Below are positions 1 through 49,497 of a stretch of 49,497 nucleotides of DNA, piece by piece. The DNA is taken from NCBI GenBank assembly GCA_028708035.1, contig JAQVZU010000004.1, positions 1 through 49,497 of the forward strand, given 5' to 3'. The notes beneath the pieces are model-generated. The model made no database searches. It was not told where the DNA came from and saw only the letters and a program-made list of their open reading frames with translations. This DNA is from Alphaproteobacteria bacterium (GTDB lineage: Bacteria > Pseudomonadota > Alphaproteobacteria > UBA9219). The stretch's first letter is position 1. The number at the start of each line of letters is the position of its first letter. The position numbers and the translations under genes were made by a program.

Positions 1-1
1 T

Positions 2-595
2 CTTCTTGACAGCGGGGGCCAGTATCTTGATGGCACCACGGACGTTACGCGCACGATCGCGCTCGGCGCGCCGACCATCGAAATGCAACAGAACTTCACG
101 CGTGTTCTCAAAGGCCACATCGCGCTTGCCTCCATCTGCTTCCCGCAAGGAATAACCGGCGCGGACCTGGAAGTTCTTGCGCGCCAATATCTCTGGTCCG
201 CAGGGCTGGATTACAGTCACGGCACAGGCCATGGCGTAGGCTCATATCTAAGCGTCCACGAAGGCCCTCAAGGAATTTCAAGAAGGAACCGCACGCAACT
301 TCAACCGGGCATGGTCCTCTCCAATGAGCCGGGATATTATAAAGAGGGCGCCTACGGCATCCGCATCGAAAACGTTATGGCCGTTGTCGAATGTGAAGGC
401 TATGAGAACAAAACGTTAGGCTTTGAATCGCTCACCCTTGTTCCTCTTGACAAGCACCTGATTGACTCAAGCCTGCTGGTTCCAGCCGAGATCGAATGGA
501 TCAACGCTTATCACAAGCGCGTAAACGCGGCCCTGCGCTCCAAAGTGGACGATCCCGCAGGGCTCGACGCCGCAACCGAGCCTATGGAAGTGTAA
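2..595 (+). CDS. pepP: Xaa-Pro aminopeptidase (M24 family), 3' part only
   Basis: This is the C-terminal catalytic part of an aminopeptidase P-type enzyme, which removes an N-terminal residue preceding proline using two metal ions. The window begins inside the gene; the frame is open from base 2, giving 197 visible residues. All five metal ligands of the pita-bread fold can be placed: Asp in LLDSGG (bases 8-10), Asp in GTTDVTRT (41-43), His in HGTGHGVG, Glu in SNEPGYY and Glu in GIRIEN. The C-terminal extension after the last ligand is of the normal kind. The stop codon lies 4 bases before the next start. In relatives of this region a complete threonine synthase precedes the M16 peptidase, so finding this gene here, next to a threonine synthase remnant, points to local rearrangement. 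The family call is firm; the exact subfamily is less so. Confidence 0.93.
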   Translation, partial: LLDSGGQYLDGTTDVTRTIALGAPTIEMQQNFTRVLKGHIALASICFPQGITGADLEVLARQYLWSAGLDYSHGTGHGVGSYLSVHEGPQGISRRNRTQLQPGMVLSNEPGYYKEGAYGIRIENVMAVVECEGYENKTLGFESLTLVPLDKHLIDSSLLVPAEIEWINAYHKRVNAALRSKVDDPAGLDAATEPMEV

Positions 596-599
596 AATC

Positions 600-1025
600 A
601 TGCTCTTTCGCAGCACGCGAGGCTCCGCTGCCACCAACGCGCTTGCTATCGATGGTGCTTTTGACGATTGTCAAAAAATCGTAAAAAAGCTGTCTGCCAA
701 TCCAGGGCGTAGAAAAGATTGGAATCTGACAAGGGTCAATTCGATCAATCTACTGCGCATCCTTGCCCAGATCGTGTACTATTTCATGGCGGCGATAAAA
801 TTTGAGGGCAAGCCGACCTTCGTCGTTCCTACAGGCAACTTTGGGAACATCTTCGCGGGATATGCAGCCATGAAATGCGGACTTCCTGTCGATAAGCTTG
901 TGGTTGACAGTAACAGCAACAACATCCTCGCGCGTTTCTTTGAAATGGGTCGCATGACACCAGAGGCTTTTCGCGCCGACGCGGCCATTATTGAAACTTA
1001 CATAGAAAAGCGAAAGAAAGCATGA
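600..1025 (+). pseudogene. thrC: Threonine synthase remnant (N-terminus and an internal block missing)
   Basis: The 141-aa reading frame carries the middle of threonine synthase: the DGAFDDCQ motif, NSINLLRILAQ, the VPTGNFGNIFAGY PLP-phosphate loop and ILARFFEMG. About 180 expected N-terminal residues, including the PLP-binding lysine, are absent. After the ARFFEMG motif the sequence jumps straight to a tail (IIETYIEKRKKA) that resembles the normal extreme C-terminus, so an internal block of roughly 130 residues also seems lost. The enzyme cannot be active. A start at 600 has a plausible ribosome site (GGAAG at 586-590) and the stop overlaps the M16 start as ATGA, so it may still be translated and couple to the next gene. 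The thrC-M16-acetyltransferase order is known from alphaproteobacteria, which supports decay in place. An assembly chimera is the main alternative. Confidence 0.8.
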
Positions 1026-2284
1026 CCATAGAAGTAACAGAACTCGATAACGGATTAAGAGTCGTCACCGATACCATGCCAGACGCGGAAAGCGTCGTTG
1101 CGGGCGCATGGGTAGGCGTGGGCACGCGCCACGAACCATGGAAAGCGAACGGCGTTGCGCATCTTGTCGAACACATGATGTTTAAGGGCACCAAGACGCG
1201 CTCGTCCTATGCGCTGTCCTCGGCGATCGAAAACAAGGGCGGTGAAATCAATGCCCATACCTCGCGGGAAGCTACGGCTTATTATGCCCGCGTTCTGCCT
1301 GAAGATTCCGAAACGGCGGTCGATATTATCGCCGATATGCTGCGTAATTCGCTTTTCCTTCCGAAAGAATTGGACCGCGAACGCCTTGTCGTGATTCAGG
1401 AAATAGGCCGAGATCTGGACTCGCCGGAAGACTACACCTTCGATCTTATGCACAAGCTCGCATTGCCCGATCAAAAGATAGGCCGCTCGATCCTTGGCAC
1501 CGCCGATGTCATTGCCAAGCTTCCTCGCGTTGCGCTTCTCGATTACGTCCGGCGCTACTATGTCGGGGCCAACATGGTGCTCGTCGCCGCAGGCAAGATC
1601 ACGCATGAAGCTTTTCTCAGGATGGTTCAAAAACGCTTCAAATCGCTTCCAAAAGGCAAAAAGCCGCTCAGCGAAAAAGCCCGCATCGCTTTTGGCGCGC
1701 AATTATCGCCAAAGGAAATCGAACAGGTCCACCTGATCCTTGGTTTTGCGGGCCCCGGCTATCATGCCAAGCGTCCTTATTACGCCGCGCAAATCCTTTC
1801 GCTGATACTGGGCGGCAGCGCGTCGTCACGGTTGTTTCAAAAAGTCCGCGAGAAAAGAGGCCTCGTCTACACCATAAGCTCCGCGCATGCGGGGTTTAGC
1901 GACGCGGGAATTTTTCAGATCTATGCCGGAACCGATCCTCAGCGCCTGCAAGAGCTGATCCCGGTTGTTTGCAACGAAGTGAACGACATGAAAAAGAACG
2001 TAACGGCGGGCGAATTGGCTCGCGCCAAGGCTCAAGTCCGCGCGGATCTTTTGATGGGCAAAGAAAGTGTCATGCGTCGCGCCGAAGTTGTCGGAAATCA
2101 GATCCTTGCCTATGGCAAGCCGATTCCGCCGGAAGAAATCTTGCAACGCCTGCTTTCGATCACGCAGGAAGACGTCAAGGAAGCGGCGCAAAAGCTTTTC
2201 TCTCCGAAATTGATTTTAACGGCGCTTGGCCCGCTGGAGAAACTCGAAGATTACAAACATATTTCGGCAAGACTTCGCGCATGA
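1022..2284 (+). CDS. M16 family zinc peptidase (mitochondrial processing peptidase-like)
   Basis: A 420-aa peptidase of the pitrilysin/processing-peptidase superfamily. The inverted zinc motif HLVEH is at residues 47-51, and a downstream glutamate-rich helix (around ERLVVIQEI) supplies the third ligand. The second, inactive M16 half follows with the typical GPGYHAKRPYYAAQIL and GGSASSRLFQKVREKRGL segments. The length is normal for the single-chain bacterial M16B form. No signal peptide is visible, so it probably acts in the cytoplasm. The substrate cannot be read from sequence. The gene overlaps the threonine synthase remnant upstream and the acetyltransferase downstream, both by ATGA, implying one transcript and translational coupling. 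Confidence 0.93.
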   Translation: MTIEVTELDNGLRVVTDTMPDAESVVAGAWVGVGTRHEPWKANGVAHLVEHMMFKGTKTRSSYALSSAIENKGGEINAHTSREATAYYARVLPEDSETAVDIIADMLRNSLFLPKELDRERLVVIQEIGRDLDSPEDYTFDLMHKLALPDQKIGRSILGTADVIAKLPRVALLDYVRRYYVGANMVLVAAGKITHEAFLRMVQKRFKSLPKGKKPLSEKARIAFGAQLSPKEIEQVHLILGFAGPGYHAKRPYYAAQILSLILGGSASSRLFQKVREKRGLVYTISSAHAGFSDAGIFQIYAGTDPQRLQELIPVVCNEVNDMKKNVTAGELARAKAQVRADLLMGKESVMRRAEVVGNQILAYGKPIPPEEILQRLLSITQEDVKEAAQKLFSPKLILTALGPLEKLEDYKHISARLRA

Positions 2285-2892
2285 TTGACCTGTTTATCTC
2301 TCTTTTTCAAATGCCGCCTCGTCGTGAGCGTCCCCCGCTTGACACGCATCTTGCGGGTCCCAACGTAACGCTACGCATGTTCGATGTCGAAGACTGGAAT
2401 GCATGGCACTCATTGCGCGAACTGAGCCGCGCCTATCTGGAGCCGTGGGAGCCGAAATGGCCAAGCCATGCGCTGACCTATGGCTACTATTGCTCTTTGT
2501 TGCGCAGACATTGGCGCGATTGGCGTAGCGGCCATGCTTACGCGTTCGGAATTTTTCTGCGCAGCGGTGACCGTCCTGCCACCCTTGTCGGGGGCATCAC
2601 GCTTGGCGACATTCTTTACGCCGCCGCGCAAAAGGGAACGGTGGGTTACTGGATTGGAAAACCATATGCTAATCAGGGCCTTATGACCGAAGCGCTGGGT
2701 CTTATCTGCGATTTTGCTTTTTCAACGCTCAAGCTTCAGCGCATCGAAGCGAGCTGCTTGCCGACGAACGAACCGAGCAAGGCGGTCTTGCGCCACTGCG
2801 GATTCGAGCAAGAGGGCTATGCCAAAGCATATCTGCAAATAAATGGAAAAAGGGAAGATCATATTCTTTGGGGCAAAAACTGCGTTTCTTGA
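2281..2892 (+). CDS. GNAT acetyltransferase, RimJ/RimL-like
   Basis: A 203-aa GNAT protein. Visible family features are the N-terminal substrate segment (VTLRMFDVEDWNAW), the central strand GTVGYWIGKPYANQGLMTEA containing the acetyl-CoA pyrophosphate loop, and the terminal IEASCLPTNEPSKAVLRHCGF motif typical of RimJ-type ribosomal protein alanine N-acetyltransferases. I chose ATG 2281 because it overlaps the M16 stop as ATGA; a longer in-frame extension upstream runs antisense-like through the M16 gene and is not coding. RimJ/RimL relatives acetylate N-termini of ribosomal proteins, but the substrate here is not proven. This gene commonly sits downstream of the M16 peptidase in alphaproteobacteria. 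Confidence 0.88.
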   Translation: MIDLFISLFQMPPRRERPPLDTHLAGPNVTLRMFDVEDWNAWHSLRELSRAYLEPWEPKWPSHALTYGYYCSLLRRHWRDWRSGHAYAFGIFLRSGDRPATLVGGITLGDILYAAAQKGTVGYWIGKPYANQGLMTEALGLICDFAFSTLKLQRIEASCLPTNEPSKAVLRHCGFEQEGYAKAYLQINGKREDHILWGKNCVS

Positions 2893-3641
2893 GCCTTGCC
2901 TTTCATAGCGGCGCTTGCCCTGAGGTTGAGGGCTTTGGGAGGTTTGGCCGGGCTCAGGGCTGCGCGAGATTTGATTAATGAGGCTATTCATTTTTACCCT
3001 GCCTCGGACGCAGTGCAGCGCATCGAGCGCCACTTTCGCCTCACGACCTTTGCCTTGAGAGGAGCTGCGGGTCTCGCAGAGAGCGCTCAAGGAACGGCAT
3101 GAGAAGACATAGGTGTCTCTTAAGTTCTTCGTCAACCCCAAGTCATCGTGCGCACCCTTTCCCTCCCACTCCAATACGCGGCTCGACCACCGAGCTGCGC
3201 GAGTGGGATACATACGCTATGATGAGTGGGATGTCAAGGGATATTTCATGATTCATTGCGGGGTTTTTCTTTTTTGTGAAAAGATGAGGGGCGGATTGGA
3301 TAAGGGTATGATGGGGAAGGCTTTTTGTGTTGTTGGGTCAAGAAAAGAAGAAAATGGGATCCCCGCCTACGCGGGGATGACGGGGGATAATTGTGGGATA
3401 TGCTGTTACTAATAAATCGAGAGCAGGCAGACTCTTATGCTCGCTATCGCGAGCGATGGATTCCCGCGTTCGCGGGAATGACGAATGTTGCCAATCGCGG
3501 GAATGACGAGGGTGGGTGGTTTTAAAAAGGGGACGTTTGTTTTCTTGGAAGGAAAACAAATAAGGCCCCCGCCTACGCAGGGATGGCGAGGGGGCTATTT
3601 GGACAAATTGTGTTCTAACAGATCCGGATCTTCTTTTTACT
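2893..3641. other. Gene-free interval between rimJ-like gene and ctrA
   Basis: About 750 bases separate two genes that end towards each other. Short reading frames here (for example 2896-3102 and 3113-3412) have no recognisable domain, atypical composition and no good ribosome site, so I do not call them. The right half (3359-3600) holds a cluster of short palindromes described separately. The middle (about 3240-3350) is T/G-rich without recognised signals. Confidence 0.6.
3359..3595. repeat. Cluster of short GC-rich palindromic repeats
   Basis: Four related elements lie in 240 bases. At 3359-3378 is ATCCCCGC-CTAC-GCGGGGAT followed by GACGG. At 3460-3479 is ATTCCCGCGTTCGCGGGAAT followed by GACGA, preceded by a GCTCGC/GCGAGC hairpin at 3439-3454. 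At 3496-3509 is a half-copy, CGCGGGAATGACGA. At 3565-3595 a GCCCCC/GGGGGC stem encloses CGCCTACGC. The shared pattern is an inverted repeat plus a GGGATGACG- or GGGAATGACG-type tail. They look like dispersed intergenic REP-like units rather than a CRISPR, since spacing and orientation are irregular. Confidence 0.75.
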
Positions 3642-4358
3642 TTAGGCTGTTTTTGCTGTTGTCGGGTGGGCGACATCTGTGCCTTGCGGGTCGCGCAGAA
3701 CATAGCCACGGCCCCAGACCGTTTCTATGTAATTGTCACCGCTCGCCGCTGTCGCGAGTTTCTTGCGCAGCTTGCAAACGAACACATCAATGATTTTTAA
3801 TTCGGGTTCGTCCATACCGCCGTATAGGTGGTTCAGGAACATTTCCTTGGTTAACGTCGTGCCCTTGCGAAGCGAAAGCAGTTCGAGAATGCCGTATTCC
3901 TTACCGGTCAGATGCAGCGGCGCTCCGCCGACTTCGACGGTGCGCGTGTCGAGGTTGACGATAAGCTTGCCCGTGCGGATCACGCTGTCGGAGTGGCCTT
4001 TGCTACGGCGAATAATTGCGTGGATGCGTGCCACAAGTTCACGGCGGTCAAAAGGTTTTGTTAAGTAATCATCTGCGCCAAAACCAAGCCCTTTGATCTT
4101 GTTGTCAAGTTCCGAAAGACCGGAGAGAATCAGGATCGGAGTCGTGACCCGCGCGGCGCGCAGGCGGCGGAGAACTTCGTATCCGTCAATGTCGGGGAGC
4201 ATCAGGTCCAAAATGATGATGTCGTAATCGTAGATTTTCCCGATTTCTAAACCATCTTCGCCCAAATCGGTTGCGTCGACGATAAATCCCTCCGCCTGGA
4301 GCATCAGTTCTATGCTTTTGGCAACTGAGGTGTCGTCTTCAACAAGCAGCACACGCAT
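3642..4358 (-). CDS. ctrA: Cell-cycle response regulator CtrA
   Basis: A 238-aa OmpR/PhoB-type regulator that matches CtrA closely. The receiver domain has the acidic pair D8-D9, phosphoacceptor D51 in [17 protein letters not shown] and K in YLTKPF. The DNA-binding domain contains the very conserved [20 protein letters not shown] stretch followed by [12 protein letters not shown]. In Caulobacter, CtrA is the master regulator of the cell cycle: phosphorylated CtrA binds TTAA-N7-TTAA boxes, silences the origin and activates motility and division genes. In other alphaproteobacteria it chiefly controls motility and envelope genes. The C-terminal tail is longer and poorly conserved. SciP, its known inhibitor, is encoded at 32340. 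One GANTC site and a TTAACCAA half-site lie just upstream. Confidence 0.96.
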
Positions 4359-4373
4359 AGCATTGCCTCATAT

Positions 4374-4530
4374 TGGTTAAAGGCCAGATTCATTCCAGAT
4401 CGGACACTAGCACAAAACATAATTAATGGTAAACTTCATTAACAAGATTATTATTAATAAAAATTTTTCTTTATTTCCAATAAGTTGCAGGCTGGTTTGG
4501 CGCGCTTTGGCGCGAAAACCCAATTAACCA
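4374..4530 (-). promoter_or_regulatory. ctrA upstream region with CtrA half-sites and one GANTC
   Basis: Upstream of ctrA (read on the minus strand) are a TTAACCAA half-site (4374-4380 as TTGGTTAA on plus), a CcrM-type GATTC at 4387-4391, several TTAA tetramers in an AT-rich block (4423-4457), and TTAACCA at 4524-4530. No perfect TTAA-N7-TTAA is present. Autoregulation and methylation control of ctrA are known in Caulobacter; applying them here is an inference from these motifs. A 9-bp direct repeat TTTGGCGCG lies at 4496-4514. Confidence 0.4.
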
Positions 4531-4556
4531 AACGTGGATTTGTCCTCGCGCCAGGT

Positions 4557-6773
4557 CTATTTGTTGCCGTTCGTTTTGAGAATTTGGGTGACCGTTGGAA
4601 ATGGAATTTCGATGCTTTCCCGGTCGAAACGTTGCTTAATCCTTAACAGCAAAAGCCGTCGTACATCCCACTGCTTTCCGGGACGCGTGCGCATTCTGGC
4701 GCGAATAGTGATCGACGATGCGCCGAGTTCCTGGACTCCCAAGATTTCAATCGGTTCGAGAATTACACGTTTGAAGACGGGATCTTCCTGTATATCCGCT
4801 CCGACTTCACGAATGATGCTCATCACCCGTTCAAGGTCGCTGTCGTAGGCGACCCCCACGTCAACGAGCGCGAATGAAAAGCTTCGCGTCATATTCGTTA
4901 TCTTGAGCGCTTCGCTAAACGGCAGGATATGGAGAGATCCGTCCATGTCGCGCAAACGCAATGTTCGGATGCTTAACTCTTCGACCGTTCCGCTGAAGTC
5001 TCCAATGCGAACCACGTCTCCGACCGCAATTGTGTTTTCTGCCACGATAAACAGGCCGGTTAAAAAGTCTTTGACAAGACTTTGCGAACCGAAGCCGATG
5101 GCTACGCCGAGAACCCCGGCGCCGGCAAGCAACGGCGCTATGTTCACGCCTATTGCCGACAGCGACATCAGCAGTCCAATCGTCGCGAAGAAAAAGAAGA
5201 TCGATGTGCGCAGCATCGGCAGCAGCGTTCGTGCACGTGCCGAGGCCACGAGAGTTTTGGTTTCTTTGTCGCGGCGGTTCAGATAGCGCTCAATCGAGCA
5301 GTGGATCATCTCGTAAACGACGGTCAGCGCCAGCAATGTGATGCCGACCGAAACCAGCGCCCCGAGAATCTTCTGGCCTGCGGGCCTCGCGAATAGCGCG
5401 CCTATATTGACTCCCCAAGTGGCCGTGAGACCGGCGGCTACTGCGATCCAGATAGTCGTGCGCAAAAGAAAGGAAAGAAATTGACGGTGAAGCGGAAGCG
5501 CTCCTGTCTTTGAGGATTTCCATTTATCTATCGCGATAAAGCCGAAGCGCGCCGCTCCCGCAATTAAAAGGCTTAGGACGGTTCCGCGCAACATCAGCGC
5601 AAAGCTGTTTTCGACGCCGATCAGCATTACCGCAAGGCTTATGACGAGATAGGCCGTCGCGAGGCTGTGCCAGTGCCGCGCAAGCCAGAGGCGCGCAGTC
5701 CGTAGCGGGGTTTTTTCTTCCTCCTCGACCTTGCCGCGCAGCATCGTCGCCACCACGGGCCTGGAACGGAATATTCCAATGATCGCCACGATAGTGAGGA
5801 GCATTGCAAGTGCATATTCGTACACGGCTGTAACGCTCGACGGCACGCGCACCGCTGCGGCGACATTGATGGCAAAATAACTGTACACAATGGCTAGCGA
5901 GAAGAAGCTTAGCCAGCGAAAACCTGAAACTGCTTGCCGGGTCGCAAGCGGAAGCGTTCGAAGATGCGTGGTGGTCGGCGAGAAAATTGCGCGCAGTATC
6001 TGGCGCAAGGTGTAGCCGAAAGCCAGCGCGTATATCAGATTGACGATGACATACCTCTGGAAGCGGTGCGGCTCGTTTTGTTCGAGAAGCAAAAGAGAAA
6101 CGCCTGTAAAAATCAGGCATGGAATCATCCTTAGGAAAAAGAGTCCCACTATGAGCAACGCTCGGCGCAGGAGCGTGTCGGGGCGGTGGCTTTTGAGCCG
6201 GTTTCGCAGCGGAATAAAGAAAAAAACAAAAGCCACGCCGATCAAAAGCGGCGGGAAGACGATGATGATGAGATCGTCAGCGATCGAACTCCATAGGGCT
6301 GCGCGTCTCGCGTCTTTGGCCTGAAGGTTAAGCCATTCGCTCAGGTCGGGGAAAAACGATGCATGCGCTTTTAAGGCCACGCTGTTTGCTTTGACGGCAT
6401 CGGAGATTTTGGTGATGGCGTTGATGATGCCTATCGAAAATGTATCAGAGATTTGTCCGGCAAGGTCATCTGTTTCTGACGGTTGTGCCGGGGCTGGCGT
6501 AGATCCAGCGGCAGCATCGGTTCCTGGCGCCGAAGGTTGAACTGTGGCTGAGTTTACCAGAGTTTGAAGCGTTTGGCCCAAGGTTGCCAAGGGCTGGGGG
6601 GCTGCCGCTGGTGTGGGGGCTTGGCTTGAGGCGGGCGCAGGGGTGGATTTCTGGGCTTCTTCCTTCGCCACGGGAGGCGTGTTCGACGCAGGTTTGGCGT
6701 ATCCTGCCGGACTTTGGGCCACAAGGGCCGCCACGAAGATCAGACCGAAAAGTAACAAGCTGATTTTCTTCAT
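4557..6773 (-). CDS. Large MscS-family mechanosensitive channel
   Basis: A 738-aa membrane protein. ATG at 6773 begins a clear signal peptide (MKKISLLLFGLIF, with a cleavage region near AGYAKP), better than the 11-residue in-frame extension. A Pro/Ala/Thr-rich periplasmic stretch follows, then many hydrophobic helices, and at the C-terminal third the MscS pore and beta domain: LLAGAGVLGVAIGFGSQSL followed by the VKDFLTGLFIVAEN helix and VGDVVRIGDFSGTVEELSIR. MscS channels open under membrane tension to release solutes during osmotic downshock; long versions such as YbiO or MscM have extra N-terminal helices like this one. It is transcribed towards ctrA and divergent from the pilus operon. Confidence 0.92.
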   Translation of the reverse strand: MKKISLLLFGLIFVAALVAQSPAGYAKPASNTPPVAKEEAQKSTPAPASSQAPTPAAAPQPLATLGQTLQTLVNSATVQPSAPGTDAAAGSTPAPAQPSETDDLAGQISDTFSIGIINAITKISDAVKANSVALKAHASFFPDLSEWLNLQAKDARRAALWSSIADDLIIIVFPPLLIGVAFVFFFIPLRNRLKSHRPDTLLRRALLIVGLFFLRMIPCLIFTGVSLLLLEQNEPHRFQRYVIVNLIYALAFGYTLRQILRAIFSPTTTHLRTLPLATRQAVSGFRWLSFFSLAIVYSYFAINVAAAVRVPSSVTAVYEYALAMLLTIVAIIGIFRSRPVVATMLRGKVEEEEKTPLRTARLWLARHWHSLATAYLVISLAVMLIGVENSFALMLRGTVLSLLIAGAARFGFIAIDKWKSSKTGALPLHRQFLSFLLRTTIWIAVAAGLTATWGVNIGALFARPAGQKILGALVSVGITLLALTVVYEMIHCSIERYLNRRDKETKTLVASARARTLLPMLRTSIFFFFATIGLLMSLSAIGVNIAPLLAGAGVLGVAIGFGSQSLVKDFLTGLFIVAENTIAVGDVVRIGDFSGTVEELSIRTLRLRDMDGSLHILPFSEALKITNMTRSFSFALVDVGVAYDSDLERVMSIIREVGADIQEDPVFKRVILEPIEILGVQELGASSITIRARMRTRPGKQWDVRRLLLLRIKQRFDRESIEIPFPTVTQILKTNGNK

Positions 6774-7137
6774 TTTACTGTCCCTGTTCCTTGAAGTGCC
6801 AAACATTTTTTAGAAATCGTGCTCTCATGCTGTTCTTCATTTTGGCGTGAAAACGAAAACCTTTTCAGGTCAAAGGACCGAAAGTCTAGCTCAAGACTAC
6901 GGTAACAATAAGGAAGCGCGAAGAGGCGTCGAGCCGAATTTACGGATTGGCGAAGGAAAAAACAATATGCGTGCGCATCCGAAACGATGCCTTGCAAGAA
7001 TATCACTTCTATATCTTTCCAAGACATTGTTTCATTTCCCATGTTGCCCTTGTTCCTTTCCCAATATAGTATCGCGCGAATCACAAGGTCCTTTGCGAAT
7101 CACTCCCGATTTATTCAGAGATCAAAGAGTAATAATC
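6774..7137. promoter_or_regulatory. Divergent intergenic region between mscS and pilL
   Basis: About 360 bases without a credible gene; the pilL frame stays open upstream of 7138 but that part lacks coding character and precedes the signal peptide. Visible features are a weak sigma70-like pair for the pilus operon (TTGCCC 7044-7049, 15-base spacer, TATAGT 7065-7070) and a 9-bp direct repeat just after it (7076-7103, separate entry). AAAGAG at 7124-7129 is a fair ribosome site for pilL. Confidence 0.45.
7076..7103. repeat. Tandem GCGAATCAC direct repeat with two GANTC sites
   Basis: GCGAATCAC occurs at 7076-7084 and again at 7095-7103, 19 bases apart, on the same face of the helix to a first approximation. 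Each copy contains GAATC, a match to the CcrM methylation site GANTC. It lies downstream of the candidate -10 and upstream of the pilL start, a suitable operator position. A GcrA/CcrM role is an inference. Confidence 0.5.
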
Positions 7138-8307
7138 ATGCCCCAAAAAGCGTTTTTCCCGTACTGCGGCGCCTGGACTCTCGCACTGGGCGTCGTTCTT
7201 TCTTCAACTTCTGCACACGCAGGTTTCCAGTGGGAGGATCGCACGGATGCAGGCGCCGTTCAGATCATCTCGCCATCGCTTCCCTCAACAACAAAAAGCA
7301 GCGGATATTCAGGCAAGCCCGAATATATTTCGCCTCTAATTATAACGGGTGACCCTGTTCGCGCGCATCAACCTGCGATGGCTGCACCTTCGGAAGGCGT
7401 GGCAACGGTATCGCAAGCGGTCGCTCCGGCAACGGTGGCCGCGCCGTCTTCTCCGGCATCGCTTCTTCCTAGGGAAGGAGTGGTTAATGTAACATCCTTG
7501 CCCGCGCCTTCGGCACCGTCTTCCGCTGCTGTCAATGCTTCAAGCGAGGCGGGGCTTACGACCCTTTCTGTCTCGAAGGCTCTTCAGCCGACTGCGGCTG
7601 TCGCGAAGCCAAGCGGGAAGATCGACCTTTCTACCGAGAAAATCAGTGCTCCGGCTCCTTCGCAAGAGGTCGTTCATGGGTTTGCGTCGCGCGTGCCTCT
7701 GGCGCTTGCGTTGCGCCAGGTTTTGCCTGCCGACCGCGGCTTCTCGATCGATCAGGGGGTCGATAAGGATACGCAGGTTTCTTATAAAGGCGGCAAGCCG
7801 TGGGGCGAGACGCTTAAGGCGATGCTTGCTCCTGTTGGGCTCGATTACCGCGAGCAGGGCGGTATCGTCACTGTGGCGCGTGTGGCCGCTGCGCCAGCCC
7901 CAGCTTCTGCTTCGGCGCTGACGCCGACGCCAGTGCCTTTGGCGCCAGCGCTTCAGCCGACTAAAACGCAGGAGTCCGGTCATTTCCTGGCATTGCCTAT
8001 GCCTTCGGAGCGGCAGGCCAATGTTCCGGCCTATGATGGCTGGAGCGCTCAACGCGGGGATACCCTGCGCAAGGTTTTGGCTGATTGGTGTTCCCGCGCG
8101 GGGGTTGAGCTTAAGTGGGTCGCCGAGTATGATTACCCTCTTGAGGCTTCCGCGCACTTCAATGGCGCTTTTGAGGATGCCGTGCGCGGCTTGCTTTCGG
8201 GCTTCGATCAGGCGCGGCCGCAGCCGATTGGTAAACTACATATTAATCAGCGCGCCGGGCAAAATGTTCTGGTCGTTCAGGTGCGCGGTAACAGCTACAC
8301 GAACTAA
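7138..8307 (+). CDS. pilL: Type IVb pilus accessory protein, PilL/TcpQ-like
   Basis: A 389-aa secreted protein. The start at 7138 gives a Sec signal peptide (hydrophobic core LALGVVLSSTSAHA, cleavage near AHA-G). A low-complexity Ala/Pro/Ser linker follows. Next is a domain (about 180-250) that begins FASRVPLALALRQVLPA and ends GGIVTVARV, like the small N0/STN-type modules of secretin partners. The C-terminal domain (about 300-385; GDTLRKVLADWCSRAGVELKW) resembles the TcpQ/PilL module of toxin-coregulated and R64-type pili, which helps stabilise or localise the secretin. It is the first gene of the pilus operon, 12 bases before pilN. The assignment rests on domain pattern and neighbours; overall similarity to named PilL proteins is probably low. 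Confidence 0.72.
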   Translation: MPQKAFFPYCGAWTLALGVVLSSTSAHAGFQWEDRTDAGAVQIISPSLPSTTKSSGYSGKPEYISPLIITGDPVRAHQPAMAAPSEGVATVSQAVAPATVAAPSSPASLLPREGVVNVTSLPAPSAPSSAAVNASSEAGLTTLSVSKALQPTAAVAKPSGKIDLSTEKISAPAPSQEVVHGFASRVPLALALRQVLPADRGFSIDQGVDKDTQVSYKGGKPWGETLKAMLAPVGLDYREQGGIVTVARVAAAPAPASASALTPTPVPLAPALQPTKTQESGHFLALPMPSERQANVPAYDGWSAQRGDTLRKVLADWCSRAGVELKWVAEYDYPLEASAHFNGAFEDAVRGLLSGFDQARPQPIGKLHINQRAGQNVLVVQVRGNSYTN

Positions 8308-8319
8308 ACGGAGATGGTA

Positions 8320-10017
8320 ATGGGATGGAAGCGGATTATGCAAACAAGGAACGTCTTCGGGCATGGGGCCGTTTGTTTGTTGGCGGCTGGTTTGTGTTTT
8401 AGTCTCGGTGCGTGTGATCAGACCGAAAAAGTTCGTCAAACGATCGATAAGGAAGCCGATACGGCAAAAGAGGCTTTGTCTTCTGCGCAAAATCCACCTA
8501 ATCCCGTTGCATTCGATCCTTTGACCATTACGAACAAGCTTTGGCATGGTAATACGGCTCTTAGGATGCACCGAGGAATTCCTTTTCCATCTCGTTATGA
8601 AGAACCGCGCGGCGTGACGCTTGTTTCTTCAGAGCCAATGTCGCTTTCCGATATTGCCAATGCCATCAATCAGCAGACGGGTATTCCTGTTCGTATAACC
8701 GCTTTGACGCCTCCGGGGCGGAGTGGCGGAGCGGGAAGCTCTTCCTCTTCCTCGGGGGGGGCTTCCTCGGGCGGCTCTTCCGCCCTTGAAATGCCGGTGA
8801 CTTACGAAGGCCCCCTTTCCGGGCTTCTTGATAGCATGAGTGCATTTTTTGGAATCAGCTGGCGGTATGACGGCACCTCGATTGGAATTTCGCGCTATGA
8901 AACACGGATTTTCTCGGTCGAGGCAATGCCGGGCACGCACGAGATCAACGAAGGCATGCAGGATGACCAGAGTAGCAGCAGTGGGAGCAGCAGCAGCGGA
9001 AGTGGTGGTTCCTCTTCCTCGTCTTCAACCTCGACGAATACCCTTACACAAAACTCGAAAACCACAATTAATCTCAAATATTGGGAAGAACTTTCTGGCG
9101 TTTTGAATACCATTGTCGGCGGAAATGGAAGCGCGATTATTTCTCCGACCATGGGCACCGTTACCATTACGACTACGCCTGACATCATGGCGACGGTTGC
9201 TGACTACATTGCCAAGGAAAACAGGCGGCTCGGGCGGCAAATCGCCATCAATGTTTCTATTTACACCGTTAACTTGGGAAAGAACGAGGATTTTGGCGTT
9301 GCGTTTAGCGGATTTCTTAAGCATTTATCTGGACAGATTCACAATATCCAGTATCAATCCGCTACTGCGCCGACCAATTCTAGCTTGACTGGAAGCGTTG
9401 GCACTCTTAGCCTTGCCATTCTCAACGGAGCGAATTCAAGATCGACGACCAATGAGGTCTTTAAGGCTTTGTCGGCTGTTGGCGATACCACGACAGTGGC
9501 TCAGTTTCCAATGACGACGCTTAACAACCGGCCAGTATCGCGCCGGATCGGCACAGATACGACCTATATTGCTTCGGTCAATGCCGTTACGGCGACGGGG
9601 ACTACCACGGCTACGACATTTACGCCTGTTGTTTCCACGATTCACGATGGCTTTTCACTTCAATTGACGCCGAGACTGCTTGATGACGGGCGCATTCTTC
9701 TTCAGTATTCCCTTGGTTTGATCGGCATTCAAAGCATGGGCGCTACGACCTTTGACGAAGGAGGCGGGGTTCAGGTTCCTCTTTCGCTTCCCATTACGGA
9801 TAACCGCATTTTTGTTCAACAGTCGATGTTGCGTAGTGGTCAGACCCTTGTGATCGGCGGCGTCGATCAAACGAAGATGCAGCAGAGCAAGCAGGGGGTG
9901 GGGACGCCTGAAAACTTTGTTCTTGGGGGAGGCACCTCTAGTCAGGAAGATCATCTTATGATGTTCATTTCCGTTACGCCCCAAGTCATGGATGTTGCGG
10001 TTGAGGAGCAAAGCTGA
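8320..10017 (+). CDS. pilN: Type IVb pilus outer-membrane lipoprotein secretin, PilN-like
   Basis: A 565-aa secretin subunit. ATG 8320 is favoured by GGAG at 8310-8313; ATG 8314 and 8338 are possible. The signal peptide ends in a lipobox, FSLGAC (Cys32), as in PilN/BfpB-type lipoprotein secretins. N-terminal modules run to about residue 330 and are interrupted by two Ser/Gly tracts (about 134-154 and 215-241). The C-terminal secretin domain contains HDGFSLQLTPRLLDDGRILL, VPLSLPITDNRIF and SMLRSGQTLVIGG, and ends LMMFISVTPQVMD. Secretins form the gated outer-membrane pore through which the pilus passes. The stop overlaps the pilO start by one base. Confidence 0.9.
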   Translation: MGWKRIMQTRNVFGHGAVCLLAAGLCFSLGACDQTEKVRQTIDKEADTAKEALSSAQNPPNPVAFDPLTITNKLWHGNTALRMHRGIPFPSRYEEPRGVTLVSSEPMSLSDIANAINQQTGIPVRITALTPPGRSGGAGSSSSSSGGASSGGSSALEMPVTYEGPLSGLLDSMSAFFGISWRYDGTSIGISRYETRIFSVEAMPGTHEINEGMQDDQSSSSGSSSSGSGGSSSSSSTSTNTLTQNSKTTINLKYWEELSGVLNTIVGGNGSAIISPTMGTVTITTTPDIMATVADYIAKENRRLGRQIAINVSIYTVNLGKNEDFGVAFSGFLKHLSGQIHNIQYQSATAPTNSSLTGSVGTLSLAILNGANSRSTTNEVFKALSAVGDTTTVAQFPMTTLNNRPVSRRIGTDTTYIASVNAVTATGTTTATTFTPVVSTIHDGFSLQLTPRLLDDGRILLQYSLGLIGIQSMGATTFDEGGGVQVPLSLPITDNRIFVQQSMLRSGQTLVIGGVDQTKMQQSKQGVGTPENFVLGGGTSSQEDHLMMFISVTPQVMDVAVEEQS

Positions 10018-11285
10018 TGGCATCTGGTGTCGTTTCTGTCGGGCGCCATCGTTATGCTGTAGGCCTTTACTGGGAAAACAGTCCCGGCAGGGGACGGGTC
10101 GCTCAAATTGCCAAAGAGGCCGCTGCTCAGCCGGGGCAGCAGGCAGACTTCTTTGCTGTGCGGCCGGGCACTAAAAATGGTCGTATTCCGCAATTTGGCC
10201 TTTGCTCGGGCGAAGCGGGGCAGACTTCGGGGCTACCGGTTCTTTCCGCTTGTCTTGCGAGCCAGATTCCGGGTTCTTGGGCAGGCGCCTTCCGCCTCCA
10301 GGAAGGTATTGTGGTCATTATTGTTCGGGACGATTTAATCGTTCCGGATGGCGATCTGTTTTTTTCGGAAGAAACTGAAGCGCGCGATCGTTTGATACAA
10401 GAAATCGGGTTTGGTGGACTTCAAGCCACATATGCTCCGGAAGCGTGGTCCATTCCGGGTGCGGACTCCATTCCTCTAACTCTTATTCTTAACGATAATA
10501 ATGACATCAAGCTGCAGCGGGTGTCTATTCCGACCAAGGTCAAAATGCTGGTCGGCGCGGCGTCTGCCATTTTTTTGGCCATTTTAGGTTCGGTCTGGTA
10601 CTGGCAGTCGAGGATTGAAGAAGAAAAGGTTGCTCAGGTGCAGATTCAGGAAGAACGCTCCCGGCAGATGCGTTCTGTAACCTCGTTCGGTAAGCAGCAA
10701 ATGCCTCCTGCCGAGTATGACCGGGTTTGGGAAAAAGAGCCGCCGGTTACTAAGCTTATTGAGGGGTGTGCGGAGGGGATAAAACTTGTTCCTTCGCGGA
10801 TTCACGGTTGGACAATGTCCACTATGTCGTGCAACGGAAGATCTATTTCGCTGACATGGCAGCGCGTAATGGAAGCAGGTTCTGTCAAACCTCCAGAAGG
10901 GGCTTCTGTCAGTGTAGATGGGGGTAGCGCTACTCAATCGGTTGCTCTTCCTGGGCTTGAGAAGCGTGGACCCGAAAGTTTAAAAAATATTAACGATATA
11001 ACAAATCGTTTTCTGCTTCAGAACTGGCCAGGAAATGTTTCACGAGCGGCGGATGACCCGCCTCCGCCCCCGCCTCCTGGGTATCAAGGTGAATGGAATC
11101 CCCCCCCCGCGCCGTGGGTTAAGCGTTCCTTTACGCTTAATGTGCCACAAATACCAGGAGTGCTCCCCGGATATATAGGCGATTTACCCGGGGCGATCGT
11201 GAGCAACATGTCATATCAGCCAGGAGGATCCGTAGCGGGCTCTTCGTGGCGTGTCGAAGGGGTCATTTATGAGAATCGCAAATAG
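10017..11285 (+). CDS. pilO: Type IVb pilus inner-membrane protein PilO-like
   Basis: A 422-aa bitopic protein. It has a cytoplasmic-type N-terminal domain of about 175 residues that opens with VSVGRHRYAVGLYWE, then one transmembrane helix (about 180-197), a short charged coiled segment (IEEEKVAQVQIQEE) and a periplasmic C-terminal domain with a proline-rich patch (DPPPPPPPG). This layout fits the PilO2/type 4b PilO family of R64-like pili. GAGGAG at 10003-10008 is a strong ribosome site and the start overlaps the pilN stop (TGATG). It probably links the ATPase/platform to the secretin across the inner membrane. The name follows gene order and layout. Confidence 0.78.
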   Translation: MASGVVSVGRHRYAVGLYWENSPGRGRVAQIAKEAAAQPGQQADFFAVRPGTKNGRIPQFGLCSGEAGQTSGLPVLSACLASQIPGSWAGAFRLQEGIVVIIVRDDLIVPDGDLFFSEETEARDRLIQEIGFGGLQATYAPEAWSIPGADSIPLTLILNDNNDIKLQRVSIPTKVKMLVGAASAIFLAILGSVWYWQSRIEEEKVAQVQIQEERSRQMRSVTSFGKQQMPPAEYDRVWEKEPPVTKLIEGCAEGIKLVPSRIHGWTMSTMSCNGRSISLTWQRVMEAGSVKPPEGASVSVDGGSATQSVALPGLEKRGPESLKNINDITNRFLLQNWPGNVSRAADDPPPPPPPGYQGEWNPPPAPWVKRSFTLNVPQIPGVLPGYIGDLPGAIVSNMSYQPGGSVAGSSWRVEGVIYENRK

Positions 11286-12123
11286 CTTTTGTTTGCCGGG
11301 CCAGTCTATGAGGAGCTTTGTGGCTGCGGTCCTATGCGTTTTCGGGGCTTGCTTGTCCGCATCCGCGAGCGCCCAATCCTCCACAGAGGCAGTCCCGGTT
11401 GCGTCAACGACCGATGCTGTTGCTGTTTCTTCTCCTGCGAAAACAGTTCAATCTGCATCTGAGACGGCATCTCCTGCCACTGGCAGCGCTCTTACTTCTG
11501 CCTCAGCTACGTCGACAACCGCAGCAAAGGAGAGCATTGAGAAGAGCATGGCGAAAATAGAAGACAAGCTTATCGAAAGCGCAAAAGCCGACGTTAAAAA
11601 GCTCGACAACGTTTCCGATGAGACTACTCTTTCCGAGCTTAATCGCGTGCGCCAGACGATTTCTCGCATTGAAGCGATGATTGATGTTGAAAAGCGCTTG
11701 AATGAACTCGAAAAGATTCGCAACGATCGCAACAAGAACGCTTCCACTTTAGCAGCATCCGGCTTGTCCGGGAGTTTAGCTGCGGCTATTCCTGCAAGCG
11801 CTTTGGCCATGCCTCGTTCAGGCGCGGCTGGAGTTCCTGGCGGAAGCTCTGGAGCGGATCGTGGGGATAACGCGGCGCGGCCGCAGCGCGTTGTTTCCTC
11901 TCCGCGCCGTCCGGCGTTACAACGTATCGCAGGCGCTGCGGGCAAATATATGGCTATCATGAAAGTGGGAGAAGAGACAAAGTCCTTAAGGATTGGTGAT
12001 AAGGTTTCCGATGGCGAATATGTTCGGTCAATTACCTCTTCGTCCGTTGAGATCGGTGGAAAGAGGTCCTCTTATACGTTGCGCGTCAAGAACGTTGATT
12101 CAGTTCACGGCATCGTGCGTTGA
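11269..12123 (+). CDS. pilP: Type IVb pilus biogenesis protein PilP-like
   Basis: A 284-aa exported protein. ATG 11269 has AAGGGG at 11256-11261 seven bases upstream and overlaps the end of pilO by 17 bases; a GTG at 11251 and an internal ATG at 11308 are alternatives. The N-terminus is a signal peptide or anchor (core FVAAVLCVFGACLSASASA). A Ser/Thr/Ala-rich segment and a charged coiled-coil (about 95-155, KIEDKLIESAKADVKKLDNV) follow. The C-terminal globular part (about 205-284) contains YMAIMKVGEETKSLRIGDKV and KNVDSVHGIVR, like the PilP/GspC-type homology region that contacts the secretin. An 84-base gap precedes pilQ. Confidence 0.72.
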   Translation: MRIANSFCLPGQSMRSFVAAVLCVFGACLSASASAQSSTEAVPVASTTDAVAVSSPAKTVQSASETASPATGSALTSASATSTTAAKESIEKSMAKIEDKLIESAKADVKKLDNVSDETTLSELNRVRQTISRIEAMIDVEKRLNELEKIRNDRNKNASTLAASGLSGSLAAAIPASALAMPRSGAAGVPGGSSGADRGDNAARPQRVVSSPRRPALQRIAGAAGKYMAIMKVGEETKSLRIGDKVSDGEYVRSITSSSVEIGGKRSSYTLRVKNVDSVHGIVR

Positions 12124-12207
12124 TAGGGGGATTGTCGATCGCCATGGAAGGGGAGGAATGCTTGTTAATCTGCTATATTCGTCTCCAGCGCTCTAAAGGA
12201 ATGTTGC

Positions 12208-14145
12208 GTGCTCAATTTGGCCAATCTAGTGGAGAAGAAGCTTAAGGCTTTAGGCAAGCCAGCCTTTCTTGCGCCTGATAAAAAAAATAAAACGGCTCTT
12301 GCTTCAAAGAATTCTTCAGCGCCGCGACACGAAGATTCACGCCGACCGTCGCTTGAGAATATTCCTCGTACTCCCGGGGAGGCACAGCAAGCTGAAGCGC
12401 AGTCTGTTTCCAAAGAGGGCGCCCCGCTTGCTCCGGTTTCTATTCCCCAAACGGAAACCGTCAAGGTCGAGGACGAGCGCTCGCTGCCCCTCCTTTTCGC
12501 AGGCTCTGTTCTGACGGCGGCAAGTGGATTGCTTAAGGTTCCTGAAGAGGCGCGGAATCTCTGCGCTTTGTTCGACAACGGGTTATGGCTCGTCAGCGCT
12601 TCGCACAGGCGCTCGCCACTTGTGACGTCGGTGGCTCAAGCGGCCAAGCGTCAGGGGTACAAGGTCGATGAACCGAAGTACGTCACCCCGAATATTATCA
12701 TTCAGGCGTACCTTTATGCGGAGAGAAGCCAAAACGCTTCGCGTTACGACGAGAATAATGCGCGCCGCCGTATTGTCGCGACCCTTGAACAAGCCGTTCA
12801 GATGGGCGCGAACGACATTCATATTGAGTCCGTCAACGGGCGCGCGGTTGTGCAATTCCGCATCGACGGTTCGCTGCGCAGGCAGGATGTGTGGACGCAG
12901 GTCGAGGGCGATCAATTTCTTGCTGCCGTGTATTCCCACTCGATAGGCCAGTCTGGCGCGACCTCGAATTTTCAGGAGCCGCAGGCCGCCATGCTGACCT
13001 CGGACGCGCGCGGTAAGGAAGTCATTACTTTGCCGAAGGGAGTTATCTCGGTACGGTGCCAGTGGGTTCCTTTGGCTAATGGCGGCGCATATCTTGATAT
13101 GCGCCTGTCTTACGATTCGGCGCATCTGTGGGGCGAAAACTTCGTGATGGCCGACGTTGATTCGCTCGGGTTTTCTCAAGAGCAATTGCGCGTTGTCCAA
13201 AGCCTTCGCGCAGCGCCTGGCGGATTGCGCATTTTTTCGGGACCCGTCAATCAGGGTAAAACCACTACGTTGCGTGTCGTGCTCAATAGGCGCATGGTCG
13301 AAACCGAAATGCGGCTCAACTGTCTTCTTATCGAAGATCCGCCTGAAGGCGGCGTCATTGGCTCTCGCCAGATTGGTGTATCGGCGTCCGTCAAGGATGA
13401 GGAGCGCGAGAAGACGTTCGTTGAAATTATGCGATGCGCACTGCGCCTTGATCCAGATATTGTGATGCTGGGCGAGGTTCGCGATATGCAGACTGCGCAA
13501 TTTGCGTTCCGCTTGGCGTTGACAGGTCGCCAAGTTTATACAACGGGGCACGTTTATTCGGCTCTTGCTACACCAAAGCGTCTTCGCGATATTGGCGTGG
13601 AGCCTTATATCGTTTACGATCATAACCTCGTGCGAGGCATGGCTTGCCAACGCTTATTGCGCAGCATGTGCCCGCATTGCCGCATTCCGCTTGAGCGGGC
13701 GTGTTCGGAACTTGGGCCGTCCATTCGCGAACTGGCGCGACGCGTCCGTGCAGGGCTTGCGGTGATGGAGGCCAGCCGCAACAAAGTCAATGTCGGCAAG
13801 CCAATAATGGACTGTTTGAACGAACCCGACCTAAGCAACGTTTTTCTAGCCAATCCTGAAGGCTGTCCTCAATGCTACAAAGGACGGCAAGGCCGTACCG
13901 TTTGCGCGGAGATCATCGAGACCGATGCGAAGCTGATGTCCCTTTTGCAGGACAACCGCGAGGACGAGGCCGAGCGCTATTGGCTATCTCCTGCGGGGCT
14001 CAATGGCATCAACATGTTGCAGCGGGGGCTGGAAAAAGTCAGGGGCGGTGAGGTTTCTCCGGATGATGCCGAATTTGAACTCGGTATTTTTGCGCGTCCT
14101 CGCGAGCTTCTTGAAGTCGAACAGAAACTTGGACTTATGAAATGA
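12208..14145 (+). CDS. pilQ: Type IVb pilus assembly ATPase, PilQ/GspE-like
   Basis: A 645-aa secretion ATPase that powers pilus extension. GTG 12208 follows AAAGGA (12195-12200). After a variable N-terminal region, the N2 domain shows LEQAVQMGANDIHIESVNGR. Walker A is GPVNQGKT (345-352), without the usual GSGKT spelling but fitting GxxxxGKT. The Walker B/Asp-box region reads LRLDPDIVMLGEVRD (GEVRD at 422-426) and the His box is TGHVYSA. Two CxxC pairs (MCPHC and GCPQC) form the zinc site typical of GspE/PilB ATPases. No separate retraction ATPase (PilT) is visible. The stop overlaps pilR as ATGA. Confidence 0.92.
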   Translation: MLNLANLVEKKLKALGKPAFLAPDKKNKTALASKNSSAPRHEDSRRPSLENIPRTPGEAQQAEAQSVSKEGAPLAPVSIPQTETVKVEDERSLPLLFAGSVLTAASGLLKVPEEARNLCALFDNGLWLVSASHRRSPLVTSVAQAAKRQGYKVDEPKYVTPNIIIQAYLYAERSQNASRYDENNARRRIVATLEQAVQMGANDIHIESVNGRAVVQFRIDGSLRRQDVWTQVEGDQFLAAVYSHSIGQSGATSNFQEPQAAMLTSDARGKEVITLPKGVISVRCQWVPLANGGAYLDMRLSYDSAHLWGENFVMADVDSLGFSQEQLRVVQSLRAAPGGLRIFSGPVNQGKTTTLRVVLNRRMVETEMRLNCLLIEDPPEGGVIGSRQIGVSASVKDEEREKTFVEIMRCALRLDPDIVMLGEVRDMQTAQFAFRLALTGRQVYTTGHVYSALATPKRLRDIGVEPYIVYDHNLVRGMACQRLLRSMCPHCRIPLERACSELGPSIRELARRVRAGLAVMEASRNKVNVGKPIMDCLNEPDLSNVFLANPEGCPQCYKGRQGRTVCAEIIETDAKLMSLLQDNREDEAERYWLSPAGLNGINMLQRGLEKVRGGEVSPDDAEFELGIFARPRELLEVEQKLGLMK

Positions 14146-15239
14146 AAGAGATCGAAGAAAAACTGGCGGAGCTGGAGTCGCGGCTGACAAAATGGCAGTT
14201 TCGCATGAACCGAAAGGTGCGCTATCGCATTTATCGCAAGCTTGAGGGAATGCTTAGGTCAAACGAAGCATTGTCGCGATCACTTGATCGCCTTTATCAG
14301 AACGTCACCGAAATTGGCAAATATCCAAAACGGCCTGCGGCAATCGCGCTACGTGAATGGTTTCTTAAAGACCGTGCCGGTATTTCTCTTTCCACAGCGA
14401 TGGAAGGATGGGTTCCGACCGGCGAACTGTATCTGATTCGAGCGGGCGAGGAATCCGGGGCGTTGGCGCGGACATTGAGCTTTATTCAGGTTATGGGGGA
14501 GCGAGGCCGAGAAATGCGTGAGGCCGTCAGCTACGCTATAGGATATCCTGCCTTTATCACCCTGCTTGTCGGTTTCGTTATTTGGACGTTCAGCGTCAAT
14601 CTGATTGCCAATATGCGCGCTAATGCTCCGAAAAATGTTGTCGAGTCCATGGGCGCGGTTGTGCCGTTTTCTGATTTTATTGCCTCCTATGGACTTTGGG
14701 TCATCTTCTTACTGCTCATCATAGTGGGGACGATTGCGACAACGCTTCCGTTCTGGCGAGGGGCGATGCGATCGAAATTTGACATGTATCCGCCGTGGTC
14801 TTGGTATCGCGTTATGCAGGGGTCCGGTTTTTTGATGGGACTTTCGGCTCTGCTGGGGTCGCAGGTACCCCTTAAACGTTCGCTAGAGATTCTCGAAGAA
14901 GAGGGAAATCCATGGATCCGTGAACGCATCTGTGCCGCGCGACAAAGAGTTTTGCGCGGTCATAACCTTGGTGAAGCTTTACGCCTTAGCGGGACCAACT
15001 TTCCTGCGCCGGAAATCGCCATTGACCTTGAAATTCTGGCCGAACGCGCCGATGTGGGGCAAGTTATCGAAATGGTGACAGAAGATTGGATGCGCGATCA
15101 GGTGGAATCCATGAAGGGGCAGGCGGTGCTGATCCGTAACGTCGGCATGGCTATTGTTGGTGGCATTATCGCTTGGACGATGGGGTCCATTTTCAGCGTT
15201 GTGGGCGAACTATCAAAGGGCGGCGGGACACGTTTTTAG
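14142..15239 (+). CDS. pilR: Type IVb pilus inner-membrane platform protein, PilR/GspF-like
   Basis: A 365-aa platform protein with two T2SSF-type cytoplasmic domains and three or more hydrophobic helices (AFITLLVGFVIWTFSVNLI, WVIFLLLIIVGTIATTLPF, and MAIVGGIIAWTMGSIF near the C-terminus). The family signatures GELYLIRAGEESGALARTL and ILAERADVGQVIEMV mark the two repeats. In type IVb systems this protein sits under the secretin and works with the ATPase. It is the last gene of the plus-strand pilus set; its stop overlaps the stop of the convergent yggS gene by 4 bases. No pilin follows. Confidence 0.9.
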   Translation: MKEIEEKLAELESRLTKWQFRMNRKVRYRIYRKLEGMLRSNEALSRSLDRLYQNVTEIGKYPKRPAAIALREWFLKDRAGISLSTAMEGWVPTGELYLIRAGEESGALARTLSFIQVMGERGREMREAVSYAIGYPAFITLLVGFVIWTFSVNLIANMRANAPKNVVESMGAVVPFSDFIASYGLWVIFLLLIIVGTIATTLPFWRGAMRSKFDMYPPWSWYRVMQGSGFLMGLSALLGSQVPLKRSLEILEEEGNPWIRERICAARQRVLRGHNLGEALRLSGTNFPAPEIAIDLEILAERADVGQVIEMVTEDWMRDQVESMKGQAVLIRNVGMAIVGGIIAWTMGSIFSVVGELSKGGGTRF

Positions 15240-15880
15240 AAATGGCTTGGTCGAGGCCCAAAAATGGCTGTGCCTATCCGGACTTCTGTCGCGCCGCGTT
15301 CAATCGCTTTTTCGTAGTCTCCGCTCATGCCCATGCTGATGTGGGACAACGATAGAATATCGGCGAGCTCTTTCAGCTTTTTGAAATAGCTCTGGGGATT
15401 CTCGCCTTCTGGCGGAATGCACATCAGGCCGACGACGTTTAAGCCGCATACGTCGCGGCTGTAGGCGAGGAGGCTTCCGATTTCTGTAACTGTGGGCGCG
15501 ATGCCTGTTTTCTTCGGTTCGTCGCCAAACTTTACTTCGATATAGAAGCTCGGTCTTTTGCCTGTTTCCTGAAGTGCTTTTGCAAGTTCTTTCGCAAGTT
15601 CACGGCTATCAAGCGTTTGGATGACATCGAAGATTTCGACGGCAGCTTTGGCCTTATTTTTCTGTAAATGGCCGATGAGGTGCAGTTCGATGTCCGGGTA
15701 TTCCGCACGCAAGTCGCGAAATTTTTCCTGCGCCTCCTTGACATAATTTTCCCCGAAAACGCGCTGGCCCCCATCAAGCGCTTCTCTTACTGCTTCTTCG
15801 GGGTGAAACTTGCTGACGGCGATCAGCTTGGCTTTTCCGATGCGCGCCCTGATTTCGGCGAGGTTTGAGGCGATAGTCAT
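15236..15880 (-). CDS. yggS: PLP homeostasis protein YggS/PROSC
   Basis: A 214-aa alanine-racemase-fold protein. The PLP lysine lies in LIAVSKF, and the FGENYVKEAQEKF, HLIGHLQKNKAK and MGMSGDYEKAIERGATEVRIG motifs define the family. It binds pyridoxal phosphate and helps balance free PLP and amino-acid pools; no catalytic activity is established. ATG 15880 is chosen because it overlaps the mltG stop as ATGA and begins MTIASNLAEI; the frame extends ten residues further into mltG. The region IGTAIFGPR near the C-terminus is also typical. Confidence 0.95.
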   Translation of the reverse strand: MTIASNLAEIRARIGKAKLIAVSKFHPEEAVREALDGGQRVFGENYVKEAQEKFRDLRAEYPDIELHLIGHLQKNKAKAAVEIFDVIQTLDSRELAKELAKALQETGKRPSFYIEVKFGDEPKKTGIAPTVTEIGSLLAYSRDVCGLNVVGLMCIPPEGENPQSYFKKLKELADILSLSHISMGMSGDYEKAIERGATEVRIGTAIFGPRPSHF

Positions 15881-16917
15881 GGGCGCGTTGCGCTTTCGAT
15901 CTTGCGCCACGAGGCAACGTTGCGGTTATGGGCCTCAAGATCACTAGAAAAAACGTGGCCGCCGCTCCCGTTAGCGACAAAGTAAAGATAATTATGGCGT
16001 TCGGGGTGCAGGACCGCCTCAAGGGCCGCGCGACCGGGATTGCATATCGGCTGTGGCGGGATGCCGGTGTTTGTGTAGGTGTTGATGGGTGAGGGCGTTG
16101 TCAAGTCGTTGTGCGTTAGAGGGCGATTGAGGGACGTTTTGCCATTCGTTAGCGCATAAATCACTGTGGGGTCGGATTGCAGACGCATGTTGCGACGCAG
16201 GCGATTAAAAAAGACGCCTGCGATTCTTGCGCGCTCGGAGGGCTTTCCTGTCTCTTTCTCGACGATTGAGGCCAGCGCAAGGGCTTCGTCGATCGATTTC
16301 ATCGGCGCATCTTTGTCCCGGGCCGCCCAGAGCTCGCGGATCTTTTCGCGCATGGCTTTTTGCATGCGCGTAAGGATGCCTTCTCGGCTGTCGTTGTACG
16401 TATAGTGATAGGTTTCGGGTAGCAGCGATCCTTCAGGCGGGACAGAAGGAATAGTTCCGGAAAGAGCCGGGGCGGACATCAGCAGCTTGACGATTTCGGT
16501 CGAGGTCAGTCCTTCGGCGGCGGTAAACGTGTGCACGACGCTGATTCCTTCGTGCATGATTCGCGCGATGTCGATCGGCCTTGCCTTTGCGGGAATCGCA
16601 TATTCGCCTGCCTTCAAGGGGCCTGCGATCAAAGCCGCGATGCGGAAAAGGAAAGGAGAATAAACAGCTTTCTCCTGAACCAGTTGCGTCCCAATGTCCG
16701 ACGTTCGGGTTCCGTGGGCCACAATCACGTTTTTAGATTGATCGAGCGGGCCCGGTGCAAAGGCAGCTCCGATGCATGCGGCTGAAATTGCGAGGCCGAG
16801 CAAAATTGAGCCATAGATTATGGAAGCAATCCTCGGAAATGGAGAACGAGAGATTGGGGCTCCGGGTTCGAAGCTTGAGGAACTAGGGGAAGGCGGTTCT
16901 GGAGGCAGTGCGGTCAT
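15877..16917 (-). CDS. mltG: Endolytic murein transglycosylase MltG
   Basis: A 346-aa YceG-like protein. A short cytoplasmic N-terminus is followed by one transmembrane helix (IYGSILLGLAISAACIGAAF). The periplasmic part has a LysM-like module and the catalytic segment ALASIVEKETG with its glutamate, followed by RIAGVFFNRLRRNMRLQSDP and the THNDLTTPSPINTY motif. MltG cleaves nascent glycan strands and is thought to set their length. It lies upstream of and overlaps yggS; aroA is 52 bases upstream on the same strand, so the three may be cotranscribed. Confidence 0.95.
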   Translation of the reverse strand: MTALPPEPPSPSSSSFEPGAPISRSPFPRIASIIYGSILLGLAISAACIGAAFAPGPLDQSKNVIVAHGTRTSDIGTQLVQEKAVYSPFLFRIAALIAGPLKAGEYAIPAKARPIDIARIMHEGISVVHTFTAAEGLTSTEIVKLLMSAPALSGTIPSVPPEGSLLPETYHYTYNDSREGILTRMQKAMREKIRELWAARDKDAPMKSIDEALALASIVEKETGKPSERARIAGVFFNRLRRNMRLQSDPTVIYALTNGKTSLNRPLTHNDLTTPSPINTYTNTGIPPQPICNPGRAALEAVLHPERHNYLYFVANGSGGHVFSSDLEAHNRNVASWRKIESATRP

Positions 16918-16969
16918 CGCTTAAGGATGGGGCGTCTAGGCTTAGAGGTCAAGAGGGCCAGGGTCGGCA

Positions 16970-18292
16970 TTAAGCCATATGCGCGCCGAGGCCGTTCATC
17001 ATAGCGGCGAAGCCGGGAAAGCTTGTTGCGATAAAGCTGCCGTCGTCAATCGTTACCATCTGTTGGCTTTGCAGGCCAAGGACGAGAAAACTCATGGCGA
17101 TGCGGTGATCCATGGAGGTTTCAATGGTTGCGCCTCCGGCGGGCGGACGGCTTGTGCCGTGGACAAGCAGATCGTCGCCTTCGATCTCGACCTTGATTCC
17201 ACAACGTGACAGGCCTTGCGCCATCAGCGTCAAGCGGTCGCTTTCCTTAACGCGCAGTTCGCCAAGGCCCCGCATGCGGGTGGTCCCGTTGGCGAAGGCG
17301 GCAGCGACGGCGAGAATCGGATATTCGTCTATCATGCTTGGAGCGCGTTCGGGAGGTACGTCGATGCCTGATAATTCGGACGTTGAAGCCATCAGGTCCG
17401 CGACAGGTTCGCCCCCTTCGATGCGCGGATTCGTTTCAACAATTTTTGCGCCCATAAGGCGCAGCACGCCGAACAGTCCGGCGCGGCGTGGGTTAATGCC
17501 AATGTTGCGCAGCGTGATTTTTGAATCCGGGCACAAAAGCGCGGCAACGAGAGGAAATGCCGCAGAGCTGGGGTCCGAGGGGACAGCGATGTTTTGCGCT
17601 TTCAAGCTCGGCTTTCCTGTGATCGAGATAATCTCGGAGTCTTCACGGCGGTCGATTGAGATTGTTGCGCCAAAACTGCGCAGCATATTCTCGGAGTGGT
17701 CGCGGGTAGGGATTTTTTCGACAACGGTCGTAACGCCTTCCGCGCCCAGGCCTGCGAGCAGAATGGCCGATTTGACTTGGGCCGAAGGGACTGGGAGCGT
17801 GTAAACGATGGGCGTGGGGTTGAGTGCACCCGTTATGGAAAGCGGAAGTTTACCGTCGGGGCTCTCGAAGCGCGCGCCCATTTTGGCGAGCGGTTCGATG
17901 ATCCGCGCCATGGGGCGTTTGCGCAGCGAAGAGTCACCGGTAAAATGGGCCGTGAAAGGATTGCCCGCACAGAGGCCTATGAGGAGGCGGGCGGATGTGC
18001 CGCTGTTGCCCACGTCAAGGACTTCGCGAGGAGCATCAAGGCCTTTTGGGCCGACGCCTGTGACATGCCAGACACCTCTTTCGTCCTTTCGGATGTCGGC
18101 GCCCATTGAGCGCAGCGCGGTGACGGTGTGCAGGACATCTTCGCCTTCCAGAAGGCCGCGGATGGTTGTTGTTCCTTCGGCGAGGCCGCCGAGCATGATG
18201 CTGCGGTGAGAGATGCTTTTGTCTCCTGGCGGGATGATATCTCCGCTAAGGCCCGCGGATCGCGAGGAAGAAAGTTTTTGAGGCTCAGTCAT
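16970..18292 (-). CDS. aroA: EPSP synthase (3-phosphoshikimate 1-carboxyvinyltransferase), class II-like
   Basis: A 440-aa shikimate-pathway enzyme joining PEP to shikimate-3-phosphate. It shows PGDKSISHR (Lys25), GNSGTSARL (95-103), the RPMARIIEPL loop, AQVKSAILLAGL, PSMIDEYPILAVAA, LRVKESDRL and DHRIAMSF. Across its length it resembles the class II enzymes of alphaproteobacteria. Gly98 is at the position of Ala100 in the glyphosate-tolerant CP4 enzyme, so this version keeps the usual sensitive-type residue. An ATTGT/ACAAT inverted repeat lies just upstream (about 18293-18309). Confidence 0.96.
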   Translation of the reverse strand: MTEPQKLSSSRSAGLSGDIIPPGDKSISHRSIMLGGLAEGTTTIRGLLEGEDVLHTVTALRSMGADIRKDERGVWHVTGVGPKGLDAPREVLDVGNSGTSARLLIGLCAGNPFTAHFTGDSSLRKRPMARIIEPLAKMGARFESPDGKLPLSITGALNPTPIVYTLPVPSAQVKSAILLAGLGAEGVTTVVEKIPTRDHSENMLRSFGATISIDRREDSEIISITGKPSLKAQNIAVPSDPSSAAFPLVAALLCPDSKITLRNIGINPRRAGLFGVLRLMGAKIVETNPRIEGGEPVADLMASTSELSGIDVPPERAPSMIDEYPILAVAAAFANGTTRMRGLGELRVKESDRLTLMAQGLSRCGIKVEIEGDDLLVHGTSRPPAGGATIETSMDHRIAMSFLVLGLQSQQMVTIDDGSFIATSFPGFAAMMNGLGAHMA

Positions 18293-18363
18293 TGTCGTTA
18301 AACAATAATGTGGTGAAAACTGTTTCTAGGATACGCCGGAGAAAAGAGCTATAGTTTTTGCGC

Positions 18364-18434
18364 GCAATATCGAAGGTGCAATATCGGGGTGGAAGCTAAA
18401 ATCATCCTTGAAATTTTTTAAAAAATCCCGATCT
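18364..18434 (+). promoter_or_regulatory. Sigma32 (RpoH)-type promoter of grpE, with upstream direct repeat
   Basis: CTTGAA at 18407-18412, a 14-base spacer of A/T only, and CCCGATCT at 18427-18434 fit the RpoH consensus (CTTGAA and CCCCATNT) very well and lie 32 bases before the grpE start. Just upstream, GCAATATCG is repeated at 18364-18372 and 18378-18386, 14 bases apart, which could be an operator. No CIRCE element is seen. Confidence 0.7.
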
Positions 18435-18466
18435 TGCGAGGAAGTAAGGACATAAAAGGGATAGAG

Positions 18467-19069
18467 ATGACCGATCCGCAATCCGAAAAGGCTGAAAACG
18501 AGAAGAAAAAGGAAGCGCCCGAAGCGGCTCAAAAAGCTGCCAAGGAGCCTGAAGCCCCCACTGTGACGCCTGAAGCTCGCATTGCCGAGCTCGAAAAGCA
18601 GCTCGCGGAGGCGAAAGATCGCATATTGCGCGAGATGGCCGACGCCGAAAATACGCGACGCCGCGCCCAAAAAGACCGTGAGGATTCCCGGAAATTCGCC
18701 ATCGCCGAATTTTCAAAAGAGATGCTAGGTATTTCGGACAATTTTAATCGCGCACTTGACGCCGCGCCCAAGAATAGCGCCGATCCGACTGTTAAGAATT
18801 TGATCGCGGGCGTGGATGCGATCGAGCGGCAACTTCAGGCGGCTCTTGAAAAGTTCGGAATTAAGAAGCTAGATTCCCTTGATAAGCCGTTTGATCCCAA
18901 TTTTCACCGAGTTATGTCGGAGGTTGATGCTCCCGGCAAGCCTGCGGGGACTGTTGTTCAGGTGCTTCAGGCGGGATATACGATTCACGGGCGGCTTTTG
19001 CGTGAAGCGTTGGTCGCTGTGGCGAAGGGCGGTGCGTCCTCTGAGGGGTGTGTTGACACATCGGCTTAA
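18467..19069 (+). CDS. grpE: DnaK nucleotide-exchange factor GrpE
   Basis: A 200-aa co-chaperone. The N-terminal region is charged and low-complexity, followed by a long coiled-coil (ARIAELEKQLAEAKDRIL, then NTRRRAQKDREDSRKFAIA) and the C-terminal beta domain with FDPNFHRVMSEVD, TVVQVLQAGYTIHGRLLREA and LVAVAKG. GrpE dimers release ADP from DnaK. ATG 18467 has AAAGGG at 18455-18460; the frame extends 11 residues upstream but would start across the promoter. The heat-shock promoter upstream fits its role. Neither dnaK nor hrcA is in the window. Confidence 0.96.
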   Translation: MTDPQSEKAENEKKKEAPEAAQKAAKEPEAPTVTPEARIAELEKQLAEAKDRILREMADAENTRRRAQKDREDSRKFAIAEFSKEMLGISDNFNRALDAAPKNSADPTVKNLIAGVDAIERQLQAALEKFGIKKLDSLDKPFDPNFHRVMSEVDAPGKPAGTVVQVLQAGYTIHGRLLREALVAVAKGGASSEGCVDTSA

Positions 19070-19100
19070 GAGTGGTCCCTTAGCGATCCTTGGACAGGGG

Positions 19101-19120
19101 CATGGAAAAATACTTCCATG
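19101..19120. repeat. Small perfect inverted repeat after grpE
   Basis: CATGGAA-aaatac-TTCCATG forms a 7-bp stem between grpE and the next gene. No T-run follows, so it is not a standard terminator. It would hide the alternative ATG at 19102 of the downstream gene. Confidence 0.35.
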
Positions 19121-19170
19121 TCAAACGATTGGGGGCTAAAGTCCCGGTCTCGGGTGTGGGGTTCGCTTTT

Positions 19171-20247
19171 ATGTCCGAAAATGTCAATGATGACTTTGTG
19201 TTGCCGCCGCGGCGCGAGACTTTCCTCGCGCGGTACCCGCGTAACTTGAAACTCGGGATTACTGCCGTTCTTTTCGCTGCTTTTGTCCTTCCACCGGCGT
19301 TCATTCATGGCCAAAGGCAGCAATACCGAAAACCTCAGGCGTCTTTTCACGAGACGGTGCCGGGGAACGATATAGAAAAAGGGCTTGTTGGCGCGCAGGA
19401 AATTGGGTCGGATGTTCATGCGCCTGCGCTTAACGATCAGAATGACCGCAGTGTCAAACTCAATCCAGCGCCTGATGTGCGCGTGACGGAGGATACTTCC
19501 GAAGGCAGCTTGCCCCGAATCAGCGACGAGGGGTTCAGTCCGTGGCAGGTCTATGCTCGGCCTTTTAACCTTGCGGACAAAAGGCCAAGAATTGCTATTG
19601 TCATCAGCGATTTGGGCATGTCGCGCGTTATGGCCGATCAGGCTATCGTGCAATTGCCACCGACGGTCACATTGTCTTTCGATTCACAGGCTCCTGCGGT
19701 TGCGGCTTGGGGAACGCGCGCGCGACAGGATGGGCATGAAATCCTTGTTCAGCTTCCTGTGGAGCCGTTCGACTATCCAAGGAGCGATCCTGGGCCTAAC
19801 TCGCTTCTGACGAATCTGACCAAAAGCGAAAATCTTTCGCGGCTCATGAAGACCTTGCGGCGGGCAACCGGGTATGTCGGCGTTACGACGACTCTTGCTT
19901 CGCAGCTGACTGCCGATCCGGCGCAGTTCGGGATGATTTTGAATGTATTGCGCGACCGGGGGCTTATGGTGCTTGATTCGCGGGTGGTTTCGCGCGCTGT
20001 CGTTACCGAGACGGCGCGAAACGCGGGAGTTCCCGTAGCATCTGTGACACAAAGGCTCGATGCAGACCTTGCTCCGGAGGCCATTAATGCGGCGCTTGGC
20101 AATCTTGAGAAAACAGCGCTTCAAAGCGGGAGAGCCGTCGGGATTACCGCAGCCACGCCGCTTATGATCAATCTCGTTCAGGCTTGGGCCAAGACACTCC
20201 CCGAGCGCGGCATAGCCCTCGCGCCTTTAAGCTCCATGGTTCAATAA
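19171..20247 (+). CDS. Divergent polysaccharide deacetylase family protein (YibQ-like), probably non-catalytic
   Basis: About 358 aa, with one N-terminal transmembrane helix (KLGITAVLFAAFVLPPAFI), a disordered linker of roughly 90 residues and a C-terminal domain of the YibQ/DUF610 type. Compared with E. coli YibQ the metal-binding positions are changed: IDDFG is [14 protein letters not shown] is GHEILVQLP, INNHMGS is VTTTLAS, and IGHPHP is ITAATP. The fold motifs PVEPFDYPRSDPGPNSLL are kept. As far as I recall other alphaproteobacterial members are similarly altered, so this is likely a structural or regulatory role. The start is uncertain: 19171 (MSENVND) has GGGG nine bases upstream, while 19102 would add 23 residues. 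rppH begins immediately after the stop. Confidence 0.8.
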   Translation: MSENVNDDFVLPPRRETFLARYPRNLKLGITAVLFAAFVLPPAFIHGQRQQYRKPQASFHETVPGNDIEKGLVGAQEIGSDVHAPALNDQNDRSVKLNPAPDVRVTEDTSEGSLPRISDEGFSPWQVYARPFNLADKRPRIAIVISDLGMSRVMADQAIVQLPPTVTLSFDSQAPAVAAWGTRARQDGHEILVQLPVEPFDYPRSDPGPNSLLTNLTKSENLSRLMKTLRRATGYVGVTTTLASQLTADPAQFGMILNVLRDRGLMVLDSRVVSRAVVTETARNAGVPVASVTQRLDADLAPEAINAALGNLEKTALQSGRAVGITAATPLMINLVQAWAKTLPERGIALAPLSSMVQ

Positions 20248-20799
20248 ATGTTACCTCTCGATTTACACAAACTTCCCTATCGGCATGGCGTCGGCGCGGC
20301 TCTTTTCAACAAGGAAGGGCTTGTGCTCGTTGCGGAACGGCGTGACCGCGCGGGCGCATGGCAGATGCCTCAGGGCGGCGTTCAAAAAGGCGAAGAGCCT
20401 CGCAAGGCCGTTCTACGCGAGATGAGGGAAGAAATAGGCACAAACAACGCGCGCATCATTGGCTGCTTGCCCGAGCTTCTGCGTTATGAGTTCCCGGATT
20501 GGCTTCAAAATCGCAGAATCAGCAATGATGGGGCCAACGGGCTTGTCTTTCATGGGAAATATCGAGGACAGGAGCAGGAGTGGTTCGCGCTTCAGTATTT
20601 GGGGGCGGACAGCGAGATAGATCTTTCGGGCAAGGATGAGCCGGAAGCTCCTGAATTTGTTGCGTGGCAGTGGGCTCCGCTTAGGGCCGTGCCCGGAATG
20701 ATCGTTTCCTTCAAGAGGCCCGCATATGACCGGATCGTCGAGGCCTTTCTTCCCATCAGCGAAGCGCTTGCGCGGGGAGAAACGCTTCCGGGGATTTAA
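20248..20799 (+). CDS. rppH: RNA pyrophosphohydrolase RppH (Nudix)
   Basis: A 183-aa Nudix hydrolase that removes pyrophosphate from the 5' end of triphosphorylated RNA and starts its decay. The Nudix box occupies residues 43-65 (GGVQKGEE, then REMREEIGT). The N-terminal PYRHGVGAALF, the AWQMPQGG strand and the YRGQEQEWFALQYLG strand are specific to the RppH/IalA group. The start directly abuts the preceding stop codon (TAA-ATG), so the two genes are translated from one message. The length is slightly above the typical 160-175. Confidence 0.94.
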   Translation: MLPLDLHKLPYRHGVGAALFNKEGLVLVAERRDRAGAWQMPQGGVQKGEEPRKAVLREMREEIGTNNARIIGCLPELLRYEFPDWLQNRRISNDGANGLVFHGKYRGQEQEWFALQYLGADSEIDLSGKDEPEAPEFVAWQWAPLRAVPGMIVSFKRPAYDRIVEAFLPISEALARGETLPGI

Positions 20800-20844
20800 A
20801 GTCGACGCAGTAAAATTAACCTTCTGACCTGGTTTTCATCTCAA

Positions 20845-21810
20845 ATGTATGATCTTTGTGCAATAGGTAACGCTCTTGTCGATATTATTGTTTCTGCGGA
20901 CGATAAGTTTTTGCAGAAGAATGGTATAGTTAAGGGTTCGATGCGCCTAGTCGATGAAAGCGTGGCAAACGATCTGTACGAAAAAACAGGCCCCGCCGTC
21001 GAATTGTCATCCGGAGGTTCTGCGGCGAATACCATTGCCGGAGCCGCTTCCATCGGAATCTCTTGTGCGTACCTTGGGCGAGTCGGCAAAGACGAATTCG
21101 GCGACGTGTTTACCCACGACCTTGCCGCGCAGAATATCCATTTTGCGACAAGACCGTCGGTGGAATCCGCGACCGGCCGCTGTATCATCCTGGTAACTCC
21201 CGACGCGCAGCGGAGCATGAACACGTTTCTCGGCGCGGCATCCGAATTCGGTCCAGAAGACATTGATGCCGAGACGGTGCAATCGTCATCGATCACATAT
21301 CTTGAGGGTTATTTGTTCGACAAGCTGCTGGCGCAAGAAGCTTTTGTGAAGGCAGCCAAGCTTGCGCATCAGGCCAAGCGCAAAGTTGCCTTGACGCTTT
21401 CGGACGTGTTTTGCGTCGAGCGCCATCGCGAAGAGTTTCTGGGGCTCATTCGCAATGGTGTTGACATTCTTTTTGCGAATGAAAACGAAGCCAAAGCGCT
21501 TTGTCAAACGCCGGATCTATCCGGGGTTTTGCATCTTGCTAAGGCGAGCGTCGATATCGCTGTAATTACGCGTAGCGAAAAAGGCGCGATTGTGGTTTCT
21601 GGCGACAACACCTTTGAGGTCCCCGCGAACTTGATTCCCAAAGTGGTCGATACCACGGGAGCAGGCGACCTTTTTGCGGCAGGCTTTCTTTCAGGCCTTT
21701 GCTGGGGCCGCGATCTCGCAGATTGTGGCAAAATTGGTGCAATTGCCGCATCTGAGGTTATCAGCCATTATGGCCCGCGCCCGCAGAAAAAACTCAAAGA
21801 TATCATCTAG
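20845..21810 (+). CDS. PfkB-family sugar/nucleoside kinase (adenosine kinase-like)
   Basis: A 321-aa ribokinase-fold kinase. The N-terminal MYDLCAIGNALVDI strand, the GGSAANTIAG substrate loop, ANENEAKAL and the C-terminal DTTGAGDLFAAGFLSG anion hole with the catalytic Asp mark the family. It most resembles alphaproteobacterial members annotated as adenosine kinase; whether adenosine or another substrate is phosphorylated cannot be decided from motifs. A TTAACC half-site is at 20816-20821, 23 bases before the start. Confidence 0.88.
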   Translation: MYDLCAIGNALVDIIVSADDKFLQKNGIVKGSMRLVDESVANDLYEKTGPAVELSSGGSAANTIAGAASIGISCAYLGRVGKDEFGDVFTHDLAAQNIHFATRPSVESATGRCIILVTPDAQRSMNTFLGAASEFGPEDIDAETVQSSSITYLEGYLFDKLLAQEAFVKAAKLAHQAKRKVALTLSDVFCVERHREEFLGLIRNGVDILFANENEAKALCQTPDLSGVLHLAKASVDIAVITRSEKGAIVVSGDNTFEVPANLIPKVVDTTGAGDLFAAGFLSGLCWGRDLADCGKIGAIAASEVISHYGPRPQKKLKDII

Positions 21811-21925
21811 AAAACGAACGGCAGGGCTAAGTCCTTGCACCGAAACTTTTATCTTCATTTGACCGGTGGGGGCTGCGCGCCTATTGTCCCGGCCATACGT
21901 CGCGCTCATTTTTAGAGGGTCTTTA

Positions 21926-24900
21926 ATGTCAGTAGCCGCAAAACGTTCCCGGTTAAGTTCTAAATCCAGCGTCGCCAAAACCTCTTCTCCGCAAGCTCCC
22001 AAAGATTTTATTGACGCGTTCTACGAGCATGTCCTCCCAGAGGACCTCACTTTGTTCACGAAGGAAGACCAAGCGCGCATCGCGTCGTCGATTTGGAATA
22101 TGGCCATAGCGCGTAAGCCCGGCAAACCGTCTGTGCGCGTCTTCAATCCTTCGCCTGAAATCCATGGTTGGACCGTCGATCATACGGTCATCGAAATTGT
22201 TACTGACGATATGCCGTTCCTTGTCGACTCAGTCACGGGCGTTTTGCAAAAGAATGGCATTACGGTTCATATGGTGATTCACCCGGTCTTGAAGCTGCGG
22301 GAAGGCGACAGGTTCGATTCGCTGATCCATATTCAGATTGACCACTGCTTCGACGCCGCCAAGCTGAAGGCGCTCGAAAACGAAGTCCGCGCAACGCTGG
22401 ACGAGGTCCGCGCCGCGGTGGCGGATTGGCCAAAAATGCTCGATAGAATGCGCGAAGCCATGCCCGAAATTCCTGAGCAGATCGCAAAATCAACTTCTGG
22501 CGACGATCCTGCCGAGCTTCAGGCCTTTATGCAGTGGCTGATTGAAGACAACTTTACGTTCCTGGGCTACCGCGAAATCGATCTTGAAGAGGACAATGAC
22601 ACAGTTTCTGCGATCAAGGTTGTGGAAAGCAGCGGTCTTGGCGTCTTGCGCGACTCCGGCGCGCACATGTTCGGTGGCTTGCGCGATACTGAAAAGCGCC
22701 ATACCGAGGCTTTGGCGAAGTATCACCGGAGAAACGAGGTTCTGTCGATCATGAAAACGCACGCGGTCTCGCGCGTGCACCGCGTGGTTCCGATGGATGC
22801 GATTTTTGTCCGGCGCTTTAACGAAAAAGGCGCGGTGATTTTCGAACGCCTGTTCGTAGGGCTTTTCACTTCCAAGACATACGGGCAAATCCCGCGCGAG
22901 GTCCCGATCTTGCGCAAGAAAATCGAAAATGTCGTCAAGCGGCTTTCTTTCCCGCCGAAGAGCCATAACGGGCGCAATTTGATGCACATTCTGTGCACAT
23001 ATCCGCATGACGAACTGTTTCAGATTCCTGAGGATCAGTTGTATTCGAATGTGCTTGGCATTCTACAGCTTCAGGAACGCGCGCGCGTCGCGCTGTTCTT
23101 GCGCCGCGATCCGTTTGACCGCTATGTCACTTATCTCATCTATGTGCCGCGCGACCGTTATGATTCTGCGCTGCGCAAGCGCATTCAAAAGTATCTGGAA
23201 GAAACGTTCAAGGGAACGGCGGTTACGTGGCAAGCCAATATTGACAACAGCCTTCTTTCTCGCGCTTTTGGCACGATCCGCTTGTCGCCCGACTCGCCAT
23301 TTCCCGACCCGGAAAAGGTCGAGGCAGAAGTGCGCGAAATGTGCCGCACATGGCTGAGCCGGTTGCGCGACAGGCTCGTCGAATCCTACGGAGAAGCCGC
23401 CGCTCTTGCAGAACTGGACCGGTACGGCGACGTCTTCCCGAAAGCCTATCAGGACGCGATCGATCCGGCGGATGCCCTGGAGGATGTTCGCAACCTCAAT
23501 CTTATGCGCAAAAATCCGCGTTTGATGGTCGATATCATCGAGAAGGAAAACGGGCGGCTGTGCCTTAAACTATTGCAGCCCGAACGCCCGTTGCTATTAT
23601 CCGAAAGCCTCCCGTTGATTGAAAATATGGGGCTCAAGATCGACTATATGAGCGGGCCCTACGAAACGCGCCTTAAGGATATGCCGCCGGTCTATATTCA
23701 CGAATTCGTGGGCGTTCCGGCGCGTCCGTCCGAAGCCGCATTCGAAAAAACCAAGCCCGTGTTCGAGGAAATGCTGGCCAAGGTTTGGAGCGGCGAGGCT
23801 GAAAACGATATGTTCAATGGCCTCGCATTGCGCGCGGGCCTCGATTGGCGTTCGGTCGTTCTTTTGAGGTGCTTCGCGCGTTATTTGCGCCAGCTCCGCA
23901 TTCCTTACAGCCACGAAATGATAGCTTCCGCAATGCTGACGCATCCGAATCTTGCGCGGCAGATCTGCGCTCTGTTTATGACCCGCCATAATCCGGCTTT
24001 GAGAAACGCCGAGCGCGACGCCAATACTGCGGCAATCGAAGCCGATGTGACCGGCGCGCTTGCTCAGGTTAACGCGCTGGAGGAAGACCGCATTATCCGC
24101 CGTTATCTTAACCTTGTTCGCGCGTCGCTGCGGACCAACTTTTTCCAAAGAGACGAAGCCGGAAAGCCCAAAACGTACCTGTCGATCAAATTCGATAGCC
24201 GGGCGGTCGATTTTATGCCTCTGCCGAAGCCGCTGTTCGAGATTTTCGTTTACAGTCCGCGCGTGGAAGCCGTTCACTTGCGCGGCGGGAAGGTTGCGCG
24301 CGGCGGTATCCGGTGGTCTGACCGCCGCGACGATTTCCGCAACGAAATTCTCGGCTTGATGAAGGCGCAGATGGTGAAAAACACCGTCATCGTTCCTGTC
24401 GGCTCCAAGGGAGGATTCATTGTCAAGCATCCGCCTGCCGAACAGGATAAGGTGCAGGCTGAGGGCATTGCTTGCTACAAGACGATGATGCAGGGCTTGC
24501 TCGATATCACCGACAACGCGAAGAACGGGAAAATCGTGCCCCCCGTTGACGTTGTTCGCCATGATCCTGACGATCCGTATCTAGTCGTCGCTGCTGACAA
24601 GGGTACGGCCAAGTTCTCGGACATCGCGAACGGCATCTCGCGCGACTATGGATTTTGGCTTGATGACGCCTTTGCTTCGGGAGGCTCGGCTGGTTACGAC
24701 CACAAAGGCATGGGGATCACCGCACGTGGCGCTTGGGAAGCCGTAAAACGCCACTTCCGCGAAATGGGCAAGGATATTCAGTCCGAACCCTTCACGTGCA
24801 TTGGCGTTGGCGATATGTCGGGCGATGTTTTTGGCAACGGCATGCTGCTATCGCCGAAGATGCTATTTATCGGCGCGTTCGACCACCGCCATATATTCTG

Positions 24901-26656
24901 TGATCCGACTCCCGATCCGGTTAAGAGCCGCGCGGAAAGGCAGAGACTGTTCGATTTACCGCGCAGCAAATGGAGCGATTATAACCGCGCACTGATCTCG
25001 AAGGGCGGCGGCGTTTTTGCGAGAACGGAAAAGACGATCAAAATCTCGCCAGAAATGAAGAAAGCTTTCGGAATTGCGGCGGATTCTCTTTCGCCAGCGG
25101 ACCTAATTCAGGCGATGCTTAAGGCCGATGTCGAGCTTTTGTACTTCGGAGGCATTGGCACCTATGTTAAATCGTCGAAGGAGCAGAGCGCTGAAGTCAG
25201 CGACCGCGCGAATGAAGCTTTACGCGTGGATGCATCCGACCTCCGCGCGAAAGTCATCGGCGAAGGAGCGAATCTCGCTCTGACGCAGCGAGGCCGCATC
25301 GAGTATGCTTCAAAAGGCGGGCGGCTTAACACTGACGCCATCGATAACTCGGCGGGCGTCGATACTTCGGATCACGAGGTTAATATCAAGATCCTTCTCC
25401 GCCGCGCCATCGACCGCAAATCATTGACTTTCCCTGCGCGTGACAAGCTGCTTGCCAGCATGACGGGCGAGGTGGGCCGGATGGTTCTGTGTGATAATTA
25501 CTTGCAGACCGAGGCGCTGACAATGGCTGAAGTGCAAGCGGCGGACGTTTTTCCGGTCCATGTTCGCTGTATGCAGATCATGGAGCACGAAGGCCTTCTT
25601 AATCGAGCGGTGGAGTATCTTCCCGATGATGCCGAAATTGAGGAGCGCAAAGAACTGGGCAAAGGCTTGACGCGTCCAGAGATTGCCGTTGTCTTTGCAT
25701 ATGCCAAGCTATGGTTGTATCAGAAGATTCTCGATTCCACGATTCCGGACGATCCCGCGCTGATCCGCGAGGTCGAAAGCTATTTTCCCGAAGCGTTGCG
25801 CAAGTCATACGCAAAGGACATCGCCCACCACCAGTTGCGCCGCGAGATTGTGGCAACGATGGTGACAAACGACCTAATTAACAGGACCGGGGTTCGCGTT
25901 ATGCTTCCGATGGCCGAGCGCGACGACGTTGAAGGCGTTGTCCGCTCATATCTCCTTGCGCGCGAATTGCTTGGTATTTCGGGAATATGGATGGAGATCG
26001 AAGCTTTGGACAATAAAATCTCCGCCTCCGAGCAGATCTCGATGCTGCTTTCTGTTCGAAGCGCGCTCGCAAAGGCAATGGGTCGCCTGATGAACAACCG
26101 CGACGCGCTCACGCGTCTTGACGCCAGCATCAAAGGCCATATCAAGGGCATCGAGAAGCTTAATGTTTGGCTCGAGAAGAACGCCGAAGGAAGGACGCTC
26201 GAAACGGACGAGGCTTTTAAGAACGCGCCTAAGGACCTATCCGCAAAAATTGCCCGCATTCAAATGCTCTCTGGCGCGATTGATCTTTTGGGACTTGCTG
26301 ACAAGAATAAAACACCTATCGCCGATTTGGCCTCGCTGTTCTTCGATCTCGGAAATCGTCTCGAAATCGGGTGGCTTACCCAAACTGCGCTCAAAAAAGC
26401 TCAAAACCTGAAGCAGCGCGAGGTTATGGGCATGGTATGCGAAAGACTTTCGGTCCATCAGCGCAGGCTTACGGTCCTGCTCGCTGCGTCCAAGATAAAG
26501 GGCCAAAGCCAGAAAATCGCCGCATGGGCGCAGAAAAACGCCGATAAGCTTAAGCACTATGATGCCATTGTTACGCGTTGCCGCGCGACTGGAGGGGGAG
26601 TCGATATTGCCACTCTTCTTCTGGCCGACGAGCGCTTGAGCGAATTAACCGCTTAA
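21926..26656 (+). CDS. gdhB: Large NAD-specific glutamate dehydrogenase
   Basis: A 1,576-aa protein of the L_180 GDH class, which oxidises glutamate to 2-oxoglutarate and ammonia with NAD. ATG 21926 has AGAGGG six bases upstream (21914-21919); the 20-residue extension is rejected. The N-terminal half holds ACT-like regulatory regions (VEIVTDDMPFLVDSVTGVLQ). The catalytic core is around residues 690-1200, with GGIRWSDRRDDFRNEILGLM, VPVGSKGGF (Lys near 828), the PPVDVVRHDPDDPYLVVAADK segment and GVGDMSGDVFGNGML. The C-terminal helical part is complete. The length is typical. It stands alone between the kinase and radC. Confidence 0.96.
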   Translation: MSVAAKRSRLSSKSSVAKTSSPQAPKDFIDAFYEHVLPEDLTLFTKEDQARIASSIWNMAIARKPGKPSVRVFNPSPEIHGWTVDHTVIEIVTDDMPFLVDSVTGVLQKNGITVHMVIHPVLKLREGDRFDSLIHIQIDHCFDAAKLKALENEVRATLDEVRAAVADWPKMLDRMREAMPEIPEQIAKSTSGDDPAELQAFMQWLIEDNFTFLGYREIDLEEDNDTVSAIKVVESSGLGVLRDSGAHMFGGLRDTEKRHTEALAKYHRRNEVLSIMKTHAVSRVHRVVPMDAIFVRRFNEKGAVIFERLFVGLFTSKTYGQIPREVPILRKKIENVVKRLSFPPKSHNGRNLMHILCTYPHDELFQIPEDQLYSNVLGILQLQERARVALFLRRDPFDRYVTYLIYVPRDRYDSALRKRIQKYLEETFKGTAVTWQANIDNSLLSRAFGTIRLSPDSPFPDPEKVEAEVREMCRTWLSRLRDRLVESYGEAAALAELDRYGDVFPKAYQDAIDPADALEDVRNLNLMRKNPRLMVDIIEKENGRLCLKLLQPERPLLLSESLPLIENMGLKIDYMSGPYETRLKDMPPVYIHEFVGVPARPSEAAFEKTKPVFEEMLAKVWSGEAENDMFNGLALRAGLDWRSVVLLRCFARYLRQLRIPYSHEMIASAMLTHPNLARQICALFMTRHNPALRNAERDANTAAIEADVTGALAQVNALEEDRIIRRYLNLVRASLRTNFFQRDEAGKPKTYLSIKFDSRAVDFMPLPKPLFEIFVYSPRVEAVHLRGGKVARGGIRWSDRRDDFRNEILGLMKAQMVKNTVIVPVGSKGGFIVKHPPAEQDKVQAEGIACYKTMMQGLLDITDNAKNGKIVPPVDVVRHDPDDPYLVVAADKGTAKFSDIANGISRDYGFWLDDAFASGGSAGYDHKGMGITARGAWEAVKRHFREMGKDIQSEPFTCIGVGDMSGDVFGNGMLLSPKMLFIGAFDHRHIFCDPTPDPVKSRAERQRLFDLPRSKWSDYNRALISKGGGVFARTEKTIKISPEMKKAFGIAADSLSPADLIQAMLKADVELLYFGGIGTYVKSSKEQSAEVSDRANEALRVDASDLRAKVIGEGANLALTQRGRIEYASKGGRLNTDAIDNSAGVDTSDHEVNIKILLRRAIDRKSLTFPARDKLLASMTGEVGRMVLCDNYLQTEALTMAEVQAADVFPVHVRCMQIMEHEGLLNRAVEYLPDDAEIEERKELGKGLTRPEIAVVFAYAKLWLYQKILDSTIPDDPALIREVESYFPEALRKSYAKDIAHHQLRREIVATMVTNDLINRTGVRVMLPMAERDDVEGVVRSYLLARELLGISGIWMEIEALDNKISASEQISMLLSVRSALAKAMGRLMNNRDALTRLDASIKGHIKGIEKLNVWLEKNAEGRTLETDEAFKNAPKDLSAKIARIQMLSGAIDLLGLADKNKTPIADLASLFFDLGNRLEIGWLTQTALKKAQNLKQREVMGMVCERLSVHQRRLTVLLAASKIKGQSQKIAAWAQKNADKLKHYDAIVTRCRATGGGVDIATLLLADERLSELTA

Positions 26657-26676
26657 CTTCGCTTCCTTGATTTTTG

Positions 26677-26705
26677 CCGCCTACGCACTACAAAGGCGTA
26701 GGCGG
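26677..26705. repeat. Perfect 10-bp stem-loop after the GDH gene
   Basis: CCGCCTACGC-actacaaag-GCGTAGGCGG lies 20 bases after the GDH stop. There is no T-run on the plus strand after the stem, so factor-independent termination is doubtful. The arm contains the same 10-mer CCGCCTACGC found in palindromes at 3364 and 3569. Confidence 0.6.
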
Positions 26706-26742
26706 TGAAAGTCGTCTTTGAATGCCGCCGGAAAGCCAATCT

Positions 26743-27432
26743 ATGACTGAGCCGGAAGCTCCCGAACCCCACTATCATGGCCACAGGCAAAGACTGCGGG
26801 AACGCCTGCTGCGTTCGGGGCCGGACTCGCTTCAGGACTACGAACTTCTTGAGCTTCTGCTTTTTGCCGCCGTTCCGCGAAAGGACGTTAAGCCGCTAGC
26901 CAAAAGCCTTCTTGCGCGCTTCAAAGGTCTTTGGGCGATTATTAATGCGCCAGTTGAAACTCTGATTCAGTTTGGCCTTAGCGAGTGCGCCGCAACGACT
27001 CTTTCAGTCGCGGGGGCTATAGCTTTGCGCGCCAACAAGAAGGAAATCATTAGCGGCCCGTTTCTTAACAACTGGCAAAAGCTTGTAGATTATTGTCGCA
27101 TGGCCATGGCTCATGAAAAGATCGAGCAGTTTCGCCTTGTCTTCCTTGATCGTCGGAACAGGGTGCTGTTGGACGAGGTTCATCAGCATGGAACGATAGA
27201 CCACACCCCTGTCTATCCTCGCGAAGTGGTTAAAAGAGCTCTCGAAATCGGGGCTGGAGCTTTAGTCCTCGTGCACAACCATCCCAGTGGAGATCCCACT
27301 CCCAGCAAGGACGATGTGGCTATGACAAAAGCGATAATCGAAGCCTGCCGACCCTTGGGCATTGCCGTACACGACCATATTATTGTGGGTCGCGAAGGGG
27401 TCGTTAGCCTTAAAAATTTAGGGCTTATGTAA
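26743..27432 (+). CDS. radC: RadC family JAB-domain protein
   Basis: A 229-aa protein. The N-terminal helix-hairpin-helix-like region (HGHRQRLRERLLRSG, LQDYELLELLLF) precedes the JAB/MPN domain with the metal motif HNHPSGDPTPSKDD (two His and an Asp) and an upstream Glu in LDEVHQHGTID. The RadC/YeeS family was once linked to DNA repair, but its true role is unsettled; the motif predicts a metal-dependent peptidase or isopeptidase fold. ATG 26743 has GGAAAG at 26730-26735; ATG 26722 would add seven residues. Confidence 0.93.
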   Translation: MTEPEAPEPHYHGHRQRLRERLLRSGPDSLQDYELLELLLFAAVPRKDVKPLAKSLLARFKGLWAIINAPVETLIQFGLSECAATTLSVAGAIALRANKKEIISGPFLNNWQKLVDYCRMAMAHEKIEQFRLVFLDRRNRVLLDEVHQHGTIDHTPVYPREVVKRALEIGAGALVLVHNHPSGDPTPSKDDVAMTKAIIEACRPLGIAVHDHIIVGREGVVSLKNLGLM

Positions 27433-27505
27433 TTTCCTTAACATCTATTGATTTACCTTTTGAAATCGTCGAATATGGCCCGTCTTTTCAGTCATGGAGC
27501 CTTTC

Positions 27506-27922
27506 ATGCGTCACAGGTTGGTTTCTGTCTCCCTTGCATGCGCCGTTCTGGCGGGGTGCTCGTCGAACGATTCGGTTCAGTTTTGGAGGCCTATCAGCGA
27601 ACCCAATATTCTGATGGAGACACAGCAGTTACAACAGAAACTTGAATTCGATCTCAGCCAATGCCACTGCGGCATCTATCCGGCTAATTCGACTCGTGAC
27701 GAAGCTATCAAGTTTCAGGCCGATGAACAGCGCCTCGCGCAAACGGGCGTGACGATCACTCCGGACGAAGACGGCAACTGCCGCCAGCAGCCTAGCTTGG
27801 TTGTGGTGGAGTGTATGCGCCATCGCGGGTGGGAGCCCACGCAATGTTCTGGCCGCATGCCTTTGCCGAACGGTGGTTCTATGTGCGGCAAATACACGCC
27901 GCCGAAGCCGGATGAAGACTAG
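27506..27922 (+). CDS. Small cysteine-rich lipoprotein, unknown function
   Basis: A 138-aa predicted lipoprotein. ATG 27506 has GGAG at 27496-27499 and starts a signal peptide (MRHRLVSVSLACAVLAGC) with lipobox LAGC at Cys18. The mature part has six cysteines: C-H-C near QCHCGIY, then NCRQQ, VECMRHRGW, TQCSGR and SMCGKY, so three disulfides are possible in the periplasm. I do not recognise a domain. It lies between radC and the convergent acpS gene, which gives no functional hint. Confidence 0.7.
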   Translation: MRHRLVSVSLACAVLAGCSSNDSVQFWRPISEPNILMETQQLQQKLEFDLSQCHCGIYPANSTRDEAIKFQADEQRLAQTGVTITPDEDGNCRQQPSLVVVECMRHRGWEPTQCSGRMPLPNGGSMCGKYTPPKPDED

Positions 27923-27952
27923 GGTCAGATTCGAATTGAGAAAAATCTCTTC

Positions 27953-28345
27953 CTAGAGAGCTTCAATGACCACGAAGGCTTGGGCCCAAGGGGAGTCATC
28001 TGTAAGAGTCAGGTGAATTTTGGCCGCCATGCCATTGGGCGTCAGGCTTTGGAGTCGCTTGAGGGCTTCGCCCATGAGCGCAAGTGACGGTTGGCCCGAG
28101 GGGAGGGTTTCGACTGCCATGTCCTTGAACCAGATACCGTCCTGAAAGCCTGTTCCGAGCGCTTTCGCGCAAGCTTCCTTGGCAGCGAAGCGCTTGGCGT
28201 AAAAGGCGGCTGCGTTCGCTTTTTCCTTTGCTGCGGCGTGTTCGGCGGGTGTGAAGAGGCGATCCACAAAGCGCTTGTCGTATCTCGCAAGCAGTTTTTC
28301 GATGCGGTCAATGTTCGTCAGGTCGGTTCCGATGCCAATAATCAT
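27953..28345 (-). CDS. acpS: Holo-acyl-carrier-protein synthase AcpS
   Basis: A 130-aa phosphopantetheinyl transferase that moves phosphopantetheine from CoA to the acyl carrier protein. It shows MIIGIGTDLTNIDRIEKLL with the metal Asp8, LFTPAEHAAA, and FAAKEACAKALGTGF with the second metal Glu and the catalytic Lys. The length is normal. It stands alone here rather than next to pdxJ or lepB; the gene 5' of it on the same strand is the small ORF at 28394. Its substrate CoA depends on the coaB/coaC genes at 44.5-47 kb. Confidence 0.95.
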   Translation of the reverse strand: MIIGIGTDLTNIDRIEKLLARYDKRFVDRLFTPAEHAAAKEKANAAAFYAKRFAAKEACAKALGTGFQDGIWFKDMAVETLPSGQPSLALMGEALKRLQSLTPNGMAAKIHLTLTDDSPWAQAFVVIEAL

Positions 28346-28393
28346 GGAGCGGCGTTATAGCATGAAAGAAAGGGATGATGGATCGTGGCTTGG

Positions 28394-28621
28394 TCAAGCT
28401 GCTTTGCTTTGTTTTTCCGCTTGAGGCACGGCAAAAAGCAGTTCCCGCTGCGGGCGCGTTTTTGGAAGGTCATAATTCATATTATGTCCCGCGTATTCTT
28501 TCGCAAGCGCTGGGTTGCCTGCGGCGGATAGGCGCAGATATAGCCCCAAGGGGCGGCCACTTAAGAAGGGCTCATATCTTAAAAAAATGGGCAAAACAAA
28601 CCTCCAGTGCAATCGTAACAT
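28394..28621 (-). CDS. Probable small protein (75 aa), unknown function
   Basis: A 75-aa frame read on the minus strand, upstream of acpS. It begins MLRLHWRFVLPIFLRYEPFL, has a hydrophobic/aromatic first third and a charged second half (LRLSAAGNPALAKEYAGHN, then LPKTRPQRELL). GGAA six bases before the ATG is a fair ribosome site. Codon choice and residue mix look like a genuine gene, and the overlapping plus-strand frame looks worse. I do not recognise the family. If it is not real, 28346-28735 is a gene-free gap. Confidence 0.5.
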   Translation of the reverse strand: MLRLHWRFVLPIFLRYEPFLSGRPLGLYLRLSAAGNPALAKEYAGHNMNYDLPKTRPQRELLFAVPQAEKQSKAA

Positions 28622-28735
28622 AAAATTTCCGCAAACAAATTACTTCTTTTTGGTTAATGTTTGAGGATTGCCCGTTGATGCTAAGGCTCGGATTTGGCAT
28701 TGTATTTTCCTTCCTCTTCAGCTTTTTGGTTCAAG

Positions 28736-31393
28736 ATGCCCGCAGTTCAGGCTTCGTTTCTTTCCGATTTTCAAGCGCTTGAGGCGGCTACCCCGTTGAT
28801 GGCTCAGTACTTTGCCGTCAAGAGGCAGCATCAGGACTGCCTTCTTTTTTTTAGGCTGGGCGATTTTTATGAGATGTTTTTTGAGGATGCCGTTACGGCG
28901 TCCAAGGCGCTCGATATTGCTTTGACCCGGCGGGGGCAGCATCAGGGGCAGGATGTGCCCATGTGTGGGGTGCCTGCGCATTCTTACGAAAGCTATGTGG
29001 CGAAGTTAATCCGGCAGGGGTTTCGCGTTGCCATTTGCGAGCAGCAGGAGTCGCCCGTTGAAGCCAAGAAGCGCGGCAATAAGGCTATTGTGACGCGCGA
29101 TGTCATTCGCATTATCACGCCGGGGACGTTGACCGAGGACAGTTTGCTTGATGCTCGGGCGGCAAACTTTTTGGCGTGCCTTACAAGCATGGGGGATGAG
29201 CTTGCGCTGGCGTGGTGCGATATCGTGACCGGGCGAGTTTATGTACAGAGCCTCGCGCATGCGGATTTGGCCGGGGCGCTGGCGAGCCTTGACGCAAGCG
29301 AGATTCTGATTTCGCAGCGGACGGTTGAGAACCCGGCATTGTTCGAAACGTTAGCTCCGTGGAGGGAGCGGCTTGCGCCGCAGCCGAATTCGCGGTTCGA
29401 CAGCGACAATGCCAAACGGCGGATACTGGAGATTTATGGGGTCGGCGATCTCGCGGCCTTTGGGGACTTTTCGCGGGCCGAGGTGGCGGCTTTGGGGGCG
29501 CTGCTGGATTATATCGAATTGACGCAGAAAACCGATCTCAAGCATTTCTCGCGGCCTCAGAAGGCTGGAGGAATGCAGGTCGCGATTGATGCTTCTACGC
29601 GCAGAAATCTGGAGCTGACGCGGACGCTTTCGGGAGAAAGGCGCGGGAGCCTTTTGAGCGCTATCGATAGGACCGAGACAGGGGCCGGGGCGAGGCTTCT
29701 GGCCTCGCGGCTGACGTCGCCTTTGACCGATGTGGTGAAGATCAACGCGCGGCTCGATGCGGTCGAGTACTTCGTTAAGGAGAAGGACGTTTGCGGCAAG
29801 GCGCGCGCGGTGCTGCGAAAGACGCCGGATCTTGAGCGCGCGTTGGCGCGGCTGGCTTTGGGGCGCGGGGGGCCTCGCGATTTGGCGAGCGTGCGCGACG
29901 CCGCGCGGAATGCGGAAGAGGTGCGGTCGATGCTTCTGCAGGCTCCTGAGTGCTTGCGGAAGGATGTGTTGGCTCTTGGCGGGCATGAGGTTCTTATCGA
30001 TAAGCTCGAGCGGGCGCTTTCGGCGGATTTGCCGATGCTGGCGCGGGATGGGAATTTTATCGCTCGTGGGTTTGCGTTGCAGCTTGACGAGTTGGTGGTG
30101 CTTCGCGACGACGGGAAGCGGCTGATTGTAAGCTTGCAGAAGAAATATGCGGCGCAGACGCATGTGGCCAACCTCAAGATCAAGCACAATCAGGTGATTG
30201 GCTATCATATCGAGGTGACTGCTTCGCAGGCCGACAAGCTGCTTAACGACAAGGACACGTTTATTCACCGGCAGACGCTTGCGTCGTCCGCGCGATTTAC
30301 GACCGTCGAACTCTCGGAGCTTGAAAGAAAAATCACGGAAGCGGCGGATCGGGCGCTCGCGGTCGAGATGCAGCTTTTTGAGGAACTGGTGCATGAGGTC
30401 GTCGTCCGGCTGCCCGAGATGCGGCAGACGGCTCAGGCGCTCGCGGTCATCGACGTTTCGACGGCGCTGGCGGAACTCGCGGTTGAACAAAACTATTCTC
30501 GACCTTTGGTGGATGGGTCGCTGGCGTTCAAGATTGCGGGCGGAAGGCATCCGGTAGTCGAACAGGCACTTGGGAAAAGCGGGAGTGGAGCGGCGTTTAT
30601 TTCGAACGACTGCGATCTCGCGGCAGAGCGGCATTTGTGGTTGCTGACCGGGCCGAATATGGCGGGCAAGTCAACCTTTCTGCGGCAGAATGCTTTGATT
30701 GCGCTTATGGCGCAGATGGGGGCGTTTGTTCCGGCCTCGGAGGCGCATATTGGCGTGATTGACAGGCTGTTCAGTCGCGTGGGCGCTGCCGACGACTTGG
30801 CGGCGGGGCGGTCCACGTTCATGGTCGAGATGGTTGAGACGGCGGCGATCCTCAATCAGGCAAGCGAGAGATCGCTTGTCATTCTGGACGAGATTGGGCG
30901 CGGGACGGCGACTTACGATGGGCTTTCGATTGCTTGGGCTGTGCTGGAACATTTGCATGAGATCAACAAGTGCCGCGCGCTGTTCGCGACGCATTATCAT
31001 GAGCTGACTGCGCTTGACGGCAAGCTGGCCTCGCTTCATTGCGCGACGATGCGGATCAAGGAGTGGGAAAACAAAATCGTGTTTCTGCATGAGGTCATTG
31101 ATGGCGTTGCGGACCGGTCGTACGGCATCCATGTCGCGCAGATGGCGGGGCTGCCAAAATCAACTATTTTGCGCGCGTCGCAGGTGCTGGCGCAGCTTGA
31201 GAGCCAAAAGCATAAGAATGGGCAGGAGAATCTGGCCGAAAAGCTTCCGGAGTTCGCTGCGATGGCGGCGGAGGTTCCTCAAGCCAAGACCATCAGTGCT
31301 GAGCTTGAGGCTATTTTGGCATCGCTTGATCCCGATGCTTTGAATCCGAGGCAGGCGCTTGACCTGCTTTATCGGATCAAAAGCAAGGTTTGA
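28736..31393 (+). CDS. mutS: DNA mismatch repair protein MutS
   Basis: An 885-aa mismatch-recognition ATPase. The N-terminal domain has the mismatch-wedge motif [10 protein letters not shown] (Phe and Glu), followed by connector, lever and clamp regions. The C-terminal ATPase shows Walker A GPNMAGKS (639-646), the [19 protein letters not shown] signature, the Walker B segment [12 protein letters not shown] and the switch His in FATHYHEL. The length is typical. ATG 28736 is preferred because homologues start shortly before the [16 protein letters not shown] region; a TTG at 28694 would add 14 residues. The ribosome site is weak. The NodB-like gene follows after 2 bases. Confidence 0.96.
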
Positions 31394-31395
31394 GG

Positions 31396-32181
31396 ATGGA
31401 GATTTCGTTTACCATAGACCTTGAAGATCCTACCGGGGTTTATGCGGAGAATGGGCGGTACGTGCCGATGACGTATCGCATTCTCGATCTTTGCGACTCG
31501 GTTGGCGGGCGCAAGGCTACATTTTTTTCCGTGGGGCGCGTGGCTAAGGCGAATGCGGGGCTTATCAGAAATATCGCTTCGCGCGGACACGAGATCGCTT
31601 TTCATTCGCATAATCATGTGTCGTTGACGGAAGAAGAACGGGCGCGTTTTTTTCTCGAAAGCAAAGAAGACAAGGATCGGCTTGAGCAGATTTCTGGAAC
31701 GCCGGTTGTGGGGTTTCGCGCGCCGCGATTTTCGCTGACGCCCGCAACCGCTTGGACTCTCGATGTACTGGCGGAAATAGGGTTTAAGTATTCGTCGAGC
31801 ATCATGCCGACGGCTGTTTCGTTGTTCGGCTTTCCGGAAGCGAAGAGGACGTCCTTCTTCTGGCCTTGCGGGATGAAGGAATTTCCGCTGCCGGTGGCTC
31901 AGGTAGGCAGGTGGCGCATTCCTTATCTTGGGGGGATTTATCTTTACGACTTGCCGATGTTTGTCGTTCGGCATTTTCTTTCAAAAGCCTCTCAGGACGA
32001 GGTTCTTTGGACGTATACGCATCCGTATGATTTCGACAGGGACCAGCCATTTTCACCGATGCCGGATACGCCTTTGTGGGTCGGCGCCGTTCTGTGGGAG
32101 GCGCGGCGGAGGGCTTCGGGAAAAATCGCCGAAATCCTCAGAATTTCACCAGGCTCAAAGCGGCTTTGCGATAGGGTGTAA
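31396..32181 (+). CDS. NodB-type polysaccharide deacetylase
   Basis: A 261-aa carbohydrate esterase family 4-like protein. It starts EISFTIDLEDPTGVY (the first catalytic and metal aspartates, IDLED), followed by KATFFSVGRVAK, the metal pair HSHNH and FRAPRFSLT, the standard motifs of the NodB domain. The C-terminal part with WTYTHPYDFD resembles the XrtA/PEP-CTERM-associated deacetylase branch that acts on exopolysaccharide; no signal peptide is seen, as in that branch. ATG 31396 follows the mutS stop almost directly, with AAGG at 31385-31388 as ribosome site. The sugar substrate is unknown. No other polysaccharide genes are nearby. Confidence 0.88.
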   Translation: MEISFTIDLEDPTGVYAENGRYVPMTYRILDLCDSVGGRKATFFSVGRVAKANAGLIRNIASRGHEIAFHSHNHVSLTEEERARFFLESKEDKDRLEQISGTPVVGFRAPRFSLTPATAWTLDVLAEIGFKYSSSIMPTAVSLFGFPEAKRTSFFWPCGMKEFPLPVAQVGRWRIPYLGGIYLYDLPMFVVRHFLSKASQDEVLWTYTHPYDFDRDQPFSPMPDTPLWVGAVLWEARRRASGKIAEILRISPGSKRLCDRV

Positions 32182-32255
32182 GGCGTGAATATTCATGGTA
32201 AATTCAGTTCAACGTCTTCAATTTCTTCATTCTTTTTCATACAGGTTGCCATAAA

Positions 32256-32280
32256 TTAACCGTACTGGTTAGCCATATTT
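32256..32280 (+). promoter_or_regulatory. TTAACC inverted repeat upstream of sciP
   Basis: TAACC-gtact-GGTTA (32257-32271, extended by T to TTAACC at 32256) forms an inverted repeat of the CtrA half-site TTAACC, 69 bases before the sciP start. GGTTGCCATA and GGTTAGCCATA flank it as an imperfect direct repeat. It is not a TTAA-N7-TTAA full site. Regulation by CtrA or autoregulation by SciP is an inference. Confidence 0.45.
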
Positions 32281-32339
32281 TAAACGATGGGGTATATTCT
32301 CATCCCGTATTGAGAATTCTATTTATGACGGAGCCTATT

Positions 32340-32663
32340 ATGAACCAGAAAAAACCCTCCTTTTCCACCGACGGCGAACAGGTCAAGATCGTAAGGATTT
32401 CGCGTGAGAAGGATCTTAGCCATCTTCCGCCGCCCAATACACAGCGCTGGGTCGTCAGGCGCAAGGCTCAGGTGGTCGCGGCTATTCGCGGCGGCGTGCT
32501 TTCATTTGAGGACGCTTGTACTCGCTATAATCTTTCGGAGGAAGAGCTTCGCTCGTGGATGAGTCTGCTCGACTCGCATGGCGTTCGCGGCCTTAGGGCA
32601 ACGCGCATGCAGGAATATCGCCCCGTGGCGGAACGCCATCAGCAGGAGGCGATGGGAGAATAG
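32340..32663 (+). CDS. sciP: CtrA inhibitory protein SciP (DUF1153)
   Basis: A 107-aa helix-turn-helix protein. The core LPPPNTQRWVVRRKAQVVAA, followed by IRGGVLSFEDACTRYNLSEEE and HGVRGLRATRMQEYR, matches DUF1153/SciP. In Caulobacter SciP binds CtrA and blocks transcription of CtrA-activated genes after S-phase entry. ATG 32340 has a strong GGAG (32330-32333) six bases upstream, better than ATG 32325 or TTG 32310. The protein is slightly longer than the Caulobacter one because of its N- and C-terminal tails. ctrA itself is at 3642-4358, so both partners are in this window. Confidence 0.95.
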   Translation: MNQKKPSFSTDGEQVKIVRISREKDLSHLPPPNTQRWVVRRKAQVVAAIRGGVLSFEDACTRYNLSEEELRSWMSLLDSHGVRGLRATRMQEYRPVAERHQQEAMGE

Positions 32664-32704
32664 CAAGGCAGTCGGATTTATCGGAAAGGATTGGGCTAGC
32701 AGTA

Positions 32705-32748
32705 GGGACCGTTGTCCGGGCATTCTTCCGGGCGGCGGTCCTGTTTTA
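32705..32748 (+). terminator. Terminator of sciP
   Basis: GGACCG (32706-32711) pairs with CGGTCC (32736-32741), with an inner CCGG/CCGG stem and loop, followed by TGTTTTAT. It lies 43 bases after sciP and ahead of the convergent HAD gene. Confidence 0.75.
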
Positions 32749-32828
32749 TAGTCATTCGCAATCCTTCGCAGGGGTGTAACGAAAATGGGATGGGCGCACT
32801 CTGCGCATTTGATGCCCTGAACGGGTCC

Positions 32829-33505
32829 CTACACACAAAACTTGAATCCGACCGTTGCCAAAGTGCGTGTGAAATCATCAAATCCATGCATGATGCCCTC
32901 CGCAGAAATTTCCTCTTTGCACGATCCATCGTGATCCACAAGAATGCAAGGGACGCCTGCTTCATGCGCCATTGTTACATCCTTCAGCCGGTCTCCGACC
33001 ATAAGGCAATTCTCAACGGCAACCCCTAGTCGCTCGATCACTCCGAGCAAATGTCCACCATGTGGTTTGCAGACCTCAAACGTATCTCCGCCCGCAACTG
33101 CATCGAAATATTTCCGCAGCTCAAGTTCGTCAAGTAACGATAGGGCTGCTGCCTCTGGTTTAAGGCTGCAAATGCCGATCCGCACTTTGGCCTTTTTGAG
33201 CATCTCCAACATATCGGTGACGTGCGGATACGTTTGCGAAGGATCGTGAGGCTGATGGCGATAATAATGAAGGTATTCCTGAAAATACTATGCGTTTCTG
33301 TGTCGTCGTAAGGGGCCCCTGTTGCGGCAAATGCCCTTTGAACGATAAAGCGCATGCCATCGCCATAAAAGGTTTTGAACTCGTCAAGCGTTACCGACCG
33401 CCTGCCGTGCGCCGCGAGAGTCGAGTTAAGCGCATGATACAAATCCGGCATGCTGTCGATCAGCGTGCCGTCAAGATCGAAGACAATGCCTTTTAGCTGC
33501 CGCAT
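32829..33505 (-). pseudogene. gph: HAD-family phosphatase (phosphoglycolate phosphatase-like), single frameshift
   Basis: Two overlapping frames encode the two halves of one HAD phosphatase. The first (from 33505) has the nucleophile motif GIVFDLDGTLIDSMPDLYHA and the cap domain up to ETHSIF. The second carries IGICSLKPEA (motif II), KPHGG (motif III lysine) and VGDRLKDVTMAHEAGVP (motif IV). The join is at the A4 run 33282-33285 (T4 in coding sense): adding one T restores S-I-F-Q-E-Y-L-H-Y-Y and gives 226 codons including the stop, the normal family length. So one base is missing, either a true frameshift or a homopolymer sequencing error. The substrate is probably a small phosphate ester such as 2-phosphoglycolate. 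Confidence 0.9.
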
Positions 33506-33673
33506 AAAAATCCCTCAATTCGGTCTATGGGAAATGAGCAATAGGCAAAAAAATAATCTGGGGAAAATCTATGTCACTTATTTAATGTCGGATCGGGATA
33601 AGTGCGAGGAAAGTCCGATTCTTCCGTCCCTGGGGGCAAATCCACGCGCGGAGGCTTCTTTCCGCATGCAGAA

Positions 33674-33705
33674 ACGGACATGATGCAAAGTAGCATCATG
33701 CCCGT
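33674..33705 (-). terminator. Hairpin after the phasin gene
   Basis: ACGG-a-CATGATGC-aaagta-GCATCATG-c-CCGT is a long stem with one mismatch, 40 bases beyond the phasin stop on the minus strand. The following minus-strand bases (TTTCTGC) are only weakly U-rich, so termination is plausible but not certain. The rest of 33506-33744 shows no gene. Confidence 0.5.
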
Positions 33706-33744
33706 TAAAACCGTTCCTCTGACAAGCGCCAGAATCACAAAACC

Positions 33745-34263
33745 TTACGCGGCGCGGTTGGCGGCGCACTTCACGATGCCGCACAGTTCGTTCAGGCTCT
33801 CATTCAAACGAGCGCCGACAGTTTCCATCGCCTGTGTGTTGCACTTGGCGACGGTCTCCGAAGCGTCACGGAGGTTAGAGATGTATTTGTCCATCGTCGA
33901 CTTGCTGGTTTCGGCTTGCTTGATGGCCTTGGCTTCTGCTGTGGGGCAGGACCAGATGGACTGGGTTGATTGAGCCCACTCCTCGACGATCTGGCGATAG
34001 CTGTCGGCTTGGCGGCGCCACAGGGCTTGCAGACTTTCATAAGTTGCCTGGCTTACAGCGGAGAGCGCTTCGACATTCTTGCGTTGCAAAGAGAGAAGAG
34101 CTTCCACGTCGAACGCCGGGATGTTGGAAATCCTATAATTCGAGGCATCGAAATATTTACTGTAAGTCGATGTGTCGAGATACTTAGACACGTCAAAGTT
34201 TGAAGGATTGAACATCTTGGATATGTCCGTTTCGAAAAACGGATTACTAAACGGCTTCGACAT
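33745..34263 (-). CDS. Phasin family protein
   Basis: A 172-aa protein of the Phasin_2 type, coating polyhydroxyalkanoate granules. After an N-terminal segment with near-repeats (SNFDVSKYLDTSTYSKYFDASN), the core is all helical: ALLSLQRKNVEALSAVSQATYESLQAL, then WSCPTAEAKAIKQAETSKSTMDKYISNL. The ATG at 34263 is placed by GGAGG four bases upstream on the minus strand; an ATG at 34266 and a longer frame to 34320 are less likely. No PHA synthase is in the window. A palindromic TTAACCAT element lies about 60 bases upstream. Confidence 0.88.
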   Translation of the reverse strand: MSKPFSNPFFETDISKMFNPSNFDVSKYLDTSTYSKYFDASNYRISNIPAFDVEALLSLQRKNVEALSAVSQATYESLQALWRRQADSYRQIVEEWAQSTQSIWSCPTAEAKAIKQAETSKSTMDKYISNLRDASETVAKCNTQAMETVGARLNESLNELCGIVKCAANRAA

Positions 34264-34321
34264 CATGCCTCCATGGAGCGCTTGAAAAGGGTTAGAGGCG
34301 AGGGGAAGCCCCTTCCTCATT

Positions 34322-34333
34322 ATGGTTAACCAT
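34322..34333. promoter_or_regulatory. Palindromic CtrA-type half-site upstream of the phasin gene
   Basis: ATGGTTAACCAT is a perfect 12-bp palindrome that contains TTAACCAT, the short CtrA motif reported in several alphaproteobacteria, in both orientations. It lies 59-70 bases before the phasin start, a position suited to activation or repression. CtrA binding is inferred. Confidence 0.4.
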
Positions 34334-34428
34334 CTACACCATTCTTAAAAGGTTGTCACGCATTTTTGCATCGCACACAAAGTCGGTTTAATTACTCGAA
34401 TTTTCCGATGGATAGCGGCGGCGCACAA

Positions 34429-34459
34429 AAAATGCCGCGCTTTTTTGGCGCGGCATTTT
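34429..34459. terminator. Bidirectional terminator hairpin after the bactofilin gene
   Basis: A perfect 12-bp stem, AAAATGCCGCGC with GCGCGGCATTTT, encloses a 7-base TTTTTTG loop, 20 bases beyond the bactofilin stop. The A/T ends of the stem provide a U-run on either strand, so it can end minus-strand transcription of the bactofilin gene. Confidence 0.85.
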
Positions 34460-34478
34460 GTAAAAATCGGGCGAAAAA

Positions 34479-35069
34479 TTACGCGCTCTTCCGGTCCTCG
34501 GCCAACAAGCTGTCTTCCTCGTGTAACGAAGAGAACTTCGCTGCGCTTTTAAAGCCGCCACCGGGCATTTGCCCCGCAACGCCACCGCCTGTAACCTGCA
34601 TTTCGCCGATAATCTGTCCGCCTGCGGAAACTTCCAACTCGCCATACTTGACCATGCCGCTGATGCGTCCGGTCGAGCGTACTGTCAAACGTCCGTGCAC
34701 CACAAGTTGTCCGTCGTAGCGTCCCGCAATGTCGGCGTTTTCGATTTCGACGCTGCCGCGGAATTGGCCGGTCTCGTTGATCTCAAGCAACTTGCCGTCG
34801 GTAAGCTTCGCTTCGACTTTTCCGGCGACGACCAAAATATCACACGATGTAATTTCGCCGGAAAGCGACAATCCGTCGCCGACAATCAGCTTGCGTCCGT
34901 CAGCGCCGCCAGCCGAAGACCTGCGGCTGACTTCGGGCAAACGACGCGATGACGCCGAAGCGGCTCGCGGCAAGCCGGAGGGAAGTTCAGGGCGCGCAGT
35001 CAAGGCGGAAGAGGTGTCTTCCGCAGGGATTTCCGGGTTATCTGATTTTTTGTCTCTTGGGCCAAACAT
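34479..35069 (-). CDS. Bactofilin
   Basis: A 196-aa cytoskeletal protein. A disordered, Ser/Arg/Pro-rich N-terminus (about 60 residues) precedes the bactofilin beta-helix: LIVGDGLSLSGEITSCDILV, then GKVEAKLTDGKLLEINETG, GSVEIENADIAGRYDGQLVV, GRLTVRSTGRISGMVKYGEL and GGQIIGEMQ. The tail is flexible. Bactofilins polymerise without nucleotide and organise cell-wall enzymes, stalks or poles. Often an M23 peptidase is the neighbour, but here the gene stands alone. Confidence 0.94.
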   Translation of the reverse strand: MFGPRDKKSDNPEIPAEDTSSALTARPELPSGLPRAASASSRRLPEVSRRSSAGGADGRKLIVGDGLSLSGEITSCDILVVAGKVEAKLTDGKLLEINETGQFRGSVEIENADIAGRYDGQLVVHGRLTVRSTGRISGMVKYGELEVSAGGQIIGEMQVTGGGVAGQMPGGGFKSAAKFSSLHEEDSLLAEDRKSA

Positions 35070-35234
35070 TCATTGCTCCTACGGAATGAAGTACAGGGAA
35101 GGCTTGATCGCTAACACATTTTTAACGAACAACGCAAGGCAAAAGGAGCCTCAGGAAGGCAAAAGAGAAAAGAGTCCTTAATATTCAAACCCGAGTATGG
35201 GGGTGAAAAAAAGGTTAATCACCCGTACCGGTGG

Positions 35235-35241
35235 AAGGAGG
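35235..35241 (+). promoter_or_regulatory. Strong ribosome binding site deciding a GTG start
   Basis: AAGGAGG, a near-perfect anti-16S match, lies eight bases before GTG 35250. It settles the GTG as start over the ATG at 35286, which has no ribosome site. Confidence 0.75.
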
Positions 35242-35249
35242 AAGGCGTA

Positions 35250-37100
35250 GTGACTTTTACTGTGCGACTCCGTACTCTCGCGCCGATGATCAAAAATCTT
35301 TGCTTCGTTATCGCTCTGTTTCTTGTTCCCGTTGATGTGCGCGCTGCGGCGTTCTCGAAGCCCGCGCATGCGCTCGTTATGGCGGGCGAGCCCCTCTATG
35401 GTTCAAACTTCGATCATTTCGATTATGTCAACCCGGATGCTCCGAAGGGAGGTACTCTGAAGCTTGGTGCGACGGGGTCTTTCGATAGTCTGAATCCATT
35501 TATTGTTCGGGGACAGCCTGCGCTGGGATTGTGGACGGATTCGACTTCCTACGTCTATCAAAACCTTATGGCGCGGGGCAAAGACGAGCCCTTTACAATG
35601 TACGGCCTTTTGGCGGAATCTGTGGAACTCGCGGATGATCGCTCGGCGATCATTTTCAATTTGGACAAGCGGGCGCATTTTTCCGATGGCGTGCCCGTTA
35701 CTGCCGAAGATGTTATCTTCTCGTGGAAGACGCTGCGCGATAAAGGCCGCCCGAACCACCGGACTTATTACAAAAAGGTTGCTGCTGCCGAAAAGCTGTC
35801 TCCGACGCGCGTTAAATTTACGTTCAAACCTAACGAAAGCGGCGCGATTGACCGGGAAATGCCGCTCATCATGAGCATTATGCCCGTTCTTCCGAAACAC
35901 GATTGGCGGGATCGCGAATTCGATCAAACGACCGCGCGTCTGCCGATAGGCTCGGGGCCCTACAAGGTCGCGTCGGTGGATATGGGCCGCCAGATTGTTT
36001 ACGAACGCGATCCGGACTTTTGGGCGAAGGACATTCCGTCCCAACGAGGCCTTTATAATTTTGACCGCCTGCGCATCGATTATTACCGTGACGACAGCGT
36101 TTCGCTTCAGGCTTTTAAAGCGGGGCAATATGACGTTCGCCTGGAAACAAGTCCGACCAAATGGACCATGGCTTACGATTTTCCGGCGGCGAAAGAGGGC
36201 CGCGTCAGAAGGGAGACGCTTAAGTATCGCAAAGTGGAGCCCGTCTATGGCTATATGATGAACGCGCGGCGGGAGCCCTTTGCGGATCCCAAATTCCGGG
36301 AGGCGATGCAGTACACGTTTGACTTCGCATGGGTCAACCGCAACCTGTTTCATAATCAGTTTAAGCGCGTGGACAGCGTCTTTCCGAACTCAGAGCTCGC
36401 CGCGCCTGATCTTCCCACAGGCCGTGAACTTGAAATTTTGGAGTCTTATCGAGGCCGCCTTCCGCCTTCGATTTTTACAACCCCGGTGAAGCCGCTCGAA
36501 GCAGCAACGCAAAAGGACTTTCGTTTGAGCCTGCTTAAGGCCGAAGGCCTGTTGCACAAAGCCGGATATAAAATACATGACAATGTTTTGCTCACTCCCG
36601 GCGGCTCTCCGGTTGCGTTTGAAATTTTACTTGGCGATCCGGCAGACGAAAAAGTCGCGCTCAACTGGGCCGCATCGCTTAAGCGACTGGGCATCGCTGT
36701 ACGCGTCCATACCGTAGACAGTGCGCAATATCAAACGCGTCTTGCGTCGTTTGATTTTGACGCCATCGCGAACAGGGTGGCCAACTCACTCTCTCCGGGC
36801 AATGAGCAGATTTATTTTTGGGGTTCCGCCGCTGCCGATCAAAAAGGTAGCCGCAATTATGCGGGCGTTAAAGACCCTGTCGTTGACGCGTTGGCCTCGG
36901 CTTTACCGAATGCGAAAACGCGCGAAGAGATCGTTGCTCTTTCCCATGCGCTTGACCGGGTTATCATGCAGGGGCACTATTTTGTGCCTTTGACCTATTT
37001 GGGGGCGGATCATATTGCCTCATGGACTCGCGTTGCCCACCCAAGCCAACTTTCGCTCTACGGAAACGTGATGGAAGCGTGGTGGTCGGCAAAGCCGTGA
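35250..37100 (+). CDS. ABC transporter periplasmic peptide-binding protein, YejA-like
   Basis: A 616-aa family 5 solute-binding protein. It has a signal peptide (IKNLCFVIALFLVPVDVRAAA) and the family pattern GGTLKLGATGSFDSLNPFIV, TMYGLLAESVEL, FSDGVPVTAEDVIFSW and LPIGSGPYKV, ending LTYLGADHIASWTRV. The length, with YVNPDAPKGG at the N-terminus, points to the YejA branch, which binds oligopeptides or microcin C-like compounds. The start is the GTG with the strong AAGGAGG site. The usual permease and ATPase genes (yejB, yejE, yejF) do not follow, so this is an orphan receptor or works with a transporter elsewhere. Confidence 0.9.
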   Translation: MTFTVRLRTLAPMIKNLCFVIALFLVPVDVRAAAFSKPAHALVMAGEPLYGSNFDHFDYVNPDAPKGGTLKLGATGSFDSLNPFIVRGQPALGLWTDSTSYVYQNLMARGKDEPFTMYGLLAESVELADDRSAIIFNLDKRAHFSDGVPVTAEDVIFSWKTLRDKGRPNHRTYYKKVAAAEKLSPTRVKFTFKPNESGAIDREMPLIMSIMPVLPKHDWRDREFDQTTARLPIGSGPYKVASVDMGRQIVYERDPDFWAKDIPSQRGLYNFDRLRIDYYRDDSVSLQAFKAGQYDVRLETSPTKWTMAYDFPAAKEGRVRRETLKYRKVEPVYGYMMNARREPFADPKFREAMQYTFDFAWVNRNLFHNQFKRVDSVFPNSELAAPDLPTGRELEILESYRGRLPPSIFTTPVKPLEAATQKDFRLSLLKAEGLLHKAGYKIHDNVLLTPGGSPVAFEILLGDPADEKVALNWAASLKRLGIAVRVHTVDSAQYQTRLASFDFDAIANRVANSLSPGNEQIYFWGSAAADQKGSRNYAGVKDPVVDALASALPNAKTREEIVALSHALDRVIMQGHYFVPLTYLGADHIASWTRVAHPSQLSLYGNVMEAWWSAKP

Positions 37101-37219
37101 AAAAAATGCTTATTTAGATAAAGAATTTATATAAAAGCGCGCCCGATTTTACCGGAAAGGTTGTTTTTTCGGCAAAACCAAGTCTAAAAGAGGCGTGAAT
37201 AAATGCAAAACAGGGCTTC

Positions 37220-38131
37220 ATGGCAAAATCTGACTTTAAACCTGCCGTTCATGGCTGGCTTATCCTCGATAAACCGCTTGGTCTGACCTCGACGCAGGCC
37301 ATAGGCCGATGCCGACGTTTGCTGGGCGGCAAAAAGGTCGGCCATGGGGGCACGCTCGATCCGCTGGCGACAGGCGTCCTTCCGCTTGCTTTCGGGGAAG
37401 CTACCAAGCTTATCCCCTATGTTATGGATGGCGATAAAGAATATGAGTTTACATTGCGTTGGGGCGAACGCCGCTCGACCGACGATGCCGAGGGGAACGT
37501 TCTGGAGCAAAGCCCGATCCGGCCTGCCGAGACCCAGGTTCTTGAAGCTCTCCCAAAATTCACGGGCGTCATTTTGCAAAAACCCCCGGCTTTTTCCGCA
37601 ATCAAGGTGCAGGGAGAACGCGCATACGATCTTGCCCGCTCAGGCGAACAAGTCGATCTTGCGCCGCGTGAAGTCCAGATCAAAAAGATTGATCTCATAC
37701 AAACCGTTGATGCGGATCATACTTGTTTCCGCGTTTCGTGCGGCAAAGGGGTGTACATCCGTTCCCTTGCGCGCGACCTTGCCGCGCATTTGGGAACCTG
37801 CGGCTACGTTTCCGGCCTCAAGAGGACTAAAGTAGGCGCTTTCAAGCTTAAAAATGCCTGTTCGATGCCTGATTTGGAGCGTTCACACGACCAAAACGCC
37901 GCTTTGGACCATCTTTTGCCCCTCAAAGCGGCTTTTTTGGACGTTCCTACGTTGATTTTGGGCCCCTCCGAGGTTCATTTGCTCCAAAATGGCCAGCCAA
38001 TTCTGATAAGGCCGCAGCATGGCAACCTTTTCGAGGCTCCGTTAATCTTTGCCGAGCACAATCAGGTTCCTGTGGCCTTGGTCGAGCCTATTGAGGGAGA
38101 GTTCCGGGTTTTGCGCGGATTTCATTTCTAA
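37220..38131 (+). CDS. truB: tRNA pseudouridine-55 synthase TruB
   Basis: A 303-aa enzyme that makes pseudouridine 55 in the T-loop of tRNAs. It contains GWLILDKPLGLTS, the catalytic KVGHGGTLDPLATGVLP (Asp), YEFTLRWG, KPPAFSAIKVQGERAYD and the RSLARDLAAHLG motif. The length is normal, with the C-terminal PUA-like part up to RVLRGFHF. In most bacteria it follows rbfA and precedes rpsO; here neither is present, and ruvC starts 28 bases later. The 119-base gap upstream is AT-rich and probably holds its promoter. Confidence 0.96.
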   Translation: MAKSDFKPAVHGWLILDKPLGLTSTQAIGRCRRLLGGKKVGHGGTLDPLATGVLPLAFGEATKLIPYVMDGDKEYEFTLRWGERRSTDDAEGNVLEQSPIRPAETQVLEALPKFTGVILQKPPAFSAIKVQGERAYDLARSGEQVDLAPREVQIKKIDLIQTVDADHTCFRVSCGKGVYIRSLARDLAAHLGTCGYVSGLKRTKVGAFKLKNACSMPDLERSHDQNAALDHLLPLKAAFLDVPTLILGPSEVHLLQNGQPILIRPQHGNLFEAPLIFAEHNQVPVALVEPIEGEFRVLRGFHF

Positions 38132-38159
38132 AACGTCCCTCTTCTGGCATGGTTGCGCA

Positions 38160-38672
38160 ATGAATCTCTCTCGAGTCATTCTTGGCATAGATCCCGGCCT
38201 TCGCCATACCGGCTGGGGCGTCATCGCGCAGCAGGGCAATCACCTATCCTTTATCGCTGCGGGAAGAATCAACCCTTCGGCTGACTTGCCGATGGCGCTG
38301 CGCCTTCTTGCCGTCGCCGAGGGTATTGCCGACATCGTTCGCGACAAGGCTCCTACCGAAGCCGCTATCGAAGAAACATTTGTCAACAAAAATGCCCGTT
38401 CAGCGTTGCTTTTGGGTCAGGCTCGCGGCAGCGCTATTCTCGCATTGGCGCAAGCTGGCCTTAGCGTGGCCGAGTATTCGGCAAACCGCATCAAGCAATC
38501 CATCACAGGGCATGGCCATGCCGAAAAACCCCAGATTCAGGCCATGATTAACATCCTGTTGCCGGGGTCGGGGACGCTGGCTCCCGACGCCGCCGACGCG
38601 CTGGCGGTCGCGGTAACGCATGCGCATCACACTGGCGTCGAGGGCTTGATAAACGCAAGCCGCTCTTGCTAA
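38160..38672 (+). CDS. ruvC: Holliday junction resolvase RuvC
   Basis: A 170-aa endonuclease that cuts four-way junctions. The four acidic residues are in ILGIDPGLRHTGWG, AAIEETFVNKN and LAPDAADALAVAVTHAH. ATG 38160 begins MNLSRVILGIDPG, matching the family start; the longer frame from 38049 overlaps truB and is rejected. The first gene of the ruvC-ruvA-ruvB-ybgC cluster. Confidence 0.97.
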   Translation: MNLSRVILGIDPGLRHTGWGVIAQQGNHLSFIAAGRINPSADLPMALRLLAVAEGIADIVRDKAPTEAAIEETFVNKNARSALLLGQARGSAILALAQAGLSVAEYSANRIKQSITGHGHAEKPQIQAMINILLPGSGTLAPDAADALAVAVTHAHHTGVEGLINASRSC

Positions 38673-38694
38673 ACCGGCCTCAGAAGGAGTACAA

Positions 38695-38724
38695 ATGGAG
38701 AACTTAATTGCGGACGCTTCATGA
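38695..38724 (+). CDS. Possible 9-codon leader peptide coupled to ruvA
   Basis: ATG 38695 follows the best ribosome site of the ruv cluster (AAGGAG at 38684-38689, five-base spacing) and reads MENLIADAS, ending with TGA at 38722-38724. The stop overlaps the ruvA ATG (38721) as ATGA. ruvA itself lacks a clear ribosome site, so ribosomes may load here and restart at ruvA. Too short for homology to confirm. Confidence 0.4.
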   Translation: MENLIADAS

Positions 38725-39338
38725 TTGGCAAACTCAAAGGCATCGTTGATAGCATCTCGGGCTCGCAGCTTATTCTCGACGTGGGCGGCGTGGGCTATGT
38801 CGTCACGTGCTCTGCCCGAACGCTGCGCAACATCGGCGCGGCGGGCGAAGCGGCGTCGCTTCTTATCGAGACCCAAGTTCGCGAGGACGCGATTAATCTC
38901 TACGGCTTTGTCGATACTGTCGAACAAGACTGGTTTCGCCTTCTCACCACGGTGCAGGGCATTGGCGCGAGAGTTGCCATGTCGATCCTGAGCGTTGTTT
39001 CTCCTGACCAGCTTTCGAACGCCATTGCTGCGCAAGACAAGACCGTTCTGACGCAGGCCGACGGCGTGGGCCCCAAGCTCGCTTTGCGCCTGGTCACTGA
39101 ACTTAAAGACAAAGTTCCGGCCTTTATGGCCTCGCCTGTTCGCGCGGTTCCAAATGCTTCCTCGTTTCCGCAAAGCCTTGCGGGGGATGCGCTGTCGGCG
39201 TTGCTCAACCTTGGCTATCGGCGGGCCGAGGCTTTTGCTGCGGTCTCAGCCGCAGCGCAGCGCGACCCCGATGCAAAGCTGGACGCTCTAATCAAAGCCA
39301 GCCTTGCTGAGCTCAGCCGAAAGGATCACGCTGCGTAA
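38721..39338 (+). CDS. ruvA: Holliday junction branch migration protein RuvA
   Basis: A 205-aa junction-binding protein. Domain I begins MIGKLKGIVDSISGSQLILD; domain II holds helix-hairpin-helix motifs (LTTVQGIGARVAMSIL and DGVGPKLALRLVTELKD); domain III (ALSALLNLGYRRAEAFAAV) contacts RuvB. RuvA tetramers hold the junction and load RuvB rings. The gene lies 48 bases after ruvC, with a tiny leader frame in the gap, and 9 bases before ruvB. Confidence 0.97.
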   Translation: MIGKLKGIVDSISGSQLILDVGGVGYVVTCSARTLRNIGAAGEAASLLIETQVREDAINLYGFVDTVEQDWFRLLTTVQGIGARVAMSILSVVSPDQLSNAIAAQDKTVLTQADGVGPKLALRLVTELKDKVPAFMASPVRAVPNASSFPQSLAGDALSALLNLGYRRAEAFAAVSAAAQRDPDAKLDALIKASLAELSRKDHAA

Positions 39339-39347
39339 GCAATAACC

Positions 39348-40415
39348 ATGAAGTCTTCCGCTCCATCTGCTCCTGACCGGCTGGTCGAACGCAATGCGCT
39401 TCCTAATGAAGCGCCTGATGTTGCCTTGCGTCCTAAATCGCTGGACGATTTTCTGGGCCAGCCTGCTCTTCGCGCGAACCTCAAGATTTTTATCACTGCC
39501 GCCAAACAGCGAGGACAAGCGTTGGACCATACGCTGCTGTGCGGCCCTCCGGGCTTGGGCAAAACGACGCTTGCCCAGATTATCGCGCATGAACTCGGCG
39601 TTGGGTTTCGCGCAACATCAGGCCCGGTTATTGCGCGCGCGGGAGACCTTGCGGCGCTTCTGACTAACCTTCAGCCGCATGATGTGTTGTTTATTGACGA
39701 AATCCACCGCCTCACGCCGCAGGTCGAGGAAATCCTTTACCCTGCCATGGAGGACTTCCAGCTTGACCTTATGATCGGCGAAGGCCCGGCGGCGCGGTCC
39801 GTTCGCATCGATTTGCCTCAATTTACGCTGGTCGGAGCGACGACGCGCAGCGGCCTTATTACCCGACCCCTACGGGAGCGCTTTGGGATTCCGTTGCGGC
39901 TTCAATTCTATAGCCCCGAAGAGCTGCAACAAATTATATCTCGGGCCGCAACAAAAATGGACATGCCCTTGACCTCCGACGGAGCTGGGGAGATCGCGCG
40001 CCGCGCCAGGGGTACGCCGCGAATTGCCGGTCGATTGCTGCGCCGCGTTCGCGACATCGCCATTGTCGCGGGCAGCGCCGAAATCGATGCTAAAATTGCC
40101 GACGAAGCCCTTTTGAGGCTGGACGTGGACCGCCTTGGATTTGATGCCATGGACAGAAAATACCTCGCGATTATTGCCGAAAACTATGGGGGCGGTCCTG
40201 TCGGCGTTGACACTCTTGGCGCGGCGCTTTCCGAGCAGCGCGACGTTCTTGAGGAAGTGATTGAGCCCTATCTTATTCAGCAGGGTCTTCTCCAGCGTAC
40301 CCCGAGGGGGCGCATGTTGACCGACAACGGCTATAGGCATCTTGGCCTTTCGGCTCCGGCAGGACGACAAGGCGATTGGATTTCGGATTTGCAGGAAAAT
40401 GACGATGACACCTAA
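39348..40415 (+). CDS. ruvB: Holliday junction helicase motor RuvB
   Basis: A 355-aa AAA+ ATPase that drives branch migration. It shows [18 protein letters not shown], Walker A GPPGLGKT (66-73), Walker [11 protein letters not shown], sensor 1 [11 protein letters not shown] with the PLRERFGI arginine finger region, sensor 2 [16 protein letters not shown], and a C-terminal winged helix ([18 protein letters not shown]). The 3' end overlaps the ybgC start by 11 bases. Confidence 0.98.
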
Positions 40416-40830
40416 TCCCGCAGGCCCACAGAAGATTCAGGCGCGCGTGTATTATGAGGACACGGACTCCGGCGGCGTGGTTTACTATGCGAATTACCTC
40501 AGGTTTGCCGAACGCGGGCGCACCGAATTTTTACGCAAACTCGGCTTTAACCACCATCAGGTTCGCGAAGAACACAATTCGGTTCTTGTTGTTCGCCATG
40601 TGGATGTGGATTATCTGGCTCCGGCGAAACTTGACGATCTCCTTGATGTTTCAACTGAAGTCATCGACTGCAAAAACAGCTCGCTTATGATGAAGCAGAC
40701 GATAAGCCGCGATGGCGCGGCATTGGTCGAAATGAAAGTCCAAATAGTCGCTGTCGGAATGGCCTCCGGAAAGGCCGTTCGGCTTCCGCCGCAATTACGC
40801 CAGATTTTTGATGGATACAAAGCAGCGTAG
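40405..40830 (+). CDS. ybgC: Acyl-CoA thioesterase YbgC (tol-pal associated)
   Basis: A 141-aa hot-dog fold thioesterase. [19 protein letters not shown] contains the catalytic Asp, followed by [13 protein letters not shown] and the [16 protein letters not shown] strand. It hydrolyses short or long acyl-CoAs or acyl-ACP and is commonly encoded upstream of tolQ, possibly linking lipid metabolism to the envelope. ATG 40405 has GGAAA six to seven bases upstream; ATG 40399 is too close to that site. Confidence 0.95.
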
Positions 40831-40895
40831 ATTCGGCTCTTGATGAAAGAGTATTGCCTGTTGCTAATCTCTATAGCGGCGCGCGGCGATGGATG

Positions 40896-40923
40896 ACGGT
40901 TTTTTCTTGCGTTCAAAAAACCC
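40896..40923 (+). terminator. Hairpin between ybgC and tolQ (possible attenuator)
   Basis: ACGGTTTTTT pairs with AAAAAACC(C)GT around a 9-base loop, with one bulged C. It sits in the 189-base gap before tolQ. There is no clean T-run after it, so it may be a weak terminator or attenuator. A GGTTAAC half-site follows at about 40932-40938. Confidence 0.35.
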
Positions 40924-41019
40924 GTTATCGAGGTTAACTATTGCCTTGTTTTTCGTGGGCCGATGCTTTTTATTCCTAAAGGTCGAATACGCTGAAACTC
41001 TAACCCCCGATGTTCTCCC

Positions 41020-41811
41020 ATGGCCATTGATGCTTCTCCTGTCGCTTCTGTCGATGCCACGCAATTGGCTGGTTCCGTTGCGTCCAACGACATGTCGCTG
41101 ATGGGCCTTTTCGGGCACGCCGATATTGTCGGAAAGATCATTATCGTTTCGTTGCTCCTGATCTCCGTTCTTACATGGGCGATCATCTTCGACAAAATAG
41201 GCAAGGTTAAACGCCTGAAAGGAAAGGCGGAATACTTCGAGGAAAAATTCTGGTCCACGGGGTCGCTGGATATGCTTTATGACAAAATCAAGCGTCCCGC
41301 CGATCCCATGCAGGCGATCTTTGTGGCGGGAATGAAGGAATGGCGCAATGCGCAGGACAAAGGCCTGTTCGTTAACCCCGTCAGCCGTGCGACGGTTATG
41401 CAGCGCATCGACCGCGTTCTTCAGGTGACGATTGGCCGCGAAATGGCGATGGTTGAAACGTGGATGACCTTTCTTGCATCCGTGGGCTCCGTTGCGCCGT
41501 TTATTGGCCTGTTTGGAACCGTCTGGGGCATCATGCATAGCTTCATCGGCATCGCGAAAGCCCAGAACACCAGCCTCGCGGTTGTGGCCCCCGGCATTGC
41601 CGAAGCCTTGTTGACCACGGCCATCGGCCTTGTGGCCGCTATTCCGGCCACGACTGCTTTCAACAAATTCTCGACCGAAATTGGCCGTTATGCGGCGCGC
41701 CTCGATAATTTCGCGGGCGACTTCATCGCGACATTGTCTCGTAATCTGGAAGATCCGCAGCATATTGGCGGTTCTTCCGAAGCGGCGGAGGGCGGATGGC
41801 GGCGCCACTAA
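41020..41811 (+). CDS. tolQ: Tol-Pal system proton channel subunit TolQ
   Basis: A 263-aa inner-membrane protein of the TolQ/ExbB/MotA family. There are three hydrophobic helices: the first in IVGKIIIVSLLLISVLTWAII, then the pair in WMTFLASVGSVAPFIGLFGT and ALLTTAIGLVAAIPATTAF. The GTVWGIMHSF motif is typical. With TolR it forms a channel that converts proton flow into TolA motion, needed for outer-membrane constriction at division. tolR starts 16 bases before its end. Confidence 0.97.
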   Translation: MAIDASPVASVDATQLAGSVASNDMSLMGLFGHADIVGKIIIVSLLLISVLTWAIIFDKIGKVKRLKGKAEYFEEKFWSTGSLDMLYDKIKRPADPMQAIFVAGMKEWRNAQDKGLFVNPVSRATVMQRIDRVLQVTIGREMAMVETWMTFLASVGSVAPFIGLFGTVWGIMHSFIGIAKAQNTSLAVVAPGIAEALLTTAIGLVAAIPATTAFNKFSTEIGRYAARLDNFAGDFIATLSRNLEDPQHIGGSSEAAEGGWRRH

Positions 41812-42242
41812 TGAACGCGGGGGGCGGCCGCGGCAGAGGTCGCCGGGCGGCCCGATCAGTTTCAGACATCAACGTGACGCCCCTTGTCGACGTGATGCTC
41901 GTGTTGCTGATCGTTTTTATGATAACGGCCCCGATGATGACGACCGCCGTTCCTATCGACCTGCCCAGAACGCAGGGCCGCACGGTCAATCAGGATAAAG
42001 AGCCTTTGGTCGTCAGCGTTAGCGCCGAAGGCCGCGTCTACGTTCAAAGCAAAGCCGTTCGCTTCGATGAAATGATTCCCAAGCTGAAAGCCATTACGGG
42101 GGCAAACCCCGATGCGCGCATTTTCGTGCGCGGCGACAAGGCGCTCGAGTACGGAAAGATCATGGAAGTGATGGGCGCTATCAGCGCGGCAGGTTTCTCG
42201 AAGGTCGCGCTCGTCGCCGAACTTCCTAACGGAAAAAGGTAG
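41796..42242 (+). CDS. tolR: Tol-Pal system protein TolR
   Basis: A 148-aa protein with one N-terminal transmembrane helix carrying the proton-relay Asp (SDINVTPLVDVMLVLLIVFM) and a periplasmic TolR/ExbD domain (VSVSAEGRVYVQSKAV, FVRGDKALEYGKIMEVMGAI). It overlaps tolQ by 16 bases and has GGAGGG just upstream. tolA begins directly after its stop codon. Confidence 0.97.
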   Translation: MAAPLMNAGGGRGRGRRAARSVSDINVTPLVDVMLVLLIVFMITAPMMTTAVPIDLPRTQGRTVNQDKEPLVVSVSAEGRVYVQSKAVRFDEMIPKLKAITGANPDARIFVRGDKALEYGKIMEVMGAISAAGFSKVALVAELPNGKR

Positions 42243-43142
42243 ATGCGCTACATCCCCACTGTCCATGACGATAGATTGAGAGGCGGCTTGTTCGTCTCGG
42301 TGGGGCTGCATACCCTTGCGTTTGTCTTTTTACTGATCGAACTGCCGAAGATGGTTCCTCCTCTTCCCGATCATCATAATCCGATTCCCTTCGACATCGT
42401 CACCATCGGCGAAATCACCAATACGAAGATCGGCAATGGCGAAGCCGCCCAAAGCGCGCCTCCCGCTCCCGTTCCGACTCCGACGCCCCCCGCCCCGGCT
42501 GCCGAGCCTGCGCCGCCATCTCCTCAGCCGCAGGCTAAGCCGGAGCCGCCTCAGCCAAAGCCGGAAGCAAAACCTTCACCGCCTCAGCCAAAAGTCGAAG
42601 ACATCATCGAAGGCCTGAAGAAAAGCGAGAGCAAAAAGCCTGCCGCCGAGGAAAAGAAGCCCCAAGCCCAGCAGGACTTATTGGGCAGTGTGCTTAAGGA
42701 TGTCGCCAAAATGAAACCGGCTACGAGCGGCTCTGGAGACGCAAAGGCTGAAACGAAAGGCTCTGCGGCTCCGGGTGGTTTGCCCAACGGAGCAAGCTCC
42801 AGTGTTTCGGGGCTCGGCACGGGGCTTTCGCAGCTCAGCATTACCGAAGAAGATGCTCTGCGCCGCCAGATCGAGCAATGCTGGAACCCCCCTGTGGGCG
42901 CGCGCAACGCCGAGCAGTTGATTGTCGAAGTTGTTATTGACGTCAATGCCGATCGCACCGTCGCGAATGCTGACATCGTTGACAAAGGCCGCTATGCGAG
43001 CGATCCTTTCTTCCGCGCCGCCGCTGACGCGGCCATGCGCGCTTTGCGCAATCCGAGATGCAGCCCGCTTGAGCTGGCTCCCGAAAAATATGAACAATGG
43101 AAGCGCATCAACTTTACCTTTGATCCGAGGGATATGTTATGA
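42243..43142 (+). CDS. tolA: Tol-Pal system protein TolA
   Basis: A 299-aa protein: N-terminal transmembrane helix ([17 protein letters not shown]), a long Pro/Ala/Lys/Glu-rich stalk with near-repeats such as [15 protein letters not shown], and a C-terminal TolA/TonB-C domain ([19 protein letters not shown] to [11 protein letters not shown]). The stalk is shorter and richer in proline than the E. coli helix, as usual in alphaproteobacteria. It bridges TolQR to TolB. It abuts tolR and overlaps tolB as ATGA. Confidence 0.93.
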
Positions 43143-44494
43143 CAAAAAAAATCCACCATCGCTTTATCGGAATCTTCGCCAAAGCTGGCCAAGTCGCTGC
43201 AATTGCGATTCTGGTTCTGACGGGCGCGGGCAACGTGGCGCGCGCCGAAGTGAAAGTTGACATTACGCGAGGCGTGGTCGAGCCGATTCCTCTCGCGATT
43301 CCCGCTTTTTACGGCGCTACCGCCAATGACGCGAACTTTGGTCGCAACATGGCGCAGGTCATCACCAATGACCTCGTGCGCTCGGGACTTTTTTCAGCGG
43401 TCGATCCGCGCTCGTTTGTGCAAGATGCCAATTCGCTTCTCGTACAGCCACATTTCGCCGACTGGCGCGTGCTTAACGCGCAGGGCCTTGTCGTTGGCAA
43501 AATCGAATCGCAGCCGGACGGAAGGCTGAAAGTCGAATTCCGCTTGTGGGATGTTTTTTCCGAGCAGCAAATGACGGGCCTGTCTTATTTTACGGTTCCC
43601 AACAACTGGCGTCGCGTCGCCCACATCGTCGCCGATGCGATTTATAAACGCATCACAGGCGAAGACGGCTATTTTGACACGCGCGTCGTTTATATTTCCG
43701 AAAGCGGGCCTCTTAACAATCGCATGAAACGCCTTGCGATCATGGATCAGGACGGGGAGAATAACCGCATTCTTTCCGATGGCCGCGCCATGGTGCTGAC
43801 GCCGCGCTTCTCGCCGACCATGCAGAAGATCACTTACATGGCTTATTATAATAACAAGCCGCGTGTGTATTTGTTTAACATCGACACGGGGTCGCAGCAG
43901 GTCCTGGGCGATTTCGATCGCATGACTTTTGCTCCACGTTTCTCGCCCGATGGCAATCGGGTTGTCTTTGCGCTTTCCGAAGGCGGTGGGTCGAACGTTT
44001 TCACGATGGATCTCCGTACGCACCGCATCGACAAGCTGACCCATGGCACGTCCATCAGCACGGCCCCCAGCTTCGCGCCAAATGGCCGCCAGATCACGTT
44101 TGAGTCTGACCGGGGCGGCGCTCAGCAGATCTATGTGATGAACGACGACGGCTCGGGCGTAAAGCGCATCAGTTTCGGCAACGGCAGATATGGCACTCCT
44201 GTGTGGTCGCCTCGTGGCGATTTGATTGCCTTCACCAAGATGGCGGGCGGGCGGTTTTACATCGGCATTATGCGCCCCGACGGCAGCGGCGAGCGCATGC
44301 TGACCGAAGCTTGGCATGCCGAAGGTCCCACCTGGGCTCCGAACGGGCGCGTCTTGATGTACTTTAAGGAAATCCCATCAAGCCGCGGTTCGGTTCCGCA
44401 TCTATACTCGATCGACCTGACCGGGTATAATGAGCGTGAAATTCCGACACCAACGGATGCCTCTGACCCCGCTTGGTCTCCGCTGCTTCCATAA
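43139..44494 (+). CDS. tolB: Tol-Pal system periplasmic protein TolB
   Basis: A 451-aa periplasmic protein. A signal peptide ([17 protein letters not shown]) is followed by the TolB N-terminal domain ([14 protein letters not shown]) and a six-bladed beta-propeller with repeated [26 protein letters not shown] and [10 protein letters not shown] motifs. TolB binds TolA and Pal in turn. pal and cpoB/ybgF, which normally follow, are absent: a strong terminator and a convergent gene come next. Confidence 0.97.
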
Positions 44495-44509
44495 GGGAAT
44501 TCTTAGCAA

Positions 44510-44539
44510 GAGCGCGATCTTCGGATCGCGCTCTTTTTT
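44510..44539 (+). terminator. UUCG-tetraloop terminator of the tol operon
   Basis: GAGCGCGATC (44510-44519), loop TTCG, GATCGCGCTC (44524-44533), then six T (44534-44539): a textbook factor-independent terminator 15 bases after tolB. It acts on the plus strand only and touches the stop codon of the convergent coaB. Confidence 0.95.
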
Positions 44540-45921
44540 CATGGAGTCTTTGCGGAGGCTTCCGAGAGAGCGGCAATTTTTGCGACTATGGCTAAGGCTG
44601 CTTGGCTTTTGGGCAACGGCGGAAGGCGGCGCGGGTTGTCGGCGGTGGTGATAAAGGTTATCTGATTTGTCCCTTTGGGAAGGTTCGACTGTTCTCCTAC
44701 CGGGTTTGCACAAATCAGGTCGGCTTTCTTTTTTGCAAGCTTGTCGGTCGCATAAGCGATTAATTTCGAGGGGTCGTTTTCTGCCGCGAAGCCGATGACA
44801 AATGAGGGCCTGTTTTCGGCGCGCGTTCCCATCGCAGCCAGAATGTCCGAGTTCTGGTCCAGATTTATTGATTCGGCTTCATTTTCTGCAAGGGGATTTC
44901 CCAAGCCTTTTCGACAAAAGTCCGCGACTGCGGCGACGCCGATGTATATATCGGCAGGGAGCTTCGATTCCGCCGCCGCCAGCATCGACTTGGCAGAGGT
45001 GACGCGCGTCGTTTCGACGTTTTCATGCTTCGGCGCGGGGAAGTTTGTGCGGCCAACGACGTATTTAACCTTGGCTCCGGCGGCGGCAAGGATGCAGGCG
45101 ATTTCATAGCCTTGTTGGCCCGACGAGAAATTTGTGATGACATCGCCCGATTTTGTGAGAAGCTCCTCGGTCGGACCGCTGGTCATGACGACGGTTTTGC
45201 CTTTCAGGTTGTCGAAAAAGCGGGGCGAGAGAGAGGTTTCGGCTTTTATGTCCGAAGAAAGGATTGCGCTTGGTTCATTAAATTTGTCGTGCTTCGGAGC
45301 AGAGGCGAGCCACTCGGGAAACTTCTTGGACTCGAAAAGCGCGGGCCAATCTGTGCCGGGTTCTACCGAGGTCGGCCAGTTTTTTTCCCCCTGATCCGCG
45401 ATGTCGAGTGTGGCGAGCCAACCGGGAAGGTTGGCAGTCATAAATAGGGTTTGCCAACTGTCATAGCCTATTACAGGGATGTTCCATGGCCGTGTGCGCT
45501 TTTTGACGTCAATGTTTCCTATAACATCCAGCGCGACGGGTTTCCCCGGCTGGTTTTTTGCCTTTATCTTATGCGCGAAAACCGTTGCGGGCTTAAGCGA
45601 CGAGAGCGAAGCCAAACAAAGGGCGGCGGCGGGGGCATGTTTTTTAACGGTTTCTTCGGCGGCGGTCATGACATCTTCGCCAGAGACGATGCTCTTGCCG
45701 TTCAGCGCGTTCACGATTTCACAGCCTTCGGGGGCGGCAAGGCTGTTCTTTGGGGTAATGACGATGACGCGCGCGCCGCGCTTTTGTAGCTTTTGCGCGA
45801 CGGCGAAGCCGTGGCTTTCGAGGCGCTTGTGGTTCGCGTAATGGCGGATGCCGTCGATGCTCTCTACTGGAATTCCGGCGGTAATGACGAGGGTTTTTCC
45901 AATGAGGTCCATAATTGGCAT
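44539..45921 (-). CDS. coaB: Phosphopantothenate-cysteine ligase CoaB with two CoaB-like halves
   Basis: A 460-aa protein with two CoaB-like Rossmann halves instead of one. Residues 8-165 look like a first CoaB copy: LVITAGIPVESIDGIRHYAN keeps the Arg (26) and Asn (30) that match E. coli Dfp R206/N210, and the flap HKIKAK (117-122) matches the KIKK loop of K289, but the SSG loop and VADY motif are lost. Residues 240-450 are a second copy: SGPTEELL, NFSSGQQG (264-271), GVAAVADF (328-335), VIGFAAEND (375-383) and LICAN (402-406) are present, but the Arg is Asp260 and the KIKK flap is missing. The ligase joins cysteine to phosphopantothenate using a nucleotide. ATG 45921 has AAGGA seven bases upstream. 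It follows coaC by 10 bases. Confidence 0.85.
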   Translation of the reverse strand: MPIMDLIGKTLVITAGIPVESIDGIRHYANHKRLESHGFAVAQKLQKRGARVIVITPKNSLAAPEGCEIVNALNGKSIVSGEDVMTAAEETVKKHAPAAALCLASLSSLKPATVFAHKIKAKNQPGKPVALDVIGNIDVKKRTRPWNIPVIGYDSWQTLFMTANLPGWLATLDIADQGEKNWPTSVEPGTDWPALFESKKFPEWLASAPKHDKFNEPSAILSSDIKAETSLSPRFFDNLKGKTVVMTSGPTEELLTKSGDVITNFSSGQQGYEIACILAAAGAKVKYVVGRTNFPAPKHENVETTRVTSAKSMLAAAESKLPADIYIGVAAVADFCRKGLGNPLAENEAESINLDQNSDILAAMGTRAENRPSFVIGFAAENDPSKLIAYATDKLAKKKADLICANPVGEQSNLPKGTNQITFITTADNPRRLPPLPKSQAALAIVAKIAALSEASAKTP

Positions 45922-45931
45922 CGAAGTGTCC

Positions 45932-47011
45932 TTAAATTAATTTAAACAGGTCGAGGAGTGCGATGCGGATTTCGCCAAGGCGGGTGGCGACAGGCTGCGA
46001 AAGCCTTCCACTTTTTACGCATTCCGGCGTTGTAGCGATGGGCGCTTTGGAGGCGAGAGCTATGTCGAGGCATAACGATCCGCCCCGGCCTTCGAGCATC
46101 GCTGTTGCCGTTTTATCGTTCAGGAATGGGTATACGACAAGGCTTGCTTTTTCGGGCAAACGGATGTGCTCCATGCCGTCTTTTTTGCCCTCCGCGTTAA
46201 CGATTTGGTAGTGGTCGGTAACGACGGATAGGTCCTTGAGGCACGCGAGAATTTCATTCTTGTTTGGGAGGTTGGAATCAACGACCCAGTCGATCGGCAT
46301 GGGGGCCTTTTTAATCTTGGTCACCAGTTCGTCGAGTTCTTCTGTATCGACATCGCCGCAAAGCACGATGAGCAAGCGTTTAAGATTTTTGGGGAGGGGG
46401 GCAAGCTGTTTTTTGGGATCGGGTGCGGTTTCCTCGTAGGCTTTTTGGTAAAGGCTTAGCGCATCGTGGGGGGCTCCTTCGAGCGAGGCTTGAAGGGCTT
46501 CGACCATGGTGTTGACGTCGAGCATGCGGCCATAGCCTTCGTCGCCGCAAGCCATGGGTCCTTTGACCGGGCCGAGGAGAATGGCATTATGATCGTGTAG
46601 AGTGAAAAAGTTTTTTCGGACTGCCGGATGAGCCCAAATTTTTACGTTCATCGCGGGGGCGAAGAAAGTGGCGGCGCCTTTCCTCAGCGCATCGGCAATG
46701 GCTTTGCCGAGGCCGGGATCTTCATGAACGATCTGCGCTGCCATGTCGGCGCTTGAAATGACGAGGATGGCTTGCGCAGCGTTCAGAACTTTCTCTTTTT
46801 CGGAAAGAGGCGATGCGGCTGTCAGGACTTTGTGGCCGGTCGCAGCTTCAATTTTAGGGATGTTGACCCATTCGTAATATTCAGGGAAGCGCGTGAGAAT
46901 GACGGTTATGTCTTTCTTCGCCTCTTTCAGCTTTGCAATCAGGTCCGGCGTTTTGATGGATGCTATGGTTCCTGTCACCACGAGAATGACACGATTGTTC
47001 TCGTTGTCCAT
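45932..47011 (-). CDS. coaC: Phosphopantothenoylcysteine decarboxylase CoaC with two flavoprotein halves
   Basis: A 359-aa protein of two HFCD flavoprotein-like halves. The N-half (6-175) has VTGTIASIK (FMN loop), PAMNVKIW (119-126, Asn122) and ACGDEGYGRML (154-164, Cys155). The Asn-Cys spacing of 33 equals that of E. coli Dfp (N125/C158), but at the position of His75 (about 72) there is Lys in SEKEKVL. The C-half (208-359) has MEHIRLPEKASLVVYP with His282, while the PxMN position 50 residues later reads PECV and the Cys clamp is gone. So the active-site residues are divided between halves. ATG 47011 has GGAGG five bases upstream; TTG 47023 is weaker. Between rpiB (23 bases) and coaB (10 bases). 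Confidence 0.82.
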   Translation of the reverse strand: MDNENNRVILVVTGTIASIKTPDLIAKLKEAKKDITVILTRFPEYYEWVNIPKIEAATGHKVLTAASPLSEKEKVLNAAQAILVISSADMAAQIVHEDPGLGKAIADALRKGAATFFAPAMNVKIWAHPAVRKNFFTLHDHNAILLGPVKGPMACGDEGYGRMLDVNTMVEALQASLEGAPHDALSLYQKAYEETAPDPKKQLAPLPKNLKRLLIVLCGDVDTEELDELVTKIKKAPMPIDWVVDSNLPNKNEILACLKDLSVVTDHYQIVNAEGKKDGMEHIRLPEKASLVVYPFLNDKTATAMLEGRGGSLCLDIALASKAPIATTPECVKSGRLSQPVATRLGEIRIALLDLFKLI

Positions 47012-47034
47012 CAAAGCCTCCAATTGGGCTTTTG

Positions 47035-47484
47035 CTATAGGCCGCCCAGTGCCGTCAATTTATCGCGGCGTTCTTCGAAACGGCCGCCCATAAATTTCGT
47101 TTCCAAAAATGCATTCAGGCAGTCAAGAGCGACTTCCTGCCCTATAATGTGCGCGCCTAAAACCAATACGTTCGCATCGTTATGTTCGCGGGCAAGCCGA
47201 ACCATTGTCGTGTTGGTACACAGCGCCGCCCGGATGTGTTTGTAACGGTTGGCGGTCATGGCCATGGCTTGGCCTGTGCCGCAGATCAAAATTCCAAGAC
47301 GTTCGGGATGGGCGCGCATATCTTCAACAAGTTTTTGCGCAAAATCACCCGCATCGCAGCGGCTTTCGTCGGTTGTGCCAAAGTCTGCAACCCCAATGCC
47401 GCGCTCGCGTAGCTTTGCGGAAAGCAGCGCTTTTAACGGGTATCCGCGGTGGTCGGAAGCCATGGAAATGATTTGGGCGCTCAT
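47035..47484 (-). CDS. rpiB: Ribose-5-phosphate isomerase B
   Basis: A 149-aa RpiB/LacA/LacB-type isomerase of the pentose phosphate pathway. It shows SDHRGYPLK (Asp/His), DFGTTDESRCD, the catalytic Cys in ILICGTGQAMAMTANRY, and AREHNDANVLVLGAHIIG; the C-terminus GGRFEERRDKL carries the phosphate-binding arginines. The usual GTGIGM is GTGQAM here. AGGAG lies eight bases before the ATG. It heads the minus-strand set rpiB-coaC-coaB and diverges from the FliL-like gene. Confidence 0.94.
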   Translation of the reverse strand: MSAQIISMASDHRGYPLKALLSAKLRERGIGVADFGTTDESRCDAGDFAQKLVEDMRAHPERLGILICGTGQAMAMTANRYKHIRAALCTNTTMVRLAREHNDANVLVLGAHIIGQEVALDCLNAFLETKFMGGRFEERRDKLTALGGL

Positions 47485-47532
47485 GAGGAATGCTCCTGTA
47501 TGCTTTTTTAGGATACTCGAACAATATTGTCT

Positions 47533-47547
47533 TTAAAAGCTCCTTAA
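47533..47547. promoter_or_regulatory. Perfect CtrA box (TTAA-N7-TTAA)
   Basis: TTAA (47533-47536), AAGCTCC, TTAA (47544-47547) fits the CtrA full-site consensus exactly. It lies 24 bases before the FliL-like start and 49 bases before the rpiB start, between divergent genes. It is the only full match I found in the intergenic regions I scanned by eye. Confidence 0.6.
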
Positions 47548-47571
47548 GCATCCGATCCTAAAATAGGGTAA

Positions 47572-48024
47572 ATGGAGCATAACGAAAACCGGATTATTCG
47601 TTTCTACATTGGGAGCTTCCTGCTGATTACGGCACTGGCGGTTTTCGGTTTTGTTGTGGCGGACCGGATTGTCGCGGCGGAGCGCGCGCAAAAGGCCATT
47701 AAAACGCAGCTGCGCGCTAATGAACCCGATATGGCCTATATTGGCCTTCCTCGCGTTAATGTTTCTTTTTCGGGTGCGTCCGGGATGCAGATGCAGCTTG
47801 ATCTGGCGCTTGAGGTTGAGCCTCGATACGCTGAGGTCGTCGAGGGGTATATTCCCAAGGTTGTTGACAGGCTTAACGCTTATTTCCCTAAGGCCAAGCT
47901 AGACAGCCTCGACCGGGCTCACGCCATGTTTCTTCTGCGTAAAGACATGCTTTGGGAGGTCAATCAGGTCGGCATTCCGGTTCCGGTCAACGACGTTCTT
48001 ATTCAAAATCTGGTCGTTCAGTGA
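47572..48024 (+). CDS. FliL-like membrane protein
   Basis: A 150-aa bitopic protein: short charged N-terminus, one transmembrane helix (YIGSFLLITALAVFGFVVA) and a periplasmic domain with the FliL pattern YIGLPRVNVSFSG, LDLALEVEPRYAEVVEGYIP, LRKDMLWEVN and a final VNDVLIQNLVVQ. FliL supports the flagellar stator and belongs to a stomatin-like fold group. No other flagellar gene is nearby, so it may be an orphan FliL or serve another envelope complex. A perfect CtrA box precedes it, which suits a motility or polar gene. Confidence 0.7.
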   Translation: MEHNENRIIRFYIGSFLLITALAVFGFVVADRIVAAERAQKAIKTQLRANEPDMAYIGLPRVNVSFSGASGMQMQLDLALEVEPRYAEVVEGYIPKVVDRLNAYFPKAKLDSLDRAHAMFLLRKDMLWEVNQVGIPVPVNDVLIQNLVVQ

Positions 48025-48051
48025 AAGGGCCTGGAATGGGACGCCGATGAG

Positions 48052-48092
48052 CTTGTTTTTTGGCAAGACGCTTCCTACCTACGATGGGTAGG
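48052..48092 (+). promoter_or_regulatory. Candidate heat-shock promoter and hairpin before clpB
   Basis: CTTG (48052-48055), 18 bases, then CCTACCT (48074-48080) resembles the RpoH pattern of alphaproteobacteria (CTTG and CCTATNT). CCTACC (48074-48079) also pairs with GGTAGG (48087-48092), placing a 6-bp stem across the -10 and start region. Weaker than the grpE promoter. Confidence 0.4.
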
Positions 48093-48117
48093 TTAGGCGT
48101 ATGTCCAGAGAGGCTCC

Positions 48118-49497
48118 ATGGATTTCGAGAATTTTACCGAACGGTCCCAAGGGTTCATTCAGGCAGCCCAAATGGTCGCACTTCAGAAGCATCATCAGAT
48201 GCTTCAACTCGATCATTTGCTTAAGGCTCTTTTGAGCGACAAGGAAGGCATGGCTTCGGGGCTTATTAGGGCTGCGGGCGGTGATCCTCAGCGGGCGTCT
48301 CACGCCAACGATGAGGCGCTTGACGGCATTCCGCAGGTTTATGCCCAAGGCTCCGCCGATCAATTGCGCGCGGCTCCTGAATTCGCGCGGTTCATGGCGA
48401 CGGTGGGGGAGCTGGCGAAAAAGGCGGGCGACAGCTTTGTCACGGTTGAGCGGATGCTGCTCGCTATTGCGCTGGCCAAAGGGACTACCGCGCAAAAGAC
48501 ATTGGAGACGGCGGGAGTGACGCCGGAGGGGCTTAATAAGGCTATTAACGAGCTTCGCGGGGGGCGCACTGCCGATAGCGCTCAGGCGGAACAAGGCTAT
48601 GAGGCGCTTAAGAAATACGCACGCGATCTGACGCAGATGGCGCGCGAGGGGAAGCTTGATCCCGTGATCGGGAGGGACGAGGAAATCCGGCGCACCATTC
48701 AGGTGCTTGCGCGCAGGACGAAGAACAATCCGGTTCTTATCGGCGAGCCGGGCGTGGGCAAGACGGCTATTGTCGAAGGGCTCGCCCAGCGAATCATAAA
48801 CGGCGACGTGCCGGAGAGCCTTAAAGATAAGAAGCTTTTGTCTATCGATCTTGGGGCTCTGGTGGCGGGGGCAAAGTTTCGGGGGGAGTTTGAGGAGAGG
48901 CTCAAGGCTGTATTGCAGGAGATTTCGGCGGCTGCGGGCGAGATCATCGTTTTTATTGACGAGCTTCATACGCTGGTTGGAGCTGGCAAGGCCGAAGGGT
49001 CGATGGATGCGTCGAACATGCTTAAGCCTGCTTTGGCGCGCGGCGAATTGCATTGCGTGGGGGCGACGACGCTTGACGAATACCGGCAGCATATCGAGAA
49101 GGATGCGGCGTTGGCGCGGCGGTTTCAGCCGGTTTTCGTGAGCGAGCCTACGGTCGAGGACACCATTTCGATCCTTCGGGGGCTGAAGGAAAAATACGAA
49201 ATGCACCATGGCGTGCGCATTACCGATGCGGCCATTGTGGCGGCGGCGACGCTTTCGAACCGCTATATCACCGACAGATTTTTGCCCGACAAGGCCATCG
49301 ATCTTATCGACGAGGCGGCGGCGCGGTTGCGCATGGAGGTGGACAGCAAGCCCGAGGAAATTGACGAACTGGACCGCAAGATCGTTCAGCTCAAGATTGA
49401 GCGCGAGGCGTTGAAGAAAGAGACAGATGCGGCGTCTCGGGACAGGCTTGGGAAGCTTGAGAAAGAACTGGCTGAGCTTGAGGAGAAGTCCTCGCAA
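48118..49497 (+). CDS. clpB: Disaggregase ClpB, 5' part only
   Basis: The first 460 residues of the Hsp100 ATPase ClpB, cut by the window end. The N-domain begins [21 protein letters not shown]1 has the [21 protein letters not shown] linker, Walker A GEPGVGKT (209-216), Walker [10 protein letters not shown], and [20 protein letters not shown]. The coiled-coil middle domain starts near residue 405 ([20 protein letters not shown]) and distinguishes ClpB from ClpA/ClpC. ATG 48118 has AGAGAGG at 48107-48113. With DnaK/GrpE it rescues aggregated proteins; a heat-shock promoter is suggested upstream. A long antisense frame over this region is a shadow. Confidence 0.97.

Follow-up and report, generated by a model that had tools for sequence, protein, structure and literature searches.

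In a 49,497-nucleotide stretch of alphaproteobacterial DNA (called the window here), two neighboring genes of coenzyme A (CoA) synthesis are, as judged by profile comparison, internal duplications, and the two halves of each product have kept opposite sides of the active site. We coined the names coaC2 and coaB2 for these doubled genes (Table 1). We consider it highly probable that their products together provide a working phosphopantothenoylcysteine (PPC) decarboxylase and a working PPC synthetase, the outcome of an internal duplication of both domains of an ordinary CoaBC and later asymmetric loss. What was observed here is that all four halves are homologous to canonical domains, that their complementary pattern recurs in seven genomes, that no other coaBC was detected, and that pantothenate kinase (PanK), CoaD, and CoaE are present; the assignment of residues to protomers was taken from published papers. 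A preliminary description of the locus had recognized the doubling and split of CoaC but was incomplete, as it missed the same events in the neighboring coaB. All of the data are sequences of metagenome-assembled genomes (MAGs), without biochemistry.

Table 1. Positions of the doubled genes, their halves, and selected codons; coordinates refer to the window unless a contig is named.
Feature	Position	Strand	Description
coaC2, doubled PPC decarboxylase	45932..47011	-	359 aa; ATG at 47011, stop at 45932; intact ORF
CoaC2 N-half	46397..47011	-	Residues 1-205; has FMN loops, PAMN, and Cys flap; lacks His segment
CoaC2 C-half	45935..46384	-	Residues 210-359; has His segment EHIRLPE and LASKAP segment; lacks FMN loops, Asn, and Cys
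CoaC2 Asn122 codon (Dfp Asn125), in PAMN	46646..46648	-	N-halves 7/7, C-halves 0/7
CoaC2 Cys155 codon (Dfp Cys158), in ACGDEGYGRM	46547..46549	-	N-halves 7/7, C-halves 0/7
CoaC2 His282 codon (Dfp His75), in GMEHIRLPE	46166..46168	-	N-halves 0/7, C-halves 7/7
coaB2, doubled PPC synthetase	44539..45921	-	460 aa; starts 10 bp downstream of coaC2
CoaB2 N-half DFP domain	45493..45900	-	Has Asp23, Arg26, and Lys118 (E. coli Asp203, Arg206, and Lys289); lacks SSG, Asp279, and FAA
CoaB2 C-half DFP domain	44650..45207	-	Has NFSSG, AAVAD, and FAAE; Arg206 column is Asp260; lacks Lys289
CoaB2 Arg26 codon (E. coli Arg206)	45844..45846	-	Canonical 57/57, N-half 7/7, C-half 0/7 (Asp in 7/7)
CoaB2 Lys118 codon (E. 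coli Lys289, first Lys of KXKK)	45568..45570	-	Canonical 57/57, N-half 7/7, C-half 0/7
G003 coaC2	L006:1492-2385	-	C-half stops right after LASKIPVEIR; the L065 record of G003 is MAG Lab288P3bin233

Both halves of CoaC2 belong to the CoaC domain family. PF02441 matched only the N-half (residues 7 to 173, 36.9 bits against a cut-off of 22.7), and flavoprotein-family membership rests on this cut-off for the N-half and on profile comparison alone for the C-half. In profile-profile comparison with hhalign, the C-half aligned with 57 canonical CoaC domains over 142 columns (P 99.4, E 5.9e-21), which places the C-half in the flavoprotein family; a C-half of another fold was one of the outcomes that would have refuted the preliminary description. 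Negative controls, in which the C-half was compared with the CoaB domain and with both CoaB2 halves, gave a P of only 1.5 to 3.9. Furthermore, a profile built from five C-halves alone found canonical CoaBC of the same family within its CoaC domain (E down to 3.5e-9), and with a profile of seven C-halves, canonical CoaC domains from across the class aligned over almost their full length.

Next, we looked into how the catalytic residues are distributed between the halves, using seven doubled proteins from independent assemblies (the window and six relatives) and 57 canonical sequences. In E. coli Dfp numbering, His75 was present in 57/57 canonical CoaBC sequences, in none of the seven N-halves, and in all seven C-halves; Asn125 was found in 57/57 canonical sequences, 7/7 N-halves, and 0/7 C-halves, and Cys158 in 55/57, 7/7, and 0/7, respectively. 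The criterion for a PPC decarboxylase, namely, His, the Asn of PXMNXXMW, and the flap Cys within one domain, was thus unmet, with all three residues nonetheless present in the CoaC2 chain. The preliminary description had inferred two specialized CoaC copies with complementary residues fused in one chain, and the seven homologues support it. The residues and spacings that it gave were correct (33 positions between Asn122 of PAMN and Cys155, as between Dfp 125 and 158, and 50 between His282 and Val332, as between Dfp 75 and 125), as was the absence of the Cys clamp from the C-half. Two of its details proved to be particular to the window. A Lys was reported at the His75 position of the N-half; the His is indeed missing there, but the Lys is not conserved and relatives lack it. 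Likewise, Val332 does occupy the Asn column in the window, but this column holds Leu, Asp, or a gap in the remaining C-halves.

In the N-halves, the entire His segment (M73-G-H-I-x-L-x-R) is absent or unalignable and the Gly101/Leu112/Pro117 segment is also missing, with the GxIAxxK loop, Thr40, and most of the PATA loop retained. The C-halves have lost these FMN-phosphate loops (GxIAxxK, Thr40, and PATA) in addition to Asn and Cys, least completely in L066 and L067. They retain His75-Ile76-Leu78 as well as Gly101, Leu112, Ala113, and Pro117, and the retained stretch takes in the alpha4/alpha5 link, which lies at the center of the AtHal3 trimer (PMC6168597). When 40 near-invariant positions of canonical CoaC were scored as kept if found in at least six of the seven sequences, 26 were kept only by the N-half, 7 only by the C-half, none by both, and 7 by neither. 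Arg26 and Arg80 of canonical CoaC are absent from both halves of CoaC2, which speaks against a tidy split. In UbiX, an HFCD relative, the FMN phosphate is held by Ser41, Ser106, and Thr109, which lie just past the second and fourth strands (PMC4316190); because the loops in these places are those kept by the N-half, we infer by analogy that the N-half is the one that binds FMN. A second His, His267 of CoaC2 (46211-46213; HYQ/HFQ), about 15 residues before EHI, was invariant in all seven C-halves, and none of this type was seen among the canonical sequences inspected.

The neighboring gene shows a split as well. PF04127 matched CoaB2 twice (143.1 and 50.0 bits, cut-off 22), with the N-half giving the 50.0-bit match, and hhalign aligned the N-half with canonical CoaB (P 99.5, E 3e-23). 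It is because the C-half of CoaC2 and the N-half of CoaB2 match canonical CoaC and CoaB, respectively, in profile comparison that we regard both genes as internal duplications. In E. coli numbering, Asp203, Arg206, and Lys289 were each present in 57/57 canonical sequences, 7/7 CoaB2 N-halves, and 0/7 C-halves, the Arg206 column being Asp in every C-half. Ser213, Gly214, Ala276, Asp279, Phe327, and Ala328 were found in all seven C-halves and were mostly or wholly missing from the N-halves. CoaB2 therefore did not meet the criterion for a PPC synthetase of Arg206, the Lys289 loop, and the nucleotide-site motifs in one domain. The mirror is imperfect, since both halves retained Glu200, Asn210, and Gly217, and retention of the KXKK lysines beyond the first is only partial.

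In the CoaBC of M. smegmatis, the CTP site is closed by a KXKK loop from the opposing protomer, which also supplies Arg207 and Asp204, and Asp281 lies on the protomer that holds the CTP site (PMC7794376). These residues correspond to Arg206, Asp203, and Asp279 of E. coli, a conversion that we made by motif. Since it is the opposite protomer of M. smegmatis CoaB that contributes the Arg and the Lys loop, the split in CoaB2 is of the same kind as that in CoaC2, and judging from its residues, CoaB2 resembles two fused protomers of a dimer with one of the two sites surviving. Of the two proteins, CoaB2 makes the stronger case, because its halves add up to exactly one dimer and the residues have been assigned to protomers in published work.

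AlphaFold2 models made from the seven aligned sequences only had a pLDDT of 90 and a pTM of 0.88 for CoaC2 and a pLDDT of 81.6 and a pTM of 0.80 for CoaB2; the values for CoaC2 indicate that one defined arrangement of its halves is predicted. In structure searches, the modeled CoaC2 N-half matched AtHAL3a (1mvn; Z 21.2, 2.0 A over 170 residues), and the modeled CoaB2 C-half matched E. coli CoaB (1u7z; Z 23.7, 1.9 A over 214 residues). The N-half (residues 2 to 191) filled the list of matches to the whole CoaC2 chain, leaving the homology of the C-half to rest on profile comparison, and the C-half filled the list for CoaB2, so that the fold of its N-half was not covered. We judged the matches that UDP-GlcNAc 2-epimerases gave over the whole chain (Z about 9, rmsd 7 to 8 A) to be generic two-Rossmann matches.

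The preliminary description had proposed a search for the same architecture in related genomes, and it is present in six relatives. Full-length CoaC2 was found in G008, G009, and G003 of the window's genus, in G013 of the same family, and in two other alphaproteobacterial MAGs (L066 and L067), with 30 to 44% identity to the CoaC2 of the window; C-halves compared with each other had 23 to 38% identity. The two genes adjoin in the window, G008, G009, and L067, sit on two contigs in G003, and are fused in G013 and L066 into one chain with the domain order C-C-B-B. This recurrence across seven assemblies rules out an assembly artifact. Directly upstream of coaC2 in the window, and likewise in G008, is a gene that by eye resembles that for ribose-5-phosphate isomerase B (47035-47484, minus strand). 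Where other members of the family gave a match, the open frames had the size of ordinary CoaBC. Among 84,980 species, a motif scan picked out six loci, of which two (L066 and L067) were new lineages, and at the thresholds used, no further CoaC2 was detected in the 385 class and 398 phylum genomes drawn; divergent members could have escaped these searches. The seven N-halves clustered together in a tree of 71 domains, as did the seven C-halves in a group of their own (support 99/97 each). The grouping is consistent with a single duplication at the origin of these sequences, and long branches (up to 3.45, in the C-halves) make placement among the canonical sequences unsafe.

The same long branches reflect a fast evolution of the C-halves, as might be expected if the CoaC2 C-half and the CoaB2 N-half were decaying or had a purely structural or regulatory role, with the other half of each protein catalyzing by a changed mechanism that dispenses with the lost residues. 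The C-half of G003, cut short after LASKIP, could be read in the same way. We regard this as improbable, since the fast-evolving halves retain exactly the residues missing from their partners in 7/7 cases despite the low identity between C-halves, and the truncation in G003 leaves the His segment intact, taking away only the part that already lacked Asn and Cys.

No ordinary coaBC, whose presence elsewhere would have refuted the preliminary description, was detected by PF02441 and PF04127 profile searches of the window genome (96% complete), in which coaC2 was the sole PF02441 match and both PF04127 matches fell in coaB2. Because the genome has the pantothenate kinase CoaX, CoaD, and CoaE, the steps of CoaB and CoaC are the only ones otherwise missing. 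Six of the 10 genomes of the genus (G001, G002, G004, G005, G006, and G007) had no match to PF02441, PF04127, or PF03309, and CoaE was present in five of these six. The pantothenate-to-phosphopantetheine part of the pathway thus seems, from the profile searches, to have been lost in these congeners; the genus therefore tolerates its loss, which we counted against the reading of CoaC2 and CoaB2 as working enzymes. The absence of matches in these genomes would also suit nonfunctional coaC2 and coaB2 genes that are being lost as the genus gives up CoA synthesis. We think this very unlikely, given that the ORFs are intact in seven genomes, other genera included, that the catalytic residues are retained, and that PanK, CoaD, and CoaE remain in the window genome. 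There is just as little reason to favor a different chemistry (e.g., decarboxylation of another cysteine compound) with CoA made by an unrecognized route: both CoaC2 (82.9 bits) and CoaB2 (182.6 bits) fall short of the 219.7-bit cut-off of the CoaBC equivalog TIGR00521 (NCBIfam), but no other relatives of CoaC and CoaB were found in this genome, which does have PanK, CoaD, and CoaE, and the two genes are adjacent or fused in six of the genomes.

In G009 (L153:967-2820, plus strand) and G008 (L152:691-2775, minus strand), there appears to be a protein of 617 to 694 aa that combines CoaD-like, CoaE-like, and HD-hydrolase-like parts in one chain (the CoaE region was identified by PF01121 and the remainder by eye). 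In G009, its gene follows coaB2 downstream at a distance of about 1.5 kb, and both genomes carry an ordinary CoaE as well.

For CoaC2 and CoaB2 as working enzymes, the starting point would have been an ordinary CoaBC in which every active site is built from two neighboring protomers; in CoaC, the His and the Cys are supplied by adjacent protomers (PMC4626798). Both domains would then have duplicated internally, with each half retaining the residues of one side only. The N-half of CoaC2 would bind FMN and give Asn122 and Cys155, and the C-half would give His282; the C-half of CoaB2 would hold the nucleotide site, and the N-half would give Arg26 and the Lys118 loop. Because each half kept one side only, each product would have a single kind of composite active site, formed between an N-half and a C-half. 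Activity, composite sites, and assembly are inferences, made without activity or structure data.

The CoaBC particle of M. smegmatis is a tetrahedron of 12 chains, in which CoaC trimers occupy the four corners and CoaB dimers the six edges (PMC7794376). With six C-C-B-B units, the numbers of CoaC and CoaB domains would again be 12 and 12, and it is conceivable, though doubtful and purely inferential, that such units build the tetrahedron in place of 12 chains, with one unit and its CoaB pseudo-dimer on each edge. Every trimer at a corner would in that case contain both N- and C-halves, and both possible compositions (NNC and NCC) have one productive-type interface, i.e., one live decarboxylase site each. 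If true, the CoaBC particle would be obligately asymmetric, and the even number of halves in a trimeric enzyme would be explained. A simple pseudo-dimer without trimers is equally open.

The doubled proteins resemble canonical CoaBC (E. coli Dfp and M. smegmatis 6TGV) in both domain families, in their catalytic residues overall, and in the reactions and protomer-shared sites inferred for them. They differ in that a canonical chain, part of a dodecamer, has one CoaC and one CoaB domain and contributes both sides, whereas here there are two of each with the sides divided and an undetermined assembly. The yeast PPC decarboxylase heterotrimer of Hal3/Vhs3 and Cab3, to which the preliminary description had aptly compared CoaC2, likewise has His and Asn/Cys on two specialized CoaC-type domains; in yeast, one productive site forms per trimer (PMC4626798, PMC9604783). 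By this criterion (His and Asn/Cys on different CoaC domains), CoaC2 is of the yeast type, which is a mechanistic likeness and not membership. The yeast subunits, however, are encoded by separate genes, and Cab3 retains a nonfunctional His, whereas CoaC2 is one chain whose Asn/Cys half lacks the His segment; moreover, the doubled case is bacterial and fused, and CoaB is divided too. The monomeric herpesvirus dUTPase also derives from a trimeric enzyme by internal duplication, with its motifs divided between the halves and a single active site (PMC8961515), but it is unrelated and represents one enzyme rather than two consecutive ones of a pathway. No earlier description of duplicated CoaB or CoaC was found in the literature searched, which mostly did not cover subscription journals.

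For annotation, these proteins are a caution, as single-domain models miss half of each. The division of residues lends independent support to the published protomer assignments in both CoaB and CoaC, and it provides a bacterial parallel to yeast Hal3/Cab3. Two consecutive enzymes of an essential pathway, whose steps lead from phosphopantothenate to phosphopantetheine, appear in a few alphaproteobacteria to share one evolutionary step, in which a domain with a protomer-shared site is duplicated and the copies then lose opposite sides. They offer a natural example, open to testing, of an oligomer whose symmetry has been broken irreversibly.
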